Shown in pieces: positions 1 through 64,000 of a DNA stretch of 64,000 nt. Source of the stretch: Spirochaetales bacterium (GTDB lineage Bacteria; Spirochaetota; Spirochaetia; Treponematales; Treponemataceae). The notes beneath the pieces were generated by a model that ran no database searches, had not been told where the DNA came from, and worked only from the letters and a program-made list of their open reading frames with translations. Where the stretch lies: NCBI GenBank assembly GCA_029098225.1, contig JAQXNX010000027.1, positions 1 through 64,000 of the forward strand, read 5' to 3'. Position numbers and translations under genes: made by a program. The stretch's first letter is position 1, and each line of letters opens with the position of its first letter.

Positions 1-105
1 CTTAAAACTATAAATCCGGATTTTTATAATTATTTTTATTACGAGTTAAATGATATTCAAGCTGTAAACCTTGCAAAATCAATGGCGACTTCAGAAAAAA
101 AGTAA
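1..105 (+). CDS. 3' end of a truncated gene, unknown product
   Basis: Frame 1 is open from the first base to a TAA at 103-105 and encodes 34 residues ending in NLAKSMATSEKK. The start lies outside the window. The piece is Tyr/Asn-rich and I do not recognise a family. It could be the tail of a real gene or part of the debris that follows it. Confidence 0.4.
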   Translation, partial: LKTINPDFYNYFYYELNDIQAVNLAKSMATSEKK

Positions 106-121
106 TAATTTTATAGTTTTA

Positions 122-390
122 ATGAATGCTTATGAAAAAAACGTCATACTGCGACAATAATAGGAAAAAGTGAAGTCCATAGACAAAATGTACTGTACAG
201 GTGTATTTATTTCATTAATCAAAAAACAGAAGAACAGATGAATATTCAATTTTATAAAACTAATGGAATAGATACAAAAATAAAAATTTGGTATTTTCAA
301 AATGATTATTCTTGTGGCAAATTAATTATTGGAACTTATGATCCTTTACATAATATTTATATGTTTGAAAAATTAATAAATTTTGATTGA
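122..390 (+). pseudogene. small hypothetical gene broken by a frameshift
   Basis: An ATG at 122 starts a frame (MNAYEKN) that stops quickly. After the A-run at 135-141 another frame, open from 136 to a TGA at 388-390, reads smoothly as protein (ATIIGKSEVHRQNV onward, then KLIIGTYDPLHNIYMFEKL). Joining the two by a slip in the A-run gives one small protein of about 89 residues. The family is not recognised. A sequencing error in the homopolymer is the main alternative to real decay. Confidence 0.4.
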
Positions 391-574
391 TTGTACTCTG
401 CATCCAGTGTTTCAGCACATCTGAAATCATTGGATATTCCCCCCCACAAATAATAATTTGCAGGGAGATAATATTATTTTAAATCCTGAAAAAGCCAATA
501 GAGATGCAAGAAAAAAAATATGGTAGAAAATCTGCAAATTATATTCAGTTTATTCATTATGATGAGGTGGAAAA
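391..574 (+). other. non-coding remnant sequence
   Basis: No intact gene is visible. A short open stretch reading GDNIILNPEKANRDARKKIW ends in a stop and may be another coding remnant. A run of seven C residues lies near 430-437. The last bases carry the ribosome binding site (GAGGTGG) of the next gene. Confidence 0.35.
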
Positions 575-1156
575 ATGAAAAAGTTGAAAACAAGAATCTT
601 AATAATTCTTATCTCTTTTCTATTCATAGGTGGATCGCAATTCATGATATCACAAACAAAATTTCAGAAAGAAGAATTAATCAATATTAATTCTGGTATT
701 AGAATAACAGAAATTATTTCGAATTATGGAGAACCTGATGATATTGAGACTTACGGTTCTAATTACAGACATTTAACTTATAAAATTAAAAGCGATATAT
801 CATACATTTTAACTTTTTCACCAAATGGAAAACTTTTTCGACTAAGTATTAATTCTGGTAAAGGTAATCAAATCGTATTTTTTGATGAGCAATATGAAAC
901 TTTGCCAACTGATACTAGAAACATAGTAATTTTTAATACACCACTTGGACTAAAAAAAGCTGATATTATTGAAAGATTTGGTTCGCCAGATTTTACTGAT
1001 GAGAGTATTAATATTTTTATATATAAGCTTTCTGATAGCATTTATTATAAACTTTGCTTTACTGAAGATGGAGTATTATGGAAGGTTCAGCATTTGAAAG
1101 ATAATAAAGAGATTGTAAGTCGCTTTGATATAAGAATTTTAGATAATGAGAAATAA
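575..1156 (+). CDS. exported protein with two SmpA/OmlA-like repeats, unknown function
   Basis: The 193-residue protein begins with a basic n-region and a hydrophobic stretch (residues about 8-25), so it is probably exported or membrane anchored. There is no clear lipobox. Two internal units share the pattern I-x2-I-x4-G-x-P (IISNYGEPDD near residue 48 and IIERFGSPDF near 136). The pattern recalls the SmpA/OmlA or BamE-type fold, but the match is too weak to assign function. GAGGTGG precedes the ATG. Its C-terminal half has a truncated copy downstream at 1813-2064, on the other side of the brnTA pair. Confidence 0.6.
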   Translation: MKKLKTRILIILISFLFIGGSQFMISQTKFQKEELININSGIRITEIISNYGEPDDIETYGSNYRHLTYKIKSDISYILTFSPNGKLFRLSINSGKGNQIVFFDEQYETLPTDTRNIVIFNTPLGLKKADIIERFGSPDFTDESINIFIYKLSDSIYYKLCFTEDGVLWKVQHLKDNKEIVSRFDIRILDNEK

Positions 1157-1190
1157 TAAAATTTTCTTTTTCCTGACAACAAAATAACTG

Positions 1191-1219
1191 TTGACGTATT
1201 ATAATATTGTATATACAAT
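1191..1219 (+). promoter_or_regulatory. brnTA promoter with overlapping 14-bp palindrome
   Basis: TTGACG (1191-1196) and TACAAT (1214-1219) are separated by exactly 17 bp. A perfect palindrome, ATTGTATATACAAT (1206-1219), covers the -10 box and is a natural operator for autorepression by the BrnTA complex. The ORF track begins its brnT reading at the TTG of the -35 box, so that start is not real. Confidence 0.7.
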
Positions 1220-1235
1220 TAAGTATGAGGCATCC

Positions 1236-1547
1236 ATGACTCAAATAAGTGACGATAATAGATTTGAATGGGATTCAGATAAAAACGAGAAGAATAAAAT
1301 AAAACATGGACTTTCTTTTGAACAGGTACTTCCAGTTTTTGATGATCCATTCTTTTTTGAACGTTATGATAAGGAACACTCTAATAGTGAAGAAGACAGA
1401 TATTTTGGGTTAGGCTGTATACAAGGACTTGTGATTGTTGCAACAGTTTATACAGAAAAATCCAGAATACGTATAATTTCAGCTAGAATGGCTTCGCCAA
1501 AAGAAGAGGAGATATACAATGAGTACTGCAAAAATATTAACAGATAA
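1236..1547 (+). CDS. brnT: BrnT family toxin (type II toxin-antitoxin)
   Basis: A 103-residue RelE-fold ribonuclease toxin that cleaves RNA when not held by its antitoxin. The family pattern is clear: FEWDSDKNEKNKIKHG, then SFEQVLPVFDDP, and near the end RIRIISARMASPKEEE. The start at 1236 is chosen because GAGG lies 5 bp upstream and the promoter ends at 1219; the longer ORF would begin inside the -35 box. The gene overlaps brnA by 29 bp, the usual toxin-first order of this family. Toxin activity is inferred from the family. Confidence 0.85.
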   Translation: MTQISDDNRFEWDSDKNEKNKIKHGLSFEQVLPVFDDPFFFERYDKEHSNSEEDRYFGLGCIQGLVIVATVYTEKSRIRIISARMASPKEEEIYNEYCKNINR

Positions 1548-1788
1548 AGAAATAGCAGAGCTAAAAAAACGGCCGATAGATTTTTCTGATATTCCTGAAT
1601 TGACAACAGAACAGGCAAAAGAATTATATCCAAAAAACTGGCGGCCAAGAAAACAGGCTATTTCAGCAAGAATAGATATGGATACTCTAGATTGGCTTAA
1701 AGAGCCAGGTGAAAAAGGTTATCTTCAAAGATTAAATGCTGTATTAAGATGGGCAAGAATGGAAGGTTGTCCAATTTTTTCGTTATAA
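1519..1788 (+). CDS. brnA: BrnA family antitoxin
   Basis: An 89-residue antitoxin (DUF4415/BrnA type). Residues about 1-45 are the charged toxin-wrapping part (PIDFSDIPELTTEQAKELYP). The C-terminus (KQAISARIDMDTLDWLK, then YLQRLNAVLRWAR) looks like a ribbon-helix-helix DNA-binding domain. The ATG is preceded by AGAGGAG inside brnT, so the two are translationally coupled. By family precedent it binds BrnT and represses the promoter at 1191-1219. Confidence 0.85.
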   Translation: MSTAKILTDKEIAELKKRPIDFSDIPELTTEQAKELYPKNWRPRKQAISARIDMDTLDWLKEPGEKGYLQRLNAVLRWARMEGCPIFSL

Positions 1789-1812
1789 TATTTTCTTTTT
1801 TATGTATTTTAG

Positions 1813-2064
1813 CAGTTTGCATTTATTCGTTTATTCATAAAAGAAAAATCAGAGGTTGAAAAATTATTTAGAAAAACAGATGAGTATAAATCTTCAGATG
1901 AATATATAATTTATAATATATCCAATTATTGTTATCTTAAACTGTTTTTTTCTGAAGAAGGAAAACTATGGAAGGTCTCAAAAATCTATTCTGGAAAAGA
2001 ATTGCAAACTCGTTTTGACTTAAGAATAAAAAAAATCCTTGCGGGATTTATCTTCTGGCTATAA
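1813..2064 (+). pseudogene. truncated paralogue of the 575-1156 gene
   Basis: An open frame without a plausible start reads EVEKLFRKTDEYKSSDEY, then LKLFFSEEGKLWKVSK and LQTRFDLRI, ending at TAA 2062-2064. This aligns with the last third of the protein at 575-1156 (YKLCFTEDGVLWKVQH, SRFDIRIL). The N-terminal part and signal peptide are missing. The brnTA pair sits between the complete and the truncated copy. Confidence 0.65.
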
Positions 2065-2123
2065 AATAAATCTAAACAGTCCGTTTTGCGAGAGTTTTGG
2101 ATTTTTTTTATACGGAGTTTTCT

Positions 2124-4199
2124 ATGAATGCAAAATTAAAGAAAATTAGTGCTCTTATCGCAGTAATTGGTGTTTTTGCTGCTCTTGGACTTTTGGTATT
2201 AATTCAGGGAATTGCAAGAGGTCGTTTTAGGACACAATCCTATGCTGATATGGAAATGATAGCCCGCGTAAAAAGGGCTAATTTTGAAACTTCCATGAAT
2301 GAACAGCTTACTCTTGCCCTTCAAATGGTAAAAATGCCTGCCATAAAAGAGTATATGCTTAATCCAGATGATGAAGCTCTTCGCAAGGCTGCATTTAAAG
2401 ATTTAGAACCTTTTATGGAATCTTTTAAATCAAAGTCCATTTTCTGGGTTTCTGATGCAGATAAAGTGTTCTGGAGTGATATGAAGGCCAGTTATGTTGT
2501 AAATCCTGATAATCCGGATGAATACTGGTATAACATGACCTTGCATGAAACTGAAGTTTATAATTTCAATATTAACTACAATCCTTCTCTTAAACAGACA
2601 AATCTTTGGGTAAATGCTGTTATTCGTGATTCAGCAGGAAAACCAATAGGTATTGTAGGTACTGGTATTCCGCTTACAAATATGATTGATGAAATGTATG
2701 CCGGTCTGGACCCAAAAATAACTATGTATCTGTATAATGATGGCGAGGAAATTACTGGCGCATTGGATGATTCAATTGTTGAACAAAAAATGCATATTCT
2801 GGATCAAATGCCTCAGCTTGAAGCAATTGACTATAATCCGGAAGATATTTCTTTTGAGTCAATTGGTAAGGGTGAATATGTTTTTGCTGCAATTCCACTT
2901 GTAGGATGGCATCTTGTCATGCAGAAAAATTATTCTGCTTTAGATTTCTTCAATTATGGTCGTACAGCTCTTATTGCGGCCATAATTACAATTATAATTA
3001 TTTTAATTCTTGCAACTCAGATTATTAATATAGTAAATTCTTTATCTATATTAAATGATGCAGTTTATGATCTTAGTTCTGGAAATGCAGATTTAACAAA
3101 GCGCGTTACTATAGGTTACAGTTCTGTATTTTCGGTTTTTAGTACGCTTGTTCAGAATGAAAATCAGTTTATTGCAAAGCTTCAGGGGATTATAGAAAAG
3201 CTTAAAGCTTCGGAAAATAATCTTAGTGTTGTTGGTGCAGATATGACTTCCAGTACGCAGAATACTGCCAGCGCAATTACGCAGATTATTTCGCACATAG
3301 ATTCTGTTCATAACCATATTACAAAGCAGAGTGAAAATGTTCAGGAAACTGCTGGTGCTGTAAATGAAATTGCTTCAAATATAGGTTCGCTGGAAAAAAT
3401 GATTATTCAGCAGTCGGATGGTGTAAGACAGGCTTCTACCGCTGTAGAAGAAATGATTGGAAATATTAAGTCGGTTAATGAATCTGTAGATAAAATGGCA
3501 GATTCTTTTGAACAGCTTGAACAGCAGTCTTCTTCTGGTCAGGAAAAACAGAATGCGGTAAACGAAAAAATTCTTCAGATTGAAGACAAATCAAAAATGC
3601 TTCAGGAAGCAAATCAGGCTATTGCAAGTATTGCAAGTCAAACCAACCTTCTTGCCATGAATGCTGCAATTGAGGCTGCTCATGCCGGCGAAGCAGGTAA
3701 GGGCTTTGCTGTTGTTGCAGATGAAATTCGTAAGCTTTCAGAAACTTCTACAGCTCAGTCAAAGACTATTGGTGAGCAGCTAAAGAGTATTCAGTCTTCT
3801 ATTATAGAAGTTGTTTCTGGTTCTCAGGAATCAAGCCGTGCATTCCGAATTGTTTCTGATGAAATTAAAAATACAAATCACCTTGTTAATGAAATTAAGA
3901 ATGCTATGTCTGAACAAAATGAAGGTTCTAAACAGGTTATAGAAACTCTGCACGTAATGACTATGAGTACAGAAGAAGTACGCAATTCTGCTCAGGAAAT
4001 GATTGAAGGTAATAAGCTTATCTTTAAGAATATTGCAGATTTGCAGGAAACCTCTGGAATAATGAAGTCTAGTATGGATGAAATGGCTGTTGGTGCAAAG
4101 AAAATTAGCGATAGCGGTTCTGAACTTTCTGAAATTGCAGATAAGGTAAAAGACTCTATTAACGAAATTGGAACACAGGTAGGACAGTTTACTGTATAA
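2124..4199 (+). CDS. methyl-accepting chemotaxis protein with dCache-like sensor
   Basis: A 691-residue chemoreceptor. TM1 lies at about residues 7-31 and TM2 at about 281-304. The roughly 250-residue extracellular region between them has the look of a double Cache sensor (YWYNMTLHETEVYNF, then GIVGTGIPL). A HAMP-like region follows, then a long helical signalling domain with the conserved hairpin tip near 505-545 ([20 protein letters not shown]) that contacts CheA/CheW. The true start is ATG 2124 after ACGGAG; the ORF track starts at an upstream TTG. The ligand cannot be read from sequence. The next gene begins 4 bp downstream. Confidence 0.9.
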   Translation: MNAKLKKISALIAVIGVFAALGLLVLIQGIARGRFRTQSYADMEMIARVKRANFETSMNEQLTLALQMVKMPAIKEYMLNPDDEALRKAAFKDLEPFMESFKSKSIFWVSDADKVFWSDMKASYVVNPDNPDEYWYNMTLHETEVYNFNINYNPSLKQTNLWVNAVIRDSAGKPIGIVGTGIPLTNMIDEMYAGLDPKITMYLYNDGEEITGALDDSIVEQKMHILDQMPQLEAIDYNPEDISFESIGKGEYVFAAIPLVGWHLVMQKNYSALDFFNYGRTALIAAIITIIIILILATQIINIVNSLSILNDAVYDLSSGNADLTKRVTIGYSSVFSVFSTLVQNENQFIAKLQGIIEKLKASENNLSVVGADMTSSTQNTASAITQIISHIDSVHNHITKQSENVQETAGAVNEIASNIGSLEKMIIQQSDGVRQASTAVEEMIGNIKSVNESVDKMADSFEQLEQQSSSGQEKQNAVNEKILQIEDKSKMLQEANQAIASIASQTNLLAMNAAIEAAHAGEAGKGFAVVADEIRKLSETSTAQSKTIGEQLKSIQSSIIEVVSGSQESSRAFRIVSDEIKNTNHLVNEIKNAMSEQNEGSKQVIETLHVMTMSTEEVRNSAQEMIEGNKLIFKNIADLQETSGIMKSSMDEMAVGAKKISDSGSELSEIADKVKDSINEIGTQVGQFTV

Positions 4200-4203
4200 A
4201 ATT

Positions 4204-4965
4204 ATGAATGCTATACGTTTTTTCTTAATAATTATTGCCTGCATTATAGGTCTGGTGCTTGTTTTTCATATTTTGCTATGGCTTTTTATGATTTTTGTGT
4301 GCCTTACAATCAGTCTTAAAAAGGAATATACAAAGCCTTCAAAATTCTATAACTGGGTTTTTGTGCTCTGGTATAGATATATGATGATTGCAGGCCGCTT
4401 AAGGGTTCATGTTTCCGGTTATGAAAAGGTTCCTCTGGCCCAAAGGTTTTTACTTGTCTCTAATCACTGTTCAAAATTCGATAATTTTATTCAGTGTGCA
4501 GTTCTTAAAAAAACTCAGCTTGCATATGTTTCTAAACCGGAAAATTTTAAAATTCCAATTGGGCGGCGTTTTATGCGCAGAGGCTTGTATCTTCCAATTG
4601 CAAGAGATAATGCCCGCGAAGGTCTAAAAACAATTCTTAAAGCTATTGAATATATAAACACAGATAAGGTTTCTGTAGGAATTTTTCCGGAAGGCAGCAG
4701 AGGTGTAGAGCTTCAGGAGTTTAAACCGGGATCTTTTAAAATTGCAGAAAAAACCCGCTGTCCTGTTGTCGTATGCTGTATGAAAGGAACCGGGAATATT
4801 CATGTAAACTGGCCGTGGAAAAAAACTGATGTTTATATGGACATTCTGGAAGTTATAGAACCTTCTGTATGGGACAAAAAAAATACGGTAGAAGTTTCTC
4901 AATATGCTCATGATATTATTTATAATGATATAAACAAAAAAACAAATATAGAAAATATGGGGTAA
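4204..4965 (+). CDS. 1-acyl-glycerol-3-phosphate acyltransferase-like protein
   Basis: A 253-residue PlsC-family enzyme that would transfer an acyl group to lysophosphatidic acid at the inner membrane. An N-terminal hydrophobic segment (about residues 6-32) is followed by the NHx4D motif (SNHCSKFDN) and the FPEGSRG block, which bind and activate the substrate. The start has no strong Shine-Dalgarno and lies 4 bp after the chemoreceptor stop, so translation may be coupled. A lipid kinase gene follows 3 bp later, which makes a small phospholipid unit. The exact acyl acceptor is not known. Confidence 0.8.
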   Translation: MNAIRFFLIIIACIIGLVLVFHILLWLFMIFVCLTISLKKEYTKPSKFYNWVFVLWYRYMMIAGRLRVHVSGYEKVPLAQRFLLVSNHCSKFDNFIQCAVLKKTQLAYVSKPENFKIPIGRRFMRRGLYLPIARDNAREGLKTILKAIEYINTDKVSVGIFPEGSRGVELQEFKPGSFKIAEKTRCPVVVCCMKGTGNIHVNWPWKKTDVYMDILEVIEPSVWDKKNTVEVSQYAHDIIYNDINKKTNIENMG

Positions 4966-4968
4966 AAA

Positions 4969-5826
4969 ATGATTTATGTTTTTTTTAACAGTCTTTCTAA
5001 TAATGGAAAGGCAGTATCTGCAAAAGGTGAACTCGAAAAATTATTCGAGGGTAAAGAGCTTAAGTTTATTGATGTATGCACTATTAAAGATGCTGCAGAA
5101 TCCTGCCAGTCTCTTAATGCTGATGATATAATTGTTGTTTCCGGTGGAGACGGAACTTTAAGCCGTTTTGTAAATGATGTTTATAAGCTTAAGCTGACAA
5201 ACGAGATATATTTTTATACCTGCGGAAGCGGTAATGACTTTTTGAATGATGTTCGTGACCGCTGCGAAATAAAAGATAATCTTATTCCAATGAAGCAGTT
5301 TATGGAAAGTCTTCCTGTTGTAACTGTAAACGGTGAATCTCATTATTTTATTAATGGTATTGGTTATGGAATTGACGGTTATTGCTGCGAGGTTGCAGAT
5401 AAAATCCGCGAGACTTCTGATAAGCCAATTAATTATGCCGGAATAGCAATTAAAGGAATGCTCGGAAAATTCAGCCCACGCCGCGCAACTGTAACAATAG
5501 ACGGAAGCTCTGTAACATATAAAAAAGTCTGACTGGCTCCTACAATGATTGGCCGTTATATTGGCGGCGGTATGATTATCACTCCTGAGCAGGACAGATT
5601 AAATAAAGAACATGTAGTTTCTTGCTGCGTTGTTCACGATTCAAACCGTCTTAAGACACTTATTGTTTTTCCGGGCTTTTTCAAAGGCGAGCATGTTTCT
5701 CATAAGGAAATGGTAGAAATTAAAACCGGCCACGAAATAAAAGTTGAATTTGATAAACCTTGTGCGCTCCAGATAGACGGCGAAACTTTCCTTAATGTAA
5801 AATATTACACAGTAAGCTATAAATAA
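4969..5826 (+). pseudogene. diacylglycerol kinase family gene interrupted by in-frame TGA
   Basis: Reading through one TGA (5530-5532, codon 188) gives a complete protein of about 285 residues of the YegS/DagK lipid kinase family. Motifs lie on both sides of the stop: VSGGDGTLSRF and CGSGNDF upstream, LAPTM, IGGGMIITPEQDR and QIDGE downstream. The downstream ORF (5545-5826) is in the same frame. Family members usually have Trp at this place (KVWLAP), so TGG to TGA is the simplest change. It could be a recent nonsense mutation, a sequencing error or a read-through site. Neighbouring genes use TGG for Trp and TGA as a stop, so general recoding is unlikely. Confidence 0.75.
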
Positions 5827-5832
5827 ATTATA

Positions 5833-5865
5833 CGCGCCGGCGCTGTAAAATTGCAGGCCGGCGCG
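5833..5865. repeat. GC-rich inverted repeat
   Basis: CGCGCCGGC (5833-5841) pairs with GCCGGCGCG (5857-5865), extended by CTG/CAG around an 8-nt loop with one bulged G. No T-tract follows on the + strand, so a classical intrinsic terminator is doubtful. It separates the lipid genes from gatC. Confidence 0.65.
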
Positions 5866-5918
5866 AAACTCTTATGTCCACATTAATAAAATCACTTCTC
5901 TAAAAACATTTTTTTCTA

Positions 5919-5924
5919 TATAAT
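5919..5924 (+). promoter_or_regulatory. -10 box 7 nt before the gatC start
   Basis: A perfect TATAAT lies 7 nt upstream of the gatC ATG and no Shine-Dalgarno is present. Transcription would start at or just before the ATG, giving a leaderless message. No good -35 box is visible. Confidence 0.5.
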
Positions 5925-5931
5925 TGCATTT

Positions 5932-6243
5932 ATGGCAACACAGCATAAACAAATAGATGCGCAGACTTTGGAAAATCTGCTTTATTTAAGTCGTTTGTCT
6001 CCGGAAAGTACAAATATGGAGACTTTAAAAAAACAGGTCGACGACATAGTCGGATATTTTGATATTCTCTCTAAGTATGATGACAGTGAAAATCCGTACG
6101 ATGCATATCCGCGTACCGAAGCAGACAAGCTCCGTGGCGATACTGTTGTAGAAGGCCTTGAAATCAGCGATGTAAAGAAAGTTTCAGAAAACTTTATGGA
6201 CGGATATTTCCAGGTTCCTAAGGTATTGGGAGAGGGTGCATAG
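5932..6243 (+). CDS. gatC: Asp/Glu-tRNA amidotransferase subunit C
   Basis: A 103-residue GatC, the small subunit that stabilises the GatCAB complex converting Glu-tRNA(Gln) or Asp-tRNA(Asn) to the amidated forms. It shows the usual GatC layout: N-terminal helix (LENLLYLSRLSPES), the QVDDIVGYFDIL region, and a C-terminal tail (MDGYFQVPKVLG) that wraps GatA. There is no Shine-Dalgarno and a -10 box sits immediately upstream. gatA follows after a 127-bp GC-rich spacer; gatB is not in the window. Confidence 0.88.
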   Translation: MATQHKQIDAQTLENLLYLSRLSPESTNMETLKKQVDDIVGYFDILSKYDDSENPYDAYPRTEADKLRGDTVVEGLEISDVKKVSENFMDGYFQVPKVLGEGA

Positions 6244-6370
6244 GGCGTTTCCGCCCGCTTTGCGGTCGGTCGCTACGTCCGCCCTTCGCTGGCGCTCACC
6301 GTCCTCGTAAACTGCGGTCGGCTGCTTTGCAGGGGCTCCCATCGCTAACGCAATTGTTCAGGAGAATACT
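6244..6370. other. GC-rich spacer between gatC and gatA
   Basis: This gap is far richer in G and C than its surroundings and is built of short inverted words such as CCGACCGC and its complement. It has no ORF of note. Only the last bases (AGGAGA) are the gatA ribosome binding site. It resembles an inserted intergenic repeat more than a regulatory leader. Confidence 0.45.
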
Positions 6371-7879
6371 ATGTTTTATACAATTAAAGATACAAGAGAC
6401 GCACTTATAAAAGGTGAAGTTACCAGCGAAAAATTAGTTCGCGACGCAATAGAAACTTTCAATAAAGACAAGAGCGCGCCAATTCCACTCAACGCATTCA
6501 TCGAAATGTATGAGGATGCTGCAGAAAAAGCCGCTGCTGCCGACAAGGAAATTTCTGCTGCACGTGCTTCTGGCGCTGCTGCCCTCGATAAGCTTTTTGA
6601 AGAAAAACCACTTCTTGGAATTCCATTTGCAAATAAAGACAATATCAACTCAAAAGGACACCGCCTTACCTGTGCTTCTAAGATTCTCGAAGGCTATGTA
6701 GCCCCATACAACGCAACTGTAATTGACCGTCTGGAAAAGGCCGGCGCAATTGCTCTTGGCCGCTGTAATCAGGATGAGTTTGCCATGGGTTCTTCTACAG
6801 AATATTCAAGCTATGGCCCGACACGTAACCCGATTAACCGCGAGTTTGTATCAGGCGGTTCTTCTGGTGGTTCAGCTGCCGCTGTTGCTGCTAACCAGGC
6901 TCTTTTTGGTCTTGGTACAGAAACCGGTGGTTCAGTTCGTCTTCCTGCCAGCTACTGTGGAATCTACGGTCTTAAGCCAACTTACGGTGTATTGAGCCGC
7001 TGGGGTGTTGTAGCTTACGGTTCATCTCTGGATCAGGTTGGTATTCTCGGTCACACTCCAGCAGATATCGCAGAGCCTCTTTCCCTTATGTGTGGTGTAG
7101 ATTTTTATGATGATACATCTGCTGATTTACCGGAAGGTAAATCTTTGAATAAACTCGAGGCTTTGAGCGATTCAGAGTTCAAGGCACTTAAAATTGCAAT
7201 TCCAAAGCAGTTCCTTAAGACAGAAGGCGCTGACCCTGATGTAGTAAAATGCTTTGAAGAAACCCGCAAATGGTTCACAGATAAGGGAGCAAGCGTAGAA
7301 GAAGTTGACCTTCCAATCCTTGATGCTTCAATTGCCGCTTACTATGTAATTGCTCTTTCAGAAGCTGCTTCTAACCTCAGCCGCTTTGACGGTATCCGCT
7401 ATGGCCGCCGCGTAGATGATGGTCAGGGTTATGATGAGCTTTATGTAAAAACCCGCTCAGAAGGCTTTGGTCCGGAAGTAAAGCGCCGTATTGTAATTGG
7501 AAACTATGTTCTTTCAGAGCAGTTCTCAGGAGATACTTATAAAAAAGGTATGACAGTTCGTGCCCGCATTCAGCGCGAGGTTGCAGCCGTATTTGAAAAG
7601 TACGATATAATTTTGTGTCCAACCTGTCCTACAGCAGCTTTCAAGCTTGGTTCAAAGGTTGATAATCCTCTTGAGATGTACCTTTCAGACCTTTATACAA
7701 CCTTTGTAAACCTTGCCCGTATTCCTTCAATCAATGTTCCGGCCGGACGCACAAGTGCAGACAATATGCCGATTGGTATGCAGTTTGCCGGTGCTATGTT
7801 CAGTGAAAAGAAAATCTTGAGACTGGCGCAGAACTGGGAATGCGAGCACCCTGCAGCTGGTATTCCTGTTAAACAGTAA
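6371..7879 (+). CDS. gatA: Glu-tRNA(Gln) amidotransferase subunit A
   Basis: A 502-residue amidase that frees ammonia from glutamine for transamidation of mischarged tRNA. The Ser-cisSer-Lys triad is readable as K89 (FANKDN), S164 (SGGSSGGSA) and S188 (ETGGSVRLPA), with the same spacing as in characterised GatA. The length is normal. AGGAGA precedes the ATG. Codon use favours C-ending codons more than the neighbours, as expected of a well expressed gene. Two strong hairpins follow it. Confidence 0.95.
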   Translation: MFYTIKDTRDALIKGEVTSEKLVRDAIETFNKDKSAPIPLNAFIEMYEDAAEKAAAADKEISAARASGAAALDKLFEEKPLLGIPFANKDNINSKGHRLTCASKILEGYVAPYNATVIDRLEKAGAIALGRCNQDEFAMGSSTEYSSYGPTRNPINREFVSGGSSGGSAAAVAANQALFGLGTETGGSVRLPASYCGIYGLKPTYGVLSRWGVVAYGSSLDQVGILGHTPADIAEPLSLMCGVDFYDDTSADLPEGKSLNKLEALSDSEFKALKIAIPKQFLKTEGADPDVVKCFEETRKWFTDKGASVEEVDLPILDASIAAYYVIALSEAASNLSRFDGIRYGRRVDDGQGYDELYVKTRSEGFGPEVKRRIVIGNYVLSEQFSGDTYKKGMTVRARIQREVAAVFEKYDIILCPTCPTAAFKLGSKVDNPLEMYLSDLYTTFVNLARIPSINVPAGRTSADNMPIGMQFAGAMFSEKKILRLAQNWECEHPAAGIPVKQ

Positions 7880-7893
7880 TTCTGGTGCTCGCT

Positions 7894-7918
7894 GCAGTTT
7901 TGCCTTGAGCAAAACTGC
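7894..7918. repeat. hairpin with GTTTTGC core
   Basis: GCAGTTTTGC pairs perfectly with GCAAAACTGC across a 5-nt loop, directly after gatA. The core is shared with the hairpin at 7973-8001 and with 20564-20585. Confidence 0.65.
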
Positions 7919-7972
7919 TAAAAACAATTCTAATTTTGTGGTATACCAGTGAACGAATAATTCAATGCTCAT

Positions 7973-8018
7973 CACCAGTTTTGCTTGGTGCAAAACTGGT
8001 GAAAACTTTATTTTTTTT
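7973..8018 (+). terminator. strong hairpin plus T-run, probable gatA terminator
   Basis: CACCAGTTTTGC (7973-7984) pairs with GCAAAACTGGTG (7990-8001), a perfect 12-bp stem with a 5-nt loop. A T-run follows at about 8010-8018. The gap between stem and T-run makes efficiency uncertain. Confidence 0.55.
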
Positions 8019-8028
8019 CGATAATCCT

Positions 8029-8058
8029 AAACCGGCCCGCTGACGCAGCCCGGTTTTT
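8029..8058. terminator. inverted repeat between convergent genes
   Basis: AAACCGG (8029-8035) and CCGGTTT (8050-8056) form a stem, followed by TT on the + strand. It lies between the convergent gatA and cyclase genes and could terminate either one. Confidence 0.45.
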
Positions 8059-8079
8059 AACGGATTTGCTATTTTAGGC

Positions 8080-10389
8080 TTACTTAACCTTCATTTCAAA
8101 TACACCATCCCACTTCTTTGGAGGTGGGTTTGTTTTAAAGTGGGAGATTCTGTCAAGGAATACTACAGACGGCATGTCCTGATACTTTTCGTTACATAGC
8201 TGGAACATTTCTTCGGCCTTATCCCAGGATTGCTTGCGGTAAGCTTCCAATCCTTTTTCGAACAAATCTTTTATTTCAAAAAGCTTGTCTACTGCTGCTG
8301 CTTTAGTCTGAAGAATTTCATAAATACGGACAGGCTCGTTTTTTCCTTTTACTTTAATAAAATCAAGTTCGCGGCAAACAAAGGAATCTTTAAGCTTATC
8401 AAAAACAGCTTCTGTAATTATTGCCTTTGAACCGTAAGCTTTATTTGCACCTTCAAGGCGGGCAGCAAGATTAACAGTATCACCGATAGAAGTAAAGTCC
8501 ATACGGCTGCGGGCTCCAACAGAACCAAATACGACTTTTCCTGTATTAATTCCAATTCCCATAGAAATATAATCAGAGCCGTCTGCAAGAGCCTGCTGCT
8601 GCTGTGCGCGCATTGCTGCACGAATTTCCATGGCAGCTTTACATGCATTATATTCCTTTTTAGGGCCAGCAAAGAAAGCCATCATTTCATCTCCAACAAA
8701 CTTATCAATATCACCGCCGTTGTTCAAAATAATTTCTGTTTCAATATCAAGATAATGATTCAAAATTTCTACAACATCCTTTGGCTGTTTACCTTCGCAA
8801 AGAGTAGTAAAGCCACGGATATCTGTAAACAAAAAGCACAGCTCACGCGAAGTTGTAGATTTTTTAATATCCTTGTCTGCTGCCTGAAGAGTAGAGAAAG
8901 AAATATATGGAATTATTCCACGAATAATTCCAACCATGTTTTTAATTTCTTTGGAAAGATCTTTTGTTTCATCATGAGTTTTTATGGAATCTATAAAGGT
9001 AAGCTGTTCTGCAGAAATTTTTGAGTTTCCGTCGAGAATCTCTTCCAGTGTATTAGAAGACTTACGAACGTTAGTTTTAAGATATAAAAGTGGATTTGTA
9101 ATAAAGTCAGCAATAAGAAGTGAAAAAATAATTGCTATGTAAAGGAACATTACAACCATTGTATAAACATAAATTTTTACATGGAAATAAGAACGCATAA
9201 GGATTTCTGTTTTGTAAGTTACAATAGAGAATCCTACAAGCTTAAAGCCTGCTTTACGTGTAAAAGAAACCGGATAAATATATTTGCATAAATCTCCGTC
9301 TAAAACCGGCTGCTTTTTATAATTTCCGTTCATAAAGTTTGTAAAATATTCACGAGCTTTTTCTGCACTGATTTTTTTCTCTGTATCAGGAATTTCTTTT
9401 ACGTGGCCTGTTGCAGTTGTATAAGAGAATACATCGTATTCCGGCCAGTTAATTTTTTCAATTGTGAGTTCACTTTCATCTTCATTAGGAACAAAAGAAA
9501 CTTTATCACCTTCTTTCTGGAAAATGATATTTCCCGGAACACTTGCTGTAATAATATCAATTCGTTCAAAAGGACAGTCTGCGTAGCTGTTGGCTTCTTT
9601 TTGCTGTGTAAAGTACGGTGCAATTTTTTCGTATTTTCCGTCTGCAGAATCATATACGGTTGAAGTCTGTTCTGCCTGAGAACGTCCAACATCGCTGACT
9701 GCTTCTGTAAACATTTTGTTGTAACTTCGCAGAATAAGAATTGTAAAAATTACCATAATAACGGCAATAACACTTATGATTGTAAGTGTAAGTTTTGTCT
9801 TAATGGAAATTTTAGTTTTCTGTTTTGATTCAGCCTGAATTTTTTTGTATTCAGCAAATTCAGGATTCATTTCGCGCAAAAATAGAATTCCAAAAATGGA
9901 CATTAACGCATGAGAAATAAATGCGGCACCAAAAGAAACGTAAACTGTGACCGGCAAATGGAGGAACCAGCGCCAGCAGTTAGCAAAAATTATAAGGCAG
10001 GTAACCGAACAGAACAGGTAGAAAGTAAGGCTTATGTATGTAAGCACATAAAGAACTGTATTTACTTTGCCTTTAATAAAAAGCGAAATTAAAAGAAATA
10101 ATCCTGTAAATGGTACAAAGTAAATCATAAAGTATACAAGATGTAGAGCAGTTTCCTGAATTGAAGAGGCCTGTGTAAATGGAAGCTGATAAGGATAAAT
10201 AAGATTTGCTGTGCTTTCTGAATTACCAAGGCTTATGCTTTCCATTCCCATAGGAAGTAAAAAAAGTGCAATCATCATTGCAGCAGGAATAATTCTGCAA
10301 AAAAAGAAGAAGAACTTTTTTGAATTAAATTTGAATTTTCCTTTTATTGATATTTTAGATTTTTTTGCTTTTGATGCTTTGTTTTTCAT
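8080..10389 (-). CDS. membrane adenylate/guanylate cyclase (class III)
   Basis: A 769-residue cyclase making cAMP or cGMP. The N-terminus carries a basic segment and about five membrane spans (roughly residues 30-170), another span near 195-220, a periplasmic sensor of about 180 residues and a last span near 405-425. The cyclase domain has both metal aspartates, D523 (FLFTDIRGF) and D567 (KFVGDEMMAFF), and the core SIGDTVNLAARLEG. A TPR-like tail ends the protein. The Lys in DKFVGD and the Asp in SIGD favour ATP as substrate, but this is inference. It is convergent with gatA and divergent from the next gene. Confidence 0.88.
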   Translation of the reverse strand: MKNKASKAKKSKISIKGKFKFNSKKFFFFFCRIIPAAMMIALFLLPMGMESISLGNSESTANLIYPYQLPFTQASSIQETALHLVYFMIYFVPFTGLFLLISLFIKGKVNTVLYVLTYISLTFYLFCSVTCLIIFANCWRWFLHLPVTVYVSFGAAFISHALMSIFGILFLREMNPEFAEYKKIQAESKQKTKISIKTKLTLTIISVIAVIMVIFTILILRSYNKMFTEAVSDVGRSQAEQTSTVYDSADGKYEKIAPYFTQQKEANSYADCPFERIDIITASVPGNIIFQKEGDKVSFVPNEDESELTIEKINWPEYDVFSYTTATGHVKEIPDTEKKISAEKAREYFTNFMNGNYKKQPVLDGDLCKYIYPVSFTRKAGFKLVGFSIVTYKTEILMRSYFHVKIYVYTMVVMFLYIAIIFSLLIADFITNPLLYLKTNVRKSSNTLEEILDGNSKISAEQLTFIDSIKTHDETKDLSKEIKNMVGIIRGIIPYISFSTLQAADKDIKKSTTSRELCFLFTDIRGFTTLCEGKQPKDVVEILNHYLDIETEIILNNGGDIDKFVGDEMMAFFAGPKKEYNACKAAMEIRAAMRAQQQQALADGSDYISMGIGINTGKVVFGSVGARSRMDFTSIGDTVNLAARLEGANKAYGSKAIITEAVFDKLKDSFVCRELDFIKVKGKNEPVRIYEILQTKAAAVDKLFEIKDLFEKGLEAYRKQSWDKAEEMFQLCNEKYQDMPSVVFLDRISHFKTNPPPKKWDGVFEMKVK

Positions 10390-10604
10390 TTTAAGAATCC
10401 AGATTATTAGAATTTTATGAACAATATTCTATATTATATATATGAAAATTTCTAGCGCCGGATAATTTTACTGTCAGCTATGCAGATATTTATACATGCT
10501 TTTGCCGGGGATTTTATATTTGAGGGAAATATATTATTGTGTATAAAACATTTCACATTTAAAATAACTTTATTCATGCGCAAATGCTAACAAGGAGAAA
10601 TGAA

Positions 10605-11162
10605 ATGAAAAAGAATTTTGGCAAAAAAACTTATGTTTATCCAATGCCGGTTTTTATTATTGCTACTTATGATGAAAATAATAATCCTGATGCTATGAAT
10701 GCAGCTTGGGGTGGAATTCATGATGATAATCAGATTGCAATTTGTATTTCGCCGGAGCATAAAACTGCTAAAAATTTAATTCTAAAAAAAGCTTTTACAG
10801 TAAGCATGGCAGATGCCGCTCATGTAAAGGAATGTGATTATTTAGGAATTGCTTCTGGAAATAAAGAAAGTCAGAAAATTAAGAAGGCTGGTTTTACTGT
10901 TACAAAATCTGAATTTGTAGATGCTCCGGTAATTAATGAACTTCCTATGTGTCTTGAATGTGAGCTTGTAAGTTATGATGTTACAACCGGCTGTATGGTT
11001 GGAAATATTATAAACATTTCTGCCGAAGAAAGTGTATTAACCGATGGTGAAATTGATGTTAATAAATTAAAGCCAATTACTTACGATTCAGTAAAGCACA
11101 AATATATAGTTTTGGGAGAAGCTGTAGGCAATGCCTTCTCTGATGGAAAAGCATTGCTTTAA
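10605..11162 (+). CDS. flavin reductase-like FMN-binding protein
   Basis: A 185-residue protein of the flavin reductase-like domain family, which binds FMN and may reduce it or act as an electron carrier. The family pattern is seen in YVYPMPVFIIAT, NAAWGGIHDD, CISPEHKTAKNL and FTVSMADAAHV. The start at 10605 follows AAGGAG with 7-bp spacing; the ORF track start is 7 codons too early. It stands alone between a divergent cyclase and a convergent amylase, so its partner is unknown. Confidence 0.8.
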   Translation: MKKNFGKKTYVYPMPVFIIATYDENNNPDAMNAAWGGIHDDNQIAICISPEHKTAKNLILKKAFTVSMADAAHVKECDYLGIASGNKESQKIKKAGFTVTKSEFVDAPVINELPMCLECELVSYDVTTGCMVGNIINISAEESVLTDGEIDVNKLKPITYDSVKHKYIVLGEAVGNAFSDGKALL

Positions 11163-11179
11163 TCAGGTTAGTTTAAGAA

Positions 11180-12772
11180 TCAATAGCAGAAAACTGCAGT
11201 AGTAAAAGGCGGAATAGAAATTGTTCCGTCTTTATTTTTTGTAACTGGATTTGTGAAGAAAGCTGGCTCAGATGAAAATTCTGATCCTATTAAAATTGTT
11301 TCTGTTTGTGCAGAAACATTATGAATTACAAGCGCACCAGAATTTTCATTTTTCATAATCCAGGAACTTATTGAACTGTTTTCTATATCGTAAGGTTCAA
11401 GTTTACCATTAAAGGCACTGCAGGAATTTCTGAAGTTTATAAGTTTTTTATAATAATTATATAGAGAGTTTTTATCTTTTGACTGTTCTTTAAGGCTTAC
11501 AGTTTTTTTATTGTAAATACAATCTTCTTCATTTGCCCATGTTGTCTGAAATTGATCTTTTCCACCCCACAAAAATGGAGTGCGTTTTGTTTCGTCTTTT
11601 GTACCACTCATCATTCCAATTTCTTCGCCATAGTAAACAAAAGGAATTCCCTGTGTAAGAATATACATTCCTGCAGCTAGTTTTAATTCAGCAGCATTTC
11701 CGCGGAGATTTCCTGCAATGCGGCTTTGATCGTGATTAGTTAAAAATGGAGCATCTATAAAATCCGGATTGTAGCGTGAATAAGCTGCATAATCGTTCTG
11801 TAAAATTTTTGCAAAATTATTTGCGCCTGCTGTCTGATTTTTAATTGTATTTAAAATATAGTTGTCTCCCATGTCAAAATGGAAAACAGAGTTTAAGCCT
11901 GCAAGTGCCTGAGCACGAATACTTGTTGTGTCCCATACTTCTGCAACACTAAAATTCTGCGGATTAATTTCTTCAAGATAATCTGTAATTTCCTTCCAGA
12001 ATTCTGCAGCCGATTGGGTAGAACTAGTAAAATCATTCGGCATTTTTATTTTATCATAAACATGTCCTGCAGCATCAAAACGGAAGCCTGAAACTCCTTT
12101 ATCGTTCCAGAACTTTAAAACTTTTTTTAATTCTTCTCTAAGTTCTCTGCTGTCCAGATTAAAGTCCGGCATTCCTTCATAAAATTCTCCTGCGTAAAAG
12201 TCATTGCCATATTTATTCCATAATGAATGACCCCAGACTTTTTGATTAAGATTATAGTCCTGTGCATTTCCCGTATTTGAATTTACAGGAGACTCAGAAA
12301 TCCAGTGGTACCAGCTACGATGCGGATCTTCAGGATTTTTTGAATCTAAAAACCACTGGTTATTCGAAGAGGAATGATTAAAGGTTATATCAAGCATTAC
12401 AGCAATTCCTCTTTCTCTGCAGGCTTTTACAAGGTTTTCAAAATCTTCCATGGTTCCGTAATCAGGATTTACCATGTAATAATTATCTACATCATAACCA
12501 TGATAAGAATGAGAAGGAAAAACAGGAAGCAGCCAGATACCGGAAATTCCAAGCTCGCTAAGGTAATCAAGTTTTTGAGTAATTCCGTTAAAATCTCCTG
12601 TTCCATCTTTATCACTGTCTGCAAAGGAGCGGACAAAGAGACTGTAATAAACGCCTTGTCGCGGATTTAATTCTTTTGTAAGCTTCTGGTTTTGTAAAGA
12701 ATTTCTTTTACATGCAGTAAATACAAAGAGAACAGAAAAAATAATTGCAGAATACTTAAAAACAGATTTCAT
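11180..12772 (-). CDS. lipoprotein alpha-amylase (GH13)
   Basis: A 530-residue glycoside hydrolase family 13 enzyme that would cut alpha-1,4-glucans outside the cytoplasm. A signal peptide ends in a lipobox with the anchoring Cys at C21 (VFTACKRN). The catalytic residues fit GH13: nucleophile D233 (FRFDAAG), acid/base E278 (VAEVWD) and D348 (TNHDQS). DITFNHSS is the conserved region I. It is the last gene of malE-malF-malG and overlaps malG by 4 bp (ATGA), so it shares their transcript. Its likely role is to trim maltodextrins next to the transporter. Confidence 0.9.
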   Translation of the reverse strand: MKSVFKYSAIIFSVLFVFTACKRNSLQNQKLTKELNPRQGVYYSLFVRSFADSDKDGTGDFNGITQKLDYLSELGISGIWLLPVFPSHSYHGYDVDNYYMVNPDYGTMEDFENLVKACRERGIAVMLDITFNHSSSNNQWFLDSKNPEDPHRSWYHWISESPVNSNTGNAQDYNLNQKVWGHSLWNKYGNDFYAGEFYEGMPDFNLDSRELREELKKVLKFWNDKGVSGFRFDAAGHVYDKIKMPNDFTSSTQSAAEFWKEITDYLEEINPQNFSVAEVWDTTSIRAQALAGLNSVFHFDMGDNYILNTIKNQTAGANNFAKILQNDYAAYSRYNPDFIDAPFLTNHDQSRIAGNLRGNAAELKLAAGMYILTQGIPFVYYGEEIGMMSGTKDETKRTPFLWGGKDQFQTTWANEEDCIYNKKTVSLKEQSKDKNSLYNYYKKLINFRNSCSAFNGKLEPYDIENSSISSWIMKNENSGALVIHNVSAQTETILIGSEFSSEPAFFTNPVTKNKDGTISIPPFTTAVFCY

Positions 12773-13623
12773 TCTTTTCCACCAGTTCCTGCAAGAGACT
12801 GCAATAAAGATTTTTGTCCAAGAACAAAGAGAATTGTAAATGGAATTGCAACTAAGAGTGCACCAGCTGCAAACATTGTGAAGTGATCTGCGGCACGTCC
12901 GTTAATCATTTCGAATAATCCAACTGCAAGTGTTTTTTTGCTGTCGGTTCTAAGAACAAGTCTTGGGAAAATAAAATCCATCCATGGACCTGTAAAGCTT
13001 GTAAGCGCAAGAAATACAATCTGAGGTTTTGCTGCTGGAACTACAACCTTTAGAAAAGCTCCAAGCGGTGTTGCCCCATCGATGTATGCTGCTTCTGCTA
13101 TGTCGCGGGGAACAGTATCAAAGTAACCTTTCATTAACCAGGAATTGAATGGAATACTTCCGGTTGAATAAACCAGAACAAGTCCCCAGAGTGTATTTAA
13201 AGCATTTAGCTTCCATAAAATTACATAAGTCGCAATCATTCCAATAAAGCTTGGGAACATCTGAAGAATAATCATAGAGGCCATTACAGGCTTTTTGAAT
13301 GGAAATGAAAATCGGCTGAAGATATAACCACATAAGCTGCATACAACAACAGTGATTATTGTGTTAGAAGTAGCAATAATCAGAGTATTCATATACCAGT
13401 GAAAATAATTTGTCTGTGTAAAAAGTCTTGTATACTGGAACAGCGAAATTTTCTGCTTGAAAGGAACAATACTTGTAGATGCAAGCGAGTTAGATTCAGA
13501 AAAGGATGCGCTGATTGTAAATGCAAGCGGGTAGAGAACAAGAAATACCTGAATAATCAGAATTACCGTAAGGAAAAAAACTGCTACTGAAAATGAATTT
13601 GATTTTTGATTTTTTTCGTTCAT
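12769..13623 (-). CDS. malG: maltodextrin ABC transporter permease, MalG-like
   Basis: A 284-residue inner-membrane permease with about six spans. The EAA loop that docks the ATPase is clear (AAYIDGATPLGAFLKVVVP). Overlap or contact with malF and with the amylase gene shows one operon. No MalK ATPase gene is present in the window, so a shared ATPase encoded elsewhere must energise it, as in many Gram-positive and spirochaete sugar transporters. Substrate is inferred from the two GH13 genes. Confidence 0.88.
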   Translation of the reverse strand: MNEKNQKSNSFSVAVFFLTVILIIQVFLVLYPLAFTISASFSESNSLASTSIVPFKQKISLFQYTRLFTQTNYFHWYMNTLIIATSNTIITVVVCSLCGYIFSRFSFPFKKPVMASMIILQMFPSFIGMIATYVILWKLNALNTLWGLVLVYSTGSIPFNSWLMKGYFDTVPRDIAEAAYIDGATPLGAFLKVVVPAAKPQIVFLALTSFTGPWMDFIFPRLVLRTDSKKTLAVGLFEMINGRAADHFTMFAAGALLVAIPFTILFVLGQKSLLQSLAGTGGKE

Positions 13624-14993
13624 TATAATTCACCATCCTTGAATGCTTTTGTGTGTGTAAAGTTGTATAAAGCAAACGGTACTAATACTATGAATACAAG
13701 AATAGAAAGTACAGATGCGAGCTGATACTGGTTTGGTGTATTCATTGTAAGTTTGTAAATCCAGGAAATCAAAAGATCTGTTGAACCTGCCTGTGTTGAA
13801 ATGGTAAGGTTTTCACTTCCAAGCATAAGGTTTGGTCCACCGCTTGTAAGGAAGAAAACAGCACCAAAGTTATTTATATTTCCTGCAAACTGCATGATGA
13901 GTGCAGGTTTTAACTGATACATTACAAGAGGAAGTGTAATATGGCGGAACTGCTGCCAGCGTGAAGCTCCGTCAATCTGAGCAGCCTCGTACTGTGCCTG
14001 AGAAATTGCCGTCATGGAACTTGTTGTAAGAATCATACTGTAAGGAAAACCAATCCAGATGTTAACCAAAACTAACGTGAGCTTTGCCAGAGTCGGATTA
14101 GATAGCCATGGAATATTTTGTGTAATGATGTGACAGAATTGTAAGGTTCTGTTGATTGGTCCAAAGGTTCCGTTCAACAAGTTAGCCCATACAAACAATG
14201 AAAGCATCTGTGGAATTGCATAAGGAAGAATAAATATTGTTCTGTAGAATTTTGGGATTCTGATTCGCTTGTCTCTAAGAATTACTGCGAACATAAAACC
14301 AACAAAGAAGCACGAGAAGGTTGAAAGAACAGCCCAGATAATTGTCCACACAGCAACTCTTGCAAAGGCTTTAGGCCAGTTTCCTCCAAGATTTCTGGAG
14401 AACATTGTTTTAAAGTTATCTATTCCAACCCAGTCTACAAGATTTTTTGGTGGAATGTGGTCTGGTGAAGAATAGTTTGTAAATGCAATAAGCATAGAAA
14501 AGAGCAGAGGAATTAATGTAAAAATCGAAATCATTAAAACTGCAGGTGTAATTCCAATTGAAGGAAAAGCTTTTGTAGCAAGATGATTTCTTATTTCTTT
14601 TGAAGATGGATATTTTCCCCGCTGAATAATTAATAATGCATCTTTTTTTCCGGTTTTAATTTGAGAAATATATATAAAAATAAAGATTGCTAAAATGATT
14701 AGAGCAAAAAGTCCTTCAATCATCATAAAGATGGAATGATCCAGAAGTTTAATTGGAGTTCCCTCTGGCTTTGGACTTCCTAATGTAATGAGTCCTGCTA
14801 AAGCCGAAGGAATTGCATAATTAAAAACCGGAGTACAGCTTAAAATGATGATTACTTCTATAAGCATCATAAAAATGCCGCGAAGATATTGTTTTAAATA
14901 TAAAACCTGTCCAAGTCCCATAAAACAGCAGGATGCAAATTGAGTCTTTTTTGCCAGATTACAAGGTATTGAATTAACTGTCTGATTATCCAT
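13623..14993 (-). CDS. malF: maltodextrin ABC transporter permease, MalF-like
   Basis: A 456-residue permease. The first ~170 residues hold extra hydrophobic segments (near YLRGIFMMLIEVIIIL and GLFALIILAIFIFIYI) before the six-span core, and the EAA loop reads AAQIDGASRWQQFRHITLP. I place the start at 14993 (MDNQTVNS), 7 bp after GAGG; the ORF track extends it to 15053, into an intergenic hairpin. The stop adjoins the malG start. It lies between malE and malG, the usual order. Confidence 0.87.
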   Translation of the reverse strand: MDNQTVNSIPCNLAKKTQFASCCFMGLGQVLYLKQYLRGIFMMLIEVIIILSCTPVFNYAIPSALAGLITLGSPKPEGTPIKLLDHSIFMMIEGLFALIILAIFIFIYISQIKTGKKDALLIIQRGKYPSSKEIRNHLATKAFPSIGITPAVLMISIFTLIPLLFSMLIAFTNYSSPDHIPPKNLVDWVGIDNFKTMFSRNLGGNWPKAFARVAVWTIIWAVLSTFSCFFVGFMFAVILRDKRIRIPKFYRTIFILPYAIPQMLSLFVWANLLNGTFGPINRTLQFCHIITQNIPWLSNPTLAKLTLVLVNIWIGFPYSMILTTSSMTAISQAQYEAAQIDGASRWQQFRHITLPLVMYQLKPALIMQFAGNINNFGAVFFLTSGGPNLMLGSENLTISTQAGSTDLLISWIYKLTMNTPNQYQLASVLSILVFIVLVPFALYNFTHTKAFKDGEL

Positions 14994-15025
14994 ATAAAAA
15001 CCTCTTTTTTCAAAGTGAAAAAAAG

Positions 15026-15059
15026 CGGCCATTGCAAAGAGGAACAATTGCAATGACCG
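15026..15059 (-). other. malE-malF intergenic hairpin
   Basis: CATTGCAA (15030-15037) pairs with TTGCAATG (15048-15055), and CGG/CCG extends the stem after one mismatch. It lies in the transcript between malE and malF with no T-tract. Such a structure can protect the upstream malE message and lower malF/malG output, giving excess binding protein. This role is inferred. Confidence 0.55.
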
Positions 15060-15073
15060 TTTATGAAATTATT

Positions 15074-16255
15074 TTATTTTGCAGCTTCCATTGCGGTAGC
15101 AGCAGCATTCAAATCCTGAGTTACATCATCTCCATCCCAGATTCCGCCGTAGGCACTACCCATTGCTGACCAGTATGTACCCATCTGTGGAATTGTTGGC
15201 ATTGGGAATGCATAAGCAGCCTGTTCAAGAATTCCGTTAGAAAGTGGATCTGTAATTATAATATCACTTCTTGGTGGAATCTGTGCTGTAATTTCAAATC
15301 TCTTTGTAAGAGCTTCTTTAGACATAAGGAACTTTGCAAAATCTTCAGCTTCCTCTTTGTGTTCTGTATAAGCACTTACAAATGCAATTCGTACACCAGA
15401 GAATGAAGTAGCAGGTTTTCCGTCTCCAAATCCAGGAATTGTTGTAATTCCATAATTTACGCCACTCTGATTAAAGTCTGCAATCTTCCATGGTCCTGTA
15501 ATAATCATAGGAGCTGTTCCTTCTACGAATGCAGAGTTACAGAAGTCATCAGAAAGGTCTGCTGAAGGAACATCTAGAATCTGGCTGCGGAGATTCTTAA
15601 AATATTCAAGACCCTTTATTGTAGCAGGAGCATTAATATTGTGCTGATTCTTATCATCGCCGTTTGGTCCAAAAAGTGAAGAACCGTAAGCAGACATGAA
15701 CATATAAGAGTAATATGCGTTGCCAACACCCCATACTAAAGCATATTTATTTTTTGATTTATCATTCCAGGTTTTTGCAAAAGAGATTACTTCATCCCAG
15801 GTTTTTGGTGGATTCTGAATGATATCCTTGTTGTAGAAGAGAGCATAAGTTTCAATAGAAAGAGGATATCCGTAAAGTTTTCCTTCGTAAGTTCCTGCAA
15901 CTTTAGCAGCATCTACAAAGCTGTTAATAAATGATGTGTCGGAAACTGGAAGAACGTGGCCTCCTGCTACAAGAGCTCCAACATGGTCGTGTGGTGCAAC
16001 AAATACGTCTGCGCCAACTCCTGCTGGACCATCAAGTTCAATTTTTGCACGAGCATCTGGAGATGCAACCGGCTCATATACAATATCAATATTAGGATGT
16101 GATTTTTTATACTCTGCAGCAGCCCATTCCATAAATTCACGCTCTGGACCATCAGATTCCCACATCTTGAGAGTAACCTTCTTTTCTCCACAAGAACTTA
16201 ATAAAACAGCCGAAAGACAAACAATTCCTGCCATTAAACCAATATGTTTTTTCAT
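15074..16255 (-). CDS. malE: maltodextrin-binding lipoprotein, MalE-like
   Basis: A 393-residue extracytoplasmic solute-binding protein of the sugar ABC family. The signal peptide ends in a lipobox with Cys at C22 (LLSSCGEK). The mature start KVTLKMWESDGPEREFMEW and the later PPKTWDEVISFAKTW and EGTAPMIITGPW segments are typical of maltose-binding proteins. GGAGG precedes the ATG. It is the first gene of malEFG-amylase and is separated from malF by a hairpin. Confidence 0.88.
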   Translation of the reverse strand: MKKHIGLMAGIVCLSAVLLSSCGEKKVTLKMWESDGPEREFMEWAAAEYKKSHPNIDIVYEPVASPDARAKIELDGPAGVGADVFVAPHDHVGALVAGGHVLPVSDTSFINSFVDAAKVAGTYEGKLYGYPLSIETYALFYNKDIIQNPPKTWDEVISFAKTWNDKSKNKYALVWGVGNAYYSYMFMSAYGSSLFGPNGDDKNQHNINAPATIKGLEYFKNLRSQILDVPSADLSDDFCNSAFVEGTAPMIITGPWKIADFNQSGVNYGITTIPGFGDGKPATSFSGVRIAFVSAYTEHKEEAEDFAKFLMSKEALTKRFEITAQIPPRSDIIITDPLSNGILEQAAYAFPMPTIPQMGTYWSAMGSAYGGIWDGDDVTQDLNAAATAMEAAK

Positions 16256-16329
16256 AGTACCTCCAAAAACATCATAAATCGCTGATGGTGTCGGTTCAGC
16301 AGATTCAGATGCATGATTTTTATAATTTT

Positions 16330-16357
16330 ATTCTAGCATCATCAAAAAAAAAATCAA
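16330..16357 (-). promoter_or_regulatory. candidate malE promoter
   Basis: On the minus strand TTGATT (16352-16357) and TAGAAT (16330-16335) are 16 bp apart, about 75 bp before the malE start. Long A/T runs surround it, so the match could be partly compositional. Confidence 0.4.
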
Positions 16358-16405
16358 AAAAAAATAATCATAATTACTATTATCTTATTTTAGGTGAAAA
16401 ATATT

Positions 16406-18232
16406 TTATAATTCGCTTTTATTTTCTACTATTATTACCCCATTTTTTGCTAAATTTATTTCTTCTGATTTTTCTTTTGCCTGAATTCCATTTTCAAATA
16501 TAATTTTATTGTCTGCTGTATATTCAGAAACGTTTTGAACTGAATCTGTAAAGTTTGCAATTAACGTAAGCTTATGCTTAGAATCATCACTTGTTTTTTG
16601 AATGCAGAGAATGCGTTTATCAGCATTTTTTGAATTATCAGAAGGATAAAGAAATTCTGTCTGATATCCGCTCATCGCTGCGTAATTTTTCCTTACTTCA
16701 ATAAGTCTTCTGAAGAGTTTTAAGTCTTCATCGCATTTTCCGCTTTCAATTTCGTCCCAAGGCATACATCTTCTGCAGTCAGGATCTTTTCCACCTTCCA
16801 GAAAAACTTCTGTTCCATAATAAATACATGGGCTTCCAGAAAGTGCGAACATTATTGCAAGGATCTGTATAGCTTTATCGCGGTTCTGAACTTTTGTTAT
16901 AAGTCGCATAGTGTCATGGCTGTCCATAAGATTAAACATAACATGCTGCGTCTGTATAAAATAATCTGTAAGACAGCGGTTAACATCCTGTTCAAAATTC
17001 TTTACAGATTCATTTTCGTTTAATGCAAATTTGTAAATTGAGTTTTGGAGAGGATAGTTCATAATTGCATCAAATTCATTTCCTCTAAGCCATGGAATGG
17101 AATTATGCCATATTTCGCCAATAATATAAAAATCATCTTTTAAAGCGCGCATGCTTTCCTGCAATTCGCGGCAGAAATCGTGACAGACTTCATTTGCAAC
17201 ATCAAGGCGAAGTGCATCAATATCATATTCCTTTACCCAGTATTTACAGACGTTAATTAAATATTTGCGAACTTCTTTATTGTTAGTGTTGAATTTTGGC
17301 ATATAGTCACAATATGCAAAAGCAAAGAAATTAGCTTTTTCGGCATTGTTCCCGGGTGTACCTTCAAAATTCCAGTCGTTTACCATATACCAGTCTGCAT
17401 ATTTTGATTTCTGCCGTTTTTTTAATACATCCTGCCAGGCAAAAAAATCCCAGCCGGAATGATTAAATACTCCATCGAGCATAATTCTTATTCCACGACG
17501 ATGGGCTTCTTTTACAAGTTTTTTCATATCTTTCTTTGTTCCGAATTCCGGATCAATTGAATAATAATCGGTCGTGTCGTATTTATGCTGAGTTGTAGAA
17601 CAATTGATTGGGTTTAAATAAATTCCGGTAATTCCAAGCTCTTTAAGGTAATCTAGCTTTTCTGTAATTCCTTTAAGGTTTCCGCCAAAGCACTGCTGAT
17701 TATTTACTTCTTCATTTCTTTTTGCCCATGGTAGAATTTTGTCATCAGGTTTACTTTGTTTTCCTCTGCAGAATCTGGAAGGAAAAATCTGATACCAGAT
17801 TGTATTTTTTGCCCAGACCGGAGTAGTACAAATGTCATTTTTATTCATCCATGGAAAAATAAAAGGATAGTATGAGTCCATGTCTGCAAGAAAATCTTTT
17901 TCACTTACAAGTCCACTTTCTCCATAAATGTAAGATTCGTCATTGCTTTGAATTTTAAAAAAATATTTGCAGCGTTTAAATTCCGGTTGAAGAGTTATTG
18001 TCCACCAGAAATGATTTTGAAGTTCTTTTTTGCCTGATATTTCTGTTGTGGTAAACTGCCAGTGAAAAGTTGAACCATCATTTTCTTTTCCCCAGTCAAA
18101 AGGATCTCCCCAGAGAATAAAAACCTTTTGAATTTCTTTTCCTGTTTTTAAATTTAGCACAAGATTGTTTTTATCGAGCGGATAACAAAAATTATCAAAA
18201 GCCCGGTGTTCTATAGCAGATAAATTAATCAT
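16406..18232 (-). CDS. neopullulanase/cyclomaltodextrinase-like GH13 enzyme
   Basis: A 608-residue enzyme without a signal peptide, so probably cytoplasmic, degrading imported maltodextrins or cyclodextrins. Residues about 1-125 look like the N-terminal CBM34-type beta domain of GH13_20 enzymes (NDGSTFHWQFT). The catalytic core has D344 (ALRLDVANEV), E373 (IIGEIWH) and D440 (MDSHDTMR). It lies upstream of malE in the same direction with a 150-bp gap containing a candidate promoter. The AraC gene diverges from it. Confidence 0.87.
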   Translation of the reverse strand: MINLSAIEHRAFDNFCYPLDKNNLVLNLKTGKEIQKVFILWGDPFDWGKENDGSTFHWQFTTTEISGKKELQNHFWWTITLQPEFKRCKYFFKIQSNDESYIYGESGLVSEKDFLADMDSYYPFIFPWMNKNDICTTPVWAKNTIWYQIFPSRFCRGKQSKPDDKILPWAKRNEEVNNQQCFGGNLKGITEKLDYLKELGITGIYLNPINCSTTQHKYDTTDYYSIDPEFGTKKDMKKLVKEAHRRGIRIMLDGVFNHSGWDFFAWQDVLKKRQKSKYADWYMVNDWNFEGTPGNNAEKANFFAFAYCDYMPKFNTNNKEVRKYLINVCKYWVKEYDIDALRLDVANEVCHDFCRELQESMRALKDDFYIIGEIWHNSIPWLRGNEFDAIMNYPLQNSIYKFALNENESVKNFEQDVNRCLTDYFIQTQHVMFNLMDSHDTMRLITKVQNRDKAIQILAIMFALSGSPCIYYGTEVFLEGGKDPDCRRCMPWDEIESGKCDEDLKLFRRLIEVRKNYAAMSGYQTEFLYPSDNSKNADKRILCIQKTSDDSKHKLTLIANFTDSVQNVSEYTADNKIIFENGIQAKEKSEEINLAKNGVIIVENKSEL

Positions 18233-18319
18233 AAAATCCTCGCTTTTTGTTCATTTTCTGACAAAATTCCACGGAATTAATTTTTGAAAAAATGAATGTA
18301 ATAAAATCTGTTTCCAGTT

Positions 18320-18434
18320 GATAAACGGATTTGCAAAACCGCACGCTGGCGTGCTGCACGTTGAATTGCCTTGTAATTATATACGTTGCCGCTCCCGCGG
18401 CAGCAATTCAAAGTGCTTTTGAAATCCGTTTATC
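18320..18434. repeat. multi-branched palindromic element
   Basis: In the 379-bp gap between divergent genes, GATAAACGGATTT...CAAAA pairs with TTTTGAAATCCGTTTATC as an outer stem (arms 18320-18338 and 18417-18434, one bulge). Inside are two further stems: GCACGC/GCGTGC (18341-18354), and a 14-bp arm pair (18356-18369 with 18403-18416, one mismatch) closed by TGCCGC-TCCC-GCGGCA. The whole folds as a three-way junction. The small ORF 18331-18531 in the track is an artefact of this element. The rest of the gap is A/T-rich promoter sequence. Confidence 0.7.
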
Positions 18435-18611
18435 TCCTTCACACAGAAATTTTATAAATTCAATTTGTAAAATTGATTTTCGTGACAAAATTCATATTAA
18501 TGTTGATTTATGGAAAAATTTAGTGTTATAATTATTTAAAAATATAATAAAAGTAACTATTATTGTTTTTTTTGCGGCATCTCTTGGCAGTTCTTTGCAT
18601 GGAGGTTTATT

Positions 18612-19508
18612 TTGATTAATTCAAAAAAACAGGAATCTCGACAAAGAGGTTCAGTTTCTTTTCCGATGGAATATTACAAAATAGATACTTCTCTGCCAGA
18701 TTATGATTTACCTTACCACTGGCATGTTGAATTTGAATTCATTCATATTCTCCGTGGTGAATATACAATTTTTGCCGGTTCAAAAGAATATGTTTTAAAA
18801 GCTGGAGATTTTTTCCTTATGTCCAGCGGAATTCTTCATGGCGACAGTGAAGGCTTCCGCGGAAATTGTATTTATGAATCGCTGGTTTTTGATCCAAACA
18901 TTATGAGGATAAATAATTACCTTACAGAGCCGTTCCTTGAAAAACTGATAGACGGTGAATTCTTTTTTATTCTTCAACCAGATGAAAATAATAAGGAATT
19001 AATCAATATAATTTCTGAATTATTCAGAATTGAAAAGGTTCAGAATTCAGGATATGAATATTTTACAATTTCACATCTGTTCGAGCTTATGGCATATATC
19101 AGCGTTAATCATCTTTATGAAAAAAATGAGCATTATATGAATGAGGGAGGAAAATTAGTCTGGCTGAAATGCGTAATGAATCTTATCAAGCAGCAGTATT
19201 CTACTCAGATAACGCTTGATCAGATGGCAGACAGCGCAGGCTTTTCTCCTAAATATTTCTGCAGAATTTTTCACGAAGTAACACATTATACACCCATGGA
19301 TTATCTGAACCAGTACAGAATTAACAGAGCTTCTGAAATGCTGCTGCGAACAGATGAATCTATAGAAGAAATTTCATACAATGTAGGAATAAACGACATA
19401 AGTTATTTTATTAAACTGTTTAAAAGATATAAAAACATAACACCATTAAAATACAGAAACTCAGGAATAGAAAAAAGCGAAGTCCATAAACAGCTTGAGT
19501 ATCTTTAA
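18612..19508 (+). CDS. AraC-family transcriptional regulator
   Basis: A 298-residue regulator. The N-terminal half is a cupin-like sugar-sensing domain (LPYHWHVEFEFIHIL, ILHGDSE) and the last ~100 residues hold the two helix-turn-helix motifs (LDQMADSAGFSPKYFCRIF and IEEISYNVGINDISYFIKLF). The start is TTG 18612, with GGAGG 6 bp upstream. Being divergent from the maltodextrin genes, it probably activates them in response to sugar; this is inferred from position. Confidence 0.87.
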   Translation: MINSKKQESRQRGSVSFPMEYYKIDTSLPDYDLPYHWHVEFEFIHILRGEYTIFAGSKEYVLKAGDFFLMSSGILHGDSEGFRGNCIYESLVFDPNIMRINNYLTEPFLEKLIDGEFFFILQPDENNKELINIISELFRIEKVQNSGYEYFTISHLFELMAYISVNHLYEKNEHYMNEGGKLVWLKCVMNLIKQQYSTQITLDQMADSAGFSPKYFCRIFHEVTHYTPMDYLNQYRINRASEMLLRTDESIEEISYNVGINDISYFIKLFKRYKNITPLKYRNSGIEKSEVHKQLEYL

Positions 19509-19550
19509 TAAAAAAAATATCGGAAATTCTAAAAACTGCAAAAGTGTAGT

Positions 19551-19702
19551 AAAAAAAAAGGACGCGAGTGGAATCGGGATTCAAACTGCATAGAAGGCGA
19601 TGGTACAAAATTCAACGCGGTAAACGGCCTACAGAGCAAGCAATGCTTGCATCGAGCCTTCTCGGTAGTTTGAAGCACGATGCAACGGAAGTCCTTTTTT
19701 TT
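19551..19702. repeat. nested inverted repeat, ~150 bp
   Basis: Outer arms AAAAAAAAGGAC (19552-19563) and GTCCTTTTTTTT (19691-19702) enclose TTCAAACT/AGTTTGAA, GAAGGC/GCCTTC and a central hairpin GCAAG-CAATG-CTTGC. The right arm ends in a T-run and could terminate transcription of the AraC gene. The word GAGTGGAATC inside it recurs twice at 30271 and 30473. No ORF of note lies in this 290-bp gap. Confidence 0.65.
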
Positions 19703-19740
19703 GGGTATAAGTTTTTTTTGAAGAAATACATTTGATATAT

Positions 19741-19769
19741 TTGCCTATTTAGAGAAATTTCATTAAAAT
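19741..19769 (+). promoter_or_regulatory. tpiA promoter
   Basis: TTGCCT and TAAAAT are separated by 17 bp, 30 bp before the tpiA start, and are followed by the ribosome binding site AAGGAG. Confidence 0.55.
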
Positions 19770-19799
19770 GATTTTATTAATTTTTAAGGAGTTTTTTCT

Positions 19800-20549
19800 A
19801 TGGCACGTACACATTATATTGCTGGAAACTGGAAAATGAACACAACAAAGGCTGAGGCTGTTGCTTTGGCAAAGGACCTTGTTGAACAGTTGAAGGGTAA
19901 AACAAACAAATATATGATTGGTGTTCCTTTTGTATACCTCGATGCAGTTGCACAGGTTGTAAAAGGTTCAAACATCATTCTTGCAGCTCAGGACTGTGCT
20001 GCAACTGATAACGGAGCTCACACAGGTGAAGTTTCCTGCGCTATGCTCAAGGATATCGGATGCCAGTGTGTAATTCTCGGACACTCAGAACGCCGCCACG
20101 AAATTGGTGAGTCTGACGAACTTATCAACAAAAAAGTTCGCAAGGCTCTTGCAAGCGGTCTCGAAGTTGATCTTTGTATCGGTGAACTTTTGAGCGAACG
20201 CGAAGCAGGTGAGGCAGAGCAGGTTTGTGCATTCCAGCTTTCTGCAGGTCTTGCTGGTGTTACAGAAGAGCAGATGAAGAACGTAACAATCGCTTATGAA
20301 CCGGTTTGGGCTATTGGTACAGGTAAAACTGCAACTCCAGATGACGCTCAGGCTATCCACAAGTTCATCCGCGGATACATTGCAAAGCTTTACAATCAGA
20401 AGGTTGCTGATGAAGTAATCATCCAGTACGGTGGATCTATGAAGGCTTCTAACGCTCCGGAACTTCTTGCACAGCCGGATATTGACGGTGGTTTGATTGG
20501 TGGAGCATCGTTGAAGGCTGAAACTTTCGTTCCTATTTGTGTATTATAA
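19800..20549 (+). CDS. tpiA: triosephosphate isomerase
   Basis: A 249-residue TIM-barrel enzyme interconverting dihydroxyacetone phosphate and glyceraldehyde 3-phosphate in glycolysis. The three catalytic residues sit at the classical numbers: K12 (GNWKMN), H95 (LGHSERR) and E167 (AYEPVWAIGTG). The phosphate-binding YGGSMKASN segment is present. AAGGAG lies before the ATG. Codon use is biased to C-ending codons, as in a highly expressed gene. A palindromic element follows at 20564. Confidence 0.96.
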   Translation: MARTHYIAGNWKMNTTKAEAVALAKDLVEQLKGKTNKYMIGVPFVYLDAVAQVVKGSNIILAAQDCAATDNGAHTGEVSCAMLKDIGCQCVILGHSERRHEIGESDELINKKVRKALASGLEVDLCIGELLSEREAGEAEQVCAFQLSAGLAGVTEEQMKNVTIAYEPVWAIGTGKTATPDDAQAIHKFIRGYIAKLYNQKVADEVIIQYGGSMKASNAPELLAQPDIDGGLIGGASLKAETFVPICVL

Positions 20550-20563
20550 ATTTAATTTAATAA

Positions 20564-20637
20564 CCGTTTTGCGGGGGCAAAACGGCAGGCTGTGTGATTG
20601 CTCGCTTGCTCGCAATCTTAGGGCAAACCGCAGCCTG
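20564..20637. repeat. palindromic element after tpiA
   Basis: CCGTTTTGC (20564-20572) pairs with GCAAAACGG (20577-20585). Next to it CAGGCTG (20586-20592) pairs with CAGCCTG (20631-20637) around an inner hairpin GATTGC/GCAATC. The GTTTTGC core is shared with the hairpins after gatA. It ends 8 bp before the cimA ATG. Confidence 0.65.
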
Positions 20638-20645
20638 TAATATAT

Positions 20646-22241
20646 ATGCGTAAGATAGAAATTTTAGACTCTACACTACGAGATGGTGCTCAGGGTGAAG
20701 GTGTTTCATATTCTCTTCAGGACAAGATTTATATCTGTCAGGCTTTGGATGATCTTGGCGTTACATATATAGAAGCCGGGAATCCTGGTTCAAATCCTAA
20801 GGATATGGAATTTTTCCGTAAGGTTAAGAATATAAAATTCAAAAATTCAGAAATCTGCGCATTTGGTTCAACCAGAAGAAAAAATATTTCCTGCGATGAA
20901 GATGAAAATCTTCAAAGTCTGCTTAAAGCAGGAACTAAAACTGTAGTTGTTTTTGGAAAATCGTGGACACTACATGTTACCCAGATTTTAAAAACTTCTC
21001 TTCAGGAAAATCTTAATATGATCCGCCAGTCGGTAGAGTATCTCGTAAAAAAAGGTCGCAAAGTTATATACGATGCCGAACACTTTTTTACAGCTTATTA
21101 TGATGATAAGGAATATGCCTTCCAGACAATTCAAGCTGCGGTAGATGGCGGCGCAAAAACAATTTGTCTTTGTGAAACAAAAGGCGGATTTTTAATTGAC
21201 GAATGTCGTGCTGCAGTAACAGAAGCAATTCAGAGATTTGGCGATAAAGTTCAGATTGGAATTCATACTCATAATGATTGCGGACTTGCTGTTGCAAACA
21301 GTCTTGTTGCTGTAAAAGAAGGTGTTACTCATGTTCAGGGAGTTCTTTTAGGTTTTGGAGAAAGAACCGGAAATGCAAATCTTTCAACCTTAATTCCAGA
21401 TTTGCAGCTTAAAATGGACTGCCAGTGCATTCAGCCGGAACAATTAAGTAATCTTACATCTATCTGCCACAGAATTGCCGAAATTACAAACATAAATTTA
21501 AATGCACAGTTTCCTTATGTTGGAGTAAACGCTTTCGCGCACAAAGCAGGAATGCATATTGATGCCGTATTAAAAAATCCATGGGCATATGAGCATATTT
21601 CTCCAGAAGTAGTAGGTAATTCAAGAGTTTTTTTAATGAGCGAAGTTGCCGGACGTGCAACAGTCATGGAAAAAGTGAAATCCATATTGCCGGAATTGCT
21701 TTCTGGAAATGCAGAAAAAGACAAGCTTATAATTAACAAAATAATGAAACGTGTAAAGGAACTGGAATCAGAAGGTTATCAGTTTGAAGGTGCTGACGGA
21801 AGTTTTGAATTGATGGTAAAAAAACTTACAGGCCTTTATAAACCGTTTTTCAAATTACATTATTATCAGACAAATGGTTCAAATCCTCGCCCTGAAGAAG
21901 GTGTTTGCAGCTGTGCTCAGATAAAGGTTGAAGTTGATGGAAAATTTGAAGTTACTGCAGGAGAAGGAAACGGACCTGTAAACGCTCTGGATATTGCCCT
22001 GCGACGGGCACTGCAGAAATTTTATCCTGTTGTTACCGGTTTTCACCTTATAGATTACAAGGTTAGGGTTTTAGATTCAAAACTTGCAACAGCAACTGCC
22101 GTTCGTGTAATAATTGAAAGCTCTGATGGAAAATCAAACTGGACAACAATCGGTGTTTCTTCCGACGTTATTGAAGCTTCCTGCATTGCACTTATTGATT
22201 CCTTTGAATACAAGCTTTCTAAAGAAAACATCCTCAAATAA
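20646..22241 (+). CDS. cimA: (R)-citramalate synthase
   Basis: A 531-residue enzyme of the isopropylmalate/homocitrate synthase family, best matching the citramalate synthase branch, which joins pyruvate and acetyl-CoA in the threonine-independent route to isoleucine. The N-terminal TIM barrel has LDSTLRDGAQGEG and the metal motif HTHNDCGLAVANSL. The C-terminal regulatory domain (about residues 395-520) ends the protein. The start ATG lacks a Shine-Dalgarno and follows a palindrome closely. ilvD two genes downstream supports the pathway. Isopropylmalate or homocitrate synthase is a less likely alternative. Confidence 0.85.
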   Translation: MRKIEILDSTLRDGAQGEGVSYSLQDKIYICQALDDLGVTYIEAGNPGSNPKDMEFFRKVKNIKFKNSEICAFGSTRRKNISCDEDENLQSLLKAGTKTVVVFGKSWTLHVTQILKTSLQENLNMIRQSVEYLVKKGRKVIYDAEHFFTAYYDDKEYAFQTIQAAVDGGAKTICLCETKGGFLIDECRAAVTEAIQRFGDKVQIGIHTHNDCGLAVANSLVAVKEGVTHVQGVLLGFGERTGNANLSTLIPDLQLKMDCQCIQPEQLSNLTSICHRIAEITNINLNAQFPYVGVNAFAHKAGMHIDAVLKNPWAYEHISPEVVGNSRVFLMSEVAGRATVMEKVKSILPELLSGNAEKDKLIINKIMKRVKELESEGYQFEGADGSFELMVKKLTGLYKPFFKLHYYQTNGSNPRPEEGVCSCAQIKVEVDGKFEVTAGEGNGPVNALDIALRRALQKFYPVVTGFHLIDYKVRVLDSKLATATAVRVIIESSDGKSNWTTIGVSSDVIEASCIALIDSFEYKLSKENILK

Positions 22242-22280
22242 TTGTTAATAAAAACTTTTTAAAAGACAAAATGAGAAATA

Positions 22281-22291
22281 TATGATAAAAT
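22281..22291 (+). promoter_or_regulatory. -10 element 7 nt before the start of the LRR gene
   Basis: TATGATAAAAT is followed by 7 nt and then ATG, without a Shine-Dalgarno. The identical 11-mer with the same 7-nt gap precedes the membrane protein gene at 33561 on the other strand. This suggests a leaderless transcript. Confidence 0.5.
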
Positions 22292-22298
22292 CGATTGT

Positions 22299-23864
22299 AT
22301 GGGTGAATCGTATATCAAAAAAAATGGATTATTATATTCTTCTGACTTGCATACAGTTTTAGGAGTAGACGATACTTCTGATGCATTTACAGGAAGAGTT
22401 CCTTTTGGTGCTCATTATATAGATGATGAAGTTTTTTCTGCATCTCCTTATGAATCAATTTCTTTGCCAGATTCAGTAAAACAGATAGGAAATGCTCTTT
22501 TTGAAAATTCACTTGCTTTGAAAAAAGTAAAATTACCATCTTCAATTACAGAACTTCCACCTTATCTTTTTAGCGGTTGTTCAGCACTTATAAAAATTAC
22601 AATGCCGAATTCTCTTGAGACGCTTTCTGAAGGTCTTTTTAAAGGCTGTTCTTCTCTTGCAGATATTCCTTTTAGAGCAGGAATTAAGGTTCTTCCGGTT
22701 TCTGTCTTTGAAGGTTGTACAGGATTAAAATCTTTAATAATTCCTTCAACAGTAGAAAAAATAGAAAGCAGGGCAGTTGCAGACTGTTCAGCTCTGGAAA
22801 CGGTTGTTATTCCAGGAAATATAGCAGAAATCGCTCCTGATGCATTTGCAGGCTGCAATTCAATCAGAAATATCAGAATTGACGGAGAAAGCAGCAAATT
22901 CTTTGTTGGCGAGGATGGAAATCTTTACAAGAAAGGTGCTGCTTCTGATGAGCTTATAATTCGCGTTTGTGCAGCAAAGGGTGCAGATTATTCATTCTTT
23001 AAAGAAAATGCAGATGAAATTCCTGTAGAAATTGCAGAAGATGATGAAGAACTTGATGATGATACATTCAGTGCCGAAATTGGGGCCAGCGATGAAGAAT
23101 CTGATTTTATGGATATTTCAAATACTAAAGTTAAAAACGAGGTTGTTAATATGGAAGATAACAATGTAGATTCAATGCTTGCTGACATTATGGGCGAGGA
23201 AAAAGAGCGTGTTTCTGGTAGCGAATCGACAGGTGTTAGTGAAAAAGAAGCCGAAGTACTTTCTGAAGCAATGGATGTTATGTCGGAATCTCCAGCTCAA
23301 TCAACTGTAGGTGCAGTAAGTAATGAAGAACTTGAAAACCTTTTTTCTAAACAGGAAGAGCAGGAGCTGGGTAAATCTGCCGAAGAAAAGAAAGATCCTA
23401 ATGTAATAGATGGAAAGACAAAAATCCTTATTGATTCAGTTGCCTTTAGCCGCGTATTAAATTATAAGCCGGCCGGAGAAGTTCCAGAAGATGGAGACTT
23501 GTTTGTAATTGCAGAAAAAACAGTTACAGGCGAAAATGGAAATAAGGACTTTTCTAAAAAATTACTTGCCTGCTGTAATACTTTTGCAAGAATTCACGAT
23601 TTCCAGAGAGTATTCCTGCTTGCAGGACTTCCATTTGAGAATGAAGAATTTACTCAATTTTACTTCCATTATATAAATAAGAGAAATGTTATTCTTGCCT
23701 GTCAGGCAGAAAAGCCATCTCTTCTTTCTGATTATGCAAAGAAAATCTGTGAAGAATCGCGAATCAGTCTGGACAGAAATGAATTGAATGAACAGAGAAA
23801 GAGTGCAGCTCAAAAAACAGATATGCTTATTAAACTTGTAATCAGAGATAATTATGAAGAGTGA
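22299..23864 (+). CDS. BspA-type leucine-rich repeat protein with acidic linker
   Basis: A 521-residue protein. Residues about 35-200 are five or six ~23-residue repeats of the LRR_5/BspA kind ([38 protein letters not shown]). A very acidic linker follows ([11 protein letters not shown] and [10 protein letters not shown], roughly 250-275), then a low-complexity stretch and a C-terminal globular part ([16 protein letters not shown] to the end). Unlike most BspA proteins there is no signal peptide, so a cytoplasmic role is likely. It lies between cimA and ilvD and overlaps ilvD by 11 bp. The C-terminal domain is not recognised. Confidence 0.7.
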
Positions 23865-25539
23865 CAATGCTAAAAAAGGTGTAGAACGTGCACCTCACCG
23901 CTCATTGTTTTATGCAATGGGCTATACTGATGAAGAACTTGACCGACCTTTAGTTGGTATATGTTGTGCAAAAAATGAAATAATTCCTGGTCATATTGAA
24001 CTTGACAGAATTGCTGAAGCCGTTAAGGCTGGAGTTCGTATGGCTGGCGGAACGCCTGTAGAATTTCCTGCAATCGGTGTTTGTGATGGTATTGCCATGG
24101 GACATGAAGGTATGAAATATTCCCTTGTTACCCGTGAGCTTATTGCAGATTCTATTGAGTGCATGACTAAAGCACATCAGTTTGATGCGCTTGTTATGAT
24201 TCCTAACTGCGATAAAATTGTTCCAGGAATGCTTATGGCAGCAGCCCGCCTTGATTTGCCTACTGTTTTTGTAAGCGGCGGTCCTATGATGCCTGGTCAC
24301 TTACCTGGAGCAGATGCTTCTAATCCATATAGTGGAAGAAATCTTTCTCTTACAGATATGTTTGAAGCCGTTGGTGCAGTTGCAAGCGGTCGTATTAACA
24401 AAGAACAGCTTCGCGAAATGGAAAGTGTTGCTTGTCCTGGCTGTGGAGCCTGTTCCGGTATGTTTACAGCAAACTCTATGAACTGTCTTACTGAGTCTAT
24501 TGGACTTGGTTTGCCGGGCAATGGAACAATTCCTGCCGTAACCGGGCGTCGTATTGCTCTTGCAAAAAAAGCCGGAATGCAGGTTATGGAAATGTTTAAC
24601 CGCGGAATTACAGCCCGATGCATGATGACTAAAAAGAATTTCCAGAATGCACTTGCTGCCGATATGGCACTTGGCTGTTCTTCGAATACGATGCTTCATT
24701 TACCGGCTATTGCTCATGAAGCTGGCTTGAGTATTGATTTACATGAAGTTAACGAGATTTCTAATAAAACTCCTAATTTATGTCATCTTGCTCCGGCAGG
24801 CCATACTTTTATGTGCGAGCTTGATGATGCTGGTGGTGTTCAGGCTGTTCTTGCTGAGCTTGCAAAAAAGGATCTTATTGATACCAGCCTGATGACTGTA
24901 ACCGGTAAAACTATTGCAGAAAATATTAAGGGTGTAAAAAATCGTAATCCGGAAGTATTGCGTCCTATTGAGAATCCGTTTAGCGATAACGGAGGTCTGG
25001 CAATTCTTTTTGGAAATTTAGCTCCAAACGGAACTGTTGTAAAACGTTCTGCCTGCGCAAAAGAGCTTATGAAGCATACAGGTCCTGCTCGTGTATTTAA
25101 TGACGAAAGCGAAGCAATGGAAGCTGTTCAAAAGCAAAAGATAAAAAGCGGTGATGTTGTAGTAATTCGTTATGAAGGTCCAAAAGGTGGTCCTGGAATG
25201 CGCGAAATGCTTGCAGTTACTGCAGCACTTGCTGGTCAGGGACTTGATAAAGAAGTTGCCCTTATTACAGATGGCCGTTTTTCTGGTGCTACCCGAGGAG
25301 CTTCTCTTGGACATTGTTCACCAGAAGCAGCAGTTGGTGGTCCTATTGCGCTTGTAGAAGAAGGTGATCAGATTACTCTTGATATAAATAACTATAAGAT
25401 TACACTTGAAGTTAGCGATGAAGAACTTGAACGACGGCGGGCTGTCTGGAAGGCTCCTGAACCAAAGGTAAAAACAGGATACCTTGCGCGATATGCTAAA
25501 CTCGTCAGTTCGGCAGATAAAGGTGCCATTCTTGAATAG
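23854..25539 (+). CDS. ilvD: dihydroxy-acid dehydratase
   Basis: A 561-residue Fe-S enzyme that dehydrates 2,3-dihydroxy acids to 2-keto acids in valine, leucine and isoleucine synthesis. Cluster ligands are seen at C119 ([10 protein letters not shown]) and in [18 protein letters not shown] (C194, C197, C200). At the position where [2Fe-2S] types have PCN it has PGH, so a labile [4Fe-4S] cluster as in Escherichia coli is more likely. The start overlaps the LRR gene. A strong terminator follows. Confidence 0.94.
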
Positions 25540-25549
25540 GTGATAATCG

Positions 25550-25580
25550 AAAAAAGTCGCATAATTTGCGGCTTTTTTTT
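25550..25580 (+). terminator. ilvD terminator
   Basis: AAAAAGTCGC pairs with GCGGCTTTTT (one G-U pair) over a 7-nt loop and runs into a tract of T residues. It is a classical intrinsic terminator just after the ilvD stop. Confidence 0.8.
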
Positions 25581-25671
25581 CTTTAACATTTTATCTTGAC
25601 AAAAAGTGCAAAAAATGTCATTTTGTTTGTACGCCTTTTGGCCAAAAGAAATTTTTGACAGGGGAAAACAA

Positions 25672-26622
25672 ATGAAAAAATATGCATTTTTATTTCCGGG
25701 ACAGGGTGCACAGGTTCCGGGCATGATTAAGGATATCTGTGATGCTTATCCTGAAGCACGTGCAGTTGTAGATCAGGTAACAAAAATTACTGGCGTTGAT
25801 ATGCCAAAGCTTCTTTGGGAGAGTGATGCTGCAACTTTGAGCCGCAGCGACAACAGTCAGCTTGCTATTACAACTGCCTCACTTGCAGTTATGGCTGTTT
25901 TGAAGACAAAAGGTATTGAGCCAAGCGCCGCTATGGGCTTCTCTCTTGGAGAATTCCCTGCTTTGTATGCAGCAGGCGTTTTGAGCTTTGAAGATGTAAT
26001 TAAAGTAGTTCGCGAGCGCGGACTTATTATGCAGGCTACCTGCGAAAATATTGCAAAGGCAAACGAAGGTCATGCACCTGGTATGACAGCTGTTCTTGGT
26101 CTTCCACCAGAAAAGGTTGAAGAGCTTGCAAACGGCATTAAAGATGCTTATGCAGCAAATCTTAACAGCCCTGTTCAGACAGTAGTAAGCGGTACAGCTG
26201 ATGCTCTCGAACAGATTGAAGCAAAAGCAAAGGAAGCAGGCGCGCGCCGTGCCTTGAGACTTGCAGTAGCTGGTCCTTTCCACAGTCCTTTGATGCAGGA
26301 AGCTGCTGATAATTTTGAAAAGGCAATTGCAGGTGTTACTTTCAATAATCCAAATAAGACACTTTTCAGCAACGTTACTGGTAAAGAAGCAAAAGACGGA
26401 GCTGAAATCAAAAAGAATGCAGTTCTTCACCTTACAAATCCTGTTCGCTGGACAAGCGAAGAAGCCGTTTTGAATGATCTTATCAAGTCAAGCGGTGACG
26501 AATGGGAGCTGATTGAACCTGGTGTTGGTGCTGTTCTTACAGGTCTCTGGGGAAAATCGGGATTTGCAGAAACAGCAAACTGTGTTGCAGTTAATTCTGC
26601 AGAAAGCATTGGAAATTTATAA
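25672..26622 (+). CDS. fabD: malonyl-CoA:ACP transacylase
   Basis: A 316-residue enzyme that loads malonyl groups onto acyl carrier protein for fatty acid synthesis. The nucleophile is S91 (GFSLGEF) and the catalytic His is H204 (AGPFHSPL). The N-terminal FLFPGQGAQ motif is present. The start at 25672 follows AGGGG; the ORF track start is 22 codons too early, in the leader. A TTGACA lies at 25596 but no good -10 box was found at the right distance. fabF follows after a palindrome; acpP is not in the window. Confidence 0.94.
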   Translation: MKKYAFLFPGQGAQVPGMIKDICDAYPEARAVVDQVTKITGVDMPKLLWESDAATLSRSDNSQLAITTASLAVMAVLKTKGIEPSAAMGFSLGEFPALYAAGVLSFEDVIKVVRERGLIMQATCENIAKANEGHAPGMTAVLGLPPEKVEELANGIKDAYAANLNSPVQTVVSGTADALEQIEAKAKEAGARRALRLAVAGPFHSPLMQEAADNFEKAIAGVTFNNPNKTLFSNVTGKEAKDGAEIKKNAVLHLTNPVRWTSEEAVLNDLIKSSGDEWELIEPGVGAVLTGLWGKSGFAETANCVAVNSAESIGNL

Positions 26623-26644
26623 TTTAATAAACAAAGATGTACAG

Positions 26645-26697
26645 GATATAAAAGATAGGATAAAAAAATCCTTATCATCCTTTCTATCTTTTATATC
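26645..26697. repeat. long perfect palindrome between fabD and fabF
   Basis: GATATAAAAGATAG (26645-26658) pairs with CTATCTTTTATATC (26684-26697), with an inner GATAA/TTATC stem. There is no T-run after it, and the fabF ribosome binding site begins 17 bp later. It could attenuate or protect the fabD-fabF message. Confidence 0.65.
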
Positions 26698-26723
26698 TTT
26701 GTAAAATTTTGATGAGGATTAAT

Positions 26724-27977
26724 ATGGAAAAAAGACGTGTTGTAATTACTGGAATGGGAGCTGTAACTCCTCTTGGAAATACTGTTGATGAGTTCTGGGC
26801 TGGAATTAAAGCTGGAAAAAGCGGAATCGGCCCAATCACTCTTTTTGATGCTTCTGTAAATAAGGTTCATTATGCTGCAGAGGTAAAAAACTTTGATCCT
26901 AGTCTTTATATGGATTCAAAGGATGCCCGCAAGATGGCCCGCTTTACTCAGCTTGGTGTTGCTGCTGCTAAGATGGCTCTTGACGATGCCGGTCTTATGG
27001 GCAATGCAGAAGTTCTTGATGAAACTGGAATTATTCTTGGTGTTGGAATTGGTGGTCTTGAAGAAACTGAAGCAGACGTTCTTGGTATGGCAAGAATGAA
27101 TGGTGTAAAAACTAATCCTATGGCTATTCCAAAGCTTATTCCAAATGAAGTAGGTGGAAATATTGCAATTAACTTTGGCTTACATGGACCGGTTCAGTCA
27201 ATTGCTACAGCCTGTTCTTCTGGTACAGATGCCCTTGGTGTCGCTTTTGATATGGTAAGAAGCGGCCGCCTCGATTGCTGTCTCAGCGGTGGTGCAGAAA
27301 GCACAATCTGTCAGTTCGGTGTTGTAGGCTTTGAAGTTCTTCATGCTCTTTCTACTGGTTTTGATGATGATCCTACTAAGGCAAGCCGTCCTTTTGATAA
27401 GAACCGCAATGGCTTTGTAATGGGTGAGGGCTCTGCAATTCTTATTCTTGAAGAGTATGAACATGCTAAGGCTCGTGGTGCTAAGATTTATGCTGAAATT
27501 GCAGGTTATGGTGCTTCTTGTGATGGTTATCATTTGACTGCTCCTAATCCTGATGGAATCTGCGGTTCTAAGTGTATGACACGTGCCCTCAAGGATGCCG
27601 GAATGGATCCAAGTGAGATTCAGTACTACAACGCTCACGGAACTTCTACAATGAAGAATGATTCGAGCGAAACAAATATGATTAAGATTGCCTTCGGTGA
27701 AGAAAATGCCCGCAAGCTTAAGATTTCTTCTACAAAGTCTATGCACGGTCACTGTCTTGGTGCAACTGGTGCTATTGAGGCTATGGTTTGCGTTAAGGCA
27801 ATTCAGGACAGCTTTGTTCCTTGTACAAAGAACCTTGATAACGTTGACGTAGAAGGCGGCTGCGACCTCGACTACGTTCCAAACAAGGGAATTGAAATGA
27901 ACATTGATGCTGCTATGTCTGCAACTTTCGGATTCGGTGGACACAACGGTGCGATTATTATTCGCAAGGTAAAATAG
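26724..27977 (+). CDS. fabF: beta-ketoacyl-ACP synthase II
   Basis: A 417-residue condensing enzyme that elongates the acyl chain in fatty acid synthesis. The Cys-His-His triad is C164 (TACSSGTD), H305 (NAHGTST) and H343 (KSMHGHCLGA). The N-terminal VVITGMGAVTPLG is typical. ATG 26724 is chosen because GAGG lies upstream; the ORF track starts at a TTG five codons earlier. The gene is preceded by fabD. A cluster of TTCG-loop hairpins and a terminator follow. Confidence 0.94.
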   Translation: MEKRRVVITGMGAVTPLGNTVDEFWAGIKAGKSGIGPITLFDASVNKVHYAAEVKNFDPSLYMDSKDARKMARFTQLGVAAAKMALDDAGLMGNAEVLDETGIILGVGIGGLEETEADVLGMARMNGVKTNPMAIPKLIPNEVGGNIAINFGLHGPVQSIATACSSGTDALGVAFDMVRSGRLDCCLSGGAESTICQFGVVGFEVLHALSTGFDDDPTKASRPFDKNRNGFVMGEGSAILILEEYEHAKARGAKIYAEIAGYGASCDGYHLTAPNPDGICGSKCMTRALKDAGMDPSEIQYYNAHGTSTMKNDSSETNMIKIAFGEENARKLKISSTKSMHGHCLGATGAIEAMVCVKAIQDSFVPCTKNLDNVDVEGGCDLDYVPNKGIEMNIDAAMSATFGFGGHNGAIIIRKVK

Positions 27978-27982
27978 TTTTC

Positions 27983-28077
27983 AGACTGACACACTTCGTG
28001 TGCAGTCTAAACCGTTTAATCTCCCGACACCCTTCGGTTGCGGGAGAAACGAATTTCAAATCTGACGGCTTCGCCGC
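27983..28077. repeat. cluster of three TTCG-loop hairpins
   Basis: Three stems stand side by side. AGACTG-a-CACAC-TTC-GTGTG-CAGTCT is at 27983-28008. CGTTT...CTCCCG with CGGGAG-AAACG is at 28013-28051. CGGC-TTC-GCCG is at 28066-28076. All have loops centred on TTC(G). No ORF lies here. The element precedes the fabF terminator. Confidence 0.65.
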
Positions 28078-28091
28078 AGCTTAAATCATAG

Positions 28092-28120
28092 AGACTGTCG
28101 TTTTTTGACGGTCTTTTTTT
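28092..28120 (+). terminator. intrinsic terminator after fabF
   Basis: GACTGTC pairs with GACGGTC (one G-U pair) over a T-rich loop and is followed by seven T residues. Confidence 0.7.
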
Positions 28121-28146
28121 ATCCTTTTTTATTGATAGCCAAAACC

Positions 28147-28175
28147 TTGACAAATAGCTATTGTGCCTTTATCAT
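28147..28175 (+). promoter_or_regulatory. promoter of the Phd/VapC operon
   Basis: TTGACA (28147-28152) and TATCAT (28170-28175) are 17 bp apart. The palindrome AATAGCTATT (28153-28162) lies in the spacer and is a candidate operator for autorepression by the antitoxin complex. Confidence 0.7.
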
Positions 28176-28199
28176 CATACCAGATAACAGGAGGACGCA

Positions 28200-28508
28200 A
28201 TGAATACAGTTCCCGTTTACGAAGCAAAAAACAAACTGCCGCTTTTTATTCATCAGGCAGAGCAGGGAAATCCCCTGGCAATTACCCGTCATAATAATGT
28301 GGTAGCTTACCTTATTTCAAAGGAAGATTTTGAAGAGTTTACTAAGGGCGGTAAAAAAGAAAAGAGTCTGGCAGAAAGAATGCAGGATCGTCGGAAAGAA
28401 TATGGGCTTGAAGATGATGATTTTGATTATACCGAATATTTTGACAGCCTGCGTGAGCGAGGTTATTATGGCCGCCCGGAAGGTGACCATGTTTTTGATG
28501 GAGTGTAA
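28200..28508 (+). CDS. Phd/YefM-family antitoxin
   Basis: A 102-residue antitoxin. The N-terminal DNA-binding fold of the Phd/YefM family is seen in VPVYEAKNKLPLFIHQAEQ, then LAITRHNNVVAYLISKEDFEEF. The acidic, disordered C-terminus (DDDFDYTEYFDSLRERG) would cover the toxin. AGGAGG lies before the ATG. The toxin gene begins 3 bp after the stop. Confidence 0.88.
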   Translation: MNTVPVYEAKNKLPLFIHQAEQGNPLAITRHNNVVAYLISKEDFEEFTKGGKKEKSLAERMQDRRKEYGLEDDDFDYTEYFDSLRERGYYGRPEGDHVFDGV

Positions 28509-28511
28509 TCT

Positions 28512-28943
28512 ATGATCAGACCATATTATCTTCTTGATACCAATATCATTTCTGAAATAATGAGGGCTAGTCCGGATGCAAATGTTTTGAAGAATTTTAC
28601 AGAGCATGAAAAGCTTTGTGCAATTTCTTCTACTACCTGGAATGAACTTCTTTATGGTGTAAATACTATGCCCGCCGGTAAAAAACGTGATTTGATTTTC
28701 GATGATTTAGTTGACGACATTCAGGCTAACTATGAAATTATCCAGTATGATAATCACGCAGCCTGGATTCATGCTGATATCCGTTCACGGCTTAAGGAGC
28801 AGGGAATTGGCATAGATTTTCAGGATTCACAGATTGCTTCAATCGCGGTTTCAAACAATATGATTCTCGTTACCAGAAACACTAAACATTTTGAGCCTAT
28901 TCAGAAGGTTTCGCCGCTTATGCTTGAGAATTGGTTTGAGTAA
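28512..28943 (+). CDS. vapC: VapC-type PIN-domain toxin
   Basis: A 143-residue PIN ribonuclease. The acidic active-site residues are at LLDTNIISE near the N-terminus, TTWNELLYG in the middle and DFQDSQIASIA near residue 105, with the family ending LVTRNTKHFEP. It would cleave RNA (tRNA in studied cases) when the antitoxin is lost. It forms a tight operon with the Phd-like antitoxin upstream. It appears intact. Confidence 0.88.
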   Translation: MIRPYYLLDTNIISEIMRASPDANVLKNFTEHEKLCAISSTTWNELLYGVNTMPAGKKRDLIFDDLVDDIQANYEIIQYDNHAAWIHADIRSRLKEQGIGIDFQDSQIASIAVSNNMILVTRNTKHFEPIQKVSPLMLENWFE

Positions 28944-28963
28944 TAAAATAGTTCAGTCGGCGC

Positions 28964-29011
28964 AAATCTACTACCATAGATTTGGTTAACTCCTTGACGG
29001 AGTTAACCAAA
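28964..29011 (+). repeat. two overlapping hairpins before a surface-protein gene
   Basis: AAATCTA (28964-28970) pairs with TAGATTT (28977-28983). TTTGGTTAACTCC (28981-28993) pairs perfectly with GGAGTTAACCAAA (28999-29011). The arms share the TTT at 28981-28983, so the two stems compete at their junction. No T-tract follows. It may be the vapC 3' end or a leader structure of the next gene. Confidence 0.55.
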
Positions 29012-29034
29012 TTACTATTCATTAAGAGGTGTTT

Positions 29035-29733
29035 ATGAAAAAGTTAGTTGGTTTGCTGGCTGCACTGGTACTGGCTGGTGGAAGTATTTTTGCCGGAGAT
29101 TTTTATAACGGAGATATCCAGATTCAGCTTGGTTTTGCTCTTGATAAGGCAACTGCAGAAGATATTGATGCTGCTATTAATGCAAAAGTATTTAATGGCG
29201 GAATTGAAAGCTGGCATCTTTTTAAGCCTGTTGATATGTTCAGCGTTGGTTTAATGGCTGGTTTTAATGCTGGTGTAGGAAAAACAGACCGATGGTCTAC
29301 TACCTTAACGGGTTTTGGTGATACTAACAGCAAAATGGAGTTAAAGGGAAATAAAGATGGTCTTTCCTGGAACTTGAATTTTAATATAGGACCTGCAGTT
29401 GCTTTTTATGCAGGTGATATAGTTAGAATTGGCGCAAATTTTGGTTTTGCCACAGGTTTTAATTTTGATGAACCATATAAGGCTGAATTTAATACTGAAA
29501 ATATCAGAGGTTCAACAAGTGCATCATTTAAGGCTTCTTATACTGGATTTACAACAGGAGTCCAGGCAAAGTTTTTCCCTGATTTCTTTATAAATCCAGT
29601 AATTGGCTGGCGTTTTATTCGGGGGACTTCTAAATCTGTAGATTATAATGTTGGTTCATTTAAGAGTTCTCTGAATAAAAAATATACATTTACTCAAAAT
29701 GTGATTTATGCAGCTTTAGCATTCAGCTGGTAG
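29035..29733 (+). CDS. small outer-membrane-like beta-barrel protein
   Basis: A 232-residue exported protein. A signal peptide (KKLVGLLAALVLAGGSIFAG) is followed by alternating hydrophobic and polar residues typical of a small beta barrel, with glycine-rich turns and an aromatic C-terminus (IYAALAFSW), which fits BAM recognition. AAGAGGTG lies before ATG 29035; the ORF track begins two codons earlier. A strong terminator follows. The family is not recognised. Confidence 0.65.
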   Translation: MKKLVGLLAALVLAGGSIFAGDFYNGDIQIQLGFALDKATAEDIDAAINAKVFNGGIESWHLFKPVDMFSVGLMAGFNAGVGKTDRWSTTLTGFGDTNSKMELKGNKDGLSWNLNFNIGPAVAFYAGDIVRIGANFGFATGFNFDEPYKAEFNTENIRGSTSASFKASYTGFTTGVQAKFFPDFFINPVIGWRFIRGTSKSVDYNVGSFKSSLNKKYTFTQNVIYAALAFSW

Positions 29734-29782
29734 AATTTCTTTTCAGCTTGGTTGTTTTTATCGGGCTAATAAGTTATTATAA

Positions 29783-29813
29783 GATTGCTTCGTTAGAGGC
29801 AATCTTTTTTTTT
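29783..29813 (+). terminator. terminator after the surface-protein gene
   Basis: GATTGC pairs with GCAATC over a 10-nt loop and is followed by nine T residues. The T-run touches the ribosome binding site of fabZ, so fabZ may depend on readthrough or a promoter inside this gap. Confidence 0.75.
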
Positions 29814-29823
29814 GAGGAATAAA

Positions 29824-30255
29824 ATGGCACTTACTACTGATATCAAATCACTTTTACCACACCGCGAACCTTTTCTTTTTGTAGACGCAATTCTTTCTGC
29901 AGATGAAAAAGGCTGCGTTTGTGAGCATACATTTACAGAAAACGAATTTTTCTTTAAAGGACACTTTCCTGAATACCCTGTAGTTCCTGGAGTTATTCTT
30001 TGTGAAACTATGGCACAGGCAGGAGGAGCTGCTTTGCGTTACCTCAACATTGTTCCGGGAAATGCGCTTTTCTTCTTTGCTACTTTGGATAAGGTAAAAT
30101 TCCGCAATCAGGTTCGACCGGGCGACAAGGTTCGCATGGAAATAGAATTCCTCCGCAACAGCCCAAAGATGATTAAACAGGCCGGCAAAGCCTACGTAGG
30201 CGACACCCTCTGCGCCGAAGCTGAGTGGATGTGCCTGGTAGGCAGCGCCAACTAA
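29824..30255 (+). CDS. fabZ: 3-hydroxyacyl-ACP dehydratase
   Basis: A 143-residue hot-dog-fold enzyme of fatty acid synthesis that removes water from 3-hydroxyacyl-ACP. The catalytic pair is H47 (KGHFPEYPVVPG) and E61 (LCETMAQAGG), with the normal spacing of 14. GAGG precedes ATG 29824; the ORF track start is four codons too early, inside the terminator T-run. The gene is separated from fabD/fabF by the toxin pair and a surface protein. Confidence 0.93.
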   Translation: MALTTDIKSLLPHREPFLFVDAILSADEKGCVCEHTFTENEFFFKGHFPEYPVVPGVILCETMAQAGGAALRYLNIVPGNALFFFATLDKVKFRNQVRPGDKVRMEIEFLRNSPKMIKQAGKAYVGDTLCAEAEWMCLVGSAN

Positions 30256-30560
30256 GCACATCTGCGAGGAGAGTGGAATCGCAGTGCGCGTGAGCGTACA
30301 CGTATATAAACTTCCATACAGATAGCGGCGGGCTTGCCCGACGCATGTGTCTCGTCGGCGCAGCGAACTAAGTGAGCGAGCCGACGAAGTACAATAACTT
30401 CCTTACACAACGCGGCGCCGCAGGCGACGCATGTGTTTGGTTGGTTCTGAAAACTAAACATATTTATGAGCCGAGTGGAATCTACTTCCACACATCATTA
30501 TAAATCACTATAATCAGTTTATCGCGAAAAAATAGATTCCGGGGCAAGCCCGGAATGACA
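30256..30560. repeat. composite GC-rich repeat block
   Basis: This 317-bp gap has no gene. It holds two imperfect direct copies of about 45 bp (30305-30353 and 30394-30440) that share AACTTCC-TACA, GCGGCG and GACGCATGTGT. Between them is a CGTCGGC/GCCGACG stem (30353-30386). GAGTGGAATC occurs at both ends (30271 and 30473). At 30475-30491 GTGGAA pairs with TTCCAC. At 30536-30556 ATTCCGGG pairs with CCCGGAAT. The ORF track start of the next gene lies inside that last hairpin. Confidence 0.7.
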
Positions 30561-30572
30561 CAAGGACATATT

Positions 30573-31898
30573 ATGATAGTAATGAAATTCGGTGGCTCAT
30601 CTGTAGCCAATGCTGAGAGAATTAAGCATGTTGCTTCTATTATTAAGGCTTATCAGGACAAGCGCCCGGCAGTTGTTCTTTCTGCTATGGGTGATACAAC
30701 TGACCATCTTCTTGAGGCAGCTGATAAGGCTGTGGAAGGCGTAGTTGATGTTGCGGGAGTTGCAAAGCTTCACGAGGATACTGCTGGCGAACTTGGAATC
30801 AATATTGAAACAATCCAGGCTCTTTTGACTGAATTAAAACAGCTGCTCACCGGAATTTCAATGCTTAAAGAAATCTCAAAACGTTCCCGCGATTATCTTG
30901 TAAGCTTTGGTGAACGTATGTCTGTGCGCATGATGGCGGCTTATCTTGAGTCTCAGGGAATACCTGCTAAGTTTTATGATGCCTGGGATATCGGAATTGT
31001 ATCTGATTCAAACTATATGTCTGCAGAGCTTTTGGACGAGGTTTGGGAAAATATTCCTTCTCACCTCAATGCCTACAAGAACGGTACAGACAATCATATT
31101 CCTATTGTAACCGGCTTTATTGCAAAGGACAAAAAAGGAAATATTACAACTCTTGGCCGCGGCGGTTCTGACCTTACTGCAACTATGATTGGTGCGGCTA
31201 TGCGCGCTGATGAAGTTCAGACCTGGAAGGACGTAGACGGTATTCTTACAACTGACCCTCGTGTTGTAAAAGAGGCTAAGCCTGTTCCTGAAGTTACTTA
31301 TGAAGAGGCTCAGGAGCTTGCTATGTTTGGAGCTCAGGTTCTGCATCCGCGTAGCATGCTGCCTGTTCGCAAAACTGGAACTCCGGTTCGCGTAAAGAAC
31401 TCTTATAATATTACAAGCCCGGGCTCTATTATCGTAGAAAAGCATAATGGTAAGGTACCTCCGGTTTGTGCAATTACAACTGTAAAGCACATTACTTTGA
31501 TTGATATTATCTCTTCGCGCATGCTGGGTGCTGCAGGCTTCCTTGCTCACGTTTTCAACAATTTCCTTAAATGGAATATCAGTATTGATGTAATTGCTAC
31601 TTCTGAGGTTTCTGTTTCGCTTACTGTAAATACAAAGGCTGATTTAAGTGGACTTGTAAAAGACCTTGAACAGGCCAGTGAAGTTACTGTTAGAACAGGA
31701 AAATCAATCGTTACAATAATTTGTGATGCTGCTCACTCAAGTGCAATTCTTGCAAGCGGTTTTGAAGCTCTTGCAGATGAAGGCATTAATGTGCAGATGA
31801 TTTCTCAGGGTGCCAGCAAGGTAAACATCAGTATGATTGTTGATGATGACGAAGCTGACCGCACGGTTCAGATTTTGCATAACGCTTATTTTAGCTAA
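30573..31898 (+). CDS. lysC: aspartate kinase
   Basis: A 441-residue monofunctional aspartokinase that phosphorylates aspartate, the first step to lysine, threonine and methionine. The N-terminal VMKFGGSSVA nucleotide motif and GRGGSDLTATM are typical, and two ACT domains follow (about residues 300-441; ITLIDIISSRMLG and EALADEGINVQMISQGASKVN), which suggests feedback control by an amino acid. The start at 30573 follows AAGGA. dapB lies downstream across a repeat element. Confidence 0.92.
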   Translation: MIVMKFGGSSVANAERIKHVASIIKAYQDKRPAVVLSAMGDTTDHLLEAADKAVEGVVDVAGVAKLHEDTAGELGINIETIQALLTELKQLLTGISMLKEISKRSRDYLVSFGERMSVRMMAAYLESQGIPAKFYDAWDIGIVSDSNYMSAELLDEVWENIPSHLNAYKNGTDNHIPIVTGFIAKDKKGNITTLGRGGSDLTATMIGAAMRADEVQTWKDVDGILTTDPRVVKEAKPVPEVTYEEAQELAMFGAQVLHPRSMLPVRKTGTPVRVKNSYNITSPGSIIVEKHNGKVPPVCAITTVKHITLIDIISSRMLGAAGFLAHVFNNFLKWNISIDVIATSEVSVSLTVNTKADLSGLVKDLEQASEVTVRTGKSIVTIICDAAHSSAILASGFEALADEGINVQMISQGASKVNISMIVDDDEADRTVQILHNAYFS

Positions 31899-31908
31899 TA
31901 GCGGGTTT

Positions 31909-32059
31909 TAGGGCGGCAGCCCTAGGAGAGAGGGTAGCACGCAACGCGCTCGATTAATCTCGCGAGCCATTCTTTCGATGAGCCTAAAAAATGCAGTGCA
32001 TTTTTTTTAACGGCTCTTCGATTTCAGGCAAGTGCGGGCGTAGGGGGAGACTTCCCCCT
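31909..32059. repeat. palindrome cluster between lysC and dapB
   Basis: TAGGGC-GGCA-GCCCTA lies at 31909-31924. TCGATGAGCC (31975-31984) pairs with GGCTCTTCGA (32012-32021) around AAAAAATGCA/TGCATTTTTT (31986-32006). AGGGGGA/TCCCCCT lies at 32042-32059. The inner T-rich stem may stop transcripts from lysC. No lysine riboswitch features were seen. Confidence 0.65.
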
Positions 32060-32080
32060 CCTTTATGATGGAGGTTTTAT

Positions 32081-32860
32081 ATGAAGATAGCTTTAGTTGG
32101 ATATGGAAAAATGGGACACATGATTGAGCAGGCTGCAAAGCGTGCAGGTCATGAAGTTGTTGCTACAATTGATGTTGTTGCAGAGGATGCTTCTGTAAAA
32201 ATTGCAGCAGGAGATGGAGAAGCTGTAGTTCGTGCTGTAAAATCTAGCGGAGCAGAGGGAATAATTGAATTTTCTCATCCAACAGCAGTAATGGGAAATA
32301 TAAAGGCATTGCTCCCTCTTGGACTTCCAATTGTCGTAGGTACAACTGGATGGAATGACAAAAAAGATGAAGTTGCTGAGCTTGCAAAAAATGTTGGTGG
32401 AGCAATTATGACTTCGGCTAATTTTTCTATTGGCGTAAATATGTTTTACAAAATTGTAGAAGAAGCTTCAAAAATTATGGCGGAGTTTTCTGAATATGAT
32501 GTTGCAACCTGGGAAGCTCATCATAACCAGAAGGCAGATAGCCCTAGTGGAACTGCTCTCGAAGTTGCAAGACGTGTAATGCTCGGCAATCCTTCTAAAA
32601 CAGAAATTGTTACTGATGCTTTTCATGAGCGTCCAAAGGCAAATCAGCTGCATGTAAGTTCTACACGTTGTGGAAATATTCCGGGAACTCATAAGGTTTT
32701 CTTTGATGGAACTGCAGATACAATTGAATTAACTCATACAGCAAGAAGCCGTGAAGGCTTTGCAAATGGAGCTGTTAAGGCTCTGGAAAAACTTGATTCA
32801 GGTTTAAAAAGCGGCCGTCTTGTAAAAGGAAAACTTTTTGAATGGGACGACCTGTTTTAA
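32081..32860 (+). CDS. dapB: 4-hydroxy-tetrahydrodipicolinate reductase
   Basis: A 259-residue NAD(P)H-dependent reductase of the diaminopimelate/lysine pathway, needed for peptidoglycan. The nucleotide motif VGYGKMG and the catalytic H147 and K151 in EAHHNQKADSPSGTAL are clear. GGAGG precedes the ATG. Together with lysC upstream it forms a lysine/DAP segment. The convergent gene downstream begins 2 bp after its stop. Confidence 0.95.
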   Translation: MKIALVGYGKMGHMIEQAAKRAGHEVVATIDVVAEDASVKIAAGDGEAVVRAVKSSGAEGIIEFSHPTAVMGNIKALLPLGLPIVVGTTGWNDKKDEVAELAKNVGGAIMTSANFSIGVNMFYKIVEEASKIMAEFSEYDVATWEAHHNQKADSPSGTALEVARRVMLGNPSKTEIVTDAFHERPKANQLHVSSTRCGNIPGTHKVFFDGTADTIELTHTARSREGFANGAVKALEKLDSGLKSGRLVKGKLFEWDDLF

Positions 32861-32862
32861 TT

Positions 32863-33561
32863 CTATAAAATAAAAACCATTAAGTTTGAAAGGCAGATTG
32901 CAAATTGCGAAAGTATAATTGCAGTCTGCCTTATTTCTTTTGCGAATCGTACATTTTTGTAAACAGATTCTATCAGATAAAAAATAATAGAGAATAATAA
33001 TAAAATCATTCCAATAAAAAGAATTAGATTATTAATTTTATGATTGTAAATTAATGCAACAAAGCTTGCATAGACAAGAAATTCAATAGCGGCAATTGTA
33101 ATAATGAGGACAAAATTTTTTTTGATGGAAAAATTCGTTCCTTTTGAAGAAATAAGAAATAAGGTTGTAACAATAATTCCAAGAAAGATAATTACTGAAA
33201 AAATTGTAAGCCATGCAGGCGGCGTATAAATATAGAAAATTGTTTTATAAAAATTTATCCAGACAAAAACTCCCGCAAGGTAGAAAATCTTGGCAGCAAT
33301 CATAGTTATTTTGTGTTTATTTAAAATCATCATAATCTGGAAAATCCAGAAAAAGAAAATTGCAATTATAGAATACTGAATGCAGTGATATGAATCCGGG
33401 GTATATCTAAAATGAAACAAAAGTGGATTTATAGTAAACAAAGGAAGCAGAAATATAGAAGTAATTTTTGTAATTAATTCTTTTTTTATAAAATAAGAAG
33501 TTATAAAAAGTCCAAAAGTTATAATAAAAAGTGCTGCAAAAAGCCAGTTAATTGGTTCCAT
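32863..33561 (-). CDS. multi-pass membrane protein, unknown function
   Basis: A 232-residue protein with about seven or eight hydrophobic spans separated by short charged loops. Size and topology would fit a YhhN/TMEM86-like protein, but I cannot see decisive motifs. I place the start at 33561 (MEPINWLF), because the ORF track start at 33582 lies inside a -10-like TATGATAAAAT. No Shine-Dalgarno is visible. It converges on dapB with 2 bp between stops. Confidence 0.6.
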   Translation of the reverse strand: MEPINWLFAALFIITFGLFITSYFIKKELITKITSIFLLPLFTINPLLFHFRYTPDSYHCIQYSIIAIFFFWIFQIMMILNKHKITMIAAKIFYLAGVFVWINFYKTIFYIYTPPAWLTIFSVIIFLGIIVTTLFLISSKGTNFSIKKNFVLIITIAAIEFLVYASFVALIYNHKINNLILFIGMILLLFSIIFYLIESVYKNVRFAKEIRQTAIILSQFAICLSNLMVFIL

Positions 33562-33568
33562 ATTCTGC

Positions 33569-33579
33569 ATTTTATCATA
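33569..33579 (-). promoter_or_regulatory. -10 element 7 nt before the membrane-protein start
   Basis: On the minus strand TATGATAAAAT is followed by 7 nt and ATG. The same 11-mer and gap precede the LRR gene at 22299. A leaderless transcript is the likely meaning. Confidence 0.5.
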
Positions 33580-33686
33580 CATTGACCTTTTTTTGCAAAT
33601 TTGCTATTTGTTAAGTATCATTTGAAGCGTAATTTCACGTAACCATGTAATATTGTTACTGTGGAATTATACAGGAGGTCTAAAAA

Positions 33687-34109
33687 ATGAAAAAAATTAT
33701 TATTGCTGCATTGTTTGCTGTGGGAGCTGTTTTTGCACTTAGCGCAGAGGATTCTGTTGATGTTTCTGTCGTAAGAGGTGTTAAGTATCCTGCAGGCGTA
33801 GATGCACCAACTGGAGTATGGCACGATGCTAAATGGGATGCAGACTGGGAATTTGCTACAAACAGCATTGTTCTTAAGAAAGATGGTAAAGTAATTTATG
33901 ATTTTACAAATACTGCAGAAAACTTTAAAGCTTCTGCCGGGCTTTCTGGACTTACAGTAACATTTGATTGTTCTGAAACTGGCCGTTCATATAAATTTGT
34001 AAAACCAATTTCTTTGAATGCTGATCTTGATATGACAATTGACCGCAACGATGTTCCTGCAAAAGATCCAAACAAGCATTACGAAACAAAAATTACCTGG
34101 AATAAATAA
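33687..34109 (+). CDS. small exported protein, unknown function
   Basis: A 140-residue protein with a clear signal peptide (KKIIIAALFAVGAVFALSAE). The mature part has no Cys and alternates polar and hydrophobic residues, which suggests a small beta-sandwich or lipocalin-like fold (GVWHDAKWDADWEF, TGRSYKFVKPISL). AGGAGG precedes the ATG and a strong terminator follows, so it is a single-gene unit. The family is not recognised. Confidence 0.6.
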   Translation: MKKIIIAALFAVGAVFALSAEDSVDVSVVRGVKYPAGVDAPTGVWHDAKWDADWEFATNSIVLKKDGKVIYDFTNTAENFKASAGLSGLTVTFDCSETGRSYKFVKPISLNADLDMTIDRNDVPAKDPNKHYETKITWNK

Positions 34110-34133
34110 ATTTCAGTATTGAAAAATATGTTT

Positions 34134-34178
34134 AAAAAAAGAGGTCTTTCAAAATTACGAAAGACCTCTTTTTTTTTT
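34134..34178 (+). terminator. strong terminator with 17-bp stem
   Basis: AAAAAAAGAGGTCTTTC pairs with GAAAGACCTCTTTTTTT over an 8-nt loop. The A-tract and T-tract make it work in both directions, so it may serve the uracil permease gene on the other strand too, although that gene ends 66 bp further on. Confidence 0.8.
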
Positions 34179-34243
34179 CGAGCACATTTTTACAAAACAA
34201 AAAAATGCTTGAATTAAACAATGACGTTTACGACATTGTTTGA

Positions 34244-35620
34244 TTATGCGTCTTCTTTAGAAAGAATTACATTTGTAAGAATTCCAAGAATTAAAGCGCA
34301 GGCAACTGTTGTAATTGTTACTTTTCCAAAAGAGATTGAGAATCCTCCAACACCAGTAATGAGGATAACAGAAGCTACAAAGAGATTTCTGTTTTTGTTT
34401 AAATCTACACTCTGGAACATCTTCAATCCCGAAACTGCAATAAAGCCGTAAAGTGCAATACAAACTCCTCCCATTACACAAGAAGGAATAGTTTCTAAGA
34501 ATGCAACAATAGGAGTAATCATAGAAAGAATAAGGCAGCAGAATGCACAGCCCCAGATAGAAACTACAGACGCATTTCGTGTAATTGCTACACAACCAAT
34601 TGATTCACCATAAGTTGTATTTGGACATCCGCCAAATAAAGCTCCTGCCATAGAACCGATTCCGTCTCCTAAAAGAGTTCTGTTAAGACCCGGTTCCTTA
34701 AGAAGATCTTTTCCAACAATTGTAGAAAGATTTTTATGGTCTGCAATATGCTCTGCAAAAACTACAAAAGCAACAGGAACATATGCTGTAAAGAGAGTAA
34801 GAAGATAAGTTCCAGATATTCCTTTTAAGCCGTCTGTACCACCAAGCATAAATGTAAATTTAGGGAATGAAAAGTAGGAACTGAATTTTGACCAGTCGAG
34901 GGATGTAAGGGCAGAGTAGTTTATAACTATTAAATTAGAGTTTCCGCTGATTTTTCCGATTAATGCAAAGACTGAAGCGCAAAGGTAACCTGCGAGAATA
35001 CCTAAGATAAAAGGAATCAGTTTCCCCATTTTTTTCCCGTAAGTTGCAAAAAGCATTGTTACTCCGAGTGTGACAATCGCACATATAATTGCAATATAAT
35101 ATGCAGCTGTATGAGCTCCATCTGCTAATACTACTGGAGCAACGTTAGACTTCATTGCATCTCCAACTGCATTTCCTGCAAGTGAAAGTCCGATAATTGC
35201 AACTGTTGGACCGATAATTACCGGTGGCATTAATTTGTTAATCCATTCTACACCAAAAGCCTTTACAATAATGGAAATGATTACATATACAAGGCCTGCC
35301 ATTACAGCACCAATTATAAGTCCCCAATAACCTGCGGCCATAGATGCTGCACCGGCAAAAGCTGTGCTCATTGAACCAATGAAAGCAAAAGAACTTCCTA
35401 AAAAAACAGGGCTGGAACTTTTTGTAAACAATAAGTAAACAATAGATCCAACCCCTGCGCCGAATAATGCAGCCGATGCTGTAAGTTCACATCCGCAATT
35501 TCCGTTAATAATAGCCGGAACTGCAATAGTAGCAGCCATAATTGCAAGCAGCTGCTGCAATGCAAACAGTACAACTTTACCAAATTTTGGTTTGTCTTTG
35601 ATTCCGTAAATCAAATCCAT
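34244..35620 (-). CDS. uraA: uracil/xanthine permease (NCS2 family)
   Basis: A 458-residue inner-membrane nucleobase symporter with about 14 spans. The motifs that hold the base in UraA are present: FAEHIADHKNLS (first Glu) and PNTTYGESIG (second Glu). LLAIMAATIAVPAI and SSPVFLGSSFAF fit the family. AAGGAG lies before the ATG. Uracil is the best guess because of the AEHIADH and TTYGE forms; xanthine cannot be excluded. Confidence 0.85.
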   Translation of the reverse strand: MDLIYGIKDKPKFGKVVLFALQQLLAIMAATIAVPAIINGNCGCELTASAALFGAGVGSIVYLLFTKSSSPVFLGSSFAFIGSMSTAFAGAASMAAGYWGLIIGAVMAGLVYVIISIIVKAFGVEWINKLMPPVIIGPTVAIIGLSLAGNAVGDAMKSNVAPVVLADGAHTAAYYIAIICAIVTLGVTMLFATYGKKMGKLIPFILGILAGYLCASVFALIGKISGNSNLIVINYSALTSLDWSKFSSYFSFPKFTFMLGGTDGLKGISGTYLLTLFTAYVPVAFVVFAEHIADHKNLSTIVGKDLLKEPGLNRTLLGDGIGSMAGALFGGCPNTTYGESIGCVAITRNASVVSIWGCAFCCLILSMITPIVAFLETIPSCVMGGVCIALYGFIAVSGLKMFQSVDLNKNRNLFVASVILITGVGGFSISFGKVTITTVACALILGILTNVILSKEDA

Positions 35621-35639
35621 TTTAATAACTCCTTTTTCA

Positions 35640-35700
35640 TTGTTGATTTTAAACTATTATATTATATTAAAAGAAGGTGGTAAAGAATTTTTCCATATAG
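35640..35700. promoter_or_regulatory. divergent promoter region
   Basis: An A/T-rich stretch with TATTATATTATATT on the + strand gives -10-like boxes in both directions, between uraA (minus) and the hydrolase gene (plus). Exact -35 boxes could not be fixed by eye. Confidence 0.4.
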
Positions 35701-35709
35701 AGGATTTTT

Positions 35710-36819
35710 ATGGCAGATTTATTTGATTATATTTCCTGGCGCGGGGACATTCCTTTTTCACAGGTTCCGTTTGGAAAACTTGATGCTTTAATGCTTGCTC
35801 ATCTTTCTTATTCACTTTTTGATGGTCTTGTTCCTTCTGATTTTTCCAGCGTAAAAACTCTTGAGCAGCTTTCAAACGATTTTAAAAAATCAAGTGATTA
35901 TAAGGAACGTATTAATATAGGATTTTTGATTAATAAACGAACAGCCGAGCTTATGGAAAAATGCGCGGCTTCGGAAAGATTCAGAAATATAAAAATCTGC
36001 GGTTATAAAAATATTTTCGATGAAAGCAAAGTTGAACAGTTTGCCGCCATGACTTTTATAATTGATGATATAAATTGTATAGCTTATCGTGGAACCGATG
36101 ATACACTTATCGGCTGGCAGGAGGATTTTAATATTGCTTATCTTGAAGAGATTCCTTCTCAAAAAGATGCACTTGTTTATTTTTCTGAAGCAGCCAAAAA
36201 CTTGAAGGGAAAATTTATAATTGCAGGTCATTCAAAGGGAGGAAATCTTGCAGTTAATACAGCTGTAAACTGCGGAGAAAAAAATCAGAACAGAATAAAG
36301 ACAATTTATAATTTTGATGGTCCGGGTTTCTTTCCTGATTTTTTTGAAAAACCGGAATATAAAAAAATAGAAGACAGACTTGTTTCTGTTTATCCGGAAC
36401 TGTCTGTTGTGGGAATGATTTTTTCTCATCCAGAAAAATATGAAATTGTAGAAAGTTCAGGATTTGCAATTATGCAGCATGATGCCATGACCTGGCAGCT
36501 AATGGGCAATAGTTTTATAAACAAAAAAGATTTTTCAAAGGAAAGTAAAGTTTTTCATAAAGCATTTAACCGCTGGATAGATAAACTTACTGTTGAACAG
36601 CGCAAAAAATTTGTAAATGCTCTTTTTGAGATTATTAATGCTTCTGGTGCAAAGACAAATACTGAACTTGAAAAGAATGCATTTGCTTCTTCTGCAAAAA
36701 TGTTTGCAGCCTATACAGCGCTTGATAAGCAGACAAAAAAAGAAGTTAAAAATATTTTAAGCGTATTAAAAGGAGCTGTTCATTCATCTTTGCCGTTTAT
36801 AAAATTTGCGGATATCTGA
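35710..36819 (+). CDS. Mbeg1/DUF2974-like alpha/beta hydrolase
   Basis: A 369-residue cytoplasmic protein. The nucleophile elbow is GHSKGGN with S175, and the segments VEQFAAMTFIIDD, IAYRGTDDTLIGWQEDF and YNFDGPGF match the Mbeg1-like (DUF2974) lipase-fold family. No signal peptide is visible. Substrate is unknown. AGAGGA lies before the ATG. It ends 21 bp before the FHA gene, whose promoter overlaps its 3' end. Confidence 0.75.
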   Translation: MADLFDYISWRGDIPFSQVPFGKLDALMLAHLSYSLFDGLVPSDFSSVKTLEQLSNDFKKSSDYKERINIGFLINKRTAELMEKCAASERFRNIKICGYKNIFDESKVEQFAAMTFIIDDINCIAYRGTDDTLIGWQEDFNIAYLEEIPSQKDALVYFSEAAKNLKGKFIIAGHSKGGNLAVNTAVNCGEKNQNRIKTIYNFDGPGFFPDFFEKPEYKKIEDRLVSVYPELSVVGMIFSHPEKYEIVESSGFAIMQHDAMTWQLMGNSFINKKDFSKESKVFHKAFNRWIDKLTVEQRKKFVNALFEIINASGAKTNTELEKNAFASSAKMFAAYTALDKQTKKEVKNILSVLKGAVHSSLPFIKFADI

Positions 36820-36834
36820 TGTTTGATTTATAAT
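36806..36834 (+). promoter_or_regulatory. FHA gene promoter
   Basis: TTGCGG (36806-36811) and a perfect TATAAT (36829-36834) are 17 bp apart. The ATG follows 6 nt later without a Shine-Dalgarno, which suggests a leaderless message. Confidence 0.55.
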
Positions 36835-36840
36835 GTAAAT

Positions 36841-37185
36841 ATGAATGATAGTACAATTGTAACATCCAGCCCAATCGGGCAGCATTTAGATTCCATTGGA
36901 GAATCAAAGCCGGTTTCTTATCTGGTTTTCAACAAAAAAAAAGTTGAACTTGTAGCAAAAATAACTATTGGCCGCGAGTCAGATAATGATGTTGTTGTAG
37001 ATAATAAGCTTGCAAGTCGTCATCATGCATTAATTCAAAAAATTAAAGATGCATATTTTATAAAAGATGATGGAAGCACAAACGGAACCTTTATAAATGG
37101 AATCCGTATTCCAGCAGGAAAATATGTAAAGCTGAATGCTGGTGATAAAATCACAATTGGAAATGCAAATCTTGTAATTTCATAA
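36841..37185 (+). CDS. FHA domain protein
   Basis: A 114-residue protein consisting of an N-terminal tail and one forkhead-associated domain, which binds phosphothreonine peptides. The motif residues are IGRESDNDVV, LASRHHALI and DDGSTNGTFING. The tail (MNDSTIVTSSPIG) is rich in Ser/Thr and could itself be phosphorylated. I start at 36841 because the ORF track start lies inside the promoter. It is followed by a phosphoesterase (12 bp) and a Ser/Thr kinase, so it is probably a reader or substrate of that kinase. Confidence 0.85.
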   Translation: MNDSTIVTSSPIGQHLDSIGESKPVSYLVFNKKKVELVAKITIGRESDNDVVVDNKLASRHHALIQKIKDAYFIKDDGSTNGTFINGIRIPAGKYVKLNAGDKITIGNANLVIS

Positions 37186-37197
37186 AGAGTTTTTTTT

Positions 37198-38238
37198 GTG
37201 AATTATAATCAGATTAATGAAATTGATGAAATCCTCACATCCAGAACTTTATTCGGGCACGATGAAATTTTTTCTATTGCAGAAAAAATGAGTGATGCGT
37301 TAGATAACGAAGATGCTTCTTACAGACTTACAGCTCAGAATTCAAAACCGGGTTCTCTTTTAGATTTTCATAATATTGATATTCCAGTTGTTGTAATTCC
37401 GGACCTTCATGCGCGTCCATATTTTCTTAATAATATTTTGAATTATATTCTTCCACAGGATTTTGTTTTTGGAATGAAAGAAATTTCTGTTTTTGAAGCA
37501 CTTCAAAAAAATCTTGTAAATCTTGTTTTTCTTGGCGATGCGCTTCATACAGAAAGAACTACAAAAGACAGATGGTTCAAAATTGAAGAAGAATTTGATG
37601 AAGGTGTTTATGACGGCGAAAGCATGAAGGCCGAAATGAACGAAGGCCTTTCTCTTTTAATGGGACTGTATTATCTTAAAATTTCGTTTCCAAAGAATTT
37701 TCATTTTTTAAAAGGGAATCACGAAAATATTTTGAATATAAATTCTGATATAGATTATTCTTTCAGGAAATATGCCGATGAAGGGCAGATGGTAAAGAAT
37801 TTTATGCAGACTTATTATGGCGACGATATTTTGTATCTGATAAGTCTTGTAGAAAATAATCTTCCATTTGTCTATTTTGGAAAATATTGCGTTATTTCTC
37901 ATGCAGAGCCAAAATTTGCTTTTACAAAAAATCAACTTATAAATGCGAGATTTGAAAAATCTGTTGCAAGATATTTAATCTGGACAGATAATGGTGAAGC
38001 GAAAAATAATTCTGCAAAAGAAACTATAGAAAATCTTTTTGGCGATGAAGAAGAAACTTCTTTGTTCAAAGAGAATTGTATATATTTAGCAGGACACAGA
38101 TGCATACGCGGAAAATACAATACTCTGCAGAATGGAAAATTTATTCAGATTCATAATCCACTCAACCAGAATATTGCATTAGTATATAATAATAGAAAAT
38201 TTAATCCGGAAACTGATATAAAAAATGTTTTAGAATAA
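37198..38238 (+). CDS. calcineurin-like metallophosphoesterase
   Basis: A 346-residue binuclear-metal phosphatase. The metal motifs are in order: PDLHA, FLGDALH, LKGNHEN, SHAEP and AGHRC. The set is close to PPP-type protein phosphatases, although the second motif is GDALH rather than GDxxDRG. The start is GTG 37198, preceded by a weak AAAGAG. It lies between an FHA gene and a Ser/Thr kinase gene with 12-15 bp gaps, so a role in removing protein phosphate is plausible but not shown. Confidence 0.8.
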   Translation: MNYNQINEIDEILTSRTLFGHDEIFSIAEKMSDALDNEDASYRLTAQNSKPGSLLDFHNIDIPVVVIPDLHARPYFLNNILNYILPQDFVFGMKEISVFEALQKNLVNLVFLGDALHTERTTKDRWFKIEEEFDEGVYDGESMKAEMNEGLSLLMGLYYLKISFPKNFHFLKGNHENILNINSDIDYSFRKYADEGQMVKNFMQTYYGDDILYLISLVENNLPFVYFGKYCVISHAEPKFAFTKNQLINARFEKSVARYLIWTDNGEAKNNSAKETIENLFGDEEETSLFKENCIYLAGHRCIRGKYNTLQNGKFIQIHNPLNQNIALVYNNRKFNPETDIKNVLE

Positions 38239-38253
38239 AAAAAGGGAGAAGCT

Positions 38254-39885
38254 ATGAGTGATGAATTTCCACCAATGATAGGAAAGTATAAGATTCTTGG
38301 AATAATTGCAAAGGGCGGAATGGGAACTGTTTATAAAGCAATTCATCCGTCTTTAAAACGTTATGTTGTTATTAAAAAATTAACTGCGCGTGGAAAAAAT
38401 GGAAATGCGGAACGTTTTAAAAAAGAAGCCCAGATTCTTTTGGATCTTCAAAGTCCTTATATTGTTCATCTTTTTGATTATTTTACTGAAGCTGGATTCC
38501 GTTATATGGTAGAAGAACTTGTTGATGGAATTGCAGTTGATGCTCTTATAAAAAAAATGGTTTGCATCCCCACTCCGATTGCTATGCTTATTATGCAGGA
38601 TGCCTGCTATGCCTTAAAATACGCACATTCAAAAAATATCATTCATAGAGATATAAAGCCCGGAAATATTCTTATTTCCAAACGAGGTGAAATTAAACTT
38701 GCTGATTTTGGAATTGCCAGCGATCAGGAAACTCAAAATGATTTAACTGAAAGTGGAATTGCTCTGGGAACTCCAGCTTATATGCCTCCTGAACAGTTTG
38801 AAGACAGTGCAAATGTAGATGAACGTGCAGATATTTATGCACTTGGTGTTATGCTTTACGAAATGATAACTGGAACAAAGCCTTACAAAACTGGAAGCCT
38901 TACAGAAAGTCTGGCCAATGCAAAGAAGGGAAAATATATTAAGCCCGAAAAATTAAATAAAGATGTTCCAAAAGAAGTAAGTAAAATCATCAGAAAAATG
39001 ATTCGGCCAAAGCCAAAGCACAGATATCAGTCGGTTAAGGCTGTTCTGAATGCAGTAAAAAAATATCTTAAGCATTATGATACTCACGAAATCCGTGTTT
39101 GTCTTGCAAAGGCTGTTATTGTTAAAAAATATGTTGATGAAGAAATAGTAAGAAAAGATATTGTAAAGCGCAGAATAAGAAAAATTACAGCTGCAATTGT
39201 TTCACTTGCCGCTGTAGTATTTTTAATGTGGCAGACAGGCTTAATTCATAGAATTGTATTAAGAAAAATTTATGCACCCGTTACTATTAATATGACAGTT
39301 CCATCTTCGCTTCTTGAGCAGACTGACCTTCCTATAAAAGCGTTTTTCTTTGAAGATGACAATGATAAAATTCCTGAAATAAAAGACAGCAGCAGGGTTT
39401 TATTTAAAGAAGGAAGCCGCCTGATAGATAAAATTTTTACTTTTGGAACAAAGGTTCAGGTAAAAACCTCCTATGATAAAAATACAGTTTATCAGATGAA
39501 AACTTTATATTTAAAAAGCGGAAACTATAGAGTAAAAATTGCTGCAGGACCTTACGTCTGGTGGAATAGTTTTACAATTAACGAAAATGTGGACGAATGT
39601 GTTTTAAAATGTGATTTCTTAAAGAACATGCGTCGTACTTTAAAATTAAATTTTGAAATTAATGATGCTTCAACTAATCAGAAAATTGAAGTTCCGTATA
39701 ACTGCGAAGTATTATTTAATAACGTCTGGAAAAGCTTAGATTCAGTAGATTTGGAAAAACTTACAAGCGGAACAGTCTGGAAATTCAGATTTACAGCAGA
39801 AGGATACAAAGAAAAAGTTTATTCACTTTTAATAGACTGGTATCAGGATGAATTGATGATTTGTACTGCTTTGGAAAGAATTTAA
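38254..39885 (+). CDS. transmembrane Ser/Thr protein kinase
   Basis: A 543-residue Hanks-type kinase. The glycine loop is AKGGMGTVYKA, the invariant Lys is in VVIKKL, the catalytic Asp is D133 (HRDIKPGN), and ADFGIAS and GTPAYMPPEQ follow. A single membrane span lies at about residues 313-335, so the last ~205 residues are extracytoplasmic and may act as a beta-rich sensor domain. AAGGGAG lies before the ATG. It closes the FHA-phosphatase-kinase cassette. lon follows with its own promoter. Confidence 0.92.
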   Translation: MSDEFPPMIGKYKILGIIAKGGMGTVYKAIHPSLKRYVVIKKLTARGKNGNAERFKKEAQILLDLQSPYIVHLFDYFTEAGFRYMVEELVDGIAVDALIKKMVCIPTPIAMLIMQDACYALKYAHSKNIIHRDIKPGNILISKRGEIKLADFGIASDQETQNDLTESGIALGTPAYMPPEQFEDSANVDERADIYALGVMLYEMITGTKPYKTGSLTESLANAKKGKYIKPEKLNKDVPKEVSKIIRKMIRPKPKHRYQSVKAVLNAVKKYLKHYDTHEIRVCLAKAVIVKKYVDEEIVRKDIVKRRIRKITAAIVSLAAVVFLMWQTGLIHRIVLRKIYAPVTINMTVPSSLLEQTDLPIKAFFFEDDNDKIPEIKDSSRVLFKEGSRLIDKIFTFGTKVQVKTSYDKNTVYQMKTLYLKSGNYRVKIAAGPYVWWNSFTINENVDECVLKCDFLKNMRRTLKLNFEINDASTNQKIEVPYNCEVLFNNVWKSLDSVDLEKLTSGTVWKFRFTAEGYKEKVYSLLIDWYQDELMICTALERI

Positions 39886-39886
39886 T

Positions 39887-39916
39887 TTGACTATGATTCT
39901 GAATTTTTATTATATT
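39887..39916 (+). promoter_or_regulatory. lon promoter
   Basis: TTGACT (39887-39892) and TATATT (39911-39916) are 18 bp apart and the ATG of lon follows 6 nt later. There is no Shine-Dalgarno. No CIRCE or other heat-shock operator was seen. Confidence 0.5.
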
Positions 39917-39922
39917 TAAAAT

Positions 39923-42307
39923 ATGAGCGAAAATAAAGATTCAGAATTTTCAATTATTCCGACAGAACAGATTCTGCCTTCAAAACTAACAATAATTCCT
40001 CTTCAGGGAAGACCAATTTTCCCGGGCATATTTACGCCCCTTATGATTAATTCTCAGGATGATGTAAAAGTAGTAGAAGATGCATACGAGAATGATGGCT
40101 TTATTGGAATTGTAATGGTAAAAAAAGATGAAGATGCTTCATCGGTTGCAGACTTGTGCCGTGTTGGAACTGCTGCAAGAATAATTAAAAAAATGAATTT
40201 ACCGGATGGTGGAGTAAATATTTTTATTTCTACCGTAAAAAGATTCAAAATAAGAAAGACTCTTCATAATGCTGCTCCTATGGCTGTTGCTGTTGAATAT
40301 CTTGATGATGAAGAAGCAGATACTTTTGAAGTAAAAGCTCTTACCCGTGCACTTATAAGTGAAATGAAAGAGGTAAGCGAAAATAATCCTCTTTTTTCTG
40401 AAGAAATGCGCCTTAATATGGTTAATATTGATAATCCGGGCAAGGTTGCAGATTTTATTGCTTCAATTCTGAATGTAGATAAAGAAGAGCAGCAGAAAAT
40501 TCTTGAAACAATAAATGTCCGTCAGCGAATGGAACAGGTTCTTGTTTTTATTAAAAAGGAACAGGAGCTGTTAAAGGTTCAGAAAAAAATTCAAAAAGAG
40601 TTAAATGAAAAAATAGAAAAAAATCAGCGTGAATATTTTTTGCGCGAAGAAATGAAAGAAATTCAGGAAGAGCTTGGTGAAACTCCAGATGGAAATGATA
40701 CTGATTATCAGAAATTTAAAAAGAAGATTGCTGAATTTAATTTTGAAGGTGAAATAAAAGAAACAGTAGAAAGTGAACTTTCAAAACTTTCTATGATGGA
40801 ACCGAATTCTTCTGAATGGATTGTTACCAGAAATTATCTTGAGCTTGTAACTCAGCTTCCATGGAAGGTACCTGCTCTTGATGATTATGATTTAACACGC
40901 GCAAAAAAGATTCTGGATGAAGATCATTTTGGACTTGAGGATGTTAAGAAGCGTATAGTTGAATATCTTGCCGTTCGTAAAATGAAGCAGGATGCAAAAG
41001 GTTCCATTCTTCTTTTAGTTGGACCACCGGGAGTTGGTAAAACCTCAGTTGGTAAATCAATTGCAAATGCCATGAATAAACCTTTCTACCGCTTTTCTGT
41101 TGGTGGCATGAGAGACGAGGCAGAAATTAAAGGACATCGCAGAACTTATATTGGTGCTATGCCAGGAAAAATTATTCAGGGGCTCAAAATTACAAAAAGC
41201 AGTACTCCTGTTTTTATGATTGATGAAGTAGATAAAATGGGTTCAAGCCATAACGGAGATCCTGCAAGTGCTTTGCTTGAGGTTCTTGACCCTGAACAAA
41301 ATGTAAGCTTTCGCGACACATATCTTGATTTGCCTTTTGATATTTCTAATGTATTCTTTATTCTTACTGCAAATACTCTGGACACTGTTCCTGAACCGCT
41401 TTTGGATCGTGCAGAAATAATTCATCTTAGCGGTTATATTGATCAGGAAAAATTAGAGATTGCAAAAAAATATCTTGTTCCAAAAAATCTCGTAAAAAAT
41501 GGTCTTGGCAAAAATCAGGTTAAATATACAAAAGCCGCTCTGCTTGAAATTGCAGAGGAATATGCCCGTGAGTCTGGAGTTCGTAACTACGAAAAGTGTC
41601 TTGATAAAATTCACAGAAAGATAGTTACCGAGATGATTACGGAGCAGGAAAAAAATGCGAAGACCGATATGAAAAAAACGCTTACCCTCGATGCCCCGGA
41701 CCTCTTTAAATACCTGGGGAAGCCGGTTTTTGACGAGAGTCAGATTAAGATAGCAGCCGTTCCAGGGACCGCAATTGGTCTTGCCTGGACAAGCATGGGT
41801 GGTGATACACTTTTGATAGAAGCAACTTCCTTTGCTGGAAAAACTGGTCTGGTACTTACAGGCCAGATGGGCGACGTAATGAAGGAGTCTAGTCAGATAG
41901 CCTTTGACTGGGCAAGAAAATTTGTACTGGAACGTGGAGCAAAAGACGCAAAGTGGTTTGAAGAAAATATTGTGCACCTTCATATTCCGGAAGGGGCAAC
42001 TCCAAAGGATGGTCCTAGTGCCGGAATTACAATGGCAACAACTTTCGTTTCTCTGCTGCTGAATAAAAAGATTAAGCCACACCTTGCTATGACAGGTGAA
42101 CTTTCGCTTACAGGTCAGGTATTGCCAATCGGTGGCCTGCGCGAAAAGACTGTTGCAGCTAAGCGTAATAAAATAAAGACTATTATTATTCCAAAAGCAA
42201 ATGAACGTGATCTGGAAGAAATTCCTGAACACGTAAAGCAGGGAATTAAATTTATTCCTGTAAGCGATGTTCGTGAAGTTCTTGAGCTTGCACTTGGGGT
42301 AAAATAA
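39923..42307 (+). CDS. lon: ATP-dependent protease Lon
   Basis: A 794-residue cytoplasmic protease for damaged and regulatory proteins. The N-terminal substrate domain (residues about 15-215) and coiled-coil are followed by an AAA+ module with Walker A GPPGVGKTS (367-375) and the C-terminal protease domain with the catalytic dyad S699 (KDGPSAG) and K742 (LREKTVAAK), spaced 43 as in Escherichia coli. The length is normal. The 3' third appears richer in G/C-ending codons than the rest. It ends at a shared terminator. Confidence 0.95.
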   Translation: MSENKDSEFSIIPTEQILPSKLTIIPLQGRPIFPGIFTPLMINSQDDVKVVEDAYENDGFIGIVMVKKDEDASSVADLCRVGTAARIIKKMNLPDGGVNIFISTVKRFKIRKTLHNAAPMAVAVEYLDDEEADTFEVKALTRALISEMKEVSENNPLFSEEMRLNMVNIDNPGKVADFIASILNVDKEEQQKILETINVRQRMEQVLVFIKKEQELLKVQKKIQKELNEKIEKNQREYFLREEMKEIQEELGETPDGNDTDYQKFKKKIAEFNFEGEIKETVESELSKLSMMEPNSSEWIVTRNYLELVTQLPWKVPALDDYDLTRAKKILDEDHFGLEDVKKRIVEYLAVRKMKQDAKGSILLLVGPPGVGKTSVGKSIANAMNKPFYRFSVGGMRDEAEIKGHRRTYIGAMPGKIIQGLKITKSSTPVFMIDEVDKMGSSHNGDPASALLEVLDPEQNVSFRDTYLDLPFDISNVFFILTANTLDTVPEPLLDRAEIIHLSGYIDQEKLEIAKKYLVPKNLVKNGLGKNQVKYTKAALLEIAEEYARESGVRNYEKCLDKIHRKIVTEMITEQEKNAKTDMKKTLTLDAPDLFKYLGKPVFDESQIKIAAVPGTAIGLAWTSMGGDTLLIEATSFAGKTGLVLTGQMGDVMKESSQIAFDWARKFVLERGAKDAKWFEENIVHLHIPEGATPKDGPSAGITMATTFVSLLLNKKIKPHLAMTGELSLTGQVLPIGGLREKTVAAKRNKIKTIIIPKANERDLEEIPEHVKQGIKFIPVSDVREVLELALGVK

Positions 42308-42314
42308 CATGTTA

Positions 42315-42362
42315 CCCCGAACCTTCCCGGCATAGCTGCCTGCTATGCTTCGGGGGCTTTTT
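42315..42362. terminator. terminator between convergent lon and chemoreceptor genes
   Basis: CCCCGAA (42315-42321) pairs with TTCGGGG (42349-42355) around an inner GCATAGC-TGCCT-GCTATGC hairpin, followed by a T-run on the + strand. It terminates lon and sits right at the end of the minus-strand chemoreceptor gene. Confidence 0.7.
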
Positions 42363-44449
42363 TATTCAACCTTGAATTTGCTTACTGCCTCAGATAGAAT
42401 TCCAACTGACTCCTGGGCCTGCGCGGAAATATCCGTGATGCTCTGAGAGGTTGCGCTCAGGGCTTCTGAGGCACTTGCACAATCCTGAATTCCACTGTCT
42501 ACCTGTTTCTGCATTTTTGAAAGAGAGCGGAAGTTTTCTGTTACCTGCGAGGTTCCTGAGGTAATTACAGAGGCACTTTCCTTAACGTTTACACTGCTGT
42601 TTTTAATATCGCTGAGAGATGCCATAATCTGTTTTGCTTTGTTACCCTGAATGGCGATTGTATTTGAAAGAGACCTCATGGTTTCTTCAAAGTTCTGGAT
42701 TTCGGTAATCGTTTCTTCAAAGGACTCTTCTACTACGAGAGAAGAACTTGAGATGTCGTTAATTTTTGCCTGAATAGCCTTGAGCGATACGCTGGAATCC
42801 TTTGCCTGCTTACTTGTTGTTTCTGCAAGCTTCCTGATTTCGTCTGCAACTACGGCAAAGCCTTTTCCGCTTTCTCCTGCATGGGCAGCCTCAATTGCGG
42901 CATTCATTGCAAGAAGGTTTGTCTGGCTTGCAACTGAAGAAATAACCTTGTTCATTTCAAGCAGTGCACCAGATTCTGCCTGAACCTCCTGAATCTGTTC
43001 TACAGATTTTTTAAGAGACATTGTATTATTACCAGAGGCTTCTACAATTGTTCCGACTTTGTTCGTCATTTCTTCTGTATTTTTTGTAATAGAAAGAAAA
43101 TTTTTCATCATGTCTTCGATATTGTCAGAAGAAGAAATGATGAGTTCATTCTGGTTTTCAATTTCGGAATTTAAAACAGAGACCTTTTGTGCCATTTGAA
43201 TAACGGCTTCATTTACGGAATCAATTGCTGTACTCTGCATTGTGATTGTATTGTTCATTTCGTTAATTGCATTTTCGGTTGTAGAAACAGAAGAACCGAT
43301 TTCATCAGAATTGCTGGCAAGTTTATTTGAAACATTCTGAATATTTTCTGATGATTCCCGGATAGTGCCAACAAGAGAACTTATGCTTTCAGAGAATTCA
43401 TTAAAGCCTTTAGAAAGCTGAGATGCTTCTTTTGTAAAATAATCCGGATATTTTTTACTGAAGTCTCCTTTTGCAATAACCTCACAGCCTTTTACAATAT
43501 CGCGGAAATTGTTGGAAACACGGCGTGCAAGAATTGTATATATGCCAATCATGATTAAAATAATGACAAAAAGAATTCCAAAAACCATCAGAATAAGATT
43601 TCTGTATTCACCGGAAAAATCAAAAGCCGGACCTTCTGCAACAATGAACCAGTCTGTTCCTTCAATTTTATGAACACCGTAAAATCTGCCACCTTCAATA
43701 AAAGCCTTTGCTTCATCATTTAAGTAATCTGCTTTTGAGTAAGTTGAAATACCAGAATTGTCAAAATAGTTTTCCTGCATGATTGCAGAAAAATCATCAT
43801 TTGTAATAAAAAGTCCGCTGGAAGTAATAATGTTTACACTGCTGTTTTTAGAAAGATTAATATCCTTAACAGCTTCAGAAAGTGCATCAAGCACTATGTC
43901 TGCAGCAGAAACTCCAATCAGCTTTCCATCATTATCGAGTACACGATAGCTGAGGGTAACAATAATCTTTCCTGTATTTACATCTGTAAAAGGTTCTGTG
44001 TAGCATACTTTATTCTGATTTTTTACTGCATTCTGATGCCAGAGCCGCGACTGCATGTCAAAGTCAGAAGCTGCTTCCCAGCCGGTATGGGAAATTAAAG
44101 TTCCGCCATCCCAAATCTGTTCATAGGTAGCATAATATAAAAGGGTTTCGTCCATCATATTACGGCCCATGCTTTTTATGACTTCTTTCATTTTATCGCG
44201 GTCATTTCCAAGAGCCGGAATTACGTTTGAAAGGTCTACAACTAAATCATTATATTCACCAAGAATTCCTGAAACCTCTTCATTTAAGGTTTCCATTGCC
44301 TGATTTACAGTATCAACTGTTGATTTTCTTACGACATTTTGAATTACCAGGGAAAAGGAAAAGCCCAGAAACAGGGTAATTACAACAATTGAACCGACTG
44401 TACCGGTCAGAAGTTCAGACATAAGGGAGAGATGTTTTTTTGCTTTCAT
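42362..44449 (-). CDS. methyl-accepting chemotaxis protein with dCache-like sensor
   Basis: A 695-residue chemoreceptor. TM1 spans about residues 15-40 and TM2 about 283-306, enclosing a Cache-type periplasmic sensor ([37 protein letters not shown]). A HAMP domain follows, then the signalling domain with hairpin tip near 507-543 ([20 protein letters not shown]). The tip is almost identical to that of the receptor at 2124 while the sensors differ. It has its own promoter at 44486-44514. The ligand is unknown; the neighbouring genes hint at plant-sugar or uronate sensing. Confidence 0.9.
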
Positions 44450-44485
44450 AAATGCTCCAGAGTATATAACAAATTGTTATAAATA

Positions 44486-44514
44486 ATTATAAATTAGGAT
44501 AGACAAATTGACAA
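44486..44514 (-). promoter_or_regulatory. chemoreceptor promoter with adjacent palindrome
   Basis: On the minus strand TTGTCA (44509-44514) and TATAAT (44486-44491) are 17 bp apart. Just downstream, ATAACAA-A-TTGTTAT (44466-44480) forms a perfect palindrome around the expected transcription start, a candidate operator. Confidence 0.65.
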
Positions 44515-44527
44515 ATGTTTTTTAAGG

Positions 44528-45412
44528 CTATTGCATATACCCAAGCTCTTTCAGCCATTCGCGCAGTTCTTCGTTCCAGTGGAATTCCTTCATAAATGAA
44601 CAGTTTTTCATACCAAAGCCGTGCTTTCCCCATGGATAGCGGGCAAGTCTGCTTGGAATTCTGGCAGCCTGCAGCGCATCGTAAAGCCGCAAAGAATTTT
44701 CTGGAATTACAACAGGATCATCATCGCAGACAACGATATAAGTTGGAGGCATGTCGGAAGGTACATTGAGCTCCAGAGAAAACTCATCTTTGCGCTCTTG
44801 CGTCTGATTCTTTTTGCCTTTTCCCAAAAGGCTGTTCCTTGACCATTTATGTGCAATATCATCCTGCATGCTTACTACAGGATACACCGGAATCACAAAA
44901 TCCGGACGGAGCGATACCTTGCATTCAAGTCCAAGCTTTGCAAGTTCATCGTGTGTCTGCCAGAATTCGCCAGCCATTGTTACAAGATGTCCGCCTGCAG
45001 AAAAACCGATTACACCAACTCTGGACGGGTCAATGTCCCATTCTTCTGCGTTTTCGCGAACAAGCTGAATAGCGCGTTGAATATCCTGCAGCATGGCAGG
45101 ATGGTGATAAAGACTTTCTGCCGTGCGATATTTTAAAACAAAAGCAGTTACACCGTTTTGTGCAAACCAGACTGCCGTAGTATTTCCTTCGCTTTGTAAG
45201 CCCAGATGATGATAGCTTCCGCCCGGACAGATGATTACTGCGGTACGTGTATGCGGTACGTCGTCAGAAGGTTTATGCATGAACATTACGGAGGGCTGAT
45301 TTGTCATGCCTTTTATATTCTTCCATAAATAAATGGTTTCATCTTTTGAAAAAACAGGGAAAATTTCTAAAAACAGAATTGCCGTGAAGAAAATAAGAAA
45401 TTTCTTTTTCAT
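44528..45412 (-). CDS. secreted alpha/beta-hydrolase, probable carbohydrate esterase
   Basis: A 294-residue protein with a signal peptide (KKKFLIFFTAILFLEIFPVFS). The fold is the BD-FAE/acetyl-xylan-esterase-like type: oxyanion region ICPGGSYHHL, nucleophile S138 (GFSAGGH), VVCDDDPVV for the acid and GKHGFGM for the His. It would remove acyl groups from plant polysaccharide or oligosaccharide outside the cytoplasm. The neighbouring uxaC supports use of glucuronoxylan or pectin. Exact substrate is inferred. Confidence 0.8.
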   Translation of the reverse strand: MKKKFLIFFTAILFLEIFPVFSKDETIYLWKNIKGMTNQPSVMFMHKPSDDVPHTRTAVIICPGGSYHHLGLQSEGNTTAVWFAQNGVTAFVLKYRTAESLYHHPAMLQDIQRAIQLVRENAEEWDIDPSRVGVIGFSAGGHLVTMAGEFWQTHDELAKLGLECKVSLRPDFVIPVYPVVSMQDDIAHKWSRNSLLGKGKKNQTQERKDEFSLELNVPSDMPPTYIVVCDDDPVVIPENSLRLYDALQAARIPSRLARYPWGKHGFGMKNCSFMKEFHWNEELREWLKELGYMQ

Positions 45413-45442
45413 GAATAGAAAGTTATCAGTTTATTTTATGAA

Positions 45443-45471
45443 TTGCAAGTTTCTTTTCTAAATTGTAGAAT
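45443..45471 (+). promoter_or_regulatory. promoter of the HAD phosphatase gene
   Basis: TTGCAA (45443-45448) and TAGAAT (45466-45471) are 17 bp apart. The ATG comes 8 nt after the -10 box without a Shine-Dalgarno, so the message is probably leaderless. Confidence 0.55.
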
Positions 45472-45479
45472 CGTTATCT

Positions 45480-46136
45480 ATGAATTCATTAAGCGAAAAA
45501 ATTAAAGCAATTATTTTTGATATGGACGGAGTAATCCTGGATTCCGAAACTATTTCTGATATAACCTGGAAAAAGGCTGCTGAAGAAAAAGGCCTTTCAA
45601 TTAATGATGAAATTTTAAATGCCTGCCGTGGAACAAATAAAAACGACACAATGATTATATTAAAAAAATATTACGGAAGTGATTTTGACAGCGAAGCTTT
45701 TCTTGAACGTACTTCTGAATTATTCCATATGATTGAAGAAAAAGATGGAATTCCTTTAATGCCTTATGCTAAAGAAATTCTTGAATATTTAAAACCGCGT
45801 TATCGACTTGCGCTTGCATCTTCTACACGTGGTCCAACTGTTGAACGTCAGCTTAAAACTGCAGGCGTAATTGATTATTTTGAAACACGCACAACAGGCG
45901 AGATGGTAATTCACAGTAAGCCTGATCCGGAAATTTATCTGATGGCTTGTAAATCAATTGGAGTTGAACCAGCTGAATGTGCTGCAATAGAAGACAGTCT
46001 GAATGGAATAAAAAGTGCCTTTGCTGCTGGTCTTAATCCTGTTATGGTTGTAGATAAAATAAAGCCTGCAGAAGAAATCCGAAAAATGTGCCTTGAAGTT
46101 TTTGATTCTCTTGAGGACTTAAAATCAGTTTTGTAA
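45480..46136 (+). CDS. HAD-superfamily phosphatase, beta-phosphoglucomutase-like
   Basis: A 218-residue cytoplasmic HAD hydrolase. Motif I is FDMDGVILDSE, motif II SSTRG, motif III HSKPDPEIY and motif IV EDSLNGIKSA. A helical cap lies between motifs I and II. The family acts on small sugar phosphates or as beta-phosphoglucomutase. The DMDGV and KPDPE forms suit either. It has its own promoter and stands 68 bp before uxaC. Either a sugar phosphatase or a mutase is possible. Confidence 0.82.
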   Translation: MNSLSEKIKAIIFDMDGVILDSETISDITWKKAAEEKGLSINDEILNACRGTNKNDTMIILKKYYGSDFDSEAFLERTSELFHMIEEKDGIPLMPYAKEILEYLKPRYRLALASSTRGPTVERQLKTAGVIDYFETRTTGEMVIHSKPDPEIYLMACKSIGVEPAECAAIEDSLNGIKSAFAAGLNPVMVVDKIKPAEEIRKMCLEVFDSLEDLKSVL

Positions 46137-46204
46137 AAAAATCATGAATTTTACCTATGTATTCATAATTGTTTATATGATATACTAGTGTTCGAGGTAA
46201 GATT

Positions 46205-47638
46205 ATGAAAACATTTCTTGATGAAAATTTTATTTTACAAACTGAAACTTCAGCTGTTTTATTTCACAAATATGCAGAAAACGAACCGATTTTTGATTTT
46301 CATAATCATTTAAGTCCGCAGGAAATTTATGAAAATAAACCGCTTGGAAATCTTGCTAATGCCTGGCTTGATCATGATCATTATAAATGGCGTGCTATGC
46401 GTGCAGCTGGTATTGATGAAAGTCTGATTACTGGTCATATCAATATAGACGGAAGTGTTAAATCTGATGAAGAACGCGGCGGAAAAGAGGTTGTTCAAAA
46501 AGCTGATTATGAACGTTATCTTGCGTTTGTAAAAACTTTACAGAGTTGCGTTGGAAATCCTTTGTATCACTGGAGTCATCTTGAGCTTAAAAGGTATTTT
46601 GGAATTTCTGAGCCGGTAACAGAAAAAAATGCAAAAGAAATCTGGGATAAATGTAATGAACTTTTGAGCAAAAAAGAATTTGCGCCAAGAGGACTTCTGG
46701 AAAAGCTTAATGTAAAAGAGCTTTGTACAACAGATGATCCTCTTGATTCTCTTGAGTGGCATAAAAAACTGGCTGCAGAATGGAATAATGTAAAGGTTCG
46801 TCCGTCTTTCCGTCCGGATAATGCAATAAATGCAGAAAGCAAAGCTTATCCTGAATATATTTCAAAGCTTCAGCAGCTGAGCGGTAAAAAGTTCATGACA
46901 ATTAATGACATGATTTCGGCGCTTGCAGAACGAATGGATTTCTTTAAAGAAAATGGCTCTGTTGTAAGTGACCATTCTCTTGAAAATGATTTTTATCTTC
47001 CTGCTTCTTTCGACGACGTAAATTATATTTTTGAGAAAGCCTGGATTGGAAAAAAGCTTTCACATGATGAATTAGCAGAATACAAAGGATATATGCTTGT
47101 TGAGCTTGGAAAACTTTATGCTCAGAAAGGCTTTGTAATGCAGATTCATATTGGCGCATTAAGAGATCAGAATTCATTGATGTTCGAGAAAACAGGAAAA
47201 AATATTGGAGAAGACAGTCTTCAGGATTTTAATTTTGCTCCACAGATTGGCGCGGTTTTGAATGCAATTTACTCTGCAAATCCAAATGCAAAAACAATTC
47301 TTTATAATTTAAATCCAAAGGATAATGAAGCTCTTGCAACAATGGCTGCAAATTTCCGTAACTGTCAGTTTGGTCCTGCATGGTGGTTTAATGATCATAA
47401 AGACGGAATTGAAGAACAGCTTCGTGTTTATTCCCGAACAGGCGTTTTAGGAAAATATGTTGGAATGCTTACAGACAGCCGAAGTTTTCTTTCTTATCCA
47501 AGACATGAGTACTTCCGCAGAATTCTTTGTAATTATATTGGAAATCTTGTTGAAAACGGTGAGTTTCCTTGGAATGAAGAAAATCTTGGAAGCCTTGTAA
47601 AAAATATCTGTTACGAGAATGCAAAGAACTTTTTCTAA
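46205..47638 (+). CDS. uxaC: uronate isomerase
   Basis: A 477-residue metal-dependent isomerase that turns D-glucuronate into fructuronate and D-galacturonate into tagaturonate, the entry to hexuronate breakdown. The amidohydrolase-type metal motif DFHNHLSPQEI near the N-terminus, HIGALRDQN, GPAWWFNDHKDG and MLTDSRSFLSYPRHEYFRR are family signatures. GAGGTAAG precedes the ATG. Other hexuronate genes are not in the window. The nearby secreted esterase fits plant cell-wall sugars as the source. Confidence 0.94.
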   Translation: MKTFLDENFILQTETSAVLFHKYAENEPIFDFHNHLSPQEIYENKPLGNLANAWLDHDHYKWRAMRAAGIDESLITGHINIDGSVKSDEERGGKEVVQKADYERYLAFVKTLQSCVGNPLYHWSHLELKRYFGISEPVTEKNAKEIWDKCNELLSKKEFAPRGLLEKLNVKELCTTDDPLDSLEWHKKLAAEWNNVKVRPSFRPDNAINAESKAYPEYISKLQQLSGKKFMTINDMISALAERMDFFKENGSVVSDHSLENDFYLPASFDDVNYIFEKAWIGKKLSHDELAEYKGYMLVELGKLYAQKGFVMQIHIGALRDQNSLMFEKTGKNIGEDSLQDFNFAPQIGAVLNAIYSANPNAKTILYNLNPKDNEALATMAANFRNCQFGPAWWFNDHKDGIEEQLRVYSRTGVLGKYVGMLTDSRSFLSYPRHEYFRRILCNYIGNLVENGEFPWNEENLGSLVKNICYENAKNFF

Positions 47639-47644
47639 TAGATT

Positions 47645-47674
47645 TTGAGCTGCAAAAATAGTTTTATGTATAAT
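47645..47674 (+). promoter_or_regulatory. argD promoter
   Basis: TTGAGC (47645-47650) and a perfect TATAAT (47669-47674) are 18 bp apart, about 60 bp before the argD start. Confidence 0.5.
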
Positions 47675-47737
47675 TGATTTTCCCCTTTAAAAGTGTCATA
47701 CTTAGAAAATCTATTTCAATTATGACGAGGCTTGATT

Positions 47738-48904
47738 ATGGAGAAAAAAATTGTAAACAACTATGGAAGTTTTGACGTTGTAATGTCAAAAGGAAAAGGT
47801 TCAACTCTTTGGGATGTAGACGGTAAAAAGTACATCGATTTTATTGCAGGAATTGGAGTTAACTGTCTTGGCCATAATTATAAACCATTAATAAAAGCTA
47901 TTTCTCGGCAAGCATCTCGTCAGCTTCATATTTCCAACTATTATTTATCTGATGTTGGAATTGATTTTGCTGAAAATCTTCTAAAGGTAACAGGCTTTGA
48001 ACGCGGTTATTTTGGAAACTCTGGAGCAGAAGCAAATGAAGCTGCAATTAAACTGGCAAGAAAATATGGCCAGCTGAATGGCGGATCAAAAAGAAAAACA
48101 ATTATTACTCTTGAAAATTCTTTTCATGGAAGAACTCTTGCAACATTAACAGCAACCGGTCAGGAAAAATTTCATCCTGAATGTTTTGCTCCTTATCCGG
48201 AAGGTTTTAAGACAATTAAAGCAAATGATTTTTCTGCTCTGGAAAATGCATTTGATGATACAACCGCAGCACTTTTTATTGAAGCAGTTCAGGGTGAAGG
48301 CGGTGTAAATATTCTTGATGAAAAATGGGTTAAGGCTGCTGCAGACGCTGCAAGAAAAGCCGGCGCTATTGTTATGGTAGATGAAGTTCAGACTGGAATA
48401 GGAAGAACTGGAACTTTCCTTGCAAGTGATGCGCTTGGAATTAATCCTGAAGTAGTAACACTTGCAAAAGGAATTGCCGGTGGTATACCAATGGGAGCTT
48501 GTCTCTTCCGCGGTAAAGCAGCAAATATTTTTGAAGCTGGAGATCATCAGTCAACCTTTGCCGGTAATCCACTTGCATGTGCTGCAGGACTTGTAGTTTT
48601 GCAGATTGTTTCAAATCAGGAATTTCTTGACAGAGTAAACAATGCTGGTGATGCAATTCGTGGAGCAGTTTCAAGCTGGAATAATCCTCTTGTAAAAGAT
48701 GTTCGCGGAAAAGGCCTTATGATAGGAGTTCAGATTGATTCAAAGGTTAATCCTCTTGATATTAAAAAGAAATGCCTGGAAAAAGGACTTTGTGTTACAA
48801 GCGCAGGAAGCGATGTAATCCGATTCCTGCCACCGTTGAATATTTCTGACAAAGAAATAAATGAAGGTCTTGAGATTTTTAAGAATGTTCTTGAAAATAT
48901 CTAA
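47738..48904 (+). CDS. argD: acetylornithine aminotransferase
   Basis: A 388-residue PLP-dependent class III aminotransferase of arginine synthesis. Family marks are GNSGAEANEAAIKLARK, NSFHGRTLATL, MVDEVQTGIGRTG and the Schiff-base K244 in LAKGIAGGIPMGA. GAGG precedes ATG 47738; the ORF track start is a TTG two codons earlier. No other arg genes are near. Succinyl-ornithine or 4-aminobutyrate transaminase are related alternatives. Its 3' end overlaps the next gene. Confidence 0.9.
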   Translation: MEKKIVNNYGSFDVVMSKGKGSTLWDVDGKKYIDFIAGIGVNCLGHNYKPLIKAISRQASRQLHISNYYLSDVGIDFAENLLKVTGFERGYFGNSGAEANEAAIKLARKYGQLNGGSKRKTIITLENSFHGRTLATLTATGQEKFHPECFAPYPEGFKTIKANDFSALENAFDDTTAALFIEAVQGEGGVNILDEKWVKAAADAARKAGAIVMVDEVQTGIGRTGTFLASDALGINPEVVTLAKGIAGGIPMGACLFRGKAANIFEAGDHQSTFAGNPLACAAGLVVLQIVSNQEFLDRVNNAGDAIRGAVSSWNNPLVKDVRGKGLMIGVQIDSKVNPLDIKKKCLEKGLCVTSAGSDVIRFLPPLNISDKEINEGLEIFKNVLENI

Positions 48905-51900
48905 CAAACGACTGTTAGTTAGTGTTGCATTTTTATTACTGCTTGGAAAAATTTTTGCACAGGGAATTCTTGAGCATCCAAGAAAAGTTTATAAACTTGC
49001 AACACAATATTTTGATATCCTGTTTGCAGATGAAAGTTCTCCAACCGCATATCTTCTCGCGCAGAAGGCAGATGAAATTTATTTAGAAACAAAAGATGAA
49101 AATCCTCTGGATTATGATTTCCGCATGCCGGTAATTATTTCTCCGGATTCACAAATTTTTTCTGTAGAATATACATCTTCTCCCTATAACCGCATAATTA
49201 TTTTTGAAGGTACAGGTTTAGATTCAGATGATAAGTTTTTGCTTTATGAATGTTTTAAAAGAGAAGTTGCAATCGCGCAGCTTCAGTCAATAAGAAGCAA
49301 AGGAAGTAAAATAATCGGAAAAATAATGAATAGCTTTACACCGGTTTCTTTAATACATCTTCCTGATTCTTTTTTGCAGAGTGCCGGTCGAATTTATATT
49401 TCTTCTTCTGTTACTGATAAACAGGCACTCCAGCTTTTAACACAGGCAAAAATAGAAAATAAATTCCCTTCGTGGTTTCAATGTATTTCTAAGCGAGATA
49501 TTTATCCCGGCAATGATGTTTATATTGCGGCAAATTCTGCTTTTTCGGCGTTTTTAATTCAAACATATGGAATTGAAAAATATGATTATTTCTGGGAATT
49601 ATGCGGAGAAATAAATCTTTTATTTATTGGCGGAGTATTTAATAAGGCATACGGAAAATCAATAGCAGATTTATGGAAGGAATTTGAAGAGTCAATTCCT
49701 GTTCCGGAGAATCTTGAACAGATTGCAGCTTATGAAAAATGCGCAGCAACAATTTTTCCAAATGACAAAGAAGCTTCTTATGATTTTATTATTGCATCTG
49801 ATTATGGGCTCATCTGGTATGATGAAATAAAAAAAGAAGTTGATTTTTATGATGAGAATTCTGAATATAAAATCCGAGAGCTTTTGTTTCTTGCTCAGGA
49901 TGTGACAAAACTTTCTATATCTGATGATCAGAGATATCTTAGTGTTTCTTATAAACAAAACGGTTATAGAAAAAATTTTGTAAGCTTTAAAACAGAAATT
50001 TATGATTTACAGCAGAGATGTTTTCTTAAGCAGGCATACAATCTTACAGATTCAACTATAGTAACTTTGCGTGACGGAACTTTTGCAATTGCTGGTTTTA
50101 CAGAAGAAGAAAATGAAACGGTTCTAAAAATTATAAATATGAAAGAAAACGCAACAGAAGAAGATGTTGTTTTTTCTAAAGTCTTTTCTTCAGACTGTCT
50201 TCCTTCAAATCCTGTAAGTCTTGAAAATGGAATCCTTTATTATTTATTGACTGATAAATCTGTAAAAAAAATAGATGATATTAATTCTCAAATTTTATGC
50301 TGTGTAAATTATGAAACTGGAGAAGAAACTTACTATTCGCTTCCATACAGAATTTTTAATTTAAAAAAAAATAAAAAAAATTCACGCAAAAAAAATATAC
50401 TCACCTTTAATTATTTTGACAGTTCAGTAAGTGCTGTTTCAAAAATTGGTTATATAGAATTTGGAAATAGCGGCCACGCTGAAGAAAGATTAGAAGTGGC
50501 TGAATTTAATACCGGAGTGGCAGATGATATTTCCGATTCCGAAGATGAAATTTTCGATGCGCCAGAAAATATTTTACCTCCTGCAGATAATACTTTCCGC
50601 GAGTCTACAGAAATCTCCTCAGCTGATTTTTATTTTCAAACTGCAGATTTTATTGGCGGTGTAAATTCCTTTTCTTTTATGAACGGAAAAATTTATTACT
50701 GCTCAAAAAAGTTTTCTTATTGTAAATTGAATGTAATAAATTCTATATATATGCCTTTTGCTAAAACTACGATAGCGGCATATGCGGATGAAGAATTAAA
50801 TTTACTCGCTGTTAATATAGAAGAACCGGAGCATTTATTTATAAATGTAGAAAAAAATCCAGAAACAAAAAAGAAAACTCTTGGAGAATATCAGCTTGGA
50901 ACTTATGTTCCCTTTGCTTATTTTTTTCCGCCTTCCGTGATTCCTCTTGTTGCAATAAAAGAAATTTCTTTAGATTCTGGAGTAACTCTGGCACCTGCAA
51001 TCGGCTTAACCTTACGTACCGGTGCAGACCCTTTTGATAATACTCGGGTTACACTTTCTACAAGTGCAGGACTTGCCAATTTAAGTTATCAGAAAATCTT
51101 TACAAAGAAATTTACTGAATACACGGATTTTTCCAGCAATTCTATACGCGATATAGTAGATATTAATAATTCACAAAAGAAAAATATTTCCGCAGTTGCA
51201 TATATCGAAAATTTTTCTACACCAATTGATATAAGGCTGGCTTCATCTTTCAGATTCAGTACAAAAGGTGAATATGACTTTCTGGCACTGGCAGGAACTT
51301 CCTGGACTATTCCATTCAGAATGAATTTCCGAAATCTTACAATTGGAATTAATGGTTATTATTCTGCTTCTACTGATTATTATGATCCAACGCTTACTTA
51401 TTATAATCCTCCAAAACAAGACTGGCCTTCATTCGATCAGGCTTATCAGGTTGCTCTTGTCTGGACAGGTATTGAATATTCAAACATCCATCAATATGGA
51501 ATTTCCAAATATGAACAGCGTGGACTTTCTGTGGGCGCAAAGCTTTATTCATTCTGGGATATTAACGAAATCAGACTTTTAAAGGCTTATAAGGCTGAAC
51601 TTGAAAAGCAGCTGCAGGAAGAAGAAAGTGAAAAGAAAAAAAATCAGGCACAGGGAAATTCCGGTGGTGGAGAAAATCCTGGAACTCAACCTGAAAATAA
51701 ATCAGAGCAGGAAGTTTTGAATTCTTCTGAATATAATTTAACTCAGGCACAGATAGACGAAATTTACAATCAGAAAATGCTTGATATAAGTCAGTTTAAT
51801 TTAAGCCTTTATGCTGATATAAAAATTCCCCGGCTAACTCCATTAAAAATGCATAGTGGCTGGGTATTGAGCGTGCCAACTTCAATTCATGCAGAATTTT

Positions 51901-52265
51901 TAAAGGAAAATGGAAATGCATTGAATGTCTGCATTGAATCTCTGCTTATAGGTAAAGAAATTCAAAATGGAATTCCGTTTACTCAGATTTTCTTTTATCG
52001 TTCCGGATTAAAATTCGGCTACGATTTTAATTTAAACTATGACACGTCAAAAGTTCAGCTTCCTGATATACGAAGGAAAAATTATATCGGAACTCTTTTA
52101 GCAAATACTTATGTAAGCGACAGTTTATATCTTCTTCTTGATATGGATTTTTCTTCTCCAATCGGCGTAATTTCTAAGATACAGTTTAGTGGCTCTGCCA
52201 AGTTTGAATTTTTCCCGCGAACCGCTGCTTATAAACTCGGTCTGGTTTTAAATGCGCATTTTTAA
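48885..52265 (+). CDS. very large exported protein with C-terminal barrel-like region
   Basis: About 1126 residues. A signal peptide (NKRLLVSVAFLLLLGKIFAQ) follows ATG 48885, which lies inside the argD 3' end in another frame; the ORF track ATG at 48861 gives a longer n-region. The first ~270 residues resemble a degenerate peptidase-MA-like region (NSAFSAFLIQTYGIEKYDYFW) without an HExxH zinc motif. The middle (300-680) looks like beta-propeller repeats. From about 700 the sequence is beta-strand rich and ends in an aromatic residue (LGLVLNAHF), like an outer-membrane barrel. A Glu/Lys/Gln-rich loop interrupts the barrel near 905-960. The family is not recognised. Confidence 0.65.
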   Translation: MFLKISNKRLLVSVAFLLLLGKIFAQGILEHPRKVYKLATQYFDILFADESSPTAYLLAQKADEIYLETKDENPLDYDFRMPVIISPDSQIFSVEYTSSPYNRIIIFEGTGLDSDDKFLLYECFKREVAIAQLQSIRSKGSKIIGKIMNSFTPVSLIHLPDSFLQSAGRIYISSSVTDKQALQLLTQAKIENKFPSWFQCISKRDIYPGNDVYIAANSAFSAFLIQTYGIEKYDYFWELCGEINLLFIGGVFNKAYGKSIADLWKEFEESIPVPENLEQIAAYEKCAATIFPNDKEASYDFIIASDYGLIWYDEIKKEVDFYDENSEYKIRELLFLAQDVTKLSISDDQRYLSVSYKQNGYRKNFVSFKTEIYDLQQRCFLKQAYNLTDSTIVTLRDGTFAIAGFTEEENETVLKIINMKENATEEDVVFSKVFSSDCLPSNPVSLENGILYYLLTDKSVKKIDDINSQILCCVNYETGEETYYSLPYRIFNLKKNKKNSRKKNILTFNYFDSSVSAVSKIGYIEFGNSGHAEERLEVAEFNTGVADDISDSEDEIFDAPENILPPADNTFRESTEISSADFYFQTADFIGGVNSFSFMNGKIYYCSKKFSYCKLNVINSIYMPFAKTTIAAYADEELNLLAVNIEEPEHLFINVEKNPETKKKTLGEYQLGTYVPFAYFFPPSVIPLVAIKEISLDSGVTLAPAIGLTLRTGADPFDNTRVTLSTSAGLANLSYQKIFTKKFTEYTDFSSNSIRDIVDINNSQKKNISAVAYIENFSTPIDIRLASSFRFSTKGEYDFLALAGTSWTIPFRMNFRNLTIGINGYYSASTDYYDPTLTYYNPPKQDWPSFDQAYQVALVWTGIEYSNIHQYGISKYEQRGLSVGAKLYSFWDINEIRLLKAYKAELEKQLQEEESEKKKNQAQGNSGGGENPGTQPENKSEQEVLNSSEYNLTQAQIDEIYNQKMLDISQFNLSLYADIKIPRLTPLKMHSGWVLSVPTSIHAEFLKENGNALNVCIESLLIGKEIQNGIPFTQIFFYRSGLKFGYDFNLNYDTSKVQLPDIRRKNYIGTLLANTYVSDSLYLLLDMDFSSPIGVISKIQFSGSAKFEFFPRTAAYKLGLVLNAHF

Positions 52266-52330
52266 TTTTTTGTTATTGTGCTTTTTTTTTTAAATTTTTT
52301 TTATTATATTTTATTATATGGATTAATTTC

Positions 52331-52692
52331 ATCCATGCGCGACCGCTACCGCGGAGGTTATGAGGAGTATGCAAAAAATACATCCCTGTATTTTTTGCAA
52401 CTGCAGTTTTTCCTTTCGGAAAAAGCTGCGATTCGCTGCCTCCATGCAGCGCCGCTACCGCGGAGGTTATAAGGAGTATGCAAAAAATACGTCCCTGTAT
52501 TTTTTGCAACTGCAGTTTTTCCTTCGGAAAAAGCTGCGATTCGCTGCCTCCATGCAGCGCCGCTACCGCGGAGGTTTATAAGGAGTATGCAAAAAATACG
52601 TCCCTGTATTTTTTGCAACTGCAGTTTTTCCTTTCGGAAAAAGCTGCTTATTTCGCGCATCCATGCGCGACCGCTACCGCGGAGGTTTAAGG
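52331..52692 (+). repeat. tandem array of three ~109-bp units with SD-like boxes and hairpins
   Basis: The box CCGCTACCGCGGAGG occurs four times (starts 52343, 52452, 52560, 52671; spacing 109, 108, 111 bp). Each unit then has AAGGAGTATG, a stem CAAAAAATAC/GTATTTTTTG and a stem GCAGTTTTTCC/GGAAAAAGCTGC with a TTCGG-type loop. The last box provides the real ribosome binding site of the ABC gene at 52701. Small ORFs in the track here (both strands) are products of this periodicity. The preceding 65 bp (52266-52330) are T-rich with TATTATAT boxes and may hold the promoter. Confidence 0.85.
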
Positions 52693-52700
52693 AGTAAAAA

Positions 52701-53696
52701 ATGATTGAATTATCTAATGTTTTTCGTGATTTTGGAAATTTCCGTGCTGTAAATGACATTAGTTTTTCTATTCCTACAGGACAAATTGTTGGATTGCTTG
52801 GTCCAAATGGTGCCGGAAAAACTACTACAATGCGAATGATTTCTGGATTTATTGAGCCAACATCAGGAACCATTAAAATTGATGGTGTTGATATTCATGA
52901 AAATCCTGTTGAAGCAAAGAAAAAAATTGGTTATATGCCTGAATCTGCACCGCTTTATCAGGATATGATTGTAGAAGATTATCTTAATTATATTGCAGAA
53001 ATTCATAACGAAGATGCATCTGTAAAGGTTCCTCAGCTTTGCGAGGAGTGCGGACTTAAAGAAGTAATGAGCAAAAATATTTCTGAGCTTTCTCGCGGTA
53101 ACCGACAGAGAGTTGCTCTTGCGCATGCATTAATGCACGATCCAGAAATTCTTATACTCGATGAACCAACCAGCGGACTTGATCCTAATCAGGTAGAAGA
53201 TGTTCGTGCAATTATCCGTGAAATAGGAAAAACCAGAACGGTAATTGTTTCTACACATATTTTGAGTGAAGTTGAAACCTTATGCAGCCGTGCAATCATT
53301 ATTTCTGGCGGAAGACTGGTTGCAGATAGTTCTATAGAAGAATTGAAGAACAGCATTAAAAAGCAGTCTTCAGTTTTTGTTACCCTTAGATGCTCAGATA
53401 AAAACGAATTTTCTGCAATTGAAGCAATTGCAGAAAAAATTGATGGCGTTGTAAAGGCTGTATGTTCTCCTTTAGAAAATGATTTATGCAGGCTTGAACT
53501 TTCTGTAAAGGAAAATTTTGAAGTTCGTCCAAAGCTTGTAAAAGCGCTTGTAGAAAAGAATTATGATTTGTATGAAATTTCAATTAGCGAAAATTCTCTT
53601 GAAGATGTATTCCATGAATTAACCTCGGGAAGTTCGGCTGAAAGTTCATCTTCAAACGAAAATTCCGCAGCAGAAAAAAATACATCAGAAAATTAG
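52701..53696 (+). CDS. ABC transporter ATPase, GldA/CcmA-like
   Basis: A 331-residue ATP-binding subunit. Walker A is GPNGAGKTTT, the signature is ELSRGNRQRVALAHAL (LSRGN rather than LSGGQ), and Walker B is ILILDEPTSGLDP. After about residue 215 an extra domain follows, ending in a Ser/Asn/Glu-rich tail. The following permease, GldG-like and DUF4340 genes make this the ATPase of a Gld-like system. AAGGAG lies before the ATG, downstream of the tandem repeats. What it exports is unknown. Confidence 0.88.
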   Translation: MIELSNVFRDFGNFRAVNDISFSIPTGQIVGLLGPNGAGKTTTMRMISGFIEPTSGTIKIDGVDIHENPVEAKKKIGYMPESAPLYQDMIVEDYLNYIAEIHNEDASVKVPQLCEECGLKEVMSKNISELSRGNRQRVALAHALMHDPEILILDEPTSGLDPNQVEDVRAIIREIGKTRTVIVSTHILSEVETLCSRAIIISGGRLVADSSIEELKNSIKKQSSVFVTLRCSDKNEFSAIEAIAEKIDGVVKAVCSPLENDLCRLELSVKENFEVRPKLVKALVEKNYDLYEISISENSLEDVFHELTSGSSAESSSSNENSAAEKNTSEN

Positions 53697-53705
53697 GAGA
53701 TAAAA

Positions 53706-54431
53706 ATGAAAAATAATAAATGTAAAAATGCTTCTATTATAATTATGAAGCGTGAATTAAAATCATATTTTTCCAGTCCTATTGCTTATTTTGTAACAGG
53801 ATTATTTCTTCTGGTTGCAGGTCTTTTCTTTTTTACTCCATTTTTCCTTCAGAATAGGGCAGAGCTGAGGGCTTTATTTGCCTATTTCCCGATTTTTCTG
53901 GGAATCTTTATTCCAGCAGTAACAATGAGAAACTTTGCCGAGGAAAGAAGAATTGGTTCAATGGAAACTTTAATGACTCTTCCGGTTACAGAATTTCAGG
54001 TAACTCTTGGAAAATATCTTGCAAGTTTTATTTCTTCACTCGTAATGATTGTGCCAACGCTTTTATATCTTATTCCGGTAGAGGTTTTCGGCTCTCCTGA
54101 TTACGGTCCTATAATCGGCGGATACCTTGGTGCAATTTTCTTATGCGCTTGTTTTTCTGCAATCGGGTTGTTTTCTTCTTCAATTACAAAAAATCAGATA
54201 ATCGCATATTTTGTCGGCGGATTTATTTGTCTTGCTCTTGCATTAGTTCATATTTTCTTTGTATTTCTTCCGGCTCCTGCTATTAAATTTTTTACATTTA
54301 TTTCTGCCAACGCACATTTTGAATCAATTTCGCGCGGCATTTTAGATTCCAGAGATTTCATATATTTTATTTCTCTGGCAGTTTTATTCTTTTTAATGAC
54401 AGTTCGTCATGAAGAGAATCAGAAAAAGTAG
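53706..54431 (+). CDS. ABC-2 type permease, GldF-like
   Basis: A 241-residue inner-membrane permease with six spans. The first hydrophilic loop reads MRNFAEERRIGSMETLMTLPV, a signature of GldF/ABC-2 permeases. It starts 9 bp after the ATPase stop with AGGAG upstream and ends 10 bp before the GldG-like gene. It is part of one operon with them. Confidence 0.87.
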   Translation: MKNNKCKNASIIIMKRELKSYFSSPIAYFVTGLFLLVAGLFFFTPFFLQNRAELRALFAYFPIFLGIFIPAVTMRNFAEERRIGSMETLMTLPVTEFQVTLGKYLASFISSLVMIVPTLLYLIPVEVFGSPDYGPIIGGYLGAIFLCACFSAIGLFSSSITKNQIIAYFVGGFICLALALVHIFFVFLPAPAIKFFTFISANAHFESISRGILDSRDFIYFISLAVLFFLMTVRHEENQKK

Positions 54432-54441
54432 GTGGTGAATT

Positions 54442-56529
54442 ATGAAGAAATTAATAAACTGGTTTAAAAGTTCAAAAAGCGATTTTGTATTATTTGTTAT
54501 TTTTCTGGTATTAATTAATCTTTTAAGCTTCAGCTTTTATAAAAGAATTGATTTAACAAAATCAAAATCTTATTCTCTTTCTAAAGCAAGCAAGGAACTT
54601 GTAAATAATCTGGAACAGCCACTTTCTGTTTATTCGTTCTTCGACAGTAATCTTCCAGAAGCTTATAATGCCATAGCTCAGTATGTTGAAGATCTTTTAA
54701 CAGAATATGAAGGCGCTGCAAAAAAGAATTTTAATGTGTATAAAATGAATACTTCAAAACCTCAGAATGCAAAGCTTGCAGATGATTTTGGTCTTATGCA
54801 GGTACAGATTCAGGAAGTTAAAAGTAAGGAAGTTGGATTTAAGCAGGGGTATATGGGAATTGCCATTACTTACGGAGATTCTGTAGAAATTATAAATCCT
54901 ATTTCTTCAACAGACGGTTTTGAATATCTTCTTTCTTCCAAAATTTCAAAGATTATAAGTACAAGCGATACTCTTGCTGGGCTTCCAAAAAATGATCATA
55001 TAGAATTAAAGCTTTACTTTTCAGATATTCTTAAAAACTGGGGAATTTCTGGGGCAGATGAAATTGAAAAAAATACCCGCTCAGCATACAAGGCTGTAAA
55101 TAAACGGGCATCGGGCAGAATTGATTTTACAATAGAAAATAATGTTTCAGATTCAGTTCTGTTGGATGCAGAAAAATATGGTTTGCAGATGGTTAGAATT
55201 CAGAATGACGATGGAAGTATAACAACAGCTGTTCTTGGCCTTGTGCTTATTCATAATGACGATTTTTATTCACTTCCTGTGCAGATTGAAAATATGCTTT
55301 TCAGCTATGCAATTTCCGGAATTGATGATTTAGAAAATTCTATTACAGAAGGCTTGCAGAGTCTTCTTTCTAATGTAACTTATGTAGGCTACATTACCGG
55401 TCATGATGAGCTTGCGCTTAAAGATGATTCAAATTCTGGCGGAATGACTTCGGCTGTAAACTTCAGTAATCTTGTTTCAGAAAAATATCAGTTTGTAGAA
55501 ATGGATCTTTCTGAGGAAGATATTCCGGCCGGCATGAATTGTATTGTAATAAACGGTCCTAAATCTGAATTCCTGGATAAAGAACTTTACAAGATTGATC
55601 AGTTTATTCTTCGCGGTGGAAACGTTGTTTTCTTTGTAGATGGAATGCTCGAAAATCAGATGGCAATGTATTACGGCGGCGAAAGTTTTGAAAAGAACGA
55701 AAGTAATATTATAAAGCTCCTGGAAGCTTATGGAATTAAAATTCAGAATGATATTGTTTTTGACAAAAACTGTTATACAGCAAAGAATCAGAATTATGGA
55801 ATGCTAAATTATTACTGGGCTCCAAATCTTCAAAAAGATCAGCTTTCTCAAAGCAGTGTAATTACAAAAAATCTTGGTTATGTTTTAATGCTTCAGAATA
55901 GTTCAATAGATGCTTCTGCTGCTATAGAAGACAAAAATATAAATCTTTCTGTTCTTGCAAAAACTTCGGAAGATTCATGGACCGCATCTGAAAATCTTTA
56001 TTTGAATCCACTTACTATGTCGGTCCCAGATAATAAAGATGAACTTCATTCAAGCGTACTTGCTGTTCTTGCCGAAGGGAAATTCAACAGTTATTTTGAA
56101 TCTGCTCCAGAATTTGATGAGCCGGGAGAAGCTTCTGGTAATTCAGAAGTGAATAATAAACTTCAGACTTCTAAGCATATTGCAAAGAGTATAGCTAACG
56201 GAAAACTTTTTGTAACTGGTTCTTCACAAATTACAACAGGACAGGTAATTGATGAAGCTGGAAATACACCAGTTGCAATGCTTTTACTTAACGTTATTGA
56301 TTATATGAACGGTAACCAGGATTTATGTATTATGAGAACAAAGGGACTCTCTGCAAATGTTCTTACAATAAAATCTAAGGCTGCTGCAAACTTCTGGCAA
56401 TATTTCTGTGAGTTTGGAATTCTTGTTCTTATATTTGTCTGCTGGCTGATTGTATGGAGAATTCGTGTGAACCGAAGAAAGCAGATAAACAAAAAATACA
56501 ATCCAAACGATGCGCGATTAATTAAATAA
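54442..56529 (+). CDS. GldG-like ABC auxiliary protein
   Basis: A 695-residue protein anchored by an N-terminal span (about residues 15-34) and a C-terminal span (near 655-678, ILVLIFVCWLIVW). The large periplasmic part fits the GldG/ABC-auxiliary family (SKASKELVNNLEQPLSVYSFF, NCIVINGPKSEFLDKELYKIDQFI, GNVVFFVDGM). It probably works with the ATPase and permease just upstream. A GGTGG box precedes the ATG. Confidence 0.82.
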   Translation: MKKLINWFKSSKSDFVLFVIFLVLINLLSFSFYKRIDLTKSKSYSLSKASKELVNNLEQPLSVYSFFDSNLPEAYNAIAQYVEDLLTEYEGAAKKNFNVYKMNTSKPQNAKLADDFGLMQVQIQEVKSKEVGFKQGYMGIAITYGDSVEIINPISSTDGFEYLLSSKISKIISTSDTLAGLPKNDHIELKLYFSDILKNWGISGADEIEKNTRSAYKAVNKRASGRIDFTIENNVSDSVLLDAEKYGLQMVRIQNDDGSITTAVLGLVLIHNDDFYSLPVQIENMLFSYAISGIDDLENSITEGLQSLLSNVTYVGYITGHDELALKDDSNSGGMTSAVNFSNLVSEKYQFVEMDLSEEDIPAGMNCIVINGPKSEFLDKELYKIDQFILRGGNVVFFVDGMLENQMAMYYGGESFEKNESNIIKLLEAYGIKIQNDIVFDKNCYTAKNQNYGMLNYYWAPNLQKDQLSQSSVITKNLGYVLMLQNSSIDASAAIEDKNINLSVLAKTSEDSWTASENLYLNPLTMSVPDNKDELHSSVLAVLAEGKFNSYFESAPEFDEPGEASGNSEVNNKLQTSKHIAKSIANGKLFVTGSSQITTGQVIDEAGNTPVAMLLLNVIDYMNGNQDLCIMRTKGLSANVLTIKSKAAANFWQYFCEFGILVLIFVCWLIVWRIRVNRRKQINKKYNPNDARLIK

Positions 56530-56542
56530 TGGAGATGCGACT

Positions 56543-57133
56543 ATGAAACCTAGAAAACTTATATTAATTATTGCCGATTTAATTCTGCTTGCTGTGTTAA
56601 TTATTAATTTAATTATTTCTTCAAAAAGCAGTATAAAGAATTTTGAAATTAAAGAAGACATTAATTCTATATTAATTACAAAAGCGGATGGGGAAATTTC
56701 TCTTACCAAAAATGGCGAAGATTGGTTTGTAGGAAACGAAAATCTTCCTGCTGAAAATTATTCTGTTGAAAATCTTGTAGAGGCAGTTTCTTCAATTAAA
56801 GTTCTGGATAAGGTTGCTTCTTTATCTGAATACACAAAAGAAACCTATGAATTTACAGATAATAATTCCATTACAGTTCTTGTAAAAAATAATGATAAGG
56901 TTTTAAGAAAAATTGTACTTGGAAAAAAATCTACAGTTTACAGTCAGACCTTCATTACTTTAGACGACAAAAATGACATTTATCTTTCTACAGGTTCATT
57001 AAGAAGTAAATTTGAGATTACAGAAAATGATTTAATTAAGGCAGAGCCTGAACCTGAACAGCAGCCGGAAGCATCTTCAGAAGCAGACAATTCTATTGAA
57101 GATTCTCTGGAAGAACCTTCAATAGAATTGTAA
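56543..57133 (+). CDS. DUF4340-like membrane-anchored protein
   Basis: A 196-residue protein with an N-terminal membrane anchor (LILIIADLILLAVLIINLII) followed by a periplasmic domain of the DUF4340 kind (ILITKADGEISLTKNGEDWFV). The C-terminus is Glu/Pro/Ser-rich and disordered. DUF4340 genes often follow gldG-like genes, and here it lies 13 bp after that gene. The biochemical role is unknown. It is shorter than typical family members, which may carry repeats. Confidence 0.75.
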   Translation: MKPRKLILIIADLILLAVLIINLIISSKSSIKNFEIKEDINSILITKADGEISLTKNGEDWFVGNENLPAENYSVENLVEAVSSIKVLDKVASLSEYTKETYEFTDNNSITVLVKNNDKVLRKIVLGKKSTVYSQTFITLDDKNDIYLSTGSLRSKFEITENDLIKAEPEPEQQPEASSEADNSIEDSLEEPSIEL

Positions 57134-57135
57134 AT

Positions 57136-57190
57136 TTCGCGCATCCGTGCGTGTCCACCAGCAAGTGTGTCCACCAGCATGCGCGGCAGG
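57136..57190 (+). repeat. degenerate relative of the 52331 repeats before pth
   Basis: TTTCGCGCATCCGTGCG matches the TTTCGCGCATCCATGCG of the last repeat unit near 52651. It is followed by two direct copies of GTGTCCACCAGCA and then CAGGAG, the pth ribosome binding site. It shows the same design of GC-rich hairpin then ribosome binding site. Confidence 0.55.
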
Positions 57191-57198
57191 AGTATGAA

Positions 57199-57855
57199 AT
57201 GATTAAGCTTGTTGCTTTTCTTGGAAACTATGGACGTGAATATGACAAAACCAGACACAATGTTGCCTGGTATTTTGAAGATTCCTTTCCTTTTGCATCT
57301 TCTATAAGCTGGCAGAATAAATTTAAAGGCGAATTTGCAGTGATTACTCCCGAGCAGCTTTCGCAATGGGCCTGTGACAATAAAATCTGTTCAAAAAAAG
57401 ATGGAAGTCCTGTTTTGGTTCCAGAAGATGCTCCTGCTCACATATATTTATTAAAACCATTAACTTATATGAATCTTAGCGGCGACAGTATTATTGAAGC
57501 CGCAAACTTTTATAAAATCAAGCCGGAAGAAATTCTTGTAGTTCATGATGAACTTGAACTTGCAATTGGTTTTGTGAGTTTAAAATGGAGTGGCGGACTT
57601 GGCGGGCATAATGGGCTTCGTTCTACAAAAGCAGTTCTTAACACTCCTGATTTTTTCAGACTGCGCTTTGGAATTGGCAGGCCTGAAAATGATAAGATTT
57701 CTGTTGCTGATTATGTTTTGGGTCATTTTTCTTCAGAGCAGCAGGAAATAATGCAGAATGTTTTTTCAGCTGCTAATCTTCTTTTTGTAAAAGTCCTGCT
57801 TTCTAAAAATCCTTCAGATTTAATTCAAAGCTGGGGTAAAAAGAAAATAGTTTAA
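57199..57855 (+). CDS. pth: peptidyl-tRNA hydrolase
   Basis: A 218-residue enzyme that frees tRNA from dropped-off peptidyl-tRNA. The catalytic His is H20 (KTRHNVAW), with KPLTYMNLSG, VVHDELELAIG and GGHNGLRS as further family motifs. The protein is slightly longer than usual, with an insertion between about 55 and 75. I start at 57199, after CAGGAG; the ORF track start is 16 codons earlier in the repeat. It follows the Gld-like genes and is functionally unrelated to them. Confidence 0.92.
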   Translation: MIKLVAFLGNYGREYDKTRHNVAWYFEDSFPFASSISWQNKFKGEFAVITPEQLSQWACDNKICSKKDGSPVLVPEDAPAHIYLLKPLTYMNLSGDSIIEAANFYKIKPEEILVVHDELELAIGFVSLKWSGGLGGHNGLRSTKAVLNTPDFFRLRFGIGRPENDKISVADYVLGHFSSEQQEIMQNVFSAANLLFVKVLLSKNPSDLIQSWGKKKIV

Positions 57856-57881
57856 AAATTTAAAATATTTTTTGTAACTTG

Positions 57882-57929
57882 TTGACACTTTTTTTTTTTT
57901 TTACTACGATAGACGTACTACGATAAACG
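57882..57929 (+). promoter_or_regulatory. Lol-like operon promoter with tandem 14-bp repeats
   Basis: TTGACA (57882-57887) and TACGAT (57905-57910) are 17 bp apart, the spacer being almost all T. Two direct 14-bp repeats, TACTACGATAGACG (57902-57915) and TACTACGATAAACG (57916-57929), start at the -10 region and could be a repressor or activator site. Alternatively the second copy supplies another -10 box. Confidence 0.65.
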
Positions 57930-57947
57930 TAATAGAGAGGTTATAGT

Positions 57948-58790
57948 ATGGCAGTAGTTAGTTTAAAAGATGTCCATAAATTCTATCAGTTAGGAAGAGA
58001 AAAAATTGAAGCTGTAAAGGGAGTTTCCTTTTCTGTAGAAAAAGGCGAGTTTGCAGCCATTTCCGGACCATCTGGTTCAGGAAAATCAACAATATTGAAT
58101 ATGGTTGGTTTAATAGACTTACCAAGCAGCGGATCTATTGTAATCGGCGGAACAGATGTTTATGAAGGAATTGATCTTTCTTCATCTGCTGTAAGAGATA
58201 ACCGCTGGTCATCTTCTGTTTCAAAAGAAGATAAAAAGAAGGTTAGAACGACTGTACCTTCAAAAGTAGATAGAAGAATCACAGCTTTGCGCCGTTCTCA
58301 TATTGGATTTATTTTCCAGACTTTCAACCTTATTCCTGTACTGAATGTTTATGAAAATATTGAATTCCCTCTTCTGCTTGAATCAAGAAATAAAGCTTCA
58401 TGGAGTCCTGTAGATGATTTTTCTAAGGCTCAGAAAGAAGAATGGATTAACTTCCTTATGGAAAAAGTTGGTCTCAAAGACTGGAAAAAACATAAGGCAA
58501 ATGAGCTTTCTGGCGGACAGCGTCAGAGAGTTGCAATTGCAAGAGCTCTTGTAACAAAAGCTCCTGTAATTCTTGCTGATGAACCGACAGCAAACCTTGA
58601 CTCAAAAAACTCAGAACAGATTCTTTCTTTGATGAAATCTTTGAATAAAGATCCTGATTTGAAAACAACCTTTATTTTCTCTACACACGATTCTCGTATT
58701 GTAGATATGTGTGACCATGTTGTTCATATTCTCGATGGTCAGGTTATCAATGATGAATTTAAAGCAGGTTCAGACGTTTATAAGATTTAA
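57948..58790 (+). CDS. ABC transporter ATPase, LolD/MacB-like
   Basis: A 280-residue ATPase. Walker A is GPSGSGKST, the signature is LSGGQRQRVAIARAL and Walker B is VILADEPTANLDS. Between Walker A and the Q-loop (FIFQTFN) it carries about 40 extra residues rich in Ser and Lys (SSSVSKEDKKKVRTTVPSK), compared with ordinary LolD proteins of about 230. The two permeases and a LolA-like protein downstream point to lipoprotein or envelope-factor export. It has its own promoter. Confidence 0.88.
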   Translation: MAVVSLKDVHKFYQLGREKIEAVKGVSFSVEKGEFAAISGPSGSGKSTILNMVGLIDLPSSGSIVIGGTDVYEGIDLSSSAVRDNRWSSSVSKEDKKKVRTTVPSKVDRRITALRRSHIGFIFQTFNLIPVLNVYENIEFPLLLESRNKASWSPVDDFSKAQKEEWINFLMEKVGLKDWKKHKANELSGGQRQRVAIARALVTKAPVILADEPTANLDSKNSEQILSLMKSLNKDPDLKTTFIFSTHDSRIVDMCDHVVHILDGQVINDEFKAGSDVYKI

Positions 58791-58838
58791 GCTTTGTTTA
58801 TAAAACTGACAGGCTTATTGATTTTAGGAGTTTATTAA

Positions 58839-60359
58839 ATGAAAGAAATAATTAAACTTGCCTTGCGCAATTTAAAGGAACATAAATCAAAATCCATTAT
58901 AATTTCATTGTTTATCCTTTTTGGCGTTGCAATTGTTATATTGGGAAATTCGTTCCTTGAATCAATTAACCGCGGACTTGAAAAAGATTTCCGTTCAAAT
59001 ATCACTGGAGATATTGCTGTTTGTGCAATTCCTCCAAAGGGTGTATCCGTAGATGTATTTGGCGCTTCTTCTATGGAAATTACTTCATCACAGCCACAGA
59101 TTCCAGCTCTTATGGATATTGATACTGTAGAAAAAATTATTGCAGAAACTGATGGTGTTACAAAATACTCAAGAATGATTTCTGCACAGGTAATGCTTTC
59201 TAAGGGAATTGAATTTGATTTTTCTGCTCTGGAAGAAAATGATGATGCAGATTTTTCTGATATTCCTTTTTCAATGCTGTTTGCTGGAGAAAAAGATTCG
59301 TACTGGGAACTTTTCCCAGACCTTAATATGATTGAAGGTCGATATCCTCAGGCTGGTACAAATGAAATTATTGTAGATACCAGAGTTATGGACGGTTTTA
59401 AAAAAATTTATAAGGAAGATCTTCAGTTAAATGATAATGTACTTCTGGCTAATATGAATGGTACAATTCGTGAAGCAGTAGTTGTAGGATTCTTTAAACC
59501 TGCTAATGAATATTCTGCAATGTTCCAGAGTATTTATTCTACACCGGAATTAGCTCGTGCTTTTGCAGATCTTACATACGCAAATTCCTTCTCGCAGGAA
59601 TTGCCGGATACTGTAGATCTTGGAATTTCAAATATGTCTGAGGATGATTTGTTTGGCGATAATGATTTCTTTGGAGATATTGAAGATGATGAATCTATTC
59701 TTGGAAGTACAACAGATTTTGACAGCATTCTTGGAGATACAACTCTTCGTGATGAGTTAAATAAAACCGATGATGGAGCCTGGCATTTTATTCTTGCTAA
59801 GCTTGAAAATCCTCACATGGATAAAAAGACTGTGGCAGAGCTTAATAAAATATTTAAGGAAAAAGATCTTGCTGCTCAGGCAATGGACTGGAAAAAGGCT
59901 GCTTTGTCATATTCAGGAACTGTCGCTGGAATTGGAATGATTTTTAATGTTCTGATTGTTATTCTTGCAGTTGTTGTATTCATCATTATTATGAATACTA
60001 TGGTTGTTTCGGTAATTGAGCGTACCAGCGAAATTGGAACAATGCGTGCAATTGGCGCAGAAAAGAAATTTGTAAAAAGATTGTTCTCTGCAGAGACTCT
60101 TATCCTTACATCACTTTCGGCATTATTCGGAATAGTGTTTGCATTTTTCTGCATGGCAATCTTTAATGCGTGTCATATTGTAATTACAAATTCAATTGCA
60201 AAAATGATTCTTGGCGGTGGATTATTACACTTTACTCCAACCTGGGAAATCATCTTAGTTACAATTATTATTACTTTAATAGGAAGTTTATTAAGTAATT
60301 TGTATCCTGTTAAATCAGCTCTTAAAGTTACGCCGCTTAAGGCATTGAGCAAGGAATAA
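58839..60359 (+). CDS. LolC/E- or MacB-type ABC permease with acidic periplasmic insert
   Basis: A 506-residue permease with one N-terminal span (about 20-40), a large periplasmic domain and three C-terminal spans in the FtsX domain (NVLIVILAVVVFIIIMNTM, then SEIGTMRAIGAEKKFV). In the periplasmic domain, residues about 266-305 form an Asp/Gly/Phe-rich stretch (SEDDLFGDNDFFGDIEDDE). The same kind of stretch occurs in the barrel protein at 62585. AGGAG lies before the ATG. It is 48 bp after the ATPase. Confidence 0.85.
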   Translation: MKEIIKLALRNLKEHKSKSIIISLFILFGVAIVILGNSFLESINRGLEKDFRSNITGDIAVCAIPPKGVSVDVFGASSMEITSSQPQIPALMDIDTVEKIIAETDGVTKYSRMISAQVMLSKGIEFDFSALEENDDADFSDIPFSMLFAGEKDSYWELFPDLNMIEGRYPQAGTNEIIVDTRVMDGFKKIYKEDLQLNDNVLLANMNGTIREAVVVGFFKPANEYSAMFQSIYSTPELARAFADLTYANSFSQELPDTVDLGISNMSEDDLFGDNDFFGDIEDDESILGSTTDFDSILGDTTLRDELNKTDDGAWHFILAKLENPHMDKKTVAELNKIFKEKDLAAQAMDWKKAALSYSGTVAGIGMIFNVLIVILAVVVFIIIMNTMVVSVIERTSEIGTMRAIGAEKKFVKRLFSAETLILTSLSALFGIVFAFFCMAIFNACHIVITNSIAKMILGGGLLHFTPTWEIILVTIIITLIGSLLSNLYPVKSALKVTPLKALSKE

Positions 60360-60373
60360 GGGGAGAAAAGAAT

Positions 60374-61729
60374 ATGAAAACTGTATCTTTAGCTTTAAAG
60401 AATTTGAGCCGTAATAAAAGACGTAATTCAATTCTTGCAGCTGCTATAGCCTTTGGTTTTCTTGTAGTTACTGCAATAGATGGATTTGTTACTGGAGTTG
60501 TTGGAACTCTGGAAGATCAGATTACCCAGCTTATTGGTGGAAATGTAATTGTTCAGGGACTTGAGTGGCAAAATTCAACAGTTCCTGGAGGCTCTGCAAG
60601 TCTTGTAAATATTGTGCGCGACAGAGATTATGCAAAGACAATTGTTGATAGCTGCGGAATAAAATATGACTACTATTCCTGCTATACAATGAGTGGCGGA
60701 GAATTAATTTTTAATGGCAAAAAAACGGTAGTTCAGTTTTATGGACGTGATTTAAGTGAAAAATCTTTACGTGATTCATTCCAGTTTGTAAGTGGTGGAG
60801 TTGATGAAAATGTAAAGAATGGAATTATTATTAGTGAAAGCACAGCTGAAACAATGAATCTTCAGGTTGGTGATAATTTAATATATTCAACAGGCACTGT
60901 TTACAGACAGAATACTTTTGCAGATGTTACTGTTATGGGTATTATTAAATCTAATACCTTTATTAATAAAATGCAGGGGTATATGAATATTGAAGATTTG
61001 AACTCTATTATTGAAATGCCTGAAGGCGGATATTCAATGTTCTCTATTTACCTTCCTAATAAAAATAAACAGACAAAGGCTGCTATCGCTATAGAAAATA
61101 GAATACGCCAGGATCATGAAAAAAATCCGGAAATTAATGTAACAAATCGTGCTCTTGCTTTTCAGACAAATCCTACAAACATCGGTGCCGGAATTGAAAA
61201 GCAGCTTGATCCTAAAAAACCGGAAAATGAATGGCAGGGTGTAATGTATGGAGTAGAAACTCTTTATGATGAAATTCCTCAGATTAAAACAGTTTTGAAT
61301 GTTGTACATGTCATTTCTACTGTTATTCTTATAGTAATTCTTTTAATTGTTATGGTAGGAGTTTCAAATACTTATAGAATGGTTTTATATGAAAGAATCA
61401 GAGAAATTGGAACTATGAGAGCATTGGGAATGACAGGAAAAACAACTAAAAAAGTTTTTACAAACGAAGCTGTAATACTTTGTATTATTGGAGCTGTTTT
61501 GGGATTGATTCTTGCTTTAATTATAATGGGTATTGTTCACTGTATTCCAATTGAAAGTGAGGCTCTTTCTATTTTCCTTAATAAGGGACACTTTGATTTC
61601 AAGGTTTCTGTATTTTCAATTATTATCCAGTATTTATTGCTTATAATCCTTACAACTTTTGCTGTTCGCGGAAGTGCTAAAAAGGCTTCAAAAATGAACC
61701 CTGCAGAAGCATTAAGAACAATTAAGTAA
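60374..61729 (+). CDS. LolC/E- or MacB-type ABC permease
   Basis: A 451-residue permease with the same topology as its neighbour: an N-terminal span (about 18-38), a periplasmic MacB-like domain and three C-terminal spans. The cytoplasmic loop RIREIGTMRALGMTGK is typical. It lacks the acidic insert of the partner. With the first permease it probably forms a heterodimer. GGGGAG lies before the ATG, 14 bp after the partner gene. Confidence 0.86.
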   Translation: MKTVSLALKNLSRNKRRNSILAAAIAFGFLVVTAIDGFVTGVVGTLEDQITQLIGGNVIVQGLEWQNSTVPGGSASLVNIVRDRDYAKTIVDSCGIKYDYYSCYTMSGGELIFNGKKTVVQFYGRDLSEKSLRDSFQFVSGGVDENVKNGIIISESTAETMNLQVGDNLIYSTGTVYRQNTFADVTVMGIIKSNTFINKMQGYMNIEDLNSIIEMPEGGYSMFSIYLPNKNKQTKAAIAIENRIRQDHEKNPEINVTNRALAFQTNPTNIGAGIEKQLDPKKPENEWQGVMYGVETLYDEIPQIKTVLNVVHVISTVILIVILLIVMVGVSNTYRMVLYERIREIGTMRALGMTGKTTKKVFTNEAVILCIIGAVLGLILALIIMGIVHCIPIESEALSIFLNKGHFDFKVSVFSIIIQYLLLIILTTFAVRGSAKKASKMNPAEALRTIK

Positions 61730-61798
61730 GCTTATAATTGAAAATAACTTTAGCGGCGAGTTTATACGAGCCACAATTTTTTAATCAGGAGTTTTTGG

Positions 61799-62563
61799 AT
61801 GAAAAAATTATTATCAATTTTTGTTGCAGCAGCTCTTTTTACTGCAGCTGCCTTTGCCCAGGTTTCACATGAGGATTCCGAAAAAGGTTTTAAAATAATG
61901 GAGGATACAGAAGATATCCTTGCATACCATGGAGATTATTCTGCAACTATTTCTTTTGAAGTTGAAAAGCCTGGTAAACCTAAGGAACACATTCAGTATA
62001 AGATTTTTCAGCGTACTGATTCAAAGCTTATGACTGTAGTTCAGCTTTTCCCGGAAGCAGATAAGGGTGTTGGTTATCTTCGTAACGGAGACAACATCTG
62101 GTCTTATGACCCGATCAGCCGTAAATTCTCACATACTTCTATGAAAGAAGCTCTTGGAGATTCAGATGTACAGCTTGATGATATTGACCAGAATAAAAAA
62201 TACTGGCGCGATAATTATGAAGTTGTAGGTTTCGAAGAAGGAACTCTTGGAAAGTATCCTGTTTATATTATTACTCTTAAGGCAACTACAAGTGAACCAT
62301 CTTATGCTAAGTCAAAATATTATATTCGAAAGGATATTACGCTTATCTTAAAGGAAGAAGAGTTCTCTGGTTCTGATCGTCTTATGCGTACAACACTTTT
62401 CCCTAAGTGGTCAAAGGTTCCGGCCGGATATGTTCCTACTCAGATAATCATGCGTGATGAGTTAAATCCCGGAGAACAGACACAACAGGTTATTTCAGAT
62501 TTAACTTTTGACGCTTTGCCGGATAAGATTTTTACAAAGGCATATCTTGAAGGTTTGAACTAA
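61799..62563 (+). CDS. LolA-like outer-membrane lipoprotein-sorting protein
   Basis: A 254-residue periplasmic protein with a signal peptide (LSIFVAAALFTAAAFA). The mature domain belongs to the LolA-like group annotated as outer membrane lipoprotein-sorting (GDYSATISFEVEKPGK, GVGYLRNGDNIWSYDPISRKFSH, YYIRKDITLILKEEEFSGSDRLMRT). It probably carries a lipidic or lipoprotein cargo from the ABC permeases toward the outer membrane. AGGAG lies before the ATG. The barrel gene follows after 21 bp. Confidence 0.82.
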   Translation: MKKLLSIFVAAALFTAAAFAQVSHEDSEKGFKIMEDTEDILAYHGDYSATISFEVEKPGKPKEHIQYKIFQRTDSKLMTVVQLFPEADKGVGYLRNGDNIWSYDPISRKFSHTSMKEALGDSDVQLDDIDQNKKYWRDNYEVVGFEEGTLGKYPVYIITLKATTSEPSYAKSKYYIRKDITLILKEEEFSGSDRLMRTTLFPKWSKVPAGYVPTQIIMRDELNPGEQTQQVISDLTFDALPDKIFTKAYLEGLN

Positions 62564-62584
62564 TTGCAGTCAATTGGAGACAAT

Positions 62585-64000
62585 ATGAAAAAATATATTT
62601 CATTATTTTTGTTTGCTGCCTTTCTGATTTTCGGTCTTAATGCACAGAGCGATGATGATTTATTCGGCGGATCAGATGATTTTATTTCTTCCGATGATAG
62701 TATGTTCGGTGGAGATGAAGACATTTTTTCTTCAGATGATGATCTCTTTTCTGATGATTCCATTCAGACAGTTAGTGATGTCTCTGCAAAGTCAGACCTC
62801 AGCAAGGGAGTTATTTTTGATACCGGTTCAATTAAAATCGGTGGAAGTTTAACTGCTGGAATTTCTACATCTACAGTTTTGTATTCCGAAGAAGAAAACG
62901 ATTTGGGTGACAATATTCATAATACAAAGCTTAGCCCGGATCTTTCAGCAATGCTTTCTGTAGATGCACGACCAACGGATATTCTTCGCATTTATTCAAA
63001 ATTTGGATTTGCTTATCCATTCCAGAATAAAGTTTTTACAACTTTAAAATATACTCCGGTTGCATTGAAACTTGGACCATTAGGTAATTATTCTTTACCT
63101 TTAGCAACATCTGCTGAATCTTCAATAGTTGACTGGTTTAAGCTAAAAGAGCTCTTTACAGACTTTTCTATGTATGACAGAGCGTTTTTCCGCTTTGGTA
63201 TTCATACAGTAAGCTGGGGAACAGGATATTTCTTTAGTCCGGTTTCTGATATGATTAACTCTTCTTCTATTGATCCGGAGAATCCTACAGAACAGGTAGA
63301 CGGAAGCTTGAACTTAAGAACCCAGCTTGTTTTCCCCGGCACTCAGAATTGTCTGTGGTTTTATGTAATTCCTTCAACAAATTTTAAAGGACAGACTGCA
63401 GATAGTTATGCAAGAGAAACTGCTCTTGCCGGTAAATTTGACTTTTTAATTGGAAACTGGGAAGCTGGTATTGGAGGCTTATGGAAATATAATTCTGCTC
63501 CAAAAGGAATGCTCACATTAAGCGGAAGCTTTAAAAAATTAAACATATTCAGTGAATTTGTTTACAGCTATGGAGCTCTGGAAGAGTGGGGTAAAAATAA
63601 TGACTGGGATGATAAAACAAGCATTTTCCAGGCAACAGCAGGCTTCTTATATATCTGGAAAGATCCTGGAATTTCACTTGCTGCTCAGTATTATTTTAAT
63701 AGCAATGATATTGATTCTCCTCAGAAAAATATTATTTACGGGCATAATATTGCCGGAACCTTAAGCTTTAGTGAGCTTTTTGGAAATAAAGATTTTTCTG
63801 CGAACCTTTTCTGTATGTCTAACATAGGAAGAAAAGATTATAAGGAAGAAGAAATTGAACTTATGAAGCTTATGGGCTTATCTAAATCAGAAATAGATTC
63901 TATTTCCGGTTATACCCTTACTTCATCGCTGATGGCATATTATACTCCTATCAAATATATGAAATTTGGTATGGGACCAACTGTAAATTTTAAAGATTTT
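62585..64000 (+). CDS. outer-membrane barrel protein, 3' end outside window
   Basis: The frame is open from ATG 62585 to the window end (472 residues, no stop), which is why it is absent from the ORF track. A signal peptide (KKYISLFLFAAFLIFGLNAQ) is followed by an acidic low-complexity segment of about 40 residues (DDDLFGGSDDF, MFGGDEDIFSSDD). The rest is rich in amphipathic beta strands and aromatic girdles, typical of a large porin-like barrel. GGAG precedes the ATG. It ends the Lol-like operon visible here and may be its outer-membrane partner. Confidence 0.78.
   Translation, partial: MKKYISLFLFAAFLIFGLNAQSDDDLFGGSDDFISSDDSMFGGDEDIFSSDDDLFSDDSIQTVSDVSAKSDLSKGVIFDTGSIKIGGSLTAGISTSTVLYSEEENDLGDNIHNTKLSPDLSAMLSVDARPTDILRIYSKFGFAYPFQNKVFTTLKYTPVALKLGPLGNYSLPLATSAESSIVDWFKLKELFTDFSMYDRAFFRFGIHTVSWGTGYFFSPVSDMINSSSIDPENPTEQVDGSLNLRTQLVFPGTQNCLWFYVIPSTNFKGQTADSYARETALAGKFDFLIGNWEAGIGGLWKYNSAPKGMLTLSGSFKKLNIFSEFVYSYGALEEWGKNNDWDDKTSIFQATAGFLYIWKDPGISLAAQYYFNSNDIDSPQKNIIYGHNIAGTLSFSELFGNKDFSANLFCMSNIGRKDYKEEEIELMKLMGLSKSEIDSISGYTLTSSLMAYYTPIKYMKFGMGPTVNFKDF

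Follow-up and report, generated by a model that had tools for sequence, protein, structure and literature searches.

In Escherichia coli, lipoproteins are trafficked by the LolCDE-LolA-LolB system, in which the Hook and Pad of LolC recruit LolA and the Hook enters the cavity of this carrier (PMC10865981). In the spirochaete Borrelia, a cluster described in 2026, BBJ23-29, holds the LolA-like BBJ28, the MacB-like BBJ26/27 and an Omp85-type barrel, BBJ25 (PMC13078400). There are also RND/MMPL clusters of a permease, a carrier-type protein (PF17131 or DUF1329) and a DUF1302 barrel, which have the joint encoding of permease, carrier and barrel in common with the locus studied here; the RND transporter AmeD of Castellaniella is reported to be one example (PMC6394551), and others are found on Prevotella and Haliovirga plasmids. 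Shuttles in which a LolA-like protein goes with an ABC or MMPL pump and a barrel are already known, and what appears to be new in the literature searched is a sequence tag shared by the pump and the barrel, of which a search of open-licence papers found no earlier description.

The tag was found in a five-gene operon at the end of a window of 64,000 nucleotides, by which we mean the whole stretch of DNA analysed. The genes lie on the forward strand in the order ATPase, permease 1 (P1), permease 2 (P2), LolA-like carrier and barrel. The first gene (57948..58790) encodes a LolD/MacB-like ABC ATPase (PF00005), which scored 191 bits against the LolD model TIGR02211, below the cut-off of 307.75, and which is kept as the first gene in orthologous operons. 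P1 (58839..60359; PF02687), which bears the tag, is a permease of the LolC/LolE/MacB type (type VII ABC). Its AlphaFold2 model has the type VII ABC permease fold with a large periplasmic domain, and in Foldseek matched LolE (9rlc_E, E=1.5e-17, TM 0.63 by target) as well as LolC and MacB. P2 (60374..61729) matches PF02687 (FtsX) and PF12704 (MacB_PCD) and is free of the tag; both permeases fall under the LolCE equivalog cut-off, with 48.7 and 58.3 bits against 362. The periplasmic carrier (61799..62563), also without the tag, reached 126.4 bits against PF17131, over the curated Pfam cut-off of 30, and its AlphaFold2 model shows the LolA-superfamily fold, an open beta-barrel with a cavity (3buu, E=2.2e-14; also 4z48 and 9tp6). 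The last gene (62585..64060) runs 60 bases past the window, which closes at 64000, so that its end was taken from the same contig. It encodes an outer-membrane beta-barrel, porin-like and with about 16-18 strands by AlphaFold2 model and Foldseek, where its matches include OmpU, OmpC and AlgE. There is no Pfam or NCBIfam match to it, and no Omp85 fold among the best 50 PDB matches, which are LolA-fold proteins and porin/AlgE barrels. Upstream of the operon, the window holds genes for an ABC ATPase, an ABC-2 permease, a GldG-like and a DUF4340-like protein (52701-57133), to judge by their sequences probably a separate export module; just before these gliding-type ABC genes lies a 109-base tandem repeat in three copies, 93% alike (52332-52696), which are probably intergenic repeats.

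The operon is like E. coli LolCDE in its type VII ABC exporter, its LolA-fold carrier and, as we infer, in a short periplasmic segment of a permease that recruits the carrier (PMC10865981). However, the Hook of E. coli is a hairpin that recruits LolA at the inner membrane alone, whereas here the same linear tag is carried by a permease and by an outer-membrane barrel, the latter in the place of LolB. To regard the P1 tag as the Hook of LolC was considered and rejected, for in the alignment the tag sits at another position and P1 has no Hook. At the Hook position, LolC 167-179, it is P2 that forms a hairpin, going by the sequence alignment only, where P1 makes a short turn; the exporter may offer the carrier two docking sites of different kinds. 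With Borrelia BBJ23-29 the operon shares the company of a spirochaete ABC permease, a LolA-like carrier and a barrel, for which a non-polar ligand was proposed there. The Borrelia cluster, however, has seven genes, TPR proteins and a homodimeric permease, our barrel is porin-like by structure and not Omp85, and the words motif, acidic and disordered are absent from the main text of that report (PMC13078400). No shared tag was found in two non-spirochaete clusters of a permease with a DUF1302 barrel, nor in a cluster from Ilyobacter where a hypothetical protein stands instead of the barrel.

In P1 the tag, SEDDLFGDNDFFGD, covers residues 267-280 (59637..59678) within a disordered periplasmic loop of about residues 247-311 (59577..59771, by pLDDT and alignment). 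The loop is flanked by a helix and a strand and falls at about LolC 214-223 when aligned with E. coli LolC/LolE. Its pLDDT in the AlphaFold2 model is below 50 at residues 247-266, 273-294 and 306-311, and that of the motif itself is above 50, with a short helix at 268-272. In the barrel, QSDDDLFGGSDDFISSDDSMFGGDEDIFSSDDDLFSDD follows directly after the signal peptide, the cleavage of which was judged by eye. Four copies were read here: SDDDLFG, conserved and reading on as SDDDLFGG (62648..62668), the tag-like DDSMFG (62693..62710) and DEDIF (62714..62728), and SDDDLFSDD (62732..62758). The tag peptides of this operon are MSEDDLFGDNDFFGD for P1 and QSDDDLFGGSDDF for the barrel. The model of the barrel shows a disordered tail, the P1 loop and the tail having pLDDT of about 30-50, and both would face the periplasm, given the topology of LolC/LolE and the even strand number usual for such barrels.

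At the DNA level, tag copies arise by local tandem duplication, as at 59644-59683 with a period of 18. The two tags of an operon are nevertheless written in different synonymous codons, in the window as in loci L133, L285, L289 and L283, which argues for selection on the peptide and not for copied DNA. Scanning the genome itself with a DNA pattern for DD(L/F)FG gave four places, namely the two genes of the window and two unrelated proteins without acidic context. Among 349 open reading frames in 404 kb of the genome, the strict motif was found in no other protein with a signal-peptide-like start; the objection that such a motif might be common in exported proteins is thus not borne out in this sample.

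The original prediction had noticed a DDLFG-type segment in a P1 loop and at the N-terminus of the mature barrel protein, and none in P2 or the LolA-like protein. All of this is confirmed, and the segment proves far more widespread than was claimed. We searched the carrier in 274 genomes of Treponemataceae and read 80 loci, of which those with the window-type system, called class A, have the same gene order in nearly all cases. The core [D/E][D/E]x(L/F)F is present at both sites in essentially every Spirochaetota operon examined. Among the 63 Treponemataceae operons with both genes, it occurs in all 63 P1 loops and, by pattern, in at least 57 barrel tails, while shuffling of residues would give 20% of loops and 16% of tails; the six misses are due to the pattern or to the signal-peptide cut, and by eye these tails carry the close variants DNLF, DDDLFF, DDELFG, ESELFG, NDLFGG and DALFDD. 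A set of 62 operons from named public genomes, which shares members with the former one and counts Treponema bryantii B25 and NK4A124 among its genomes, has both ends tagged in 59, the three misses being a truncation, a fused reading frame or DNLF. Beyond the family, both ends are tagged, often by a single clean copy, in 20 Spirochaetota operons that belong to other families, orders and classes, with the exceptions of one barrel that has Y for F and one P1 with a displaced LF. Co-occurrence in spirochaete orthologues had been named as a check on the original prediction, and the motif is indeed in both proteins of nearly every orthologous operon, the strict form being absent from 78 P2 and 81 LolA-like orthologues. 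Outside the spirochaetes, four plasmid loci from Fusobacteriota, Bacteroidota and Gammaproteobacteria, one of them without an adjoining barrel, have no tag.

Within the P1 loop, which varies in length and sequence, conservation centres on F272, invariant in the 55 aligned orthologues. Position 271 is L, F or M in 55/55, position 270 is D or E in 54/55, and position 268 is E in 53 and D in the rest. Copy number is highly variable, and the barrel N-termini of L066 and L068 contain many tandem SDDDLFGG repeats. The linkage of the genes varies as well: in four genomes of one genus (L323-L326) the gene for the class A barrel lies outside the operon, and the protein still carries LEDELFGGDTEALVTPEQ or a close form (DELFG), where P1 has SEDDLFSDDAVGVTEEAE, and in one genome the barrel, with SDDDLFGG, lies about 3 kb further on. 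That the tag is kept in unlinked barrels had been a prediction, and it passed. In the genus with the unlinked barrels, the 1.1-Mb genome G032 gave no class A LolA-like match, so that the class A system can be lost in reduced genomes.

The two ends are not only both tagged but also resemble each other within an operon. DLFGAPETV is found in both P1 and barrel at L289, LFGAET at L285 and N..LFG.S.G.LV at L283, and in the wider Spirochaetota operons the single-copy tags match position by position. In the phylum set the loop-to-tail score was 41.4 for own partners against 30.6 for others (partner permutation p=5e-5, n=19). When only 16-residue windows around the core were compared, the permutation again gave p=5e-5 (n=16). 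The partner effect in the phylum set was 10.3 with tails read forward, 5.6 with reversed and 2.8-5.5 with shuffled tails; some half of the effect thus survives reversal or shuffling of the tails, and this part of the agreement between partners in the set is put down to shared composition. Within Treponemataceae the own-partner effect is smaller (p=6.5e-4, n=55).

Four members of PF17131 are encoded in this genome, which allows class A to be set beside other systems. Class B (C16, L134) has FtsX-type permeases, distant relatives of P1 and P2, with STLFDDAED in the loop and ANLFNESED in the barrel. The dialect D-x-(L/M)F-(D/E/A)-x-A-x-D occurs at both ends in 28 relatives, with own partners again favoured (p=0.013). 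The form [LF]FG is found in 42/55 loops and 31/55 tails of class A against 2/28 loops and 0/28 tails of class B, and loop-to-tail scores are 44.7 (A-A) and 47.0 (B-B) within classes against 34.5 (A-B) and 37.3 (B-A) across them. The third system (G000:C32; L133:7698-13344, - strand) comprises an MMPL permease unrelated to P1, a LolA-like carrier and a barrel. Its tag is a long DSF/DF repeat, EEDSFESDSFADFADFGEDSF... in the periplasmic loop of the permease and EFDDFGGDSFESDSFG at the barrel start, with the identical 8-mer DSFESDSF common to both. Among its relatives the similarity of own partners is 0.40 against 0.24 (p=5e-5, n=29), the tails of seven loci having been set by hand and one locus added by hand. 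In this MMPL set five loci have W in place of F in loop and tail alike and two have it in the loop alone; none has it in the tail alone, and 22 have it at neither end (Fisher p=1.8e-4). As the loci are related by descent, these p values are not those of independent events. A partial Mantel test removing LolA distance, on an MMPL subset of 18, was not significant (r=0.23, p=0.10), hence the claim of co-variation rests on the partner permutation and the W/F exchange. At L307-L309 the MMPL protein is without the insert at the usual place and has an acidic stretch elsewhere (QEDAVFEEDPFAEDAIFE in L307), and the carrier gene is not followed by one for a barrel. In the fourth system (C10, L132), made up of MMPL, LolA-like protein and DUF1302 barrel, no tag is evident, which means that the tag is not needed by every LolA-like system.

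The tag shows what is typical of short linear motifs: it lies in disordered segments, forms an island of conservation and occurs independently in non-homologous proteins (FtsX-type P1, MMPL and barrels). Disorder, an invariant aromatic anchor, repeats and co-variation with a segment of another protein together point to a short linear motif that is bound at both sites by the same receptor. This receptor must be soluble, system-specific and common to pump and barrel in both ABC and MMPL systems, and in these operons the LolA-like carrier alone qualifies. As the MMPL system is without FtsX-type permeases, the one soluble component that all of them share is PF17131. By this elimination we lean towards carrier docking at both ends through a system-specific tag, with the LolA-like protein as the receptor. 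The operon would then be a shuttle made of a LolCDE-like exporter (P1, P2 and ATPase), a periplasmic LolA-like carrier and an outer-membrane porin-like barrel, and the [D/E][D/E]x(L/F)F tag would be a short linear motif displayed on the flexible loop of P1 and, singly or in several copies, on the flexible N-terminal tail of the barrel. One binding site of the carrier would dock presumably first at the exporter, where cargo is loaded, and then at the barrel, where it is given up, the cargo probably being a lipid or lipoprotein. The tag might even act like the Hook of LolC and hold the carrier open for loading and release, which is speculation. A hydrophobic-anchored peptide appears to fit better than a metal site, because the invariant position is aromatic while the acids interchange freely. 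Simple charge attraction between tag and carrier was set aside as not obvious, the LolA-like protein being itself net acidic (net charge -9; class mean -3).

That the segment is a common docking tag for the same periplasmic carrier, as the original prediction proposed among other readings, has gained from the co-variation and from the two further tagged systems. The structural side of the proposal did not gain: in an AlphaFold2 model of a natural read-through fusion of the LolA-like protein and the barrel the tail stayed undocked, with pLDDT of about 30, in what is a weak test, since the rows were unpaired, the linker contained a signal peptide and the sequence has repeats. The same undocked tail speaks for the alternative that both tags are read by a factor encoded outside the operon, such as a chaperone, a BAM subunit or a bridging protein clamping exporter and barrel together, and the added TPR proteins of the Borrelia LolA-like/barrel cluster, proposed as chaperones (PMC13078400), point the same way. 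We nevertheless consider such a factor unlikely, since the five-gene operon and its orthologues have no other conserved gene for a periplasmic protein, the other sampled exported proteins are without the tag, and the dialects within one genome argue for a system-specific receptor. More doubtful is a direct contact of the two membranes, in which the tail and the P1 loop would bind each other, a bridging metal or the same face of the permease, the carrier not being the receptor. Similar acidic segments on the two sides might bind the same partner or be joined through a cation, and the periplasmic domain of P1 is large; however, two peptides of like charge would need a bridge in order to pair, the invariant residue is an aromatic that changes identity at both ends together, and the MMPL system is tagged without P1 or P2.

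The finding that composition accounts for some half of the agreement between partners in the phylum set, along with the origin of copies by local tandem duplication, would also suit acidic spacers or calcium-binding stretches that are alike through shared composition and have no common receptor. We give this little probability, for the L/F-F core stands far above composition (100% against 20% of loops), F272 is kept in 55/55, single-copy tags match by position, W follows W, and unlinked barrels are tagged. As for chance, or DNA-level copying by gene conversion between neighbouring genes about 2.2 kb apart, the differing synonymous codons, the phylum-wide conservation and the tagged unlinked barrels make it hardly credible. 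Carrier docking at both membranes is the reading favoured here. Going one step beyond it, the dialects may form a peptide address code, in which each tagged shuttle has its own acidic-aromatic dialect on pump and barrel, read by one site of its carrier, that arose on unrelated pumps (ABC FtsX-type and MMPL) and stops parallel shuttles from mixing; we regard the chances for and against such a code as evenly balanced. An own dialect per tagged system would keep the carriers of parallel systems apart.

In spirochaetes, in which no LolB is known, the tag names a candidate outer-membrane acceptor for the handover of lipids or lipoproteins. The tag also provides a testable docking step and a sequence signature for assigning pumps to barrels, also where the two genes are not neighbours. 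Should every system have a dialect of its own, this rule could serve to sort the many LolA-like proteins of diderm bacteria.
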